IMG/VR virus record: IMGVR_UViG_3300038701_001121
Location: 1-38,496 of that record
Direction: 5' to 3' (one strand)
DNA length: 38,496 nt
DNA from: a virus
Below are positions 1 to 38,496 of the stretch, one piece after another. The notes beneath the pieces were generated by a model, which worked only from the letters and a program-made list of their open reading frames with translations, was not told the origin of the DNA and did not search any database. The position numbers and the translations under genes were made by a program. Every line of letters begins with the position of its first letter. Position 1 is the stretch's first letter.

Positions 1-2
1 AG

Positions 3-2069
3 GGCCTGGAGAATAACGGCATTGTCCTTGGTCTGCGGAGCGGTACGAACGAGTTTATCGCTTACCGGGCGGGCGGTAATGATGCGGCTCCGAAGGAAAC
101 GACCGCGATTGTCTTTGACGACAACACTTCCGGCATTGGTCATACAGGCGGTGGTACGTTTGACGAGACAGACGTACAGGGACTGATTGTCTCGGTGGGA
201 AACGCTTCTCAGACCGCTTACGCCAACGTTGACCAGTTCCATATCATGAACGACATAACCATCATCGGTGGGCGCACGGATGAACCGGAGGGCTGGGGCG
301 CTGCTTATGACATAGCGGTGTCAGCCAATATTCCCACAGTCGAGAAATTGGGCGAGGCGTACCAAACGAAGCAGGATATTACTGTTGGTGATGGTTCAAG
401 CACCCTCAACTTCGCCACCAACGGTCAATCCCTGTTCTTGGCTGGCGCGGCTTCTGTTGCTGCTAAAAATGTAGAGATGCAAGCAGCAGGTGTTGCTGTG
501 ACGCTTTATGGCGTGTCGGGCGACAGCATCAGCATTAATGACCCGATTGTATCAACGGGCAATCCCGGAGATTCGTTCAACATTGACGGTTCGTCCACGC
601 CTGACGCTAATTGGGACTTTGACGGCGGGCTAGTTGCTGGCTTCCCGACCGTATCGCTACGGGATATCGGGGCAGGGGCTTACGCAGGCTTCACCATTTC
701 AGCTTGCGCGGAGGTCACGCACAATGACAGCGATCTGACAGGCGGGCTGACTATCTCCGGCTGCACCGGCACTCAGGCCATCACGGTTACGGGCGCGACC
801 GAGGCGGCATTACAGAGTGCGATTGATAACCTTGCGGGCGTTGCTTTCTCTGGCTCAACCACCTACGCCCTGACTATCTCATTCACCGGGACTGGCGATG
901 TTGATTTGGTCGGCCCAGCCGGTATGACGTTTGCCAGCAGTGGTACAGCAGATATTCACTACACCTCAACCAGTGCGAGCGAGCTAACATTCACTCCCGG
1001 CTCTGGAACGACTGTCAACAGCACGGCTTATTCAGGTTCTGCAACGGGCGTCACGGTTGACGCATCCACAGCAATTACGCTATCTGCCCCGAACATCATC
1101 GACGACACCCGCTATCAGATTTACAACGTCACGCAGGACAACGAACTGTACAACGGGATTGTCTCTGGCGGTTCTGGTATCTCAATAAACACCACCATCG
1201 GAACGGGGCTGGATATTGAATCCGGCGATGAGTTGGAGCTTAGCACCGGTTATAACGATGCCGCGAATTACAAAGAGCCAACACGCGATTCCATCATTGC
1301 GAACACGTCAAGCAACGTCTGGACGCGGACGCAAGTGGATTGGGATGTTGTCGAGTCTTACGGTCTCGATGGTTCTGATTACGACTACACGGCTTCCGGT
1401 GGCACTGGCCCGTTTGAGGCTGACTTCTCAGACGACGAAACCGATTATGAGCTGACAAGCAATTTCTCCGGCGCTTCATTTGGCGCTTGGATTGGCTATA
1501 TCCTGACGACAGAAGAAGGTATCAGGAATTGGTACGGCGCGTTCACCTTCATTGATGCGGCCAACATTCGGATTAACGATGTGTCCACCTCGATTAGCGG
1601 TCTATTCGACAACCAAACCACGTCAGAGGTGTACCAGACTGATTCAATCCGCATCTTCCTTGAGTCAGGGAACAGGCCAGTTAAGAACCCGTCCACAGGT
1701 GGCGGCGGTGTCGATGTGAACTGGAAGAATCAGGTGTATCTGCAAACCACCGGCTCCGGCGCTCTCACGTCCGCGCAGGCTACCCAGCTTTCCTCAGCAG
1801 CAACACAAGCAGCGTCAGCCGCATCAAACACCAGCAGCCTGTCATTCACCGGCTCCAGGGTTGACGCCACCATAGGCGCTGAGGTGCTTGAGGGCGCAGA
1901 GACAATGGCCGAAACGCTCAGGATATTGCGGGCCGTGTTGGCTGGCGAAGTCTCCGGCGCAGGCTCAGGTACAGAGGTGTTCAAGTCAGCCGATGGCAAT
2001 ACAGACAGGGTAACGTCCACTGTGGACAGCGATGGAAACCGAACGGCGGTGACTGTCGATGGCTCTTAA
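3..2069 (+). CDS. Tail fibre/tail spike protein, C-terminal part (continues from 37431)
   Basis: The frame is open from the left edge and continues the gene that starts at 37431; joined across the overlap the protein is about 1006 residues. This part is rich in Gly, Ser and Thr and looks like a beta-rich fibre. The final 60 residues (a helical AETLRILRAVLAGEVSG stretch, then a segment ending in NRTAVTVDGS) resemble a C-terminal module I recall from many phage fibre and structural proteins. A Gly-rich linker (GGGGVD) precedes a Ser/Ala-rich helical segment. The probable role is host recognition at the tail tip, inferred from composition and from its place among virion genes. No catalytic site is recognised. 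An apparent ATG at 195 is internal and not the real start. Confidence 0.75.
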   Translation, partial: GLENNGIVLGLRSGTNEFIAYRAGGNDAAPKETTAIVFDDNTSGIGHTGGGTFDETDVQGLIVSVGNASQTAYANVDQFHIMNDITIIGGRTDEPEGWGAAYDIAVSANIPTVEKLGEAYQTKQDITVGDGSSTLNFATNGQSLFLAGAASVAAKNVEMQAAGVAVTLYGVSGDSISINDPIVSTGNPGDSFNIDGSSTPDANWDFDGGLVAGFPTVSLRDIGAGAYAGFTISACAEVTHNDSDLTGGLTISGCTGTQAITVTGATEAALQSAIDNLAGVAFSGSTTYALTISFTGTGDVDLVGPAGMTFASSGTADIHYTSTSASELTFTPGSGTTVNSTAYSGSATGVTVDASTAITLSAPNIIDDTRYQIYNVTQDNELYNGIVSGGSGISINTTIGTGLDIESGDELELSTGYNDAANYKEPTRDSIIANTSSNVWTRTQVDWDVVESYGLDGSDYDYTASGGTGPFEADFSDDETDYELTSNFSGASFGAWIGYILTTEEGIRNWYGAFTFIDAANIRINDVSTSISGLFDNQTTSEVYQTDSIRIFLESGNRPVKNPSTGGGGVDVNWKNQVYLQTTGSGALTSAQATQLSSAATQAASAASNTSSLSFTGSRVDATIGAEVLEGAETMAETLRILRAVLAGEVSGAGSGTEVFKSADGNTDRVTSTVDSDGNRTAVTVDGS
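4..114. repeat. Left copy of terminal direct repeat (assembly overlap)
   Basis: Positions 4-114 match 38386-38496 with a single difference (C at 113, T at 38495). The offset of 38,382 keeps the tail-fibre reading frame intact. This is what a circular or circularly permuted genome looks like when an assembler opens it, so it should be trimmed rather than read as a biological terminal repeat. Headful packaging of P22-like phages would give circularly permuted molecules of this kind. Confidence 0.92.
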
Positions 2070-2223
2070 TCACTTCCGCGCTAATCACTTCAAGGCAAAG
2101 CACTTTGGCGCTGAGCAATTCGGTGGCTCTGTTGTTGCTGCTGTGCTTGGTCGGCCTTCCGGCGTATTCATCTCTGACTTTGAGATTGAGGTAGCGATTG
2201 CTGCTTTTATGGCGACCTATTAG
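2059..2223 (+). CDS. Small conserved phage protein with HF repeats
   Basis: This 54-residue protein starts at ATG 2059 inside the last codons of the tail-fibre gene (11 bp overlap), which suggests translational coupling. It opens with MALNHFRANHFKAKHFGAEQF, four HF dipeptides spaced five to six residues apart, followed by a short hydrophobic stretch (VVAAVLGRPSGVF). Similar tiny proteins with HFRA/HFKA repeats lie next to tail genes in other phages, as I recall the pattern. Function is unknown. It may be a small structural or assembly factor. Confidence 0.6.
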   Translation: MALNHFRANHFKAKHFGAEQFGGSVVAAVLGRPSGVFISDFEIEVAIAAFMATY

Positions 2224-2254
2224 GCGTAACTATTACGGCTCATTTGTTTGTCTA

Positions 2255-2272
2255 TTTTCAAGACCTGACCCC
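2255..2272 (-). repeat. Dispersed GGGGTCAGGTCTTGAA motif, copy 1
   Basis: On the minus strand this reads GGGGTCAGGTCTTGAAAA. A near-identical motif lies on the plus strand at 29636-29651, one mismatch over 16 bases. It sits in the 109-bp non-coding gap (2224-2332) between the small HF-repeat gene and the scaffold gene. I see no clear promoter or terminator in the rest of that gap; the scaffold gene has a usable ribosome site (AAAGGG) ahead of ATG 2333. Confidence 0.5.
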
Positions 2273-2332
2273 GCTTAAAATTACCTCCAATGTACGCGAC
2301 ATTTTCGCGGCTTTTACCTGCAAAGGGCACAC

Positions 2333-3118
2333 ATGAGTGATGAAGATTCGCTGAACACAGCGACGGAAGAATCCGTTGTTGAACCCGTAGATGGGGCCGA
2401 CTCAGCACCGGCTAGTGAAGGGCAACACGAAGAAAAAGTCATTTTTGATGAGGCACAACAGGCCAAAGTTGACGAAATCATAGGCAAGAAAACCTATGAG
2501 GCCCGCCAAAGGGAGCGTGAACTGGAAGCCGAACGGGAAGCGCTGCGAAAGCAGCTTGAAGAAGTCTCCCAACAGGTGCCGCAAAACGAACGGCCTGCTA
2601 TTCCGCCAGTTCCTGATCCGTTTGACGACGATTACGACGAACAGATTAAGGCGCGGGATGCGGCTCTACTGAAAGCAGCAGAATTTGACGCTCAACAGTC
2701 CCTGAAAGCGGAGCAATCCAAAAGGGAACAAGAGCAAAAGATGCTTCAAGAGGCCAAAGCCCTTGAGGAACGGGCGCAGACCCACGCAGAGAAGGCCAAG
2801 AAACTCAACGTTACCGACGAAGAGTTGGCCCAATCTCAAAAAGTTCTCGTGAACTTCGGGATATCCCCCGAAATCGCAGAATACATCCTCGATGATGACC
2901 AGGGTCCGCTTATTCAGCGGTATCTCGCCCAACACCCCCAAGAGTTAGATCAAGTCGTGCGGATGCCAAGTCATCGCGGCCTGATCCATCTGGCTACTGA
3001 AATCAAGTCAAAAGCTGCTGTGAAAACCACATCGAACGCACCCGAACCGCCCGACATGTTGGAAGGCGGAGGTTCCCCACCAAGTAAACGGGGGCCAGCA
3101 GGTCTAACTATCGAGTGA
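2333..3118 (+). CDS. Capsid scaffolding protein, P22 gp8-like
   Basis: The protein has 261 residues and is acidic at the N-terminus. A long charged helical segment with many Glu, Lys and Gln residues (about 30-160) is predicted to form coiled coil, and the short tail is Pro/Gly-rich. It lies directly upstream of the coat gene, the normal place for a scaffold that assembles with coat and portal into the procapsid and then leaves. P22 scaffold is about 303 residues, so this one is slightly short. The assignment rests on composition, size and position. The usual basic C-terminal coat-binding helix is not obvious, because the protein ends SPPSKRGPAGLTIE. Confidence 0.75.
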   Translation: MSDEDSLNTATEESVVEPVDGADSAPASEGQHEEKVIFDEAQQAKVDEIIGKKTYEARQRERELEAEREALRKQLEEVSQQVPQNERPAIPPVPDPFDDDYDEQIKARDAALLKAAEFDAQQSLKAEQSKREQEQKMLQEAKALEERAQTHAEKAKKLNVTDEELAQSQKVLVNFGISPEIAEYILDDDQGPLIQRYLAQHPQELDQVVRMPSHRGLIHLATEIKSKAAVKTTSNAPEPPDMLEGGGSPPSKRGPAGLTIE

Positions 3119-3157
3119 CCGTTGGCATGGGAAGCGTTCTCACAGGAGTGACTTTCC

Positions 3158-4420
3158 ATGACCAACAACACAGCATCAAACTACACGGAAAAGCTGGCCC
3201 GTGTATTTATGGAGAAATTCGAGAGTTCTCGGGTTCTCTGTAAAGCGGTAAATACCCAGCTTCTGACCCCGAGAATCGAGCCTTCAAACGGCGGCACGGT
3301 ATCTTTCAAACGCCCCCATGATTACAACGCCATTGAAACATCTGGCGGCGATATCTCCATGTCCACCAAGTCAGACATTCTGGCAGGTAAGGCAACGGGC
3401 GAGGTGCAGAATTACATTACCATCGCTACCGAATGGACAAACCTTGAGGAAGCGCTGCAACTTGATCAGCTTGACCAGATCCTTGCGCCAATGGCTGCCC
3501 GAGCCGTTACCACGCTGGAGCTGAATCTTGGCGCGTTCATGTACAAGAACTGTAACGGCGCTATCGGCACCCCCGGCACACGTCCGACCACATGGCTGGA
3601 TGTAGCAGAGGGCAAGGCTTACTTTGAAGCCCTCGGCGTACCGCAGGATACTGATTGGAATTACGTCATGACCCCGTATGACGCGGTGAAGCTGGCGAAC
3701 GTCCAAACAGGTCTCGCGGCTAACGGTCAAGTGGACTCTGCATGGCAACGAGCGCAGGTAACCAACAACCTTGCCGGGTTGAAGGTTATGACCTCGAATG
3801 CTCTTGCGTCCTTCACTACCGGCTCCGAGTCTGACCGGGAAGGGGCCATCGACGGCACCCCAACGGTGACTTACGTTGGCCACAAAGACACCATGATTCA
3901 GACCATCCCGGTCAAGAGTTTTGGTGCAGGCGCGACGGTCATCAAGGCGGGTGAAGTTATCCAGGTAACTGGTATGCCGCGACTGTCCCTGTCAACCCGT
4001 GAGCAGATTCAGGACAACGCTGGTAACACCGTCCTGTATCGCGGCACGGTGACAGAGGATGTCACGCTGTCATCTGGTGCTGGAGATATCACGGTTGCTG
4101 GCCCTGCTATCTACGAGGCTAACGGGCAGTACAACACTGTTGAAAGCGCTCTCGCTAACAACGACGTTGTGACGCTGCTCGGCTCCGAAAGCGAGTTGCG
4201 ACAGCCAAACCTGCTGTTCCATCCGAACGCCTTCGGTGTTGGTACTGTGAAACTGCCGAAGCTGTATTCAACCGATACGGTTGCGACAACTGAAGATGGC
4301 TTCTCGCTCCGGGTATCCAAATACTCAGACGGTGACAGCAACAAGCAAATGGTGCGTTTCGACATTCTCCCCGCATTCATTTGTTTCAACCCGTTCTTCG
4401 CCACTCAGGCGTGGGGCTAA
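3158..4420 (+). CDS. Major coat protein, P22 gp5-like (HK97 fold)
   Basis: At 420 residues it is close to the 430 of P22 coat. It sits downstream of the scaffold gene with a good Shine-Dalgarno (CAGGAG, 3144-3149). The N-terminal region with a TVSFKRPHDY segment, the central WNYVMTPYDAVKLAN stretch and the run of beta-rich segments fit the P22-coat family (Pfam P22_CoatProtein), which carries an inserted I-domain in an HK97 fold. It should form the icosahedral shell. A hairpin terminator follows 8 bp after the stop, so coat mRNA can probably end here and be made in excess over the tail genes. Family membership is judged by eye. Confidence 0.85.
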   Translation: MTNNTASNYTEKLARVFMEKFESSRVLCKAVNTQLLTPRIEPSNGGTVSFKRPHDYNAIETSGGDISMSTKSDILAGKATGEVQNYITIATEWTNLEEALQLDQLDQILAPMAARAVTTLELNLGAFMYKNCNGAIGTPGTRPTTWLDVAEGKAYFEALGVPQDTDWNYVMTPYDAVKLANVQTGLAANGQVDSAWQRAQVTNNLAGLKVMTSNALASFTTGSESDREGAIDGTPTVTYVGHKDTMIQTIPVKSFGAGATVIKAGEVIQVTGMPRLSLSTREQIQDNAGNTVLYRGTVTEDVTLSSGAGDITVAGPAIYEANGQYNTVESALANNDVVTLLGSESELRQPNLLFHPNAFGVGTVKLPKLYSTDTVATTEDGFSLRVSKYSDGDSNKQMVRFDILPAFICFNPFFATQAWG

Positions 4421-4427
4421 ACCTGAC

Positions 4428-4447
4428 GGGGGCTTCGGCCCCCTTTT
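4428..4447 (+). terminator. Rho-independent terminator after coat gene
   Basis: A perfect 6-bp GC stem (GGGGGC/GCCCCC) with a TTCG tetraloop is followed by TTTT. It lies between the coat stop (4420) and the next start (4457). The U-tract is short, so partial termination is likely, leaving reduced read-through into the tail accessory genes. Confidence 0.8.
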
Positions 4448-4456
4448 GGGGAATCT

Positions 4457-5149
4457 ATGACAACAGCGCTGGACGTTATTACCGACGCGTTCAACAAGAT
4501 CAACGAGAACGAAGCAGAAGCGCCGATTGAGAATTTCGACGCCCAGCTTGCTCTCCGAGAACTGAACCGAATGATGGCCGCGCTACGCTTGGATGTTGGT
4601 TGGTATCCTGCATCTGCGCTCACGTCCACCTTGTCCGTTGATTCGGACGTTGAAGATTACATTGTTTACGCGCTGGCCAAGCGGTTGTGTGCTGATTACG
4701 AAATCCCTGTATCAGCACCGCTTGAGTCCGCCCTGAAAGACGCCAAATCAAACCTGTTCCTTCGGTACGTGAAGATTGGCGCATCCAATTACCATCCGCT
4801 GATGCCTCGTGAATACCGCACAGGCAACTACGGATACAACGCTGATTACAACGGTCTGGACAGAACGCGTAAGACCAAGACCGTCAAGACCAGCTACACC
4901 GTAACCGTTAATGATGACCTCATCTATGTCGATTGCGGCGACGGGCCTGTAACGCTCACATTCCCCGCTGCGGCATCTTGTGACGGGTATGGCTGGACTA
5001 TCGAGAAGATCGACGAATCAGCGAATCAAGTCATTCTATCGGCCAATGGCTCCGAACTGATTTATGGTGATGCCACCTACCGATTCAACGAGTATCAGCG
5101 GTCGGTAGAGGTGGTATCTGACGGGACGCAATTGGGGGGTCAAGTGTGA
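4457..5149 (+). CDS. Head-tail connector / tail accessory factor, P22 gp4-like, with extra C-terminal beta domain
   Basis: The protein has 230 residues. Residues 1-110 (TALDVITDAFNKINENEAEA, then LNRMMAALRLDVGW, then YALAKRLCADY) resemble the all-helical adaptor family of P22 gp4, which binds under the portal and closes the packaged head. P22 gp4 has 166 residues. Here about 85 extra residues (roughly 145-228) look like a small beta domain of the kind seen on phage fibres (SYTVTVNDDLIYVDC, a VTLTFPAAAS strand, then a NGSELIYGDATYRF strand). The next gene starts with GTG at 5146 inside this gene's stop. The terminator at 4428-4447 lies just upstream. Confidence 0.72.
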   Translation: MTTALDVITDAFNKINENEAEAPIENFDAQLALRELNRMMAALRLDVGWYPASALTSTLSVDSDVEDYIVYALAKRLCADYEIPVSAPLESALKDAKSNLFLRYVKIGASNYHPLMPREYRTGNYGYNADYNGLDRTRKTKTVKTSYTVTVNDDLIYVDCGDGPVTLTFPAAASCDGYGWTIEKIDESANQVILSANGSELIYGDATYRFNEYQRSVEVVSDGTQLGGQV

Positions 5150-6588
5150 TTGAACTTCCCATTGCTGGCGGCTTCTACAAATCGTCCGTCATTCCGGTTA
5201 ATACGCAATGTTGCGTTAACGCCTATCCGGTGATTACTCAGAGCGCCGACTTTGAGCGCCACAGTTTGTTTGGCACCCCCGGATTGAATCAATTGACCTC
5301 GGTTGATACCGGGTTCTGCCGTGGCGCGCTGGAAATGGCAGACGTGCCTTATTTCGTGATTGGCGAAACGCTGTACAGGCTGAACCGCACTGTCATGACC
5401 AGCGTTGATTCATTCAGCACGACCACTATCGGCACAATACCAGGGTCTACCCGCGTATCAATGGCGCAGAATGGTGACCAGTTGATGGTGCTTGTGCCGG
5501 GTGGCAATGGGTACATTTACGACAGAACAACGGATACCTTTGCCCAGATTACCGACTCTGATTTCGTGGCGAATGGCAACCCGCAGCACGTCATTTTCAT
5601 TGACTCATACTTTGTTTGTTCAACGGATACCGACAAGTTCATCTGCTCGAACGTGAACGATGGCACAAGTTGGGACGCGCTAGACGCGGGCACGGCAGAG
5701 GCTGACCCCGACGCGATTGTAGCCCCTGCCGCGCTCAATTCCCGGTTGTTCATGCTCGGCTCCAAGACTATTCAGCCGTTTCAAAATATCGGTGGCTCAG
5801 CCTTCCCATTTCAGGCCATTCCCGCAGCGACGATACCGAAAGGCTGCTATGCCCCGTTTTCCGTCATCACAACCAACAACGCAATCGTCTGGATTGGTGG
5901 CGGTGAGAACGAAGCACCGGGCGTCTGGGCATACTCCAGCGGATACCCGGAAAAGATATCTCATGAGGGCATTGATCACCTGCTCGGTCAGATGACCGCG
6001 AACGAATTGCAGGCCGTTGTCGCGTGGTCATATGCAGAGAATGGGGCGCACTTTGTCGGGTTTGGTCTGGACGATTCGACCATTGTTTACGACTTCACTA
6101 GCGGCCGCTGGCACGAGCGAAAGACGCGGGTATACGACGAGTATGGCTATCCCGTCGAAGCCCCTTGGAGAGCAAATGCGGTCGTCAGGGCTTACAACCG
6201 GACGATTGTTGGTGACAACGCGTCAGGAAAGATTGGTGAAGCGAGCCTGAATGTTTATTCCGAGTACGGCGATGAGATTTTGCGCTATTTCTGCTCTCAG
6301 CCATTCGAGAATCAGGGCGCCCCTTTCCGCATTACCAAACTTGAAGCGACGACAGACAGCGGCGCGGTGTCCAGTGATGAATCAGACCCCCAGATACGGC
6401 TTGCATTTAGCCGTGACGGGGCAGTTTTCGGCCCGGAGCGGTCGAGGTTAATAGGTAAGGTTGGGGAGCGGCACAAGCGGCAGATTTGGCGCAAAAACGG
6501 GCGTTTTGACCGAAGAGCGGTGATCAAAATCAGCTTTAGTGACAAATCAAAGTTCGCTTTGGTGAAGATGCAGGCGATGGTCGCATGA
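5146..6588 (+). CDS. Packaged-DNA stabilisation protein / tail hub, P22 gp10-like
   Basis: The protein has 480 residues, close to P22 gp10 (472). The N-terminus MIELPIAGGFYKSSVIPVN is followed by a segment announcing vital-plug-type content (CCVNAYPV, SLFGTPGLNQL), typical of the Phage_stabilise family. The rest is beta-rich, as expected for the hub that joins the gp4-type adaptor to the tail needle and spikes. The start is GTG 5146, overlapping the previous stop (GTGTGA), so translation is probably coupled. Order after gp4 matches P22. No tail-needle (gp26-like) gene is recognised after it, where P22 has one. Confidence 0.82.
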   Translation: MIELPIAGGFYKSSVIPVNTQCCVNAYPVITQSADFERHSLFGTPGLNQLTSVDTGFCRGALEMADVPYFVIGETLYRLNRTVMTSVDSFSTTTIGTIPGSTRVSMAQNGDQLMVLVPGGNGYIYDRTTDTFAQITDSDFVANGNPQHVIFIDSYFVCSTDTDKFICSNVNDGTSWDALDAGTAEADPDAIVAPAALNSRLFMLGSKTIQPFQNIGGSAFPFQAIPAATIPKGCYAPFSVITTNNAIVWIGGGENEAPGVWAYSSGYPEKISHEGIDHLLGQMTANELQAVVAWSYAENGAHFVGFGLDDSTIVYDFTSGRWHERKTRVYDEYGYPVEAPWRANAVVRAYNRTIVGDNASGKIGEASLNVYSEYGDEILRYFCSQPFENQGAPFRITKLEATTDSGAVSSDESDPQIRLAFSRDGAVFGPERSRLIGKVGERHKRQIWRKNGRFDRRAVIKISFSDKSKFALVKMQAMVA

Positions 6589-6833
6589 TTAGTTTTTCGC
6601 CCCTCGAACCCGTTGTTGACAAGCAGGGCCGGTTAATGCCGGAGTGGGTCGGTGTCTTTCAATTGTTAGCTGAACTTGACCCCGAGTTCGGCTCAGGCTC
6701 ACCCGAAACGGTGGTCAGCGCGAGAAAGGGCCGGTTTTACATTGATACGGCAGGGAGCGCAGGCAGCACCTTGTACGTTAAACAAGCGTCTGACATTTCA
6801 GGCGATGCCACGAAAGGGTGGATACAGGTCTAG
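6585..6833 (+). CDS. Small tail-associated protein
   Basis: The protein has 82 residues and its start overlaps the previous stop by 4 bp (ATGA). The N-terminus contains EPVVDKQGRLMPEWVGVFQLL. The C-terminal half (RKGRFYIDTAGSAGSTLYVK) resembles a short beta module common at the ends of phage tail and fibre proteins, where it often reads like APVGSLYLRTDG. Its position suggests a virion protein of the tail hub, possibly taking the slot of the P22 tail needle, although it lacks the long coiled coil of gp26. Function not established. Confidence 0.6.
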   Translation: MISFSPLEPVVDKQGRLMPEWVGVFQLLAELDPEFGSGSPETVVSARKGRFYIDTAGSAGSTLYVKQASDISGDATKGWIQV

Positions 6834-6835
6834 TT

Positions 6836-7282
6836 ATGGGATTCTTTTCAGATTTGTTTGGCGGGGTTGACGACTCCGCGCAAGACGCGACGATTGAGCA
6901 GAACCGTCAAAACTTCGAGTACATCAAGCAGCAATCGCAAGAGGCGAAGGATTCGGCATGGCAGTTGTACCCGGCGGCGAGTGAGGCAAGGCGGTCAGGC
7001 TATCAGGACGTGATTGATTTGTTAGCAGGCATTGTGCCGCAACAGATTGGACTTGTTCAGCAGGGCAGGCAGAACCAACAGAACACCATCATGGGCGGCC
7101 AGGATGCAATGATAGCCGCGCTGATGGGCAATCCGGTGGATATGTCGAGCATGTATTCAGCGCCACTATCCGTTGATACGTCCATGTTCAACCGACAGTT
7201 ACCCGCGTCAACCTTCCCGACAAAACAGACCGCACAACCCGTCATGGACTATCGAACCCTGCTTTCAGGGAGAATTGTATGA
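6836..7282 (+). CDS. Virion protein of unknown function (ejection cluster)
   Basis: The protein has 148 residues from ATG 6836 (MGFFSDLFGG). It has a hydrophobic amphipathic N-terminus, then a Gln-rich helical stretch (about 20-90) and a Pro/Ser-rich tail. The small membrane-interacting start and the position ahead of two Gly/Ala-rich genes fit the gp7/gp20/gp16 ejection cluster of P22-like phages, but I cannot assign it to one. It overlaps the next gene by 4 bp (ATGA). An in-frame upstream GTG at 6818 would overlap the previous gene and has no good ribosome site. Confidence 0.6.
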   Translation: MGFFSDLFGGVDDSAQDATIEQNRQNFEYIKQQSQEAKDSAWQLYPAASEARRSGYQDVIDLLAGIVPQQIGLVQQGRQNQQNTIMGGQDAMIAALMGNPVDMSSMYSAPLSVDTSMFNRQLPASTFPTKQTAQPVMDYRTLLSGRIV

Positions 7283-8274
7283 GCGCACTAGCAAACATTC
7301 CGACAGGTTTACAAGGCTTTGAGCAAGGGATTGCTCAGGGGCTTGGGGGGCTGGATGTTCTGAACAACAGACGCCAGCAATCCCAAGTTCAGATGCAGAA
7401 CAACGTGGGCGCAGGGATGGCCCGCGATGAGGAATTGGTGACCCGAGGGTTGCGGAAGTTTGGCGAGAGAACAGACCAAGCAGTTTCCTCGCTCAGTCCT
7501 TATGCAACTCAGGGCCAAGGCGCGTCAGGTGTTATGGCTGCGCTTTCCGGCGCGATGGGTGCAGATGCGCAGGCGCAGGCGTTCGCTGATTTCCAGGCGT
7601 CACCCGGCCAAAGCTATCTGATAGATCAGGGAGAAAAAGCGATTCTCCGTAATTCGGCGGCCACAGGCGGCACTCGCGGCAACAACGTGTTGCAGGAGTT
7701 GCAACAGCACGGCATTGGATTAGCTGCACAGGATTTGAACGACCAGTTCGCACGATTGGGCAATGTCGCAGATCGAGGTTACAGCGCGTCATCTTCTATT
7801 GCCGGGCTTCGGTCTACTCAAGGCGCGGGTGCGCTTGATGCGTTGTCCGGTCTGGGCGGCAGGTCACTTGATGCGCGGACAGGGCTTGGAATGAGCATGG
7901 GCTCAATGGGCTATGACGCAGCGAGAACCATGCAGGGCGCATTCGAGAACGCGGGCAATAGCGTGGCGGGTGCGCGTTACGACACCGGCAACCGGATTGC
8001 AGATTCCATCAACAGCACCCGTCAGATGATGGCCGGAACACAGGGCGGTGAAGCATTGGCGGAAATCCTGGGCGGTAACACTGAAATGCTCGGCAACCTC
8101 ATTATTCAGGCGCAGAACGGTGATGCGCAGGCGATGGAAGGGCTGGCTGCATTGCTGGCTAACATTTCTGTTGGGGCTGGTTCTGCTACAGGCGGCACAA
8201 GTTCGGTGCCGGGCATTCAGGAAACGCAAGGGGTCGTGCCCCGGTTGCTTGACTCATTGTCGGCATATCAATAG
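7279..8274 (+). CDS. DNA ejection/injection protein, gp20-like
   Basis: The protein has 331 residues and is very rich in Ala, Gly and Gln. The central segment (AFADFQASPGQSYLIDQGEKAILRNSAATGG, about 94-124) and QHGIGLAAQDLNDQFARL match a recurring pattern of phage tail and DNA-transfer proteins (roughly F.ASPGY.F....G..A..R..AA.GG). Such proteins are carried in the capsid and enter the cell envelope with the DNA. It lies second in a cluster of four virion genes with small or no gaps. The family is recognised from pattern and context. Confidence 0.7.
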   Translation: MSALANIPTGLQGFEQGIAQGLGGLDVLNNRRQQSQVQMQNNVGAGMARDEELVTRGLRKFGERTDQAVSSLSPYATQGQGASGVMAALSGAMGADAQAQAFADFQASPGQSYLIDQGEKAILRNSAATGGTRGNNVLQELQQHGIGLAAQDLNDQFARLGNVADRGYSASSSIAGLRSTQGAGALDALSGLGGRSLDARTGLGMSMGSMGYDAARTMQGAFENAGNSVAGARYDTGNRIADSINSTRQMMAGTQGGEALAEILGGNTEMLGNLIIQAQNGDAQAMEGLAALLANISVGAGSATGGTSSVPGIQETQGVVPRLLDSLSAYQ

Positions 8275-8282
8275 GTGACAAT

Positions 8283-9392
8283 ATGGACAACGTGATGGCG
8301 TCGATTGTAGACGTTCCGGCCAGACTAGCAGCGGCCATTGGCGGAAAGACCGACGAATACAAGTTGAAGAAGCTTCAACGGCGTGAGGCGTTGGACGACA
8401 CCCGAAAGAGGGCGATGGCGGAAGATTTGTTTGAGGCTCGCGTCTTGCTGGATGCAGATCCTGCCCGAGCGGTGAAATTCCTTGAGGACAGAATGTCTCA
8501 TATCGAACGGCTTGGCGGCGATCCTGCCGAAACGCAAGCCCTCATGCAGCAGATTGCATCAGGCGATATTGACGCCGCTAAACAGGGGCTGGATGAAGAT
8601 TTGGTCGTTGCTCAGAGGTTGGGGTATCTGCCGAAACAAGAGGCTAAACCGCTAGATGGCGGCAAGGTAGTCAACGGGCAGGTGATTATGCCGAATGGTC
8701 AAGGGGGGTTTAAGGCTGCACCTGTCGAGGGCTTCAAGCAAGATGGCGGAAAGGCGGTAGACAGACAGTTGCGCGCCAAAGAAATTGAACTGGCAGAACG
8801 GGCGCAACAGCACAAAGAAGGAAAACTGTCAGCGGGTCTTGAACAGCGGCTGGCTAAGGTTCAGAACAAAACGCAAGACCTTGCGAGGCAGGCGAATGAG
8901 GCCGAATTGCTCGCACAAGAATATCAGCGATACTCATCCGAGATTGGTAGCGGTGTGTCATCAAGTTTTACCGAATTCTTGAAAGGCGTTTTCGGTACGC
9001 AGGATGACGCGACGGAGTTCAGGCGTCGATACAATCAGATTCGTATCAGTCGCGGGCTGCAGAACCTACCCCCCGGCGTTGCGTCTGATTCTGATGTAAG
9101 ACTCGCCATGAAGGGTCTGCCGAAAGAAGATGCAAGCCCGGAGCAAGTATCATCATTCCTGAACGGCGTGGCGAAAATTGCCCGCATAGATGCTGCGTGG
9201 AATATGTTTCAGGCGGATTACATTTCCGACAAGAAAACCGGGTCGGGAATGCTGAGTGCGTGGCGGAAAAAAACCAATATCCCCGCGCTAGGCCGCGAGG
9301 TGTCCATGATGGAGGTTTATCAAACCGCGCTGAATCGAGGCATCACCCCGGAAGAAGTCATTGACGCGTTAAATGGTGGCAAGCGTGAGTGA
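8283..9392 (+). CDS. Internal virion / DNA ejection-type protein
   Basis: The protein has 369 residues with a good ribosome site (AGGTGA) before ATG 8283. It is mostly helical, with a long charged coiled-coil-like region (about 165-225, rich in Lys, Glu, Gln). The N-terminal third (ALDDTRKRAMAEDLFEARVLL, then LEDRMSHIERLGGDPAETQALMQQIASGD) resembles proteins annotated as DNA transfer proteins in podovirus-like prophages. It overlaps the next gene. Its job in ejection is inferred from place and composition. Confidence 0.6.
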   Translation: MDNVMASIVDVPARLAAAIGGKTDEYKLKKLQRREALDDTRKRAMAEDLFEARVLLDADPARAVKFLEDRMSHIERLGGDPAETQALMQQIASGDIDAAKQGLDEDLVVAQRLGYLPKQEAKPLDGGKVVNGQVIMPNGQGGFKAAPVEGFKQDGGKAVDRQLRAKEIELAERAQQHKEGKLSAGLEQRLAKVQNKTQDLARQANEAELLAQEYQRYSSEIGSGVSSSFTEFLKGVFGTQDDATEFRRRYNQIRISRGLQNLPPGVASDSDVRLAMKGLPKEDASPEQVSSFLNGVAKIARIDAAWNMFQADYISDKKTGSGMLSAWRKKTNIPALGREVSMMEVYQTALNRGITPEEVIDALNGGKRE

Positions 9393-11550
9393 CTTGCTGG
9401 ATGAAGCTGTAAACGCTGGTATGGAAAAAGTTGTTTCCGCGACTGTCGGCGGGGATCTCTTGGATGAGGCTTCATTGAAGAACAAAGACCCCTCGATGCT
9501 GTCGGACGGCTTCAAGCGGCACCAATCCGCGTTGCTGGACAAATTGTTTGCATTGGAGAATGACGAAGCGAAACGCAGGCGGCAGCAGTCCGATATCGAG
9601 CGCACCAATGCCAATATTGGGGATGTTGAGCAGTTCTTTATTATGGCCGGTCGCGGTCTGACCAATGTTGGGCGCGGTTTTGGCTTGGCAGAACAAGAGC
9701 CGGAGGGGGTAAAAAAGCCTTTGTCCGCGCTGAACGAAGGTGAAATAATAGGTGATGTAGGTCAAGCGGTGGGCGAGGCCGCGCCGTTTGTCCCCGCTTA
9801 CATGGCGACAGGCGGCATGGGGCTTGCCCCTCGCGTGTTGGCATCAGGAGCAATCGGCGCAACGGAAGGCGGCACAGTCGCAAGGGGTCGAGGTGGAACA
9901 AGAGAAGAAATCTCTCAAAGTGCAGGTATCGGCGGCGCTCTGGCGAGTACTAGTGAGCTGCTTTTTGGCGTTCTCGGTCGCATTGGCAGTCGGCTTTTTA
10001 GGCAAATAGGGAAACGCCAGCGCGGGCCACTCATCACGCCAGACGGCAAACCATCCAAAGAATTTCAGCAGGTTCTTGAAGAAACAGGAACGTCCTTCGA
10101 TGACCTCGTAGGGCAGGCGCAAGACTTTATTGCCCGCGCTCCTGATGGAACGAACCCGGCGCAAGCTGCCAGAAAAGCCAGATTTGATTCCCTCGGCATT
10201 CCGGCTACAAAAGGCGATATAACGCAGGACTTCGGCCAACAGGCGCTGGAGTCACGTCTTGTCACGTCAATGGACGATTCTGCCGCCCCTCTACGGTCTT
10301 TGCGACGACAGCAATCCAATGAATTCCAGAAGGCAGTAGACGGCCTTATATCTGACCTAGGAATGCCTGACGAAGCGGGCATATCGGTGAAAACCGCGCT
10401 CACTGCTGAGAAATCCGTCAGAAAGGCAGAAAAGAATCGTCTGTACAAGGAACTGTTTGAAGCATCACCAGAGCTTGAATCCGTCCCGCTGTTCTCTCAG
10501 AACATCAAAGAAGCGATACCAGATCAGCGCGAGTTGAGGCGCCTCAAGCGGATTTCTGGATCTCAAGTGGATGCGATGGAAGATCTGCTGGTTGAATTCG
10601 GGGTGGTTCAGGATGATGCGCTGGTCAAGAAATTTGCGGAAAGCGGCGGAGAAATCACTCCGCTTTCTATGGGCAATTTTGAGGAATTCAGACAGGCAAT
10701 TAATCAGATTGAGCGCGCCGACCAGACCGGAGCGGTTCAGGTGTTCTCCGGCCCAATCAAGTCAGCCTTGGATTCAGAACTTGATGTTGTTGAAGATGTG
10801 GCAACCAAGGCGGGCATGGATGATGCGGCGGTTAGTTTGGCGAAGCGGGCGAGAAGCGTTACCCGTGGATTGAAAGAAGATTATTCCCCGCAAGCCTTGG
10901 CCGGACGGCTCATTGAAACCAAGAAAGATGGCATTACTCCGCTCATTGAATCATCGCAAATCAACAAGACGCTGTTCGCCAAATCAACGCCTGTTGAGCA
11001 ATTGGAAAAGACTGTTTCCCTGTTGAACAAAGCCGAAGGCGGGAAGCGGGCTATCGGCAACCTGCAAGCCGCTGCCGTGTTTCAGGCGCTGGAAGATTCA
11101 CTGAAAGCGACAGGCCGCAAGGTTGACGGAGAACTGCTGGTCAGCGGATCTCAATTTTCCAAGTCTCTGCGGAACATTGGTGAAGATAAGCTGAAAGTTT
11201 TGTTCGCGAAAAACCCCAGTCAGTTAAAGAAACTGATGAACTTGAAACAGACCGGGCTGGATATTCAGGCGTCTAACGATGCCGTGCCGAAAGGCTCTGC
11301 TCCGGTGATCATGGACATTATGCGCAGAGCGGGGCGGCTTCCTGGCGTCGCAGCGGTTGTGGATGCCGCCAACTTCATTGTGTCTGCCGGGGCCGATGAC
11401 AGGGCAGTGCGGCGGGCGCTCAAGGCAGATCCAGACTTCAAACGTACAGCCACAATGATAGAGCAAGAATTCCCCGCGCTAGCTAGTGCGCTGGGCATCG
11501 CTGGCGTCACTGCGGCAGCAAGAGAGGATGACGATGGCAACACGATTTAA
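9373..11550 (+). CDS. Large internal ejection protein, gp16-like position
   Basis: The protein has 725 residues from ATG 9373. A GTG at 9385 (MSDLLDEAVNAG) has a slightly better spaced GGTGG site and is a good alternative. Residues 90-210 hold Gly/Ala-rich, moderately hydrophobic segments (GQAVGEAAPFVPAYMATGG, GLAPRVLASGAIGATEGG) typical of phage internal proteins that enter membranes. The rest is helical and charged. As the largest and last of the ejection cluster it corresponds in position to P22 gp16 (609 residues). I see no lytic transglycosylase motif. Confidence 0.65.
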   Translation: MVASVSDLLDEAVNAGMEKVVSATVGGDLLDEASLKNKDPSMLSDGFKRHQSALLDKLFALENDEAKRRRQQSDIERTNANIGDVEQFFIMAGRGLTNVGRGFGLAEQEPEGVKKPLSALNEGEIIGDVGQAVGEAAPFVPAYMATGGMGLAPRVLASGAIGATEGGTVARGRGGTREEISQSAGIGGALASTSELLFGVLGRIGSRLFRQIGKRQRGPLITPDGKPSKEFQQVLEETGTSFDDLVGQAQDFIARAPDGTNPAQAARKARFDSLGIPATKGDITQDFGQQALESRLVTSMDDSAAPLRSLRRQQSNEFQKAVDGLISDLGMPDEAGISVKTALTAEKSVRKAEKNRLYKELFEASPELESVPLFSQNIKEAIPDQRELRRLKRISGSQVDAMEDLLVEFGVVQDDALVKKFAESGGEITPLSMGNFEEFRQAINQIERADQTGAVQVFSGPIKSALDSELDVVEDVATKAGMDDAAVSLAKRARSVTRGLKEDYSPQALAGRLIETKKDGITPLIESSQINKTLFAKSTPVEQLEKTVSLLNKAEGGKRAIGNLQAAAVFQALEDSLKATGRKVDGELLVSGSQFSKSLRNIGEDKLKVLFAKNPSQLKKLMNLKQTGLDIQASNDAVPKGSAPVIMDIMRRAGRLPGVAAVVDAANFIVSAGADDRAVRRALKADPDFKRTATMIEQEFPALASALGIAGVTAAAREDDDGNTI

Positions 11551-12385
11551 CCCAACTGGGAACCCTTTTTTCGACGGGGCCACGCTCCTGTCTGGCGGGA
11601 AACTGCGATTCAAGCAAACCGGGTCGGACACGCTCAAGGACACCTACACCTCATCTTCACTGGCTTCGGCAAACACCAATCCGGTGGTGCTGGATGCCGA
11701 TGGTAGTCATTCTGATATCTGGCTCGATGGCGTCTACAAACTGGAGGTGCTGGATTCAAACGATGTTGAGGTGCGAGAGATTGACCCCATCGGCGGTGAT
11801 GCAAGCGTGACCCCGTTTTCCGCATGGTCTTCTACCGAAGATTACTCGATTGGCGATATCGCGAGAGGGTCGAACGGCAGCTATTACATGTCCATCACAA
11901 ACTCCAATACCGGCAATGACCCTACTTCATCTGCTACGGACTGGACGCAACTGGACATTTACAAGGTCTGGAACACCAATGAGACCTACGCGGCAGGCTC
12001 AATCGTCAAGGGTTCGGATAATCAGCTATGGGTATCACAGATCTCGAATGCGGGTAATGACCCGACCACCGATGACGGCACCAATTGGCAGCGGCTCAAC
12101 ACTGAAACCCGTTGGGCGATTATCAGCGGGACTAGCATTGTGGCCGGAGAAGGGTTTGCCAGCGTCACAAATGGCAGCACAGGCCGCTTTGATATCACGC
12201 TATCCGATGCCGTTGGCAACGCCACCGAAGTGGCCTGTTTTGCCACTGTGAATAACTCAGGCGGTGGTTTCTTCGCTACTGCTGACATGTCATCCACGAC
12301 CGTCTGCCGGGTAGACATTCAGGACGACGCGGGCAACGCAACCAATACGCAGTTCGCTGTCTGGATCAAAGAGCGCGGGAAATAG
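11534..12385 (+). CDS. Tail fibre-like protein with two carbohydrate-binding-type repeats
   Basis: The protein has 283 residues from ATG 11534, chosen because AGAGAGG (11521-11527) is correctly spaced for it; ATG 11528 is too close. Residues 1-75 (GGKLRFKQTGSDTLKDTYTS, then ANTNPVVLDADG) match the N-terminal module common to phage fibres and spikes. Two tandem repeats follow, each with a WSSTEDYSIGDIARGSNGSYYMS or WNTNETYAAGSIVKGSDNQLWVS pattern ending in a Trp motif. They resemble family 5/12 carbohydrate-binding modules. A beta-rich tail completes the protein. A role in surface glycan binding is inferred. The 3' end overlaps the convergent minus-strand gene by 20 bp. Confidence 0.72.
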   Translation: MATRFNPTGNPFFDGATLLSGGKLRFKQTGSDTLKDTYTSSSLASANTNPVVLDADGSHSDIWLDGVYKLEVLDSNDVEVREIDPIGGDASVTPFSAWSSTEDYSIGDIARGSNGSYYMSITNSNTGNDPTSSATDWTQLDIYKVWNTNETYAAGSIVKGSDNQLWVSQISNAGNDPTTDDGTNWQRLNTETRWAIISGTSIVAGEGFASVTNGSTGRFDITLSDAVGNATEVACFATVNNSGGGFFATADMSSTTVCRVDIQDDAGNATNTQFAVWIKERGK

Positions 12386-12779
12386 AACCCCATTCCAACA
12401 TGCACAGTTTGTGGGCAATTCGCTTTTCTGCTTCCTGCGGATCTTCGCCCGTAAACGTGGCCCTTGACTCGTCGGTGTGTTTGGGGCCATATGCATGATG
12501 GGCACACTCGTGCCATGCAATTCTATCCATGACGAAAGAATGGTCTCTGGTGATGTAAATCCTTGCCCGCTGGCCCTTTTTGCCCCGGTTATAACAGCCG
12601 GAGTGCCACTTGTTCTTCATCCCGCCGTGGCAGATTTTACCGGCTGATGAGAACGGAATCACGATGAACACAAGGGGCTTCTGTGTGAAGTGAAACTTCT
12701 GATCCTGGGCCACGCCCACGAAATCCGCCTGCGCATTCAGGCTGGTTGCGAGGAAAGTCGCGGCACAAAAATGCCACAA
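12366..12779 (-). CDS. Secreted HExxH metallopeptidase-like protein (candidate lysogenic conversion gene)
   Basis: A signal-sequence-like segment (LWHFCAATFLATSLNAQA, then D) precedes a mature domain of about 119 residues with the zinc-binding motif HECAH and five cysteines. A downstream Glu-rich segment could give the third zinc ligand. No ATG lies between the attP core and the signal; TTG 12779 is the nearest start, but basic residues just upstream (KTK) would improve the signal, and the frame stays open through the tRNA core to 13007, so the start is uncertain. The gene sits alone between a late gene and attP, the normal place for a cargo gene. Peptidase activity is inferred from one motif only. 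Confidence 0.6.
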   Translation of the reverse strand: MWHFCAATFLATSLNAQADFVGVAQDQKFHFTQKPLVFIVIPFSSAGKICHGGMKNKWHSGCYNRGKKGQRARIYITRDHSFVMDRIAWHECAHHAYGPKHTDESRATFTGEDPQEAEKRIAHKLCMLEWGSISRAL

Positions 12780-12821
12780 TTTCGTTTTGTTAGTGTTTGG
12801 TAACTTGCGAGGCGTTGAAAT

Positions 12822-12870
12822 TGGAGCGGGTAACGAGATTCGAACTCGTGGCCTCAACCTTGGCAAGGTT
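12822..12870 (-). other. attP: attP core: 3' part of tRNA-Gly(GCC)
   Basis: Read on the minus strand, these 49 bases contain an anticodon loop TTGCCAA with its stem (4 bp plus one G-T pair using 12871), a T-arm (ACGAG-TTCGAAT-CTCGT) and an acceptor end TACCCGC followed by TCCA. This is the 3' half of a tRNA-Gly(GCC). The upstream sequence has no D-arm, so it is not a complete tRNA. A partial tRNA next to an integrase gene is the standard sign of a phage attachment site: integration replaces the 3' end of the host tRNA gene and keeps it functional. Confidence 0.9.
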
Positions 12871-12975
12871 ATGTCCATGTTTAAGGCCCGCATTATACGT
12901 GGCCTGTAGCGCATTACTGCTGTATGTATAGCCATTATCATCAGTCCTTTACAGTTATCACGCGGCACAAAATTG

Positions 12976-13362
12976 TCACACTGCCCGCGTGAAAATATCT
13001 TCCGCATGATCGCGGATGAATTCAGCCATCTCAGCGTGGTCTTTGAATGGGCCTCTGTCGTTTAGATGAGCCAAAGACTCGTAGTCACGATGACCGACTT
13101 TAATGAGAAACTTAAACACCCCGCTGGGCGACCGCAGCCCTAGTGCTTCAGCATCCTTTGGCGCCAATATTGCATAATGGATTTCGTCGTAACGGTAATG
13201 CATAACCCCGTCGTCCGCCACAATCCAAGGTTCTTCGACTTGCGTATGGGCGTATACCCCGAGGCAACAAAACCCTTCCCCGACCCTCCCAAGGCGACGT
13301 GTCACCTTTTCATACTTCGGCAAATCTTCCAGCCACTGTTCTTGTTTCGGTCCTAATTTCAT
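12976..13362 (-). CDS. Conserved phage protein with CCLGV motif
   Basis: The protein has 128 residues from ATG 13362, which overlaps the integrase stop by 4 bp (ATGA), so the two are probably translated together. The segment RRLGRVGEGFCCLGVYAH (about 26-43) resembles a family of small phage proteins of unknown function that carry a CCLGV signature. The rest is charged with two acidic helices at the C-terminus. The longer frame reaching 13506 is antiparallel-free but overlaps the integrase and lacks support. The role is unknown. Its place between int and attP means it lies at one prophage end. Confidence 0.65.
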   Translation of the reverse strand: MKLGPKQEQWLEDLPKYEKVTRRLGRVGEGFCCLGVYAHTQVEEPWIVADDGVMHYRYDEIHYAILAPKDAEALGLRSPSGVFKFLIKVGHRDYESLAHLNDRGPFKDHAEMAEFIRDHAEDIFTRAV

Positions 13363-14342
13363 ACTCTCAAAGCCTCTCTGATTTTCTCTGATGCCTCTTG
13401 CAGATGGTCGAGGTTCAAATGCGCGTAAATCATCACGCTCTCCAACTTCGACCAGCCGCCCAATTCTTTCAGCTCCGGCAGCGAAACCCCGTTCATGATG
13501 TTCCATGACGCGAAGGTGTGCCGGAATATGTGCGGATGCACGTTTTTCGCAATGCCTGCGCGTTTCTGAGCGCCCTTGAAGGCCCGTCTGCCGATGCTGT
13601 CCAAGTCCCTGCCGCGATATTGAAGCACTCTCCCTGACGGCCTGTGCAGGCGTTTGAGGACGCCCATAGCCATACTATTAATCGGCACGACGTGGACACG
13701 CCCAGACTTGTAATCGCTGGCTTGAACGGTGATGGTCTTGCGGAACATATCGACATTTTCCCACTCCAAGTGTGTGAGGTTTCGCATTCGCAACCCGGTA
13801 GCGATGGCGAGTACAACAAAGTCTTTGTGCACCTGCTCGTTCAGCGCATCCAGCAGCTTGTTAACCTCGTCAGGGGTGAGGTATTCAAGCCTTCCGGGGC
13901 CTTCTCTCAGCATCTTTACCGGCGGCGCTACTGTCAGCCATCCCTCATCAACGCAATGGCCTAGAAGCGCCCTGAGAACCACCAGATAGCGGTTAATCGT
14001 GCTGGCTTTCAAATCCTTTGTTTGCAGGTGCGTCTTGATGTTCCTAATGGTGTCGCGGTCAATCTCGTGGACGAACTTGTCTTTCAGCCACGGTTGCAGC
14101 CTGTTTATCCGCTGAACATCATCGCTCCAAGATCCTGTTTCTGGCCGCGTGTTGAAGTACGACACGACAGCAGCTTCCCAAGGGACGTGACGAAGTTTGA
14201 CCATCGCCCATTCACGCGCTTTCCGTTCGTCGTGAATCCGCTGGGCTAACTTCCGGTCGCTCGTGCCAGTAGTTTCTCGTATTCGTTGGCCACCGATTTG
14301 GAAGTCAATGTGCCAAGTTCCGCCCCTTTTCTTGATGGCCAT
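13359..14342 (-). CDS. int: Tyrosine recombinase integrase
   Basis: The protein has 327 residues. An N-terminal arm-type segment (GTWHIDFQIGGQRIRETTGT) and a core-binding helical domain (about 55-140) precede the catalytic domain with Arg185 (ATGLRMRNL), Lys212, His271 and Arg274 (HIFRHTF), Trp297 (LGGWS) in the second-His position, as in many phage integrases, and Tyr306 (VMIYAHL). It should catalyse recombination between attP at 12822-12870 and the host tRNA-Gly gene. The excisionase-like gene overlaps its start by 97 bp, an arrangement that lets excision and integration proteins be tuned together. Confidence 0.95.
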   Translation of the reverse strand: MAIKKRGGTWHIDFQIGGQRIRETTGTSDRKLAQRIHDERKAREWAMVKLRHVPWEAAVVSYFNTRPETGSWSDDVQRINRLQPWLKDKFVHEIDRDTIRNIKTHLQTKDLKASTINRYLVVLRALLGHCVDEGWLTVAPPVKMLREGPGRLEYLTPDEVNKLLDALNEQVHKDFVVLAIATGLRMRNLTHLEWENVDMFRKTITVQASDYKSGRVHVVPINSMAMGVLKRLHRPSGRVLQYRGRDLDSIGRRAFKGAQKRAGIAKNVHPHIFRHTFASWNIMNGVSLPELKELGGWSKLESVMIYAHLNLDHLQEASEKIREALRV

Positions 14343-14488
14343 TCTTCTAGCGCCTCTATGTCGTTATCGTTGAATCTCCACCGCCCCAGGATTTTGCGCC
14401 CGCACTGCCCCCGCGCAGCTAATTGGCGTATGGTCTCGCGGTGGAATCCTACCTTGTCCGCAAATTCCTTTAGGGTGTAGTACCTCAT
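14246..14488 (-). CDS. Excisionase-like helix-turn-helix DNA-binding protein
   Basis: The protein has 80 residues. Residues 1-55 form a MerR/HTH_17-type winged helix (YTLKEFADKVGFHRETIRQL, then GRWRFNDNDIEAL), the fold of many recombination directionality factors and Xis-like proteins. It lies directly upstream of the integrase on the same strand and overlaps its start. A role in excision is inferred from fold and neighbour; it could also be only a regulator of int. Confidence 0.7.
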   Translation of the reverse strand: MRYYTLKEFADKVGFHRETIRQLAARGQCGRKILGRWRFNDNDIEALEEWPSRKGAELGTLTSKSVANEYEKLLARATGS

Positions 14489-14860
14489 TCACACCTCCCG
14501 CCATTTCTCGACGCTCTCAATAGCAGCGGCCTTCACCACGTCCCACGCTTCCCAGAATTCGGCGGCGGGGATGACTTCGCAGCCCGAGCGAGTAATCATC
14601 CCGGAGCGCATCTTGAACTCACCGTAGCAGTCCATTTCAAACTCAATTCCCATAGGGCAGCCGTCGTCAGAAACGCGGGTTACAGCCTTGAACACATCCC
14701 ACGTTTCTCCTGGCCTTGGATTGCTGTACGAGTTGTCCCTGTAGGCGTAGCACTTCCCTACCATTGACTCCGATTCTTCCCGCAGCTTCTTGGTCTGAAT
14801 GTCGTCCAACTCTGCTCGCAGCTCCGCTATCTGCTCCCGCAATTCTGCTTCTCTGTCCAT
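14489..14860 (-). CDS. Hypothetical phage protein with N-terminal coiled coil
   Basis: The protein has 123 residues from ATG 14860. GAGGAG at 14866-14871 is spaced for this start; a GTG at 14866 overlaps the upstream stop (GTGA) but sits too close to that site. Residues 1-35 (REAELREQIAELRAELDDIQ) form a short coiled coil, followed by a compact domain with YRDNSYSNPRPGETWDVF and two cysteines. I do not recognise the family. It lies in the leftward early operon. Confidence 0.6.
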   Translation of the reverse strand: MDREAELREQIAELRAELDDIQTKKLREESESMVGKCYAYRDNSYSNPRPGETWDVFKAVTRVSDDGCPMGIEFEMDCYGEFKMRSGMITRSGCEVIPAAEFWEAWDVVKAAAIESVEKWREV

Positions 14861-14862
14861 GC

Positions 14863-15126
14863 TCACTCCTCGACTCGCTCATAGGTCGCTTCGAAAATGT
14901 CAGGCTTGCAGGGGTAGAATTCGCCCTGCACCCCTTTGATGATGTAGTCGCCAATTGAAGCGGTCATGACGCCTTCAAGGGTCTGAATTCGCAGTTCTGG
15001 GTTTCCGTCATCGTCGAATCCCGGAGCGGTGCTGCATGTTATCCATGAATGAACTTGGTTCTTTGATTCATCAGTAAACTGCATGGCCTCAATAACAACC
15101 GGCTTTTTCCTGTACTTCACGCTCAT
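14863..15126 (-). CDS. Conserved phage protein (PGDYI-type small domain)
   Basis: The protein has 87 residues. The start MSVKYRKKPVVIEAMQF and the segment ASIGDYIIKGVQGEFYPCKP match a widespread small phage family (K(Y)RKKPVVIEA, then (P)GD(W/Y)I(I/V)xGxxGE). Function unknown. ATG 15126 touches the ribosome site AGGAG; GTG 15120 (MKYRKK) is better spaced and may be the true start. It overlaps the next gene downstream by one start/stop unit. Confidence 0.75.
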   Translation of the reverse strand: MSVKYRKKPVVIEAMQFTDESKNQVHSWITCSTAPGFDDDGNPELRIQTLEGVMTASIGDYIIKGVQGEFYPCKPDIFEATYERVEE

Positions 15127-15129
15127 CTC

Positions 15130-15285
15130 CTAAAGTTGTCTATCCTCATAACACTCATCACAAATGCCGTCCGTCTGCCCCGGCTTACCGCATACCCGGC
15201 AATTGTCGTCTGTCCTGCGGATAATTAGCGCGGAGAACAGGATGATAATCAGGATGGCTATTCCGATTCCCAGCAGGTCGCTCAT
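15130..15285 (-). CDS. Small membrane protein with zinc-ribbon tail
   Basis: The protein has 51 residues, with GGGAGG upstream of ATG 15285. One N-terminal membrane segment (LLGIGIAILIIILFSALII) is followed by a cytoplasmic or periplasmic tail with a CxxC pair and a second CxxC pair (CRVCGKPGQTDGICDECY), a likely zinc ribbon. I do not recognise the family. It fits tightly between two genes of the operon. Confidence 0.6.
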   Translation of the reverse strand: MSDLLGIGIAILIIILFSALIIRRTDDNCRVCGKPGQTDGICDECYEDRQL

Positions 15286-15288
15286 TGG

Positions 15289-15507
15289 CTATCGCCTCCC
15301 GTTGTGGGGATAATATTGCAACCGATGACCGAACGATTCCTGCCACGTTGACGGTGGCAGAGATGTTCTTTCTCCGTCCGGCATAACCCAGGAAGCCTTG
15401 GCGTTGTCATCGCGCAGCCTGCGGATTTCTTCGATGGCCTCCGCTATGTCCGGGCCTAGCTCGGTAGTTAGCAATCCCTCCAACCGCTCTACAATGTCAT
15501 TGCTCAT
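15289..15507 (-). CDS. Small hypothetical phage protein
   Basis: The protein has 72 residues from ATG 15507 (MSNDIVERLEGL). GAGG at 15513-15518 supports this start; a longer frame reaches 15594 but overlaps the upstream gene. The N-terminal half (DIVERLEGL, then DIAEAIEEIRRLR) matches a pattern of small phage proteins that often open with one Leu/Ile-rich helix. The C-terminal half contains several Pro and Trp residues. No function assigned. Confidence 0.55.
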   Translation of the reverse strand: MSNDIVERLEGLLTTELGPDIAEAIEEIRRLRDDNAKASWVMPDGERTSLPPSTWQESFGHRLQYYPHNGRR

Positions 15508-15574
15508 TGGACAAACCTCAACGTTGTCGTCATAGTGATACTCCTGCCGTTGACTCTGATGGTGTGGCTGTGGG

Positions 15575-15892
15575 TCATGGCTTGGGTTCCACAAGCTCAG
15601 GTCTTAGGTCAATGCCATCCTCGTCGTGATCCCAATCGAATAAGGGGCACCCTGAAAGATAGTTCTTTTTCTGCGGGCAGCTCTCCCACTTGCAGTCTCC
15701 GTCGCCACCTGAACGACAAGGAATTGCGCTTCGGACGGCATCTATTTGCTCCCGACGCTTGATCAATTCCAGGACAACGTTATCGCGCTTCTCCAATTCT
15801 GCACGCAGGCGCTGGATTTCGGCCTGAATAATTTTCACCCAGTTAGGGGAATGTTCTGCCAGTTGCTGAAGTGCTTCATCTGCCTCACTCAT
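15575..15892 (-). CDS. Hypothetical protein with cysteine cluster
   Basis: The protein has 105 residues from ATG 15892, chosen because AAGGAG lies 6 bp upstream; an earlier ATG at 15913 (MSNKEKQ) lies ahead of that site. An N-terminal helical stretch (EADEALQQLAEHSPNWVKII, then a coiled coil to about 45) precedes a Cys-rich region (CRSGGDGDCKWESCPQKKNYLSGC) that may bind a metal. Function unknown. Confidence 0.55.
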   Translation of the reverse strand: MSEADEALQQLAEHSPNWVKIIQAEIQRLRAELEKRDNVVLELIKRREQIDAVRSAIPCRSGGDGDCKWESCPQKKNYLSGCPLFDWDHDEDGIDLRPELVEPKP

Positions 15893-15912
15893 CTGCTTCT
15901 CCTTGTTGCTCA

Positions 15913-15929
15913 TGTTGCTGTACTCACCT
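15913..15929. repeat. 17-bp direct repeat, copy A (leader of two genes)
   Basis: TGTTGCTGTACTCACCT here recurs at 16160-16176. On the coding (minus) strand it reads AGGTGAGTACAGCAACA and leads into CAAGGA-type ribosome sites of the genes starting at 15892 and 16146. Copy A is separated from its CAAGGA by seven extra bases. Confidence 0.7.
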
Positions 15930-16146
15930 AAAACGGGATCGGAGTCGGAAGGCTGCCCAGATCAAATTCTTCCCTTTGCACTTTATTGACGACAAGTGAT
16001 GACATGGAGAGCAGGACGATAAATTCCTGACCGAGATTCTGCTTTGCGAGCCTCACTGCCTCTTCTTCCGCAGCTTCCTGGGATGTGTGCCGATACTTGG
16101 TGTATCCGGTACTGGGTTGCCATACGACGAAAAACGGTTGTTTCAT
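15928..16146 (-). CDS. Small phage protein, paralogue of the gene at 27316-27663
   Basis: The protein has 72 residues, starting MKQPFFVVWQPSTGYTKY. It aligns over its whole length with residues 47-115 of the plus-strand protein at 27316-27663 (MRKPFWVVWEPTSGYTRV), sharing EAERLA/EAVRLA, the EFIVL core and a closing (D/E)FDL. Two members of one family in opposite early operons are unusual. The fold seems a small alpha/beta unit. Function unknown. Confidence 0.7.
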   Translation of the reverse strand: MKQPFFVVWQPSTGYTKYRHTSQEAAEEEAVRLAKQNLGQEFIVLLSMSSLVVNKVQREEFDLGSLPTPIPF

Positions 16147-16150
16147 TTTG

Positions 16151-16402
16151 CTATCCTTGTGTTGCTGTACTCACCTGTGGGTTGTGCGACACTTTTTCCA
16201 GCACCGCAAGCAAGATAGGTGTCCACTCACGTCGCACCTGATTTAGGCACTCGGCCATTAGTTCCTCATCGGTGTAGTTTCGAGACAAGTTCGACCGCCC
16301 ATAAAGCAGGTCTATGGTTTCAAGCCTTTGCTCAGACGTCATATCAACGACGTGGTTGAGTGCTTTTTCATACTGTTGGCAGGCATCTAAATACTCACTC
16401 AT
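16151..16402 (-). CDS. Hypothetical phage protein
   Basis: The protein has 83 residues from ATG 16402, with GGGAG about 9 bp upstream. It is helical and acidic (CQQYEKALNHVVDMTSEQRLE, then DEELMAECLNQVRREW), with no recognised motif. It lies in the same direction and close spacing as its neighbours in the leftward operon. Confidence 0.55.
   Translation of the reverse strand: MSEYLDACQQYEKALNHVVDMTSEQRLETIDLLYGRSNLSRNYTDEELMAECLNQVRREWTPILLAVLEKVSHNPQVSTATQG
16160..16176. repeat. 17-bp direct repeat, copy B
   Basis: Identical to 15913-15929. It lies just upstream of the ribosome site (CAAGGA) of the gene starting at 16146 and overlaps the end of the gene at 16151-16402. Confidence 0.7.
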
Positions 16403-16408
16403 AACTGG

Positions 16409-16624
16409 TCACTCCCTATTGGTTGTCAGGCTGGCTTCGTCACGGATAGCCTCGCTAATGTCACGGTTGTGCGCGTCAACCAGCGTCTTTAGTGCCTGAG
16501 CATCTTCGGATAGCCCGAGGTTGTATCCTGTCAGTACCCCGTTACGGTAGGCTCTCGTCAGCGCAATCTCTTGGCGCAAGCGTAGCCGCTCGGCATCTCC
16601 GCAGGTTTTACACTGCGCGGCCAT
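16409..16624 (-). CDS. Hypothetical phage protein
   Basis: The protein has 71 residues; its ATG shares one base with the SSB stop codon (TGATG), so it is probably coupled to ssb. An N-terminal CKTCGDAE pair is followed by a helix-rich body (LRLRQEIALTRAYRNGVLTGYNLG). I do not recognise it. It may be a small partner of the recombination genes upstream, on position only. Confidence 0.55.
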   Translation of the reverse strand: MAAQCKTCGDAERLRLRQEIALTRAYRNGVLTGYNLGLSEDAQALKTLVDAHNRDISEAIRDEASLTTNRE

Positions 16625-17037
16625 CAGAAGGGCAAGTCCTCATCGAAGTCATCAGCAGGCGGTGGCCCGTATGACTGACCGCTAGACTGCCCACCAGACT
16701 CACCGCGCCCGCCAAGCATCTGCATTTCACCCGCTACCACCTCGGTGCTGTAGTGCTTCTGCCCGTCGCGCTCCCATTCGCGGGTACGCAGTTCGCCCTC
16801 GATGTACACCTGCGAGCCTTTTTTGAGGTATTCGCCTGCTATCTCGGCTAGGCGGTTGAAAAAGACCACGCGATGCCATTCGGTTTTTTCCTTCTTCTCA
16901 CCGCTGTCTTTGTCCTTCCACGTTTTCGACGTGGCGATGCTGATATTGGTGACTGCTCCACCGCTCGGCATGTATTTTGTTTCCGGGTCGCGTCCCAGGT
17001 TGCCGACAAGAATTACCTTGTTTACGCCTCTGCTCAT
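16624..17037 (-). CDS. ssb: Single-stranded DNA-binding protein
   Basis: The protein has 137 residues. The OB-fold core opens with [19 protein letters not shown] and continues through [37 protein letters not shown] and [15 protein letters not shown] Gly/Ser-rich linker leads to the acidic tip DDFDEDLPF (129-137), which in bacterial SSB docks repair and replication enzymes. A good ribosome site (AGGAG) precedes ATG 17037. It is encoded just after the annealing protein, as in many phage recombination modules, and would coat single strands for replication and annealing. Confidence 0.96.
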
Positions 17038-17053
17038 TTGCTGCTCCTGTTGT

Positions 17054-17257
17054 CTACTTGTATGGTCGAAAGCCGTGTAACGGGCAATCCGTCATTGGGC
17101 AATGTCTGATTTCTTCTCGCTGATTTGCGCAACAATCCCAGCATTTAGCCGCTATTGCCTTGGCCCGGCTCTTGGTATCGTCGGCAAATCTTTCTGCGGG
17201 ATTTCGCTGTTTTTGCCCAGTGTTTGAGTAATTCCGCAGGTGTTCTGCTTCGCTCAT
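17054..17257 (-). CDS. Small zinc-finger protein of the recombination module
   Basis: The protein has 67 residues from ATG 17257, overlapping the upstream stop by 4 bp (ATGA). The C-terminal half carries [20 protein letters not shown] followed by PLHGFRPYK, a pattern (CxxC, then C-x3-5-CPLxxFR) found in many short phage proteins beside recombination genes. Its position between the annealing protein and SSB suggests an accessory role. Function not established. Confidence 0.72.
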
Positions 17258-17925
17258 GCCGCTGACTCCTGCTTGGCCGCCCATGTCGCCTTCTTAATCC
17301 ACTCTTTTTCTGCCTGAGAAAAGAACCCGCCTTTCGTTTCGGCCAGCCACAAGTCCTTCATTTCGTCCTCGCTGCATTCGTACCACGCTTCTGCCGCCAC
17401 GCTCGGCTCATCATTGTCATAAGCCTCCTGAATCGCCATTGCTGTTTCCCATAGCTTGCGTCGATACCGGCCTTTTTTCTTGGCAAAGCTAACGATTCGC
17501 TCAAGGTCTTTGTTGGCCTTGTCGTAGTCCTCGCCAGACCACATTTCCAACCCCAATCCGAACACGCCTGCACACTTCACAAAGCACCTCATGCGGGTGT
17601 CGGAGATATCGCGACCGTCAGGGTTCTTGATGGCCTTGAACTGCCCGTATGACTCCATAACGGGAAGGTGCATGGTGTTGCTGCACTCGTTACCGTCCCG
17701 GTCTCGTAAGGTCAGCTTGCAGTGAACCATTACGGTTTGGTCGCCTTCTGGCCCGATCCATTCTTCGTGGAATTCCGGCCACTCTGACTCCGGGAAATGT
17801 GTTAAAATCAGATCCCATATGCGGGGCCAAGGGACGTATTTCGCGCCGCCGTGGTTCTCTTTCGCATACTGCTTGACGTCGATAGCCCGCAGCGTATCGC
17901 GCACATGCTCTCTAAAATCGCTCAT
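17254..17925 (-). CDS. Single-strand annealing protein, DUF1071/Sak-type
   Basis: The protein has 223 residues. The N-terminal 130 residues (YVPWPRIWDLILTHFPES, then VMVHCKLTLRDRDGNE, LPVMESYGQFKAIKNPDGRDI, MRCFVKCAGVFGLGLEMWSGED) match the DUF1071 family of Rad52-like phage annealing proteins (Sak group) in order. A charged helical tail follows. It should anneal complementary strands coated by the phage SSB. No partner exonuclease is recognised in the operon; the nuclease-like genes are in the rightward operon (25636-26309). Confidence 0.82.
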   Translation of the reverse strand: MSDFREHVRDTLRAIDVKQYAKENHGGAKYVPWPRIWDLILTHFPESEWPEFHEEWIGPEGDQTVMVHCKLTLRDRDGNECSNTMHLPVMESYGQFKAIKNPDGRDISDTRMRCFVKCAGVFGLGLEMWSGEDYDKANKDLERIVSFAKKKGRYRRKLWETAMAIQEAYDNDEPSVAAEAWYECSEDEMKDLWLAETKGGFFSQAEKEWIKKATWAAKQESAA

Positions 17926-18100
17926 GGTTTTGTTTCCTCGCTTCGGGGACGCCTAACGCTTCCCTCGTTTCCGTTATCACAACCTCTTTCCACTGACCCG
18001 GCCCGTAGATTGAATCTGCGCGAATCCGGCACTTCTCTTTGGTCTGGCCGACAGTGAAGCGGGTAAGGCCGTGGTATGTCAGTTCCAGGGTGTAGTTCAT
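17912..18100 (-). CDS. Small hypothetical phage protein
   Basis: The protein has 62 residues from ATG 18100, which overlaps the upstream stop by 4 bp (ATGA). MNYTLELTYHGLTRFTVGQTKEKCRI looks like a beta-rich unit. The 3' end overlaps the annealing-protein start by 14 bp. No family recognised. Confidence 0.55.
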   Translation of the reverse strand: MNYTLELTYHGLTRFTVGQTKEKCRIRADSIYGPGQWKEVVITETREALGVPEARKQNHERF

Positions 18101-18264
18101 TGCTTGCATATCTCCTGCACCCGCTCGTTAGTTACTAAGGCCGCCGCTTTCATTCGCATGATGACCTTGAGCGCGTCGATGTCGTCAGACGTGAACATGC
18201 GCGTTTTCAGCCTGTCCAGTTCGTCGTTAAGGCAGGCGATGAACTTTTCGAATTCTTCACTCAT
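18097..18264 (-). CDS. Very small helical phage protein
   Basis: The protein has 55 residues (MSEEFEKFIACLNDELDRLK at the start), predicted almost fully helical and amphipathic. It overlaps the upstream gene by 8 bp and shares ATGA with the downstream one. The overlap pattern at both ends supports it as a real gene. Function unknown. Confidence 0.6.
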   Translation of the reverse strand: MSEEFEKFIACLNDELDRLKTRMFTSDDIDALKVIMRMKAAALVTNERVQEICKQ

Positions 18265-18697
18265 CCCCATCACCCCCTTCTACCACCTCGCACTCAGCGG
18301 AATACTTGCCGTTGTGCTTGGTGACTTTGAGGTGGAATTTGGCGACGTGGGGAAACGCTGCTGCCATACGTTGATTGATGGGCGTGTTTAAATGCCCGTC
18401 ATCTTCAACCAAAACCAACCGATCACACACAACCTCCGGGGGCATGGTGAGGTTACGAGGGTGTGCCTCACCAAACATATAGTTCCCGTTTACATCCCAA
18501 TTAGCAGGCACCCATACACCATCCTCCGCTTTCAGTTCGCCAACAAAGCAATACTTCTGCCCCTGGTGGAACGAGAATATTTTGGCTGGAAGCCCGTTTT
18601 CCATTTCAGTCTCGCCGCCATGCTCGTTCAGTATTTTCAGTCCGTCGAATTCAACGCGTTCTTCGTCTGTCTCCGGTGCTTTTGGTGCTTCGCTCAT
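18257..18697 (-). CDS. Hypothetical phage protein
   Basis: The protein has 146 residues with acidic ends and a compact middle (AKIFSFHQGQKYCFVGELKAEDG, then WVPANWDVNGNY). The ATG 18697 overlaps the upstream stop (ATGA). I do not recognise the family. It may belong to the recombination module by position. Confidence 0.6.
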   Translation of the reverse strand: MSEAPKAPETDEERVEFDGLKILNEHGGETEMENGLPAKIFSFHQGQKYCFVGELKAEDGVWVPANWDVNGNYMFGEAHPRNLTMPPEVVCDRLVLVEDDGHLNTPINQRMAAAFPHVAKFHLKVTKHNGKYSAECEVVEGGDGDE

Positions 18698-18966
18698 CTC
18701 AAATAATCCTCATACCAATCATTCCGTTTCAGGTGCTCCCGAACATGCGTAGAATCACAGCCATGCGCGGGGTCGTGTTCGTTTGCCTCTTGCTCCAAAG
18801 CCCTTACCATGTCGTCGGCAATGTCGATTAGCTGGGACGCTACCTGCTCAACCCGGTCAACGTTTCCGCGCCACGGCTCGTACACCTTGCAGATGGACTC
18901 AATCACGTACTGCGCGCCGTCGATTGATTCTAGGGCGTCTGTCATGCGGCGCTTGACGGGTTTCAT
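18694..18966 (-). CDS. Hypothetical phage protein
   Basis: The protein has 90 residues from ATG 18966 (MKPVKRRMTDALESIDG), which overlaps the upstream stop by 4 bp like most junctions here. An earlier ATG at 18981 would overlap the upstream gene by 19 bp. The body is helical and acidic (VEQVASQLIDIADDMVRALEQE). No motif recognised. Confidence 0.55.
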   Translation of the reverse strand: MKPVKRRMTDALESIDGAQYVIESICKVYEPWRGNVDRVEQVASQLIDIADDMVRALEQEANEHDPAHGCDSTHVREHLKRNDWYEDYLR

Positions 18967-19139
18967 GTCCAAATCACCCATAGCATGAAAAAATATGACG
19001 CGGCCACTATAAAAATGCCGAGCGCCCGTGTTATTGCCAAAAACTTCTCGACTCTCTCAATCTCAGTTCCAACGCTCGCCCACACGGTTAGCCCAATTCC
19101 TGCGAGAACCAGCATGGTAAAAGCAATCTTGTAAATCAC
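18963..19139 (-). CDS. Small two-helix membrane protein
   Basis: The protein has 58 residues from GTG 19139, which overlaps the upstream stop (GTGA). Two hydrophobic segments are visible: IAFTMLVLAGIGLTVWA near the N-terminus and ALGIFIVAASYFFMLWVIW at the C-terminus, joined by a charged loop (TEIERVEK). The topology suggests an inner-membrane hairpin. In an early phage operon such proteins can be exclusion or host-takeover factors, but nothing here shows which. Confidence 0.55.
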   Translation of the reverse strand: MIYKIAFTMLVLAGIGLTVWASVGTEIERVEKFLAITRALGIFIVAASYFFMLWVIWT

Positions 19140-19426
19140 GCCGCCTTCCTCAAGTAATAAACCCTGTGGTTCTCGTGCCAGTCATCACGCTCTCTATCGC
19201 TAGACCAGCCCATGTCCAGTCGGTGTACGAGGTCTACCATCGCAGTCCCGCAGAACACGCCAAGCTGTTCCTTGCACCAATCGACCTTCCGTCGAAACTG
19301 CCTTACGGTGACGCCCATGATTGCCGCGCCTTCCTCATCCGTCTTGCCGATGCACTTCAACCGCAGCGCCTTGATTTTCTGCGCGGTGAGGCCGTGCTTG
19401 GGTGCTCTTTTGGGTCGTTTGTTCAT
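19136..19426 (-). CDS. LuxR/sigma-type helix-turn-helix protein
   Basis: The protein has 96 residues. A basic N-terminus is followed by LTAQKIKALRLKCIGKTDEE, then GAAIMGVTVRQFRRKVDWCKEQLGV. The order and spacing match the GerE/LuxR-type DNA-binding fold, in which the recognition helix ends with a KLGV-like motif. It could regulate the early operon. No partner domain is present. It overlaps neighbours by 4 bp at both ends. Confidence 0.65.
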   Translation of the reverse strand: MNKRPKRAPKHGLTAQKIKALRLKCIGKTDEEGAAIMGVTVRQFRRKVDWCKEQLGVFCGTAMVDLVHRLDMGWSSDRERDDWHENHRVYYLRKAA

Positions 19427-19758
19427 GCGACGTATTTCCTTTCAATGCTGTCAAGTTGTGCGGGCCAATCGTGGGGCGGGAACTCGTCATGACATATCTG
19501 GAGGGCAAGCATTAATTCCTCCATCTCGGCGTCTATTGCACATCCAAGAGAGCGTTCGATGGCGTAAGTGACGTCACGATCGCTTGCACAAAACCCTTCA
19601 TGAAGATCGCTGTAGTTCTCGTCAGAGATCAAACACCCTACCGCGCAAGCCGTCCCGTTTATCCCGCGATACCTGCAATTCCCCCGATCATCAACAGACT
19701 GTACCCCCTGCTCCAACAGGTGCGCCTTAACGCGCTCGAATATCTCTCGTTTGCTCAT
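19423..19758 (-). CDS. Conserved phage protein with CAVGCLISDE motif
   Basis: The protein has 111 residues. The pattern GNCRYRGINGTACAVGCLIS followed by DEN is seen in small phage proteins of unknown function, usually as CA(I/V)GxLI(P/S)DE. It contains five cysteines. ATG 19758 overlaps the upstream stop by 4 bp. Function unknown. Confidence 0.65.
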   Translation of the reverse strand: MSKREIFERVKAHLLEQGVQSVDDRGNCRYRGINGTACAVGCLISDENYSDLHEGFCASDRDVTYAIERSLGCAIDAEMEELMLALQICHDEFPPHDWPAQLDSIERKYVA

Positions 19759-19850
19759 CGAATCCTCCCGTTAGCCCGAAGCCGCTCGGCTACAAGGGCG
19801 ATCAGTTCTTCTCGGGTCGTGTATCTCTGGCCGTGGTAGAGGTAGGTCAT
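19755..19850 (-). CDS. Very small phage protein
   Basis: The protein has 31 residues (MTYLYHGQRYTTREELIALV at the start). The start is the second ATG of the repeated initiation unit AAGGGGAATGNNNATG; the first ATG (19856) is too near the ribosome site and overlaps the upstream stop. The 3' end shares ATGA with the next gene. The tight fit supports translation. Function unknown. Confidence 0.5.
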   Translation of the reverse strand: MTYLYHGQRYTTREELIALVAERLRANGRIR

Positions 19851-19852
19851 CT

Positions 19853-20422
19853 TCATTCCCCTTCTAGAATCATTTCTGCCAAGCTAAGCGCGGCCTCATA
19901 GTGCCGCGTCTTAACAGGGTCGTTATCCGCGTGTAGCTTTTCCAGGAATTCAGCTTTCGTGCCGCCGAAGCAGCCAGCCCTGACGTACATCCCAACGTCC
20001 GCGAAATTGAAAAAGTAGGTTTTGCGCTGCTCGCTACCGATGCGATCTACGGCGAAGTAGGGTCGGCCCGGGTCATTCGGCAAGTGGCCCGATTCAAAGC
20101 TGCACCACGCGCCAAAGCTGCACCGCTCGCCAAATCTGCACCCCTCACCAAATCCGCACCCCTCACCAAAGCTGGACCACCCGCCGAGGATGCACCCCTC
20201 GCCAAGGATGCATTCCTCGCCAAGGACGCATTCCTTGCCAAGGCTGCACCCCTCGTCAAAGCTGCATTCCGCGCAAAAGCTGCACCCCTCGCCAAGGACG
20301 CACCCCTTGCCAAAGCTGCACCGGCCAAAACGCTTAATGCTCGAATAGTCTCCTGTCGGGCACTGCTTCACGCCATTAACAACCGGCAGGGCGTCGAATT
20401 CCTCTTGTGTGTATCTGTGCAT
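19853..20422 (-). CDS. Hexapeptide-repeat (left-handed beta-helix-like) phage protein
   Basis: The protein has 189 residues from the second ATG of the initiation unit (first ATG 20428). After a 34-residue N-terminal part (QEEFDALPVVNGVKQCPTGD) come 13 tandem six-residue repeats, C-hydrophobic-hydrophobic-G-E-G like, for example CSFGKG, CVLGEG, CSFDEG, CILGEG. The hydrophobic-Gly spacing is that of left-handed beta-helices. A C-terminal domain (AVDRIGSEQRKTYFFNF, then VRAGCFGGTKAEF) also occurs in similar phage proteins I recall. No acetyltransferase site is visible. The regular cysteine column is odd for a cytoplasmic protein. Confidence 0.75.
   Translation of the reverse strand: MHRYTQEEFDALPVVNGVKQCPTGDYSSIKRFGRCSFGKGCVLGEGCSFCAECSFDEGCSLGKECVLGEECILGEGCILGGWSSFGEGCGFGEGCRFGERCSFGAWCSFESGHLPNDPGRPYFAVDRIGSEQRKTYFFNFADVGMYVRAGCFGGTKAEFLEKLHADNDPVKTRHYEAALSLAEMILEGE
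20087..20320 (-). repeat. Thirteen tandem 18-bp coding repeats
   Basis: The repeats encode the hexapeptide array of the protein at 19853-20422. Unit variants are built around TGC-TTT/ATC-GGC-GAG-GGG. The periodicity keeps other frames open on both strands, which explains the apparent Ala/Lys-rich and Ala/Arg-rich reading frames overlapping it. Confidence 0.85.
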
Positions 20423-20424
20423 CT

Positions 20425-20688
20425 TCATTCCCCTTGGTGGTTAGTTTGGGCAGCGAGCACAAGCAGCCTCATTGCCTGCATTGCTTCGGGGTTGGTGAGG
20501 TAGGTTGTTTGGATCTTCTCGATCCTGCGGCCAACCTCCGCCATGTACGCCTCCACACCATCAGAGAAGAACTCGTTATTGCCTGACTGGTAGGCTTCGA
20601 CAAACGCGTTAGTGGCGTTGTCTGCATGGATCAATTCGGCAACCCATTTGGCGATTCCGATCTGTTCACTTGAGAGTTGAGTCGTCAT
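20425..20688 (-). CDS. First gene of the leftward early operon, unknown function
   Basis: The protein has 87 residues from ATG 20688, the second ATG of AAGGGGAATGGATATG. It is mostly helical (SEQIGIAKWVAELIHADNATNAF, then MAEVGRRIEKIQ). It is the first gene after the strong repressible promoter at 20725-20753. Early first genes of lambdoid operons are often antiterminators, but this one has no Arg-rich motif, so I do not propose that role. Confidence 0.6.
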   Translation of the reverse strand: MTTQLSSEQIGIAKWVAELIHADNATNAFVEAYQSGNNEFFSDGVEAYMAEVGRRIEKIQTTYLTNPEAMQAMRLLVLAAQTNHQGE

Positions 20689-20724
20689 ATCCATTCCCCT
20701 TGCGATTGCTTAACTGTTGGGGAC

Positions 20725-20753
20725 ATTGTAGGTAACTGTAGTTACCCTGTCAA
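20725..20753 (-). promoter_or_regulatory. Leftward early promoter (PL-like)
   Basis: On the minus strand: TTGACA (20748-20753), a 17-bp spacer, then TACAAT (20725-20730). This is a near-consensus sigma-70 promoter. The spacer is almost exactly the palindromic operator at 20731-20746, so a bound repressor would block polymerase directly. It drives the recombination and integration operon. Confidence 0.88.
20731..20746. promoter_or_regulatory. Operator OL-like (GGTAAC-TGTA-GTTACC)
   Basis: A perfect 6-bp inverted repeat, extended to 7 bp as GGTAACT/AGTTACC, sits inside the leftward promoter spacer. The same half-sites occur at 21261-21276 before cro. Two near-identical palindromes flanking a repressor gene are the classical sign of CI/Cro operators. 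Confidence 0.9.
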
Positions 20754-20799
20754 CTATAGATTACATTATTTTTAGACCAAACGGGGGTAGACGGGCAGG

Positions 20800-20813
20800 T
20801 GTAACGTGTTACA
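20800..20813. promoter_or_regulatory. Possible third operator (TGTAAC-GT-GTTACA)
   Basis: This 14-bp perfect palindrome has half-sites related to the other two operators (TGTAAC versus GGTAAC), but the spacer is 2 bp rather than 4. It lies between the leftward promoter and the 3' end of the repressor gene. The 190-bp gap 20695-20885 holds this site and the promoter, and I see no gene in it with good support. Confidence 0.5.
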
Positions 20814-20885
20814 TTAACGAAATGCCTTACGCATCCATGATAATAAGAAAGTTATCGGAGTCGGAGAAATTGCAGCTTTTAGGGT

Positions 20886-21215
20886 TTATTCGTCGAGAAA
20901 GGCTCTCGCGATCTTTAAGAAGCGGCGACGCACTTCCGGGTCTGGGTGATCTTGAAAAGATCGAAGAATGTTTGCTAACTCTGCGTCAAGGGAATCGCGC
21001 TTCTCCAGAAGCATAGGCCCGACGCCCTTTAGCACCCATTCATCGTTGATTCGGTGTCTGCTTTTCAGACGCTCTAGCGCTTCGTATGCGGGCGTTTTCC
21101 CCTGGTTAACCCAGCCGTAAACAGCTTGACGCGTTACGCCAGCCTCGCGACCGAGTTCTGCCATGTTCCACCCGAAGCGGTCACAGAGTATTTGTATTCG
21201 TTGATCTAGAGCCAT
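20886..21215 (-). CDS. Short HTH repressor, CI-like
   Basis: The protein has 109 residues from ATG 21215 with AGGA upstream. An XRE-type helix-turn-helix fills the N-terminal 45 residues (QILCDRFGWNMAELGREAGVT, then RQAVYGWVNQG). The middle (INDEWVLKGVGPML) is the usual C-terminal end of such domains and a helical tail follows. There is no LexA-type S24 autocleavage domain, so RecA-driven self-cleavage is not expected and induction must use another route. Opposite orientation to cro with palindromes on both flanks marks it as the lysogeny repressor. Dimerisation through the helical tail is inferred. Confidence 0.8.
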   Translation of the reverse strand: MALDQRIQILCDRFGWNMAELGREAGVTRQAVYGWVNQGKTPAYEALERLKSRHRINDEWVLKGVGPMLLEKRDSLDAELANILRSFQDHPDPEVRRRFLKIARAFLDE

Positions 21216-21230
21216 GGCGCATCCTACAGA

Positions 21231-21260
21231 ATTAAACGTAATCTGTGGTTGACGCTTCAA
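21231..21260 (-). promoter_or_regulatory. Candidate repressor-maintenance promoter
   Basis: On the minus strand TTGAAG (21255-21260) and TTTAAT (21231-21236) are 18 bp apart and point toward the repressor gene starting at 21215. The -35 end touches the operator 21261-21276, where bound repressor could activate or block it. Matches to consensus are only fair. Confidence 0.45.
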
Positions 21261-21278
21261 GGTAACTGCTGTTACCAT
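21249..21278 (+). promoter_or_regulatory. Rightward early promoter (PR-like) upstream of cro
   Basis: TTGACG (21249-21254) and TACCAT (21273-21278) are 18 bp apart, with the operator 21261-21276 filling the spacer. The layout mirrors the leftward promoter. The -10 is weak. A start point 6-8 bp downstream would fall at or next to ATG 21285, so the cro message could be leaderless. Confidence 0.65.
21261..21276. promoter_or_regulatory. Operator OR-like (GGTAAC-TGCT-GTTACC)
   Basis: A perfect 6-bp inverted repeat with a 4-bp spacer. The half-sites are identical to those at 20731-20746. It covers the spacer of the rightward promoter and abuts the possible repressor promoter, so one site can control both directions. 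Confidence 0.9.
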
Positions 21279-21284
21279 GTCGGC

Positions 21285-21476
21285 ATGATGAAACTATCCG
21301 AAGTTCTGCCATTTTTTAATGGCAACAAGGCAGAGTTGGCTCGCCAGCTAGACATTTCGAGACAGGCTGTTACGAAATGGGAGACTTCCCGTGATGGCGT
21401 GATTCCGCGAGAGCATGAATTGTTTCTCCGTTATGAATTGCTGCCAAGCCTCCAAAGTGAGGCGCAAGCAGGATGA
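21285..21476 (+). CDS. cro: Cro-like repressor
   Basis: The protein has 63 residues (MMKLSEVLPFFNGNKAELAR at the start). The helix-turn-helix (KAELARQLDISRQAVTKWET) followed by IPREHELFLRYEL matches the small Cro family of lambdoid phages, where the pattern is typically K..A..LGIS.QAV..W...IP..RA. It diverges from the repressor and starts the rightward operon. No Shine-Dalgarno is visible before ATG 21285 or 21288, in keeping with a leaderless message. It would bind the same palindromes and favour lytic growth. Confidence 0.85.
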   Translation: MMKLSEVLPFFNGNKAELARQLDISRQAVTKWETSRDGVIPREHELFLRYELLPSLQSEAQAG

Positions 21477-21564
21477 TTCCACCACGCCCCGCCCCGTCCG
21501 TAAACGGGTCAATCCGCCCCCCCGACCTCGGCTACCCAAGCACATTCCCCTTGCCGAGGTCTTT

Positions 21565-21611
21565 CGCTCCACCCGCTTTGTCTGCATGGCAGGCGGGAGG
21601 GGCGTTTTTTT
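21565..21611 (+). terminator. Rho-independent terminator between cro and the replication gene (tR1-like)
   Basis: Arms 21565-21576 (CGCTCCACCCGC) and 21593-21604 (GCGGGAGGGGCG) pair at 11 of 12 positions (one G-U, one A-A mismatch) around a 16-base loop and are followed by seven T. This is a strong intrinsic terminator 88 bp after cro, in the place of lambda tR1. The 3' arm also contains GGGAGGGG, the likely ribosome site of the next gene. The 133 bp after cro hold no other gene that I can support. Confidence 0.85.
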
Positions 21612-22359
21612 GAATCATGGCTTTATCAAGCTTGGCAAGAGTATCCGCGAGTCCCAAATCTGGATGGCTGAGCCGTTCACCAGAGGGCAGGCGTGGGTCG
21701 ATCTTCTCCTGTCAGCAACCTACAAAGATTCGTTTTTTTACGTCCGGGGAAACAAGGTGAACATCACTCGCGGGCAGTGCGGAATGAGCCAATTGACGAT
21801 GGCCGAAAGATGGCGGTGGTCACGAGGAAAGGTAAAAAGATTCCTAAATGACCTCGAAAACGAGCAGATGATAGAGCAGCAGACGGGGAACCTAACAACC
21901 ATCGTAAGTATCTGTAATTACGAGGAATATCAGGGAAAGAAAGCAGCAGACGAACAGCAAACAGTACAACAGGCGGACAACAGACAGAGCAGCAGGCAGG
22001 ACAGCAGGCGGGGCACATTAAAGAATAATAAGAATATTAAGAAAGAAAAGAAGGATATATACACGTCCGAATTCGAGGCGTTCTGGCTGGCCTATCCAGC
22101 CCACCGACGCGGCAGCAAGAAAAACGCTTTCCGCGAATGGGAAAAAATCTCCCCCGACCTGTACAACAAAATCACTGAGTCTGTCAGCCAACGCTCGAAT
22201 AGCGATATCGACTGGCTGAAAGAAAACGGGCAGTACATCCCCCACGCTGAGCGATACCTGAAAAACGAGCGGTGGAACGACGTTTGGCAGGCCCAATCCC
22301 AATTCAGCGAAACAACCCAACGCACGATTCAAAATCTGCAAGGAGTGAACTTCCAATGA
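21610..22359 (+). CDS. Replication initiator, lambda O-like
   Basis: The protein has 249 residues from TTG 21610, chosen because GGGAGGGG lies 7 bp upstream; ATG 21586 sits in the terminator loop without a ribosome site, and the frame is open back to 21415. The N-terminal winged-helix part (NHGFIKLGKSIRESQIW, then FTRGQAWVDLLLSATYKD, TMAERWRWSRGKVKRFLNDLE) is like O and related replication proteins. A Gln/Arg-rich linker follows, and the C-terminal part (FEAFWLAYPAHRRGSKKNAF, then NGQYIPHAERYLKNERWND) is a common phage replication module. It should bind the origin inside its own gene and recruit a helicase loader. Confidence 0.82.
   Translation: MNHGFIKLGKSIRESQIWMAEPFTRGQAWVDLLLSATYKDSFFYVRGNKVNITRGQCGMSQLTMAERWRWSRGKVKRFLNDLENEQMIEQQTGNLTTIVSICNYEEYQGKKAADEQQTVQQADNRQSSRQDSRRGTLKNNKNIKKEKKDIYTSEFEAFWLAYPAHRRGSKKNAFREWEKISPDLYNKITESVSQRSNSDIDWLKENGQYIPHAERYLKNERWNDVWQAQSQFSETTQRTIQNLQGVNFQ
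21871..22065. other. Probable replication origin inside the initiator gene
   Basis: Imperfect repeats built around GCAGGCGGG or GCAGACGGGG occur at about 21875, 21942, 21970, 21990 and 22003. An A+T-rich purine stretch follows at 22014-22064. Repeats beside an A+T-rich unwinding region within an O-type gene is the arrangement of the lambda origin. The repeats encode the low-complexity linker of the protein, so chance similarity cannot be excluded. Confidence 0.6.
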
Positions 22360-22814
22360 AAAACCAAGAAGCGTTCAAGCAGAACCTGGCAGGACTGGCG
22401 GAAGTCTTTGGCCGCGAGATTACCCCATCGCTGGGACAGATTTACTGGACAACCCTCAAGGAATTTTCTGACGAACAGGTATCGAACGCGATTACTCAGG
22501 CCGTGGCGACGTTGAAGTTTTTCCCGAAGCCTGCGGAACTGCGCGAGATCATCACCGGCACGTCTGATGAAGCGGCCCATGAAGCGTGGGGTGAGGCGCT
22601 TCGGTGTTTGGAGCGGGGCAAGGCTCCACCTGAATACCTGCACGAAATAACGAGACAGTTGGGGGGTTGGGGAAACCTCAAGCGCAAGACCTATCGGGAT
22701 TTGGATTTCATCAAGCGTGATTTTATCGAACTGTACGCGACCAAAACCGAGCGCGGCGTGATCGAACACAAGCCCGCGAAGGTGATTGATTTCAACGGGG
22801 GTGACGCAGCATGA
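22356..22814 (+). CDS. Putative helicase loader / replication protein
   Basis: The protein has 152 residues from ATG 22356 (ATGA overlap with the initiator stop). The N-terminal 75 residues (LAGLAEVFGREITPSLGQIYW, then LKEFSDEQVSNAITQAVATLKFFPKPAELREII) resemble phage proteins annotated as loaders or replication accessory factors, with a short helical domain ending in FP(K)xxE(L/I). The following gene order (initiator then loader) matches lambda O and P. No ATPase motif is present, so it would be a P- or G39P-type non-ATPase loader. Confidence 0.65.
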   Translation: MKNQEAFKQNLAGLAEVFGREITPSLGQIYWTTLKEFSDEQVSNAITQAVATLKFFPKPAELREIITGTSDEAAHEAWGEALRCLERGKAPPEYLHEITRQLGGWGNLKRKTYRDLDFIKRDFIELYATKTERGVIEHKPAKVIDFNGGDAA

Positions 22815-22996
22815 ACCGGACAGGCAACCGAAGAATCTACCCATGGCCGACAGACCTGAACGCGCCTGTTGCGTTTCTGACCGACAAGACCGGTGAGCAT
22901 ATCTCCAAGATTGCTTACGACTTCGGGCAGTACCACGGCTACAGGTACAGGACAACGGGAACGACGAGGGGCGTGATTGTGGAGCGCGTGGCATGA
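22811..22996 (+). CDS. Small hypothetical phage protein
   Basis: The protein has 61 residues and is basic (MNRTGNRRIYPWPTDLNAPV at the start). It shares ATGA with both neighbours. The middle (ISKIAYDFGQYHGYRYRTTG) has several aromatic residues. I do not recognise the family. Confidence 0.6.
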   Translation: MNRTGNRRIYPWPTDLNAPVAFLTDKTGEHISKIAYDFGQYHGYRYRTTGTTRGVIVERVA

Positions 22997-23322
22997 GCAA
23001 ACGAACCACAGCGGAAGAGCGGGCAAACATCCTGGAATTGCTCGACCAGAATTTTAAACCGGGCACGGTCGCGAAGATGCTGGACGTATCGAAAACCACG
23101 GTACTGCGTCTTGATCGGGCAAGAAAGATCGGATTCAGATGCGAGTGCGGCGAGACAGAACCGGCCAAGTTTGGTATCGGCTCGCCAAGTCGCTGCCTCG
23201 CCTGTCGCGCCGCCTCGCTCAGAAAAAATGAATACCCTGACGGATACGATGAGGTGATTCGTAATCAGGAATTGATGGCGAGACATTGGAGGCCGAGTGA
23301 ATGTCAAGCAATGCAAGGTTGA
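22993..23322 (+). CDS. Helix-turn-helix and zinc-finger protein
   Basis: The protein has 109 residues. An N-terminal Resolvase/Homeodomain-like HTH (ERANILELLDQNFKPGTVAKM, then LDVSKTTVLRL) is followed by a probable zinc ribbon: CECG, then CLAC about 20 residues later. The layout suggests a DNA-binding regulator or a replication accessory protein. Its target is unknown. Confidence 0.62.
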   Translation: MSKRTTAEERANILELLDQNFKPGTVAKMLDVSKTTVLRLDRARKIGFRCECGETEPAKFGIGSPSRCLACRAASLRKNEYPDGYDEVIRNQELMARHWRPSECQAMQG

Positions 23323-23392
23323 TGCAGACAGCCGGGCAGGGTTGCAGTTCCTTGAGGCTGAACTTGTCCGGGTGGGATTTGGAGGTGAGGCG

Positions 23393-23776
23393 ATGAGCAG
23401 AAGTCTCGAACAAAACGACCTGTTCCACGTGAGAAACAGGGCTTGCAAGAACCGATGGAATGAACTTGTAAAGCAGGGCCGCGAAGGATTTGAAGTGCTG
23501 CTGACCGAGGAAACCATGAAGGAATTGCTGCTGCTTGGATTCGGCAACAAGCGCCTGATAAATCTCCCCGGCGGCGAAGATCACGCGGTAGCCATGCGCA
23601 CCAGCAAGTACAAAGCCACCCCCGCCGACCTAACGGAACGGGAAAGGCGTCAAGGGTTTATATCCATGCAAGACCTGATAACAAAAATCGAGGTCTGGGC
23701 CGCTACTGAATTGTTCCTCGATCTGGAAACCGGCGAAACGATGGACGCGGAATGGTGGGAGGGCCGGGCGGCATGA
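23393..23776 (+). CDS. NinB-like recombination protein
   Basis: The protein has 127 residues from ATG 23393, which has the best ribosome site of the region (GGAGGTGAGGCG). An upstream GTG at 23297 in the same frame lacks one and would overlap the previous gene. RSLEQNDLFHVRNRACKNRW resembles the SLDQN start of NinB domains, and the later YKATPADLTERERRQGFISMQ also occurs in such proteins. NinB of lambda helps recombination and binds single-stranded DNA. Similarity covers part of the domain only. Confidence 0.55.
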   Translation: MSRSLEQNDLFHVRNRACKNRWNELVKQGREGFEVLLTEETMKELLLLGFGNKRLINLPGGEDHAVAMRTSKYKATPADLTERERRQGFISMQDLITKIEVWAATELFLDLETGETMDAEWWEGRAA

Positions 23777-24939
23777 TTGACGAAAACCTACGCCCGTATG
23801 CTGATGAACGGCAGTGGGAGATATACACGGTCTACTGCGAGACAGGCAGTTCGATCAAGACGGCAAAGCGGCTGGGAATCAACAACGCGTCATCTGTTCG
23901 CAAGACGGTGAGGCGGTTGAAGAAACGGGCGGCCATTGCAGGTTACGCGCCGGATGCGGACATGACCCGCCCTGTACCTGATCCACGTTACGCCAAGCGC
24001 GTGTCCACGAATTATGACCAAGACGGCAACGTCCGGCAGCAGTGGGTTATCTCGGAAATCAACAAGGACGCCCAAGCTGAGGAAGTCATCAACCGCATTG
24101 CCGAGGTGTGCGACAGCATCAAGCCGTTGAAGCCGGTCAAAGCGCCGAAAGATACCGACGATGATCTACTGACGATTTACCCATTGGGCGACCCTCACAT
24201 CGGGATGTATGCATGGGCAGCGGAGGCCGGAGAAGATTTTGATTGTGACATTGCGCGGCAGGATCTGGTAAACGCTTGCGCTTACCTGGTGAGCGCGACC
24301 CCGAAGTCGCGAGAGTGCATCATTCTGAACGTTGGCGATTTCTTCCACGCTGACGACCCGACTAACCGGACGCCACAGAGCGGCAATCAAGTGGATGTCG
24401 ATGGGCGTTGGCCGAGGGTGTTGGAGATTGGCTTTTTCCTATTGGTTGATTTGGTATCTCTCGCGCTGAAAAAGCATGAAGTCGTCAGGGTTCGCAGTAC
24501 GCCGGGCAACCATGACCCTAAGTCCACCATCCCGCTTACCCTGTTTCTCAGGGCGTGGTTTCGTGAAGATCCCCGCGTGATTATCGAGGACTCGACCCCG
24601 ACCTATCAGTATTACTCCTTCGGCAAGTGCCTGTTCGGATTCACTCACGGGCACACGATTAAGAAACCGACAGAGTTGGGCGCGCTGATGGCGGTTGACT
24701 GTCGTGAGTTGTGGAGCGCGTCGGAGTTCCGGTACTGGTTGCATGGCCACTATCACATTAAGCGGCTGATTGAGGCGCTTGGCTGTCTGGTCGAGGGTTT
24801 CCGCAACCTGCCGCCGAATGACGCGTGGCATCAGAGCCAAGGCTACAGGTCAGGGCGTGACATGTGCGCCATCACCTACCACAAGGAATACGGGGAAGTG
24901 ACCCGTAACACATGTGACATAACGAGGGCTAGAGCATGA
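23773..24939 (+). CDS. Calcineurin-like metallophosphoesterase with N-terminal HTH
   Basis: The protein has 388 residues from ATG 23773 (ATGA overlap). Residues 10-55 look like a helix-turn-helix (TGSSIKTAKRLGINNASSVRK). The catalytic domain has all five blocks: D140-x-H142 (GDPHIG), D189 (NVGDFFHADD), N246-H247 (PGNHD), H292 (FTHGHT) and GHxH at 325-328 (LHGHYH). Such phage enzymes are related to Mre11/SbcD-type nucleases and other phosphoesterases and often sit in replication clusters. Substrate unknown; a nuclease role with the NinB-like and resolvase genes is plausible. Confidence 0.88.
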   Translation: MIDENLRPYADERQWEIYTVYCETGSSIKTAKRLGINNASSVRKTVRRLKKRAAIAGYAPDADMTRPVPDPRYAKRVSTNYDQDGNVRQQWVISEINKDAQAEEVINRIAEVCDSIKPLKPVKAPKDTDDDLLTIYPLGDPHIGMYAWAAEAGEDFDCDIARQDLVNACAYLVSATPKSRECIILNVGDFFHADDPTNRTPQSGNQVDVDGRWPRVLEIGFFLLVDLVSLALKKHEVVRVRSTPGNHDPKSTIPLTLFLRAWFREDPRVIIEDSTPTYQYYSFGKCLFGFTHGHTIKKPTELGALMAVDCRELWSASEFRYWLHGHYHIKRLIEALGCLVEGFRNLPPNDAWHQSQGYRSGRDMCAITYHKEYGEVTRNTCDITRARA

Positions 24940-25286
24940 CGGTAATGGTTTGTCCGGTTAGTGACGCTAAGTGCCCGCGCCAAGATTGTCGTCAGCATGA
25001 ATCATGCTTGCGAGTATTGGAGGGGCTGATCAACGGCGAGGATCTTCCACCATCGCCGCTAGATTCTCAGGTTGGCGGCAGCCACTACAAAGACATGGCT
25101 ATCCAGCCTGTCGAGTACATCCACGTAAACAACCTGCCGTATATCGAGGGCTGCGTCATCAAGTACGTGAGCCGGTGGAGAAGCAAGAACGGTATCGAGG
25201 ATTTGAGGAAAGCAGTCCATTTCCTGCAAATGCTGATTGAAATGGAGAGTGAAGATGGACGCGGATCTGATACTGAAACGGATTGA
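24936..25286 (+). CDS. DUF3310 protein (SaV-like)
   Basis: The protein has 116 residues. Residues 45-100 (GGSHYKDMAIQPVEYIHVNN, then IEGCVIKYVSRWRSKNGIEDLRKAVHFL) are a clear DUF3310 domain, common in phages and sometimes called nucleotide kinase without proof. The N-terminal 30 residues contain four cysteines (CPVSDAKCPRQDCRQHESC), a possible metal site not normally part of the domain. The next gene starts inside its 3' end. Confidence 0.85.
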   Translation: MTVMVCPVSDAKCPRQDCRQHESCLRVLEGLINGEDLPPSPLDSQVGGSHYKDMAIQPVEYIHVNNLPYIEGCVIKYVSRWRSKNGIEDLRKAVHFLQMLIEMESEDGRGSDTETD

Positions 25287-25464
25287 GATACGCCGGGAGC
25301 ATCACAACCGAGAGCGTATGCCTGATTTGGAGCGAAGGGCGAGGTGTGAGGAATTGGAGTGGATGCAGAACGTTTTGATTGCGCTGATGGTGGCCGAGGA
25401 CGACCACGAATTGCCGCCGCATGTATTGGCGCAGATGAGCATGTGTGAGGGGTGTGGGGAATGA
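25255..25464 (+). CDS. Small hypothetical phage protein
   Basis: The protein has 69 residues from ATG 25255, overlapping the DUF3310 gene by 32 bp with GAGAG upstream. It is helical and charged (LILKRIEIRREHHNRERMPD), ending in a short CEGCGE motif. No family recognised. Confidence 0.5.
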   Translation: MDADLILKRIEIRREHHNRERMPDLERRARCEELEWMQNVLIALMVAEDDHELPPHVLAQMSMCEGCGE

Positions 25465-25649
25465 TTTGGTTTCAGTTATTTCTTGATGTGATTTTTTGCT
25501 TGACCTCATTCGGCCTCATGCTTGACGCGCTTTTCCGTGATGAGCATTTTTTTCTGTATGCGTCTGTCTTTCTCTTTTGGGGGCGCGAACTTGGGCGGAC
25601 CCTTTTGGAGGCAAAGGCCGCGATAGAGGATAAAGATGGGCGGAATTAA
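25461..25649 (+). CDS. Small membrane protein
   Basis: The protein has 62 residues from ATG 25461 (ATGA overlap). The N-terminal segment WFQLFLDVIFCLTSFGLML and a second segment FFLYASVFLFWGRELG give a probable two-helix membrane hairpin, with a charged C-terminus. Its place well before the probable lysis genes makes a holin role uncertain. Confidence 0.5.
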   Translation: MIWFQLFLDVIFCLTSFGLMLDALFRDEHFFLYASVFLFWGRELGRTLLEAKAAIEDKDGRN

Positions 25650-25992
25650 GCGAACCCCCAATGCCGCACAAACTCGATGGCGCGAGGCAGTGCGTTCATT
25701 GGGGTCTGTGATATCCGGTGGCCCGGCAGTTATCCACCACCCGGTCGGCCGGACAGGTATGCACAACAAGACACACATCGGCCATTGGTGGGTAATCCCG
25801 CTGACGGATGATGAGCATAAGGCTCTGCATAACGGTCAGCTTGATTTTTATCTTTGCGAAACCAAGTGGGAAGGAATGTGCAGAAAAGAGTTTGAAAAGT
25901 CGTCATTTGAAATGGTGTTGAATGACCCGCGCATCATTGATGAGCCAATCTCGCCAGCGGTTTATCACGCCATCATGGACTACCACCGATGA
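25636..25992 (+). CDS. HNH-type nuclease-like protein
   Basis: The protein has 118 residues. The core AVIHHPVGRTGMHNKTHIGH, then WWVIPLTDDEHKALHNG, has the His-His start and (H/N)-x-x-H spacing of HNH/betabetaalpha nucleases related to the Ref family (recombination enhancement). The classical zinc cysteines of Ref are not visible in the N-terminus. It precedes a PD-(D/E)XK-type gene by a 4-bp overlap, giving a nuclease pair in the rightward operon. Confidence 0.65.
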   Translation: MGGIKRTPNAAQTRWREAVRSLGSVISGGPAVIHHPVGRTGMHNKTHIGHWWVIPLTDDEHKALHNGQLDFYLCETKWEGMCRKEFEKSSFEMVLNDPRIIDEPISPAVYHAIMDYHR

Positions 25993-26309
25993 GGGGCAAG
26001 AAAACAGACGCCAATCATGCAGAGATTCGGGCGAGTTTCCGAAACTTGGGGGTGTACTGGAAAGACGTTTTCCAGCTACCCGCGTTTTGTGATGGCTTGG
26101 TGATTGTCAACGGCGTGACTGTGGCGGTCGAGGTTAAGGACGGAGAGAAGCCGCCGAGCGAGCGAAGGCTGACCAAGGCGGAAGATGAGTTTATGCAGGA
26201 GTGGACTTCTGCGGGCGGTCATTACCGCATTGTTGAGTCGTCAGATGATGTTGTGCGGCTCGTTTCTGAGTTTAACAGGCGTCCACTAACCGGGCGCGAA
26301 CATTATTAA
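25989..26309 (+). CDS. PD-(D/E)XK nuclease-like protein (resolvase/VRR-NUC type)
   Basis: The protein has 106 residues. The order AEIRASFRNLGVYW, FCDGLVIVNG, VTVAVEVKDG and GGHYRIVESSDDV matches small PD-(D/E)XK enzymes: the Asp of CDGL, then the E-x-K pair in VEVK. Such proteins in phages are annotated as Holliday-junction resolvase or VRR-NUC. It probably cuts branched DNA made during replication or annealing. Confidence 0.7.
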   Translation: MRGKKTDANHAEIRASFRNLGVYWKDVFQLPAFCDGLVIVNGVTVAVEVKDGEKPPSERRLTKAEDEFMQEWTSAGGHYRIVESSDDVVRLVSEFNRRPLTGREHY

Positions 26310-26342
26310 TAAACACACGCAATGCGTGTACAGGAGATAAGC

Positions 26343-26645
26343 ATGAGTGAAACAGAGCTGATATTGCAGATGCTTGAAATGGTCAAGGCGGCGGGCGAAG
26401 GCGGCGCAACGTTGTTCATTGTGTGGATGGTGTTGGACAAGGTTTTTCTTCCATTGTTGGTGTCGGGCGTCGTCCTTGGTCTCGGACGGCTTGTGTACAA
26501 ATTGATTGTTGGGAACGCGGATGAGGAATTGTTGAAGCGCCTGCGTTTTCGTTTGGAGATCCCCGGCTCCGGCCCACTTGCGGATCATGAGCGGATAGAG
26601 ATAGAGCGACGAGTCATGCGATTGATAAAGGATGCTGAGAAATGA
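26343..26645 (+). CDS. Membrane protein, candidate holin
   Basis: The protein has 100 residues from ATG 26343, which has AGGAG seven bases upstream (an in-frame ATG at 26322 lacks one). One long or two short membrane segments (FIVWMVLDKVFLPLLVSGVVL) are followed by a charged tail (ERIEIERRVMRLIKDAEK). Position directly before a lipoprotein gene suits a lysis cassette, so a holin is possible; a spanin-like or other membrane role cannot be excluded. A perfect hairpin (ACACGC-AAT-GCGTGT, 26315-26329) lies just upstream. Confidence 0.5.
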   Translation: MSETELILQMLEMVKAAGEGGATLFIVWMVLDKVFLPLLVSGVVLGLGRLVYKLIVGNADEELLKRLRFRLEIPGSGPLADHERIEIERRVMRLIKDAEK

Positions 26646-26863
26646 AAACCTCAATAGCTAAACACCCGCTGCTGATAGCTGCGGGCATCATCATGCTGTT
26701 TGTGCTGGCGGGTTGTATGTCGATGACGCCTGCCGAGCGGGCAGAGGTGCGCAAAGAGGTGGTCAAGGCGGCAGTGCAACCTGGGACAGATAAGCGATGC
26801 GTCGGCGCGGAAGGGCTGTTTCAGTTCTGCTACACGCGGGAGCGGGCCGTAGATGTGGATTAG
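26642..26863 (+). CDS. Small lipoprotein (possible outer-membrane spanin)
   Basis: The protein has 73 residues. The signal sequence (KHPLLIAAGIIMLFVLAGC) ends with a clear lipobox (LAGC), so the mature protein begins with a lipidated Cys25 and then MSMTPAERAEVRKEVVKAAV. The two cysteines near the C-terminus (CVGAEGLFQFC) may form a disulphide in the periplasm. Rz1-type spanins are short lipoproteins near the holin, but they are usually Pro-rich, which this one is not. Confidence 0.6.
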   Translation: MKTSIAKHPLLIAAGIIMLFVLAGCMSMTPAERAEVRKEVVKAAVQPGTDKRCVGAEGLFQFCYTRERAVDVD

Positions 26864-27323
26864 ACCCGGCTACAAGTACCAGCACGACGACAACATGAAC
26901 CACACTGATTACTTTGGCCGCTACTTCCAACTGCCGGAGTGGTGGCCTGCGTCCTACATGTTCGAGGTGGACCTGGATTACGTGCATTGGTCGCGTGACG
27001 ATTTGCTGCTTCGTAAAGCGTTTTGCTGGAACGGCGCGAACGCTTACCCGGATTACGAGTGGATAATCATCCCGTCCGCGATTCACGACGGAATGCTGCA
27101 ATGCCTTGAGTACCTACGGCGGCAGGGCGTGCTGAGTTCTCGCAAGCTGGAGCAGTTGAAGGAATACATCGACCGTTGGTTCGCCGAGGAAGCCAAGCGG
27201 AGAATGCCGTGGTACAGGAAGTCCTGGAACGCAACGCTGCTGTTCTTCGGCGTCAATGAATTGTCAAAAATCGCGCCGGGGCCGAATCAGGCCGAAGCGC
27301 ATAGGGCGGAATGGTATGACTGA
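26853..27323 (+). CDS. DUF1353-like phage protein
   Basis: The protein has 156 residues. WWPASYMFEVDLDYVHWSRDD and the later YPDYEWIIIPSAIHDGMLQCL resemble the DUF1353 family (a beta-rich start and an AAIIHDxLY-like motif), common near lysis or tail genes of phages. The segment after 95 is helical (LEQLKEYIDRWFAEEAKRR) and ends with a hydrophobic stretch (LLFFGV). Function unknown; it overlaps both neighbours. Confidence 0.55.
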   Translation: MWIRPGYKYQHDDNMNHTDYFGRYFQLPEWWPASYMFEVDLDYVHWSRDDLLLRKAFCWNGANAYPDYEWIIIPSAIHDGMLQCLEYLRRQGVLSSRKLEQLKEYIDRWFAEEAKRRMPWYRKSWNATLLFFGVNELSKIAPGPNQAEAHRAEWYD

Positions 27324-27663
27324 GCAGGAGAGCGCGGGAAAGTGCGGGTGCGGTAAGCCGGTTAGGTACATCAATCTTGGGACGGGCGAGATGTCCTGCA
27401 ACAAGTACGCTCGCTGCAAGACTGAAAAAATAGAAACGAGAGAGGAGAAGGGAATGAGAAAACCATTTTGGGTAGTTTGGGAGCCGACCAGCGGTTACAC
27501 GCGAGTACAGCACGACTCTCCGAGCAAGGCGAACTGCGAGGCGGAAAGATTAGCGAGGGAAAATCCAGGCAAGGAGTTTATTGTCCTGATGTCTTATAGC
27601 GGGGCAGTCCGCAAGTCAGTTGACCGGATTGATTTTGACTTGTCGGGGGCAGTTCATGACTAA
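27316..27663 (+). CDS. Zinc-ribbon and FVVW-domain fusion, paralogue of 15928-16146
   Basis: The protein has 115 residues from ATG 27316. Residues 1-35 (CGCGKPVRYINLGTGEMSCNK, then YARC) resemble a small phage zinc ribbon. Residues 47-115 (MRKPFWVVWEPTSGYTRVQH) are homologous to the 72-residue protein at 15928-16146. The inner ATG 27454 has its own strong ribosome site (GAGGAG), so both the fusion and the short form could be made. No stop separates the two parts. Function of either part is unknown. Confidence 0.68.
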   Translation: MTEQESAGKCGCGKPVRYINLGTGEMSCNKYARCKTEKIETREEKGMRKPFWVVWEPTSGYTRVQHDSPSKANCEAERLARENPGKEFIVLMSYSGAVRKSVDRIDFDLSGAVHD

Positions 27664-27727
27664 ACGCACAATCTGCGGCGAATGCTGGCTGCTGTACGGA
27701 TCCCCGAGGTGTAAATGCTCACGCTAA
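27656..27727 (+). CDS. Tiny zinc-ribbon-like peptide
   Basis: The peptide has 23 residues and four cysteines: CGEC near the start and CKC near the end, separated by WLLYGSPR. It starts inside the upstream stop region (overlap 8 bp) and overlaps the next gene by 13 bp. The size is marginal, but the spacing of cysteines and the tight fit make it a reasonable small gene. Confidence 0.4.
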   Translation: MTKRTICGECWLLYGSPRCKCSR

Positions 27728-28113
27728 CAAGATTCCTATACGGAGAGGACAGGACAATTGGACGAATCACGTACAAAGATTTCGAGGCATGGACTCTTGA
27801 ACTACCTCACCTCGCAAATAAGCCGAATGAAAGCTGCATCCCTGAAGGGGAATACCGGCTTGAGTTTAACGACTCTCCTAAATTTGGCCGCAAAATGTGG
27901 CTGGTGGCGGGCGTACCTGGGCGCAGTGGCATTCGGGTTCACGTTGCTACTCGCCCACGCCATCTGCAAGGCTGCATTGCGCTGGGCTACGGACTCACCG
28001 CAGATTGCCGTTGGCTTGAAAGAAGCGACGAGGCAATTGCAGATTTCGAGTCAGCGACAGAAGGAAAGGATCAGTTGCTTATCAGAATAGGGCGCGGTGA
28101 GGTTTGGGTGTGA
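27715..28113 (+). CDS. DUF5675-like protein
   Basis: The protein has 132 residues. CIPEGEYRLEFNDSPKFGRK, then VPGRSGIRVHVATRPRHLQGC, fits the DUF5675 family, which is common at the end of phage lysis or tail blocks. The H-x(9)-GC arrangement (VHVATRPRHLQGCI) recalls the His/Cys pair of L,D-transpeptidase-like enzymes, so a cell-wall role is conceivable but not shown. It is the last gene of the rightward operon and is followed by a terminator-like hairpin. Confidence 0.7.
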   Translation: MLTLTRFLYGEDRTIGRITYKDFEAWTLELPHLANKPNESCIPEGEYRLEFNDSPKFGRKMWLVAGVPGRSGIRVHVATRPRHLQGCIALGYGLTADCRWLERSDEAIADFESATEGKDQLLIRIGRGEVWV

Positions 28114-28117
28114 ACAC

Positions 28118-28152
28118 AACCGGCTGGATATGCATACAAAAGCGGGTTTTTT
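28118..28152 (+). terminator. Possible terminator at the end of the rightward operon
   Basis: AACCGGC (28118-28124) can pair with GCGGGTT (28142-28148) with one mismatch, followed by T at 28147-28152 (six in total). The loop contains the palindrome TATGCATA. The stem is short, so strength is uncertain. It lies 5 bp after the DUF5675 stop, before a convergent operon. Confidence 0.5.
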
Positions 28153-28175
28153 GGACATGTCAGGAGTGAACGTGA

Positions 28176-28436
28176 CTACCGCGCATCCTCGGCCATTTTC
28201 TCCACCTTGTCTGCTAGACGATTTGGCAGCAATGCTGTCACCCATCGCCAGCCGGGCGGACAGGCTGCTGCTTTCACCCGCTCGGCTGCTTGAGCGGCTG
28301 CTTGGGCAGATGCGCCGTGCATTCTCCCTGCCTCGCTTGGCCCTACAGCGTCAACAAGTATTGACCGGGCCATGTCGCGAGAGCGTTGCTTCATCCGCGT
28401 GCGGGATACAGCGTCGTCGAACTGCTCCGGGGTCAT
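28176..28436 (-). CDS. KorA/TrfB-like transcriptional repressor
   Basis: The protein has 86 residues. MTPEQFDDAVSRTRMKQRSR, then ARSILVDAVGPSEAG, AAAQAAERVKAA, and CPPGWRWVTALLPNRLADKV follow plasmid RK2 KorA/TrfB in order: ESQFQEA, ARGVLVDG, AVSQAVHRVWAA, LPEGYARVTAVLPEHQA. This is the TrfB_DNA-bd family, a helix-turn-helix dimer that represses plasmid maintenance operons. Here it is the second gene of a two-gene minus-strand operon (ATGA overlap with the upstream gene). Autorepression of the promoter at 28935-28962 is a natural guess. Confidence 0.78.
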   Translation of the reverse strand: MTPEQFDDAVSRTRMKQRSRDMARSILVDAVGPSEAGRMHGASAQAAAQAAERVKAAACPPGWRWVTALLPNRLADKVEKMAEDAR

Positions 28437-28882
28437 TCGACACCTTCGGGGCTGATCGCGAGTTCCTGCGTGTGCCCGCGCACAGATTCATAGGATTTGA
28501 TTTCGATGGTCGGCGGATTCCCCGCGGCCATGTGTTCTTCCGCTTCGGCCGCGTAGGCAAGGACAGATTCGTCGGTAACTTCGCCGCCGTCTTTGTGGTT
28601 GGCTACAAGAAATTCGCGGATCTCTTTCATGCCTTGCTCGTTCACTTCTCTTGGCTCGGGCGGTTCTACACTCCAAGTCCACGTGTATCCATCTATCTCC
28701 GCAGACGATTCTCCCGCATCAATCGCAGCCTCAATCGCTGCATACGCCTCAGCCCAGATATCATCGTTGCCGAGCACTCCCGGAGCGTCCGTGATCTCGC
28801 AAGACCCGTCGTCGTCGGTAATCAATGTGCCAGAGGTGGCGAATACGCTGTTTTCGCTGATGTTGATGTCTTGAATTTTCAT
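28433..28882 (-). CDS. Acidic protein of unknown function, operon partner of the KorA-like gene
   Basis: The protein has 149 residues from ATG 28882, the second ATG of AAAGGGGAATGACAATG. It is strongly acidic (EAYAAIEAAIDAGESSAEIDG, DDDGSCEI, then EVTDESVLAYAAEAEEH). A DNA-mimic or antirestriction role is one reading of such acidity, but no family is recognised. It is transcribed from the strong promoter 28935-28962. Frames open on the opposite strand here are shadows. Confidence 0.6.
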   Translation of the reverse strand: MKIQDINISENSVFATSGTLITDDDGSCEITDAPGVLGNDDIWAEAYAAIEAAIDAGESSAEIDGYTWTWSVEPPEPREVNEQGMKEIREFLVANHKDGGEVTDESVLAYAAEAEEHMAAGNPPTIEIKSYESVRGHTQELAISPEGVE

Positions 28883-28934
28883 TGTCATTCCCCTTTCGGT
28901 TGTTTTGGTTTCATGCCTCATCGACATGGTTCCC

Positions 28935-28962
28935 ATTATAGGGGTTTTGGATTGGGCGTCAA
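28935..28962 (-). promoter_or_regulatory. Strong sigma-70 promoter of the KorA-like operon
   Basis: On the minus strand TTGACG (28957-28962), a 16-bp spacer and a perfect TATAAT (28935-28940). No copy of the GGTAAC palindrome overlaps it, so it is not under the lysogeny repressor by that sign and may be active in the prophage. The divergent plus-strand genes start at 29004. Confidence 0.8.
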
Positions 28963-29003
28963 CACTTTTTCAACAGAAATATGAATTATTTTGAGGAGCG
29001 AAT

Positions 29004-29165
29004 ATGAGGGAGATTAGCCGGGCAGAACTGACATGGCCCGAAGCGCAGGAACTGTGCGCCAACATGGAAAACGGCGACGATCTATTGGCAGAACTCCGCG
29101 CAAACCCGTCCTATGCCATACAGATAGGCGACACGGTTTATGCGGTTGAGAGGGAGAAGGAATGA
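29004..29165 (+). CDS. Small hypothetical phage protein
   Basis: The protein has 53 residues, with GAGGAG five bases before ATG 29004. MREISRAELTWPEAQELCAN leads into a helix-strand pattern (YAIQIGDTVYAVERE). It overlaps the next start by 4 bp (ATGA). Function unknown. Confidence 0.58.
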   Translation: MREISRAELTWPEAQELCANMENGDDLLAELRANPSYAIQIGDTVYAVEREKE

Positions 29166-29329
29166 GCGACAAGTGGGAATACATCAAGATTGATAGCGTA
29201 ACGCATCTTAATGACTTCGGTGCCGAAGGATGGGAACTGGTCGCGGTCATCAATAACGGCCCTGGTTACGGGCCTGAATTCATTTTGAAACGCAAGATTG
29301 ACGGAAGGAAGAAACGTGCCAAGAACTGA
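29162..29329 (+). CDS. DUF4177-like small protein
   Basis: The protein has 55 residues. WEYIKIDSVTHLNDFGAEGWE followed by LVAVINN and FILKRK follows the DUF4177 pattern (WEYxxV, LxxLGxEGWELVxV, ...LKR). The C-terminus is strongly basic. It overlaps the next gene by 14 bp. Function unknown. Confidence 0.68.
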   Translation: MSDKWEYIKIDSVTHLNDFGAEGWELVAVINNGPGYGPEFILKRKIDGRKKRAKN

Positions 29330-29597
29330 TCTGACAAAACGCCAGCAAGAGATATTCGATTTCATCGTCGAGTATTGGGCTTCTCACGGCTACGGCCCGA
29401 ACACGAAGGATGTTCAGCGGAAATTTGAATTCGCATCCTACACCTCGGCACAAAATCACCTGATGGCTCTCGCCAACAAGGGCTATGTGGAAATGGTGCC
29501 CGGTTCCATCTATCCCGCAGGATTGAAAATCGCCATCCAGCAGACTGTTTCACAATTGGTTTCACATGAAACTAGCGTGACAAATACCCCGCATTAA
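29316..29597 (+). CDS. LexA-type winged-helix DNA-binding protein without protease domain
   Basis: The protein has 93 residues from GTG 29316, with GGAAGGAAG upstream. TDLTKRQQEIFDFIVEYWAS, then GYGPNTKDVQRKF and SAQNHLMALANKGYV, is the LexA N-terminal DNA-binding domain. The C-terminal autoprotease domain is absent, so it may compete at LexA-like sites or regulate the late genes directly downstream. The 62 bp before terS hold the dispersed motif 29636-29651 and nothing else I can support. Confidence 0.75.
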   Translation: MPRTDLTKRQQEIFDFIVEYWASHGYGPNTKDVQRKFEFASYTSAQNHLMALANKGYVEMVPGSIYPAGLKIAIQQTVSQLVSHETSVTNTPH

Positions 29598-29635
29598 TTG
29601 GCTTATTGCGCAGAGCCATAACCTCTAAAATTGGT

Positions 29636-29651
29636 GGGGTCAAGTCTTGAA
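29636..29651 (+). repeat. Dispersed GGGGTCAAGTCTTGAA motif, copy 2
   Basis: Matches the minus-strand motif at 2255-2272 with one mismatch over 16 bases. It lies 9 bp before the terS start. Both copies stand directly upstream of late genes (terS and scaffold), but in opposite orientation. Confidence 0.5.
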
Positions 29652-29659
29652 TTTTTCAA

Positions 29660-30046
29660 ATGCGCCCTACCAAGTATTGCCCGGAAATCGTTCAACGTGC
29701 CAAAGAGTACGTTGATGGCGCGTACCTCGAAGAAGGGGAAGTGCTGCCGACGATTGAAGGGCTTTCGCTGTACCTGGATATCTCACGCGATACGGTTTAC
29801 GCATGGGGGAAACACGAGGACAGGCAGGCGTTTTCGGACATCCTTGGTACGGTCATGGCAAAACAGGGCCGAGAGCTGCTTAACGGTGGGCTGAAAGGCA
29901 CCTACAACCCCACGATTACCAAGTTGATGCTGACCAAGCACGACTACTCCGACAAATCCCAATCCGAAGTCAGCGGCCCCGATGGTGGGCCGATTCAGAC
30001 TGATACCGAATTCCGCATAACCGTTGTGTCCCCGGAGGACTCATGA
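29660..30046 (+). CDS. Terminase small subunit, P22 gp3-like
   Basis: The protein has 128 residues. The segment PTIEGLSLYLDISRDTVYAW, then GKHEDRQAFSDILGTVMAKQGRELLNGGLKG and HDYSDK, parallels P22 gp3 (GLCIFLDI, KREDF, ITARIDGMI) and the GP3_package family. It should recognise the packaging start site and form a ring with the large subunit. There is no good Shine-Dalgarno upstream of ATG 29660. Three signal-peptide genes and two small genes separate it from terL, instead of the usual direct neighbourhood. Confidence 0.85.
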   Translation: MRPTKYCPEIVQRAKEYVDGAYLEEGEVLPTIEGLSLYLDISRDTVYAWGKHEDRQAFSDILGTVMAKQGRELLNGGLKGTYNPTITKLMLTKHDYSDKSQSEVSGPDGGPIQTDTEFRITVVSPEDS

Positions 30047-30762
30047 AGCATATTCTTTTCGCCCTGCTGTTCTTCTCGATGTCGGCCTCGGCTGATGTAG
30101 ACGTCAGAATTGTTACCAATGTATTGGCCAATGACTCAGACGGCATTGCCGAGGATCAGACCACGGCAGGCGCAGACGATCTGACGCTCGACGGCGACTT
30201 GGTTGACTCCGGCGTTGCCTATCTCCCGGAAGCGCAGATTATCTCTATCGAGTCTACCGGCAACCTGTCGGGTGTGACGTTCACGGTTACGGGCAAGGAT
30301 GCTGATTACGCCGATGTTTCCGAGGATGTGACCGGCCCGAACAACGCCACGGTTAAGACGACCAATCACTTTCTGACAGTCTCAAACATTGCAGTGGATG
30401 GCGCGGTCGGGACTAACGTTGAAGTCGGCGCATTGGCTGCTGACGGGATGGTGACACGGCACATTCAGGTGGAGCCGAAGCGCCAAGGCTACCCGATGAC
30501 TCTCGGCGTTGAACTATCGGCAGGTACTGGAACATTCGGCTATCAGTATTCCATCGACAAGCCCAATGCAGGCTACTACGCGCAGTCCTATCAGCACTCA
30601 GGCTCGTGGCGTGACGCTGTAGGGCTTGATCCTGACACCAATACAGCGACGGGTGAGGATAACATCATTGCTCCCATTCGCGCTGTTAGAGGGCTTGTAA
30701 CGACAGGCTCCACGACCGGCGTGTACGTGTTCAAAGCCTTGCAGGGGGACGTGCCGCAATGA
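30043..30762 (+). CDS. Exported phage structural-like protein 1
   Basis: The protein has 239 residues. A Sec-type signal (MKHILFALLFFSMSASA, then D) is followed by a beta-rich domain of a type usually found in non-exported phage virion proteins: DGIAEDQTTAGADDLTLDG, LSGVTFTVTGKDADY, VTGPNNATV and AVDGAVGTNVEVG. The stop of terS overlaps its ATG (ATGA). An exported form of a virion domain is unusual. It may be a surface-acting or envelope protein, or the leader may be a membrane-insertion segment of a virion protein. Confidence 0.7.
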   Translation: MKHILFALLFFSMSASADVDVRIVTNVLANDSDGIAEDQTTAGADDLTLDGDLVDSGVAYLPEAQIISIESTGNLSGVTFTVTGKDADYADVSEDVTGPNNATVKTTNHFLTVSNIAVDGAVGTNVEVGALAADGMVTRHIQVEPKRQGYPMTLGVELSAGTGTFGYQYSIDKPNAGYYAQSYQHSGSWRDAVGLDPDTNTATGEDNIIAPIRAVRGLVTTGSTTGVYVFKALQGDVPQ

Positions 30763-31508
30763 GGATTCTGATTGCCTTCCTGCTGACCTTCACCCTGTCC
30801 GCCCATGCGGACATTTCTGGTTTTGGGCAAGGCGTCCAGCTTGTCCGGTATGACTCTCTTCCAAACGGTGACTGCCTCGGCTTCCGCGATTCAGGCGGTG
30901 TGCCTGTTGACGTTGTGTGCCTGGATTCCAGCGATGATCTGAATATCGGTGATGCGACGGGAGTGGATGCTGTCAACATACGATCCGGTGGGTCTGTGAC
31001 TATCTACGGCAGTTCGGCGAATCGTGGCTTGGTGGTACAGCAGACTGGCGCCCAAGATGCGGTATTTATTGACCATGACGTAAACACGAATGCTATAGAG
31101 ATAGACAGTGAGGCGACTAGCTCCAACGTCATCCAGTTTAATTCCCCCGCAACCACTACCGGCATTGGTATTGCTGCTGTCACTTTCGACTCTCTGACGA
31201 CTGGCTCTGCACTGTCCGCAGCCAGCAATAGCGCAGACACCAGCACTCGCTCAGTCGCCCAATTCGTCAACGACAACGTGCTGGCCACTGGCGCTACTGT
31301 AGCGACGTTCCAGCAGGATGCTGCATTGCAGGCCATCACCATCGACCAAGGCGCGTCATCCTCATTCTTGGATTTTGTCGGCAACGCTGACGCCACGACG
31401 ACAGACCCCGTATCGACCAATACGACAGCCGGGGCGCTGCAAGGTTTTTTGCAGATTGAGGTGAACGGCACGAAATATTGGCTCCCCTTCTACGCTGACC
31501 CTTCATAG
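30759..31508 (+). CDS. Exported phage structural-like protein 2
   Basis: The protein has 249 residues. It begins with a second clear signal sequence (MRILIAFLLTFTLSAHA, then D). The mature part has fibre-like beta repeats with many Asn, Ser and Thr residues (VNIRSGGSVTIYGSSANRG, then AIEIDSEATSSNVIQF), and closes with GFLQIEVNGTKYWLPFYADP, a terminal motif like those of phage tail proteins. It overlaps the previous stop by 4 bp and is probably co-translated. Confidence 0.7.
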   Translation: MRILIAFLLTFTLSAHADISGFGQGVQLVRYDSLPNGDCLGFRDSGGVPVDVVCLDSSDDLNIGDATGVDAVNIRSGGSVTIYGSSANRGLVVQQTGAQDAVFIDHDVNTNAIEIDSEATSSNVIQFNSPATTTGIGIAAVTFDSLTTGSALSAASNSADTSTRSVAQFVNDNVLATGATVATFQQDAALQAITIDQGASSSFLDFVGNADATTTDPVSTNTTAGALQGFLQIEVNGTKYWLPFYADPS

Positions 31509-31516
31509 GAACTGAC

Positions 31517-31870
31517 ATGAAATACATTCTTGCCCTGCTTCTGACTGTTTCCATGCCCGTTATGGCTGGCCCTTACGAGGACAGAGCCGAGGCGCTATTG
31601 ACCGCTGCTTTCGGCAAATCTCCGCAATCGAGCGACATAGACAGCTATCTGAACTACAGCGTCGTGGCGTTTCAGGCGCTGATACCTGCTGGCGACAACC
31701 CGGCTGAGTACACGCGGGAGCAGAAAGCAGAACTGTTCCTACACGGTGTGGCTCATGTGATGCGTGACACGAACAAGCGGGTAGCAGAGCAGCAGGCAAG
31801 GGAAGCCGCGAAAGCCGCGTATGAAGCTGCGGTACAGGCTGCTATTGAGAGTTCGGCGGCTGATTTGTGA
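31517..31870 (+). CDS. Exported helical protein 3
   Basis: The protein has 117 residues with a third signal sequence (MKYILALLLTVSMPVMA, then G). The mature part is helical and ends in an Ala/Glu-rich coiled-coil-like tail (REAAKAAYEAAVQAAIESSA). It shares TGATG with the next gene. Three consecutive genes with N-terminal export signals point to one joint task outside the cytoplasm. Confidence 0.65.
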   Translation: MKYILALLLTVSMPVMAGPYEDRAEALLTAAFGKSPQSSDIDSYLNYSVVAFQALIPAGDNPAEYTREQKAELFLHGVAHVMRDTNKRVAEQQAREAAKAAYEAAVQAAIESSAADL

Positions 31871-32091
31871 TGGACGACAAGAATGGTGATGAAAAATTGA
31901 TGACCCCGGAACTAGAGCGCAACTTTCTACGAGACCTTGCCGACCGCAACACTGTTTCTGATGCTCTCGCTGCTTTCCCTGAGACTGGCCGTATTAAGTT
32001 CCGATCCCCCGAAATGGAAAGGCTCAAGCTCGCTCTCGTCCTGAACATGGAGGCTGACCACCTCGACGAGATGTTAGGTGGGGATGACTAA
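31870..32091 (+). CDS. Small hypothetical phage protein
   Basis: The protein has 73 residues from ATG 31870, which shares one base with the upstream stop (TGATG); a GTG three bases earlier is less likely. It is acidic and helical (LERNFLRDLADRNTVSDALA). No family recognised. Confidence 0.6.
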   Translation: MDDKNGDEKLMTPELERNFLRDLADRNTVSDALAAFPETGRIKFRSPEMERLKLALVLNMEADHLDEMLGGDD

Positions 32092-32378
32092 TGGACGACC
32101 TCAAGCGCCGCAAGGATGACCACTGGCACATAGGCAAGACCCTTGATGCCGGTCATCTGCTAACCACAGTCCTGATGATCGTTGGAGTAACGCTCTACTT
32201 CGGCAACATGGACAAGCGGATAGCGGTACTTGAGGACAGGCAAATGATTCAGGAAGAAATGCGCCAAGACCTGAAAGAAATCAAGATGGCGATAGCTGCC
32301 CTGCCCGACTTTGTTGAGCGCAAGGATGAGACAGACCGGGATCAGTGGCGGGCTATTCGCGAAATGCGGGATGACTAG
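32091..32378 (+). CDS. Membrane-anchored coiled-coil protein
   Basis: The protein has 95 residues. A short basic start (DDLKRRKDDHWHIGKTL) leads to one membrane helix (LLTTVLMIVGVTLYF), then a coiled coil (KRIAVLEDRQMIQEEMRQDL). This topology is common in phages, where such proteins are called holin or spanin components, but the place before terL does not match a lysis cassette. It could act with the three exported proteins. Confidence 0.6.
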   Translation: MDDLKRRKDDHWHIGKTLDAGHLLTTVLMIVGVTLYFGNMDKRIAVLEDRQMIQEEMRQDLKEIKMAIAALPDFVERKDETDRDQWRAIREMRDD

Positions 32379-33802
32379 TGCCGGATGTTCAGATCCCCGC
32401 ACGATTCCTGCCGTTCCTCAAGAAGCCGAAGCGGTTCAAGGCCATATTCGGCGGCCGTGGTTCAGGCAAGACCCAGAACGCGGCCAAGATTGACGTTATC
32501 GACGCACGGACAAAAGGGGTCAAGACGGCCTGCTTCCGTGAGTATCAGAACACCATTGACGATTCGAGTTATGCAGTCATTAAGTCAGAGATTCAGGGAA
32601 TGCAGGTGCCGGGTTTTGAAATCCAGCAACGGCGCATTCTCATGGATGGCGAGGACTGCTTTATCTTCCGTGGTCTGGCCCGCAATCCAGAGGGGGTCAA
32701 GTCTCTATTCGGCTTCAATCGTGCGTGGGTTGATGAAGCGCAAACCCTGTCTGATGAGTCGTTGAAGATGCTGACGCCTACCTTCCGCGAACCTGGCTCC
32801 GAACTGTGGTTTACCGCGAACCTGCGGAGCATTGCCGACCCGTTCAGCCAGCGTTTCTTTGTGCCGTTTCAGTCTGAGTTGCGCGCCACGGGGTTCTATG
32901 AAGATGACCTGCACATGATTGCGTGGGTGAACTACTCGGACAATCCGTTTTTCCCTGACGATCTTGAGCAGGAACGTCTGTTCGACCTTGAGAACAAAAG
33001 CAGGGCGCTGTACAGGCACGTTTGGGAGGGTGAGCCATACGATGAGGTTGAGGATTCAATCATCCCTGTCGAGTGGTTTGATGCTGCCATAGATGCGCAT
33101 GTGAAGCTGGGCTATGAACCGGAAGGCGCGATTGTTGCTGCTCACGACCCCGCTGATTCAGGTGACGCAAAGGGATACGCGCTCAGGCATGGCGTCGTGT
33201 TCCTTGACGTGGACGAAATGAGTTCAGGCGACGGTGCAGATGGTTGCGCATGGGCGATTGATAAGGCGCTCGCTGCCGGTGCTGACTGGTTTATCTGGGA
33301 TGGCGACGGCATGGGCGTGCTGCTCAAGCCGCAGATAGCCCGCGCACTTGACGGTAAGCGCGTGGATTACGCCATGCACAAGGGTTCTGAGGGGGTAGAT
33401 AACCCCGAGGCAGACTACCTGCCCACCGACACCCGCGACCCGGTGAAACGCAAGAAAAACAAGGAATCTCTGCTGAATAAGCGCGCTCAATCATGGATGG
33501 ACACGGCGCGACGATTCCACAACACGTACCTCGCAGTGGAGAAAGGCGTGTATATCGACCCGCTTGAGCAGATATCCCTGTCCTCAAAGATTAATTGCAT
33601 CGACAAGCTGCGCTCGGAGATATGCCGGATACCCCGGAAGTCGAACAATTCAGGGAAGATCCAAATCATGTCCAAGAAAGAAATGGAAGGACTCGGCATT
33701 CCGTCCCCAAACATGGGTGACTCGGTAAATATGGCGTCCTACTTCACGCCTGTTGTTGGTACGCCGGTCGTCAAACTCAACTTTAAGGGCTGGGGCAGAT
33801 GA
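32378..33802 (+). CDS. terL: Terminase large subunit
   Basis: The protein has 474 residues from GTG 32378, which shares one base with the upstream stop. Walker A GGRGSGKT is at 25-32 and Walker B AWVDEA at 116-121, with a coupling motif around FTANLR (145-150). The nuclease domain includes HDPADSGD near 256-263 and WDGDGMG near 307-313 as acidic clusters. Size and motifs match Sf6/P22-type headful terminases. The portal gene follows with an ATGA overlap. It should drive DNA into the procapsid and cut the concatemer. Confidence 0.93.
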   Translation: MPDVQIPARFLPFLKKPKRFKAIFGGRGSGKTQNAAKIDVIDARTKGVKTACFREYQNTIDDSSYAVIKSEIQGMQVPGFEIQQRRILMDGEDCFIFRGLARNPEGVKSLFGFNRAWVDEAQTLSDESLKMLTPTFREPGSELWFTANLRSIADPFSQRFFVPFQSELRATGFYEDDLHMIAWVNYSDNPFFPDDLEQERLFDLENKSRALYRHVWEGEPYDEVEDSIIPVEWFDAAIDAHVKLGYEPEGAIVAAHDPADSGDAKGYALRHGVVFLDVDEMSSGDGADGCAWAIDKALAAGADWFIWDGDGMGVLLKPQIARALDGKRVDYAMHKGSEGVDNPEADYLPTDTRDPVKRKKNKESLLNKRAQSWMDTARRFHNTYLAVEKGVYIDPLEQISLSSKINCIDKLRSEICRIPRKSNNSGKIQIMSKKEMEGLGIPSPNMGDSVNMASYFTPVVGTPVVKLNFKGWGR

Positions 33803-35979
33803 ACTACGACGACCACGACAAGGCGCTTGACCTGCTGAAACTCGCGCAAGAGGCGGACGAGGAACAGCGGGAGAGAGCGAGAGAGGAAAGGCGGTTCCTG
33901 TTACCTGTACCTGGCGCGCAATGGGATGACTATTGGTGGGAGCAGTGCGAAGGCAAGCCGCGTTACACGTTTGATTTAACCTCGCCGGTCATCAAGCAGG
34001 TGACGGATGAAATGGAGCAAAAGGATTTCTCCATTGGTGTCGAGCCTGCCGGTGGTGATTCTACCGATGAGATAGCGCTGCGCTTTGATGGGCTGATGAG
34101 AACCATTCAGAACCTGTCAGATGCCGACATGGTGTACGACGCTGCGTCTAAATCGGTTGTGGTGTCAGGGTTTGACGGCTGGGAAATCAGGCAGGAGTAC
34201 GTCAATCCCGATGCATTTGAGCAGGATCTGACGATTCGGCCTGTTCGCAACTTCCTTGACCGCGTTTGGTTCGACCACCGCACCGAGGAAGTTGACGCGA
34301 GGGACGCCCGGCACGTATTCAAACTGACCGCGATTCCTTCCGGCGACTTTGAAGAAAAGTACAAGCGCAGCGGCAAGTCTCTGTCCCTGGATAAAGCGAA
34401 AACCTCAGTCCTGAAGCAGAAGGACGTGGTGGTTTGCGGCGAGATTTACTACATCAAGGAAGCCCCGCGCACGTTGGGCCAGTTCTCGGATGGTTCGGTA
34501 TTCGATATTGAGTCAGACGATTACAAGAAAGTCGCTGACGAACTGACAGAAGCAGGCATTACCCTGCTCAAGACCCGCAAGACCAAGAAATATCAGGTAT
34601 TCATCCGCAAATTTGACGCGGAAGGCTGGCTTGATGAGGCGCAGCCCACCGTATTCGACAAACTGCCGATTATCCCCATGTACGGGAACTTTCAGGTAGT
34701 TGAAAACCGGGTTGTGTACCACGGTGAAGTGGCTCCCCTGATGGACCCTCAGAAGGTGTTCAACTACGCCAAGTCTCGCGAGGTTGAGGAAGGCGCGCTT
34801 GCTCCGCGTGAGAAGTTGATGATGACTGCTGAGCAGGCGGCGGGGCACGACGAATCCCTGCAAACCATGAACACCAACGCTGACCCGGTTCAGTTGTACA
34901 ACCATGTCGATAATCAGCAGGCCCCGTACAAAATCGGTGGACCGAACATCAACCCGCATCTGCAAAACCTGTCTACTTCGATGGCAGATACCATATTAGG
35001 TATATCTGGCCGGTTTGCTGCGGCGCAGGGCGACAACCCCGGCCTGCAATCAGGCGTGGCTATCGAGCAATTGCAGGAGAAATCAAGCGCAGGCTCATCA
35101 GGCTACATCCGGGCAAGAGAAATCGCTCAGGCGCGCACCTATCAGGTTCTGTTAGGCGCTATTCCGAAGGTATACGACACGGTGCGTCAGGTGCTGATTA
35201 CAGGTGAGGACGGCTCCAAAGAGCGCGTATTCATCAACAAGCCCATCTATGACAATGAAACGAACGAATTCGTCGAACTGATTGATTTTTCACAAGGCAT
35301 CTATGACGTGACCTGCAAGGCTGGCCCTGGCTTCCGTACTCGACAGGATGAGACTGTCAAGACGATTACCGAGGTGGGAAAAGTCGTACCTGGCGCCGTG
35401 GAAATGAACGCAGACATTGTGATGAACAGCGTCAACGCGCCGGGCATGACCGAGGCGGCAGAGCGTGTTCGTCGGGCGCTTCTGGTTCAGGGCACTATAC
35501 CCGAAGATCAGATGACCGAGGACGAAAAACAGTTCCTGAAACAGCGCGCTCAAGAGCAGCAGGAGCCTGACGCAATGATGGTCGCTGCACAGGCTGAAAT
35601 GGAGAAGGCGAAGGCGGCGCAAGAGCAGAACCAGATCAAGTTTGCCGAGGCTAACGCACGATTGGCAGAGCGTGAACTGAAAGTGCAGCAGGCGCAATTC
35701 AAGCTGATGCAGGACAACGCCAAGATCCAGTTGCAGGCAGAGCAAGAGGCCCACCAACGGCAGATGGATCAGGTGAAGGCGCAGTTAACGCAAGCGCAGA
35801 CTCAGGGGCAGGTGATTGAGAACCGGATCAAGGTTGAAGAACTGCGGCTGATGCCCACTGAAAAGTTGATTGAACTGGCTAACTCAGGTCAGTCATCAGG
35901 CGCAAGAGCGGACTTTGTTTTTGACCCCCAAACGAGGCGGATTCGTGGCAACGGTGGAGTTAGCAGGCAAGCTGGTTGA
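33799..35979 (+). CDS. Portal protein, P22 gp1-like
   Basis: The protein has 726 residues, nearly the same as P22 portal (725). It opens with DKALDLLKLAQEADEEQRER, holds the wing and stem parts typical of the P22_portal family (FDGWEIRQEYVNPDAFEQDL, then GFRTRQDETVKTITEVGK), and ends in a long Gln-rich coiled coil (about 600-690), comparable to the barrel of P22. It forms the 12-subunit ring through which DNA enters and leaves. The next gene starts inside its 3' end. Confidence 0.93.
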   Translation: MNYDDHDKALDLLKLAQEADEEQRERAREERRFLLPVPGAQWDDYWWEQCEGKPRYTFDLTSPVIKQVTDEMEQKDFSIGVEPAGGDSTDEIALRFDGLMRTIQNLSDADMVYDAASKSVVVSGFDGWEIRQEYVNPDAFEQDLTIRPVRNFLDRVWFDHRTEEVDARDARHVFKLTAIPSGDFEEKYKRSGKSLSLDKAKTSVLKQKDVVVCGEIYYIKEAPRTLGQFSDGSVFDIESDDYKKVADELTEAGITLLKTRKTKKYQVFIRKFDAEGWLDEAQPTVFDKLPIIPMYGNFQVVENRVVYHGEVAPLMDPQKVFNYAKSREVEEGALAPREKLMMTAEQAAGHDESLQTMNTNADPVQLYNHVDNQQAPYKIGGPNINPHLQNLSTSMADTILGISGRFAAAQGDNPGLQSGVAIEQLQEKSSAGSSGYIRAREIAQARTYQVLLGAIPKVYDTVRQVLITGEDGSKERVFINKPIYDNETNEFVELIDFSQGIYDVTCKAGPGFRTRQDETVKTITEVGKVVPGAVEMNADIVMNSVNAPGMTEAAERVRRALLVQGTIPEDQMTEDEKQFLKQRAQEQQEPDAMMVAAQAEMEKAKAAQEQNQIKFAEANARLAERELKVQQAQFKLMQDNAKIQLQAEQEAHQRQMDQVKAQLTQAQTQGQVIENRIKVEELRLMPTEKLIELANSGQSSGARADFVFDPQTRRIRGNGGVSRQAG

Positions 35980-36871
35980 ATTCCCCGACGGCATGCCGGA
36001 GGAAGAAATCAATCAAGTGCTGGACGATGAAATGAAGCGGGCAGAGCAGTTCGCTGATTTCATTTCGCGCCCGGAGTATTACGCGCAAGGCGGCGACCCG
36101 GTTGAGGGCGCAACGTCTGCGCTATTGGCAACGCCCATCATCGGTGACATAGCAGGATTGGCTATGGATGCTCACATGTACCTGACGGATGAAGGTTCGC
36201 ACAACTGGTACAACTACCTGTTTTCCGCTATGGGTGTGCTGCCTATAATTCCATCGAAGTCACAAGTACAGGCGGCGGTGGATAAAGTGCCAGAAATCAG
36301 AAAGAAAGTATCACTTGCGGATTACCAAGCATCACAACTTCCAAGCAAGAAAGTGAAGAAGAAGCCCCAGCACATCAAAGACTTGCGGGGTGAGATCGCG
36401 GAAAAAAGAAGGGTTCGGTCGCTGGGCAAGATGGGTGGAGATTTGCCAATTGACAAGAGGCTGGATCACTACAAGCAGCAGAAGGCTGGAAGTGCTCGGA
36501 TGGATGCCTTGCTGAATGATGAAAACGCTAGTTTCTGGGGTGCTGACGACTTGAGGCGCATTCAGGACGCAACAGCCATTGGTGACAACCCGCATGTTGC
36601 AAAGGCCAAGGCGAACCTTAAAGGCGCTGTCAGGGAGCTTAAGAAACTTGGGTGGGAGCCAAGGCACGTTAGCGAGCATGGCGGGAAAACGTCCAGCTAC
36701 TACATGGTGAAGGATGGGCGAGAAGTCAGGCTGTCTGATCATGCCTTGCCGGAGACAGCAGCCCGCGTGAGTAATCGTGAAGCTGGACTGGGGGGCAAAT
36801 GGCAGGACGAGGTGATTATTGATGATGTCACCTCTATTCAGGAGGTGATTGATGGATTCACGGAGCCTTAA
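35945..36871 (+). CDS. Orphan protein with hydrophobic centre and toxin-like C-terminal domain
   Basis: The protein has 308 residues from GTG 35945 (GAGGCG upstream), overlapping the portal by 35 bp. The N-terminus VATVELAGKLVEFPDGMPEEE matches a short module of phage virion proteins. A hydrophobic centre (ALLATPIIGDIAGLAMDAHMYL, about 59-80) recalls the linker before toxin domains of polymorphic toxins. The C-terminal 90 residues (VRELKKLGWEPRHVSEHGGK, then SSYYMVKDGREVRLSDHALPE) look like a compact alpha/beta domain of unknown activity. It may be an internal protein injected with DNA. P22 has scaffold and coat directly after portal, so this is an insertion. Confidence 0.6.
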   Translation: MATVELAGKLVEFPDGMPEEEINQVLDDEMKRAEQFADFISRPEYYAQGGDPVEGATSALLATPIIGDIAGLAMDAHMYLTDEGSHNWYNYLFSAMGVLPIIPSKSQVQAAVDKVPEIRKKVSLADYQASQLPSKKVKKKPQHIKDLRGEIAEKRRVRSLGKMGGDLPIDKRLDHYKQQKAGSARMDALLNDENASFWGADDLRRIQDATAIGDNPHVAKAKANLKGAVRELKKLGWEPRHVSEHGGKTSSYYMVKDGREVRLSDHALPETAARVSNREAGLGGKWQDEVIIDDVTSIQEVIDGFTEP

Positions 36872-37431
36872 TGTATAGAGAAGTCTCCCAAGAACTAGCC
36901 CGCCGAGAAATCCTTTCCCGCATTGAGTCTCTCGAATCCGAATTGGCGAAGGCTGAATCGGACATTGACTCATTGACCGCGAAGAACCTTGAACTGTCTC
37001 AGCGGGCTTCTGCTGCCGAGTCTGAGGTGAAGGCACTCAACAGGTCTCTGCGAGAAGAAAAGGCCGGTAGAAGCGAGGATAAAGCCGCTCACAAGGACGC
37101 TATTGTTGCTTTGAGGGACAAACTGTCTGCCAGTGAAACGAACCTGTCCAATGTCGTTAAAGCGCGTGATTTGTCCGTGAAGCAGCTTGAACGAGAGGCC
37201 AAGGACGCGAAGGCAGAGGCCAAAGAGCACCGGCAAGCCGTGAAGGAACTGACCGCCGAGAATGTCGCGCTGCGCAAAGAGGTGCAGGACGTGCAGATAG
37301 CAGCGGCCAGTGTCGAAAGGCCAGTACCTGAGCAACTTGTCATCCGAAAGAAAGGCGCTGAACCCGTCATTGTGGATGTAGTGAAAGATCCTGCACAGAA
37401 AATCGAGCGCGGCGGGCTGACGATCAACTAA
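36871..37431 (+). CDS. Coiled-coil virion-cluster protein
   Basis: The protein has 186 residues and shares TAATG with the previous stop. Residues 5-140 are an almost continuous coiled coil (SRIESLESELAKAESDIDSL, then ELTAENVALRKEVQDV), and the tail is Pro/Val-rich (EPVIVDVVKD). It sits directly before the tail-fibre gene. A tail chaperone, a second scaffold or a needle-like component are all possible. No family recognised. Confidence 0.6.
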   Translation: MYREVSQELARREILSRIESLESELAKAESDIDSLTAKNLELSQRASAAESEVKALNRSLREEKAGRSEDKAAHKDAIVALRDKLSASETNLSNVVKARDLSVKQLEREAKDAKAEAKEHRQAVKELTAENVALRKEVQDVQIAAASVERPVPEQLVIRKKGAEPVIVDVVKDPAQKIERGGLTIN

Positions 37432-38496
37432 TGGCTTACGTTTCCGCGCAAAAGATATCCAAGTACACGTCTGCTGCTACCAGCACGACAGGGGTATTGC
37501 CTGCGCATGAATCCGGTGATCTGCTGATTGCTATCTTCAAGATGCGTAATGGGTCGGATGACTTCACGACCCCATCAGGCTGGACGGCGATTGCACATGC
37601 GGGAAGTGGCAGTATCAGTGCGGCAGCGTACTATCTGGTCGCGACCAGCTCATCAGAAACCAATCCCGTATCCACGCACACATCCGCTACTTATCACGCT
37701 TGTACGTGCGTGGTTGTGAAGGATGCGCCCAGTTCTTCGCCAATCGACACCAGCGCGTCAAGCGCGGGATACAACTCATCAGCCAATACCAGGGCATCAC
37801 GTTCAGCGACGACCACGGGGAGTAACGAATTGCTCCTGCACTCGCTGACTGAACCACAGTGGAGGCAGTCACAACCTGACCCCGGCCCGATGGTGATGTA
37901 CCGGGAATTCTTCGTTGACGGTGCGTTCTCCGACTGCATGGCGTGGACGTTTGAGGAATCATCCGGTGCATACACGCCGTTCAACTGGCGGAAAATCAGG
38001 GGCAGTTCCGATGACGTGACGATGGTCATAGCCATCAAGTCAGATGCCGGTCTTATCCCTGCTCGAAGCGGCGCGGCCTGTTCCACGCCGGTATTTTGTG
38101 GCGCTGATGGCGGATATTACGGGTACACGATTAATGACGTTTCATCGACGCTGACCGCGATTGATGGCGTTACCACAACGAACAACCCGGCAGGCGCTTC
38201 CAGCGATCCGGGCGCCGGCTTCAACCCTTACAGCTACGCGCAGCGGTTTCAGGGGACGCTTGCCACGTCAGGGTATCAGGCTGTTGCGGAATATGAATTT
38301 GATGCCGGGCCTTATTCGGTGTCGAGCAAGAAATTCTGCATTTCGTGGTCTATTGGCTCCGGTGTATACGCGCAACGGGTGGACAGCCTGGAGAATAACG
38401 GCATTGTCCTTGGTCTGCGGAGCGGTACGAACGAGTTTATCGCTTACCGGGCGGGCGGTAATGATGCGGCTCCGAAGGAAACGACCGCGATTGTTT
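37431..38496 (+). CDS. Tail fibre/tail spike protein, N-terminal part (continues at 3-2069)
   Basis: Starts at ATG 37431, sharing one base with the upstream stop (TAATG), and runs off the right edge in frame with position 3 of the window. Residues 1-95 (SGDLLIAIFKMRNGSDDFTT, then PSGWTAIAHAGSG) resemble a beta-sandwich module common at the N-terminus of phage surface proteins, usually LLLAFVAVRGG..T..PSGWT. The closed gene would encode about 1006 residues. This is not the head-binding domain of the P22 tailspike, so the way it attaches to the tail hub is unclear. Confidence 0.78.
   Translation, partial: MAYVSAQKISKYTSAATSTTGVLPAHESGDLLIAIFKMRNGSDDFTTPSGWTAIAHAGSGSISAAAYYLVATSSSETNPVSTHTSATYHACTCVVVKDAPSSSPIDTSASSAGYNSSANTRASRSATTTGSNELLLHSLTEPQWRQSQPDPGPMVMYREFFVDGAFSDCMAWTFEESSGAYTPFNWRKIRGSSDDVTMVIAIKSDAGLIPARSGAACSTPVFCGADGGYYGYTINDVSSTLTAIDGVTTTNNPAGASSDPGAGFNPYSYAQRFQGTLATSGYQAVAEYEFDAGPYSVSSKKFCISWSIGSGVYAQRVDSLENNGIVLGLRSGTNEFIAYRAGGNDAAPKETTAIV
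38386..38496. repeat. Right copy of terminal direct repeat (assembly overlap)
   Basis: Repeats 4-114 of the window with one mismatch near the last bases. See the left copy. The few bases before the shared stretch (38383-38385 versus 1-3) differ, as expected at the end of an assembled contig. Confidence 0.92.

Follow-up and report, generated by a model that had tools for sequence, protein, structure and literature searches.

A tRNA-Gly attP core of inverted polarity may alter the upstream context of a putative cargo gene in a P22-like podovirus

Analysis of a phage genome (the window, a stretch of 38,496 nt) revealed a putative attP core whose tRNA half is inverted relative to nearly all surveyed integrase relatives, pointing away from the integrase gene and towards an open reading frame (ORF) with an HExxH zinc motif. 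We consider this inverted core to be the most interesting part of the locus, and we lean towards a reading in which the locus represents the attP region of a P22-like podovirus and integration would exchange the upstream context of a cargo gene. Judging from its sequence, the window is a complete circular genome of a temperate P22-like podovirus: completeness and circularity follow from a sequence of 109 bases that the contig ends share without mismatch (4-112 and 38386-38494), while the P22-like assignment is based on the presence of portal, scaffold, coat, head-closure and ejection genes. The features relevant to integration and to the putative cargo gene are as follows:

11486-12385, plus strand: tail-type gene, converging on the HExxH ORF
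12366-12779, minus strand: HExxH ORF (HECAHH), 137 aa when read from TTG 12779
12759-12778, minus strand: predicted distal arm-type site, TGTGGCATTTTTGTGCCGCG, which forms a stable RNA hairpin
12822-12873, minus strand: very probable attP core, 52 nt of tRNA-Gly(GCC) covering its 3′ part (anticodon arm to CCA)
12892-12897, minus strand: TATAAT with a poor -35, on the integrase side of the core
12961-12980, minus strand: predicted arm-type site on the integrase side, a direct repeat, TGTGACAATTTTGTGCCGCG
12976-13362, minus strand: ORF of 128 aa in the int-attP interval, with a weak match to phrog_18067, overlapping the int stop codon
13359-14342, minus strand: tyrosine integrase (int) of the P22/Aaphi23 type
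14246-14488, minus strand: HTH protein (HTH_17), a probable excisionase in the position of P22 xis
20725-20753, minus strand: PL-like promoter at the head of a leftward operon ending xis-int-orf-attP-HExxH
20886-21278, minus strand: repressor-like regulator adjoining the PL-like promoter

A first, sequence-only reading of this DNA had placed attP in the 3′ half of a minus-strand tRNA-Gly(GCC) ending at 12822, and both the tRNA match and the flanking repeats bear this out. The core, which reads CATAACCTTGCCAAGGTTGAGGCCACGAGTTCGAATCTCGTTACCCGCTCCA from 12873 to 12822 and lies near int, shares approximately 90% identity with annotated tRNA-Gly genes from Acinetobacter and Salmonella in alignments of 50-59 nt. 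It is the sole tRNA 3′ end with CCA in the window, where ARAGORN detected no complete tRNA. A 20-bp direct repeat flanks the core on both sides (12961-12980 and 12759-12778), and its two copies are identical at 18 of 20 positions, compared with a maximum of 16/20 in 60 shuffles of the core flanks. Each copy consists of two TGTGNC units spaced 11 bp apart, and the shared pattern gave only two matches, versus 0.07 in shuffles. As direct repeats flanking a core represent the layout of integrase arm-type sites, the tRNA-Gly half with its repeats is very probably attP, and we infer that Int would bind at both repeats. Similar paired motifs are found beside the cores of P22, epsilon34 and Aaphi23. 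The exact core had no match in the genome and viral collections searched, and no integrated copy was found in them. A degenerate version of the core matched complete tRNA-Gly genes, which gave no pointer to the host.

The polarity of the core was compared with that of related loci. The tRNA half faces int in P22, epsilon34 and Aaphi23, and a survey of integrase relatives in IMG/VR and GTDB genomes yielded 65 more loci with this arrangement, many of which are closely related to each other, for a total of 68 int-facing relatives; 41 distinct tRNA 3′ ends occur among the surveyed int-facing loci, and 42 further loci stop at int and could not be judged for polarity. Among these relatives, which are only 30-39% identical to the window integrase, the window is the sole locus with a tRNA half in the int direction, rather than the convergent polarity of P22-like loci. 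The window forms a long branch without a resolved position in the integrase tree. The only other same-direction case (L173) was rejected as a parallel, as a complete tRNA-Ser after int is a different arrangement; at 2529-2860 of that locus, a related integrase is followed by two same-direction tRNA genes, the tRNA-Ser and one designated SeC by ARAGORN. In addition, two loci with integrases among the closest to that of the window (L074 and L081) also feature an open stretch of approximately 330 bp in the int-attP interval, followed by an int-facing tRNA-Cys half.

Because the tRNA half points away from int, a crossover in the anticodon arm, the point expected from the family, would restore tRNA-Gly ahead of the cargo gene, with int placed at the opposite end of the prophage. 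This agrees with the geometry proposed in the sequence-only reading, since the HExxH ORF begins 43 bp beyond the end of the tRNA half (12822) and runs in the same direction. In each of the four published shapes of tRNA-int arrangement, int adjoins the tRNA (PMC2951348), so a prophage formed from the window would fall outside them. In a clade whose surveyed members almost all share one polarity, the inverted core also offers a direct test of whether the arm geometry of an integrase fixes the polarity of integration.

The position of the HExxH gene suggests its role. In P22 and epsilon34, the gtrABC conversion genes are located between the tailspike gene and attP on the int strand (PMC2629481), and the HExxH gene, which lies between attP and the tail gene, occupies the same slot and strand, so it is probably a cargo gene by analogy. 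The locus further resembles those of P22 and epsilon34 in its plus-strand tail gene converging on minus-strand cargo, its attP in a tRNA 3′ half followed by int and xis, and its paired arm-type repeats flanking the core. It differs in that integration of P22 and epsilon34 leaves int next to the rebuilt tRNA and gtrABC at the opposite end of the prophage, whereas the tRNA half of the window points at the cargo, and in that the cargo is a single HExxH gene instead of gtrABC.

The codon usage of the HExxH ORF is gene-like, with a score of 0.151 compared with 0.085 for the 99th percentile of wrong frames. The frame is also open upstream of TTG 12779, through the tRNA half and up to ATG 13007, but the codon score of this upstream stretch (-0.205) is not gene-like. 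The product had been described as a secreted metallopeptidase. The HECAHH motif is present, as is a signal-like N-terminal segment from the TTG with an AxA-like end, and the mature part contains four cysteines. No Pfam, NCBIfam or PDB match assigned the protein to a peptidase family, and the word "secreted" hangs on a weak-looking TTG, from which the signal peptide has no positive n-region. An AlphaFold model built from the single sequence was unusable (pLDDT 40.8). No close relatives were found in viral contigs, phage records or four candidate genomes, and six weak matches among 369 genomes of one class were dismissed because the matched frame lacks HExxH. The closest comparison is with phrog_87 metallo-proteases and with HECAHH phage proteins encoded on three contigs (L057, L060 and L061). 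The window protein shares HExxH and a small size with these groups, and a signal-like N-terminus with the secreted ones from these contigs, but it matches phrog_87 at only E=0.11 and lacks the conserved ADCWA/ADCFA segment of the HECAHH proteins. We refer to it as a putative peptidase that may be exported.

The transcriptional context would differ between the two states of the phage. As the sequence-only reading had anticipated, there is no strong promoter directly before the HExxH gene, the TATAAT at 12897-12892 lacking a good -35, and its proposed check for a terminator between 12822 and 12779 was negative: the spacer from the tRNA end to the TTG (12821-12780) contains no terminator-like and no promoter-like site, so read-through from the tRNA gene in a lysogen is possible. 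The TATAAT lies on the integrase side of the core, and integration would thus move it away from the gene. In the free phage, the leftward PL-xis-int operon lies upstream on the same strand, with the HExxH gene at its end, and the sigma-70 promoter of this operon (20753-20725) matches the consensus at 11 of 12 positions (TTGACA-17-TACAAT). Only weak terminator-like hairpins precede attP (13130-12976), and these might halt int transcription ahead of the HExxH gene.

Translation poses another difficulty. No start codon other than TTG 12779 lies in the interval from the tRNA to the signal peptide, yet this TTG has no Shine-Dalgarno pairing (+2.1 kcal/mol, versus a median of -5.8 for the phage genes) and falls inside both a hairpin of -15 kcal/mol and the distal arm-type repeat, which overlaps the TTG and the first seven codons of the ORF. 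Two predicted starts are better than this TTG: ATG 12935, which is available in the free phage only, and GTG 12719.

On the reading that we favour, crossover geometry means that integration would exchange the sequence upstream of the HExxH gene. In the free phage, the gene would be the last on the PL-xis-int-orf strand, within reach of early transcription, while in a lysogen the sole nearby upstream promoter on the same strand would be that of the host tRNA-Gly, from which low read-through expression may occur. The putative start falls within the distal arm site, where Int or the folding of the RNA may keep expression down. Integration could therefore raise, lower or merely change its expression. 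A more specific version, in which the inversion of the core has made integration a promoter exchange from early phage control to a growth-rate-controlled host tRNA-Gly gene, with Int at the arm site as an extra control and a changed N-terminus, is speculative and in our estimation unlikely.

The sequence-only reading had instead proposed a lysogen-only conversion gene for a secreted metallopeptidase, switched on after integration by read-through from the host tRNA-Gly. The geometry and lack of a terminator agree with this proposal, as do the HECAHH motif, the signal-like N-terminus and the conversion-gene slot. The "lysogen-only" element is not supported, however, because the free phage carries the operon with the 11/12 promoter upstream on the same strand, with only weak terminators in between; the TTG without a Shine-Dalgarno sequence, buried in a hairpin and arm site, and the absence of a positive n-region also count against it. 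We regard this scenario as doubtful, switch-on by integration being only one of several possibilities.

Integration might also have the opposite effect, turning the gene off or shortening its product, although we give this little credence. Here, the free phage would make a 189 aa protein from ATG 12935, reading across the attP core, and integration would cut away the 5′ end of the gene, as this codon is separated from the HExxH gene in the prophage. Of the upstream in-frame ATGs tested, this one has the best Shine-Dalgarno pairing (-5.3), it is accompanied by a promoter-like site at 12961-12934 (9/12, GTGATA-16-GATAAT), and a frame that stays open across the core has a chance of 1.8% for 76 codons. 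There is also a precedent in mycobacteriophage BPs, where attP lies inside the repressor gene and integration alters the product (PMC4557955), but there the change affects the C-terminus of a repressor (PMC4557955), and in the window it would affect the N-terminus of a cargo protein, through putative translation across the core. The codon usage upstream of the TTG argues against such a protein, in which residues specified by the tRNA half would also come ahead of the signal-like segment. Alternatively, translation could begin at GTG 12719 and be independent of the core, yielding a cytosolic protein of 117 aa without a signal peptide, with 12779-12720 being arm DNA that is open by chance. The Shine-Dalgarno pairing of this GTG (-5.8) equals the phage median, and the first 18 codons of the ORF score -0.086 compared with 0.187 for the rest, a noisy difference given the few codons. 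The AxA-like end and the four cysteines suggest export instead, and the HECAHH proteins from the three contigs carry signal-like N-termini. This start seems to us improbable.

The preferred reading, an exchange of upstream context, is comparable to the KplE1 STI arrangement, in which the first prophage gene also sits behind a rebuilt tRNA and has an Int arm site over its 5′ region (PMC2951348). The difference is that the first KplE1 gene is int itself, with its own sigma-70 promoter and with the tRNA and int in the same direction (PMC2951348), whereas cargo would come first in the window prophage and int would be at the far end. Transcriptional coupling between tRNA genes and integrated elements is an earlier suggestion cited in PMC2951348, and in the literature we found this suggestion only, with no demonstration for a cargo gene. 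If lysogens do express the HExxH gene from the tRNA, the locus would offer a clear example from nature of an integrated element whose transcription is coupled to the tRNA gene it targets.

At the other end of the HExxH ORF, its 3′ end and that of the tail gene overlap by 20 bp (12366-12385) without a terminator-like site. tRNA read-through past the ORF would enter the tail gene antisense.
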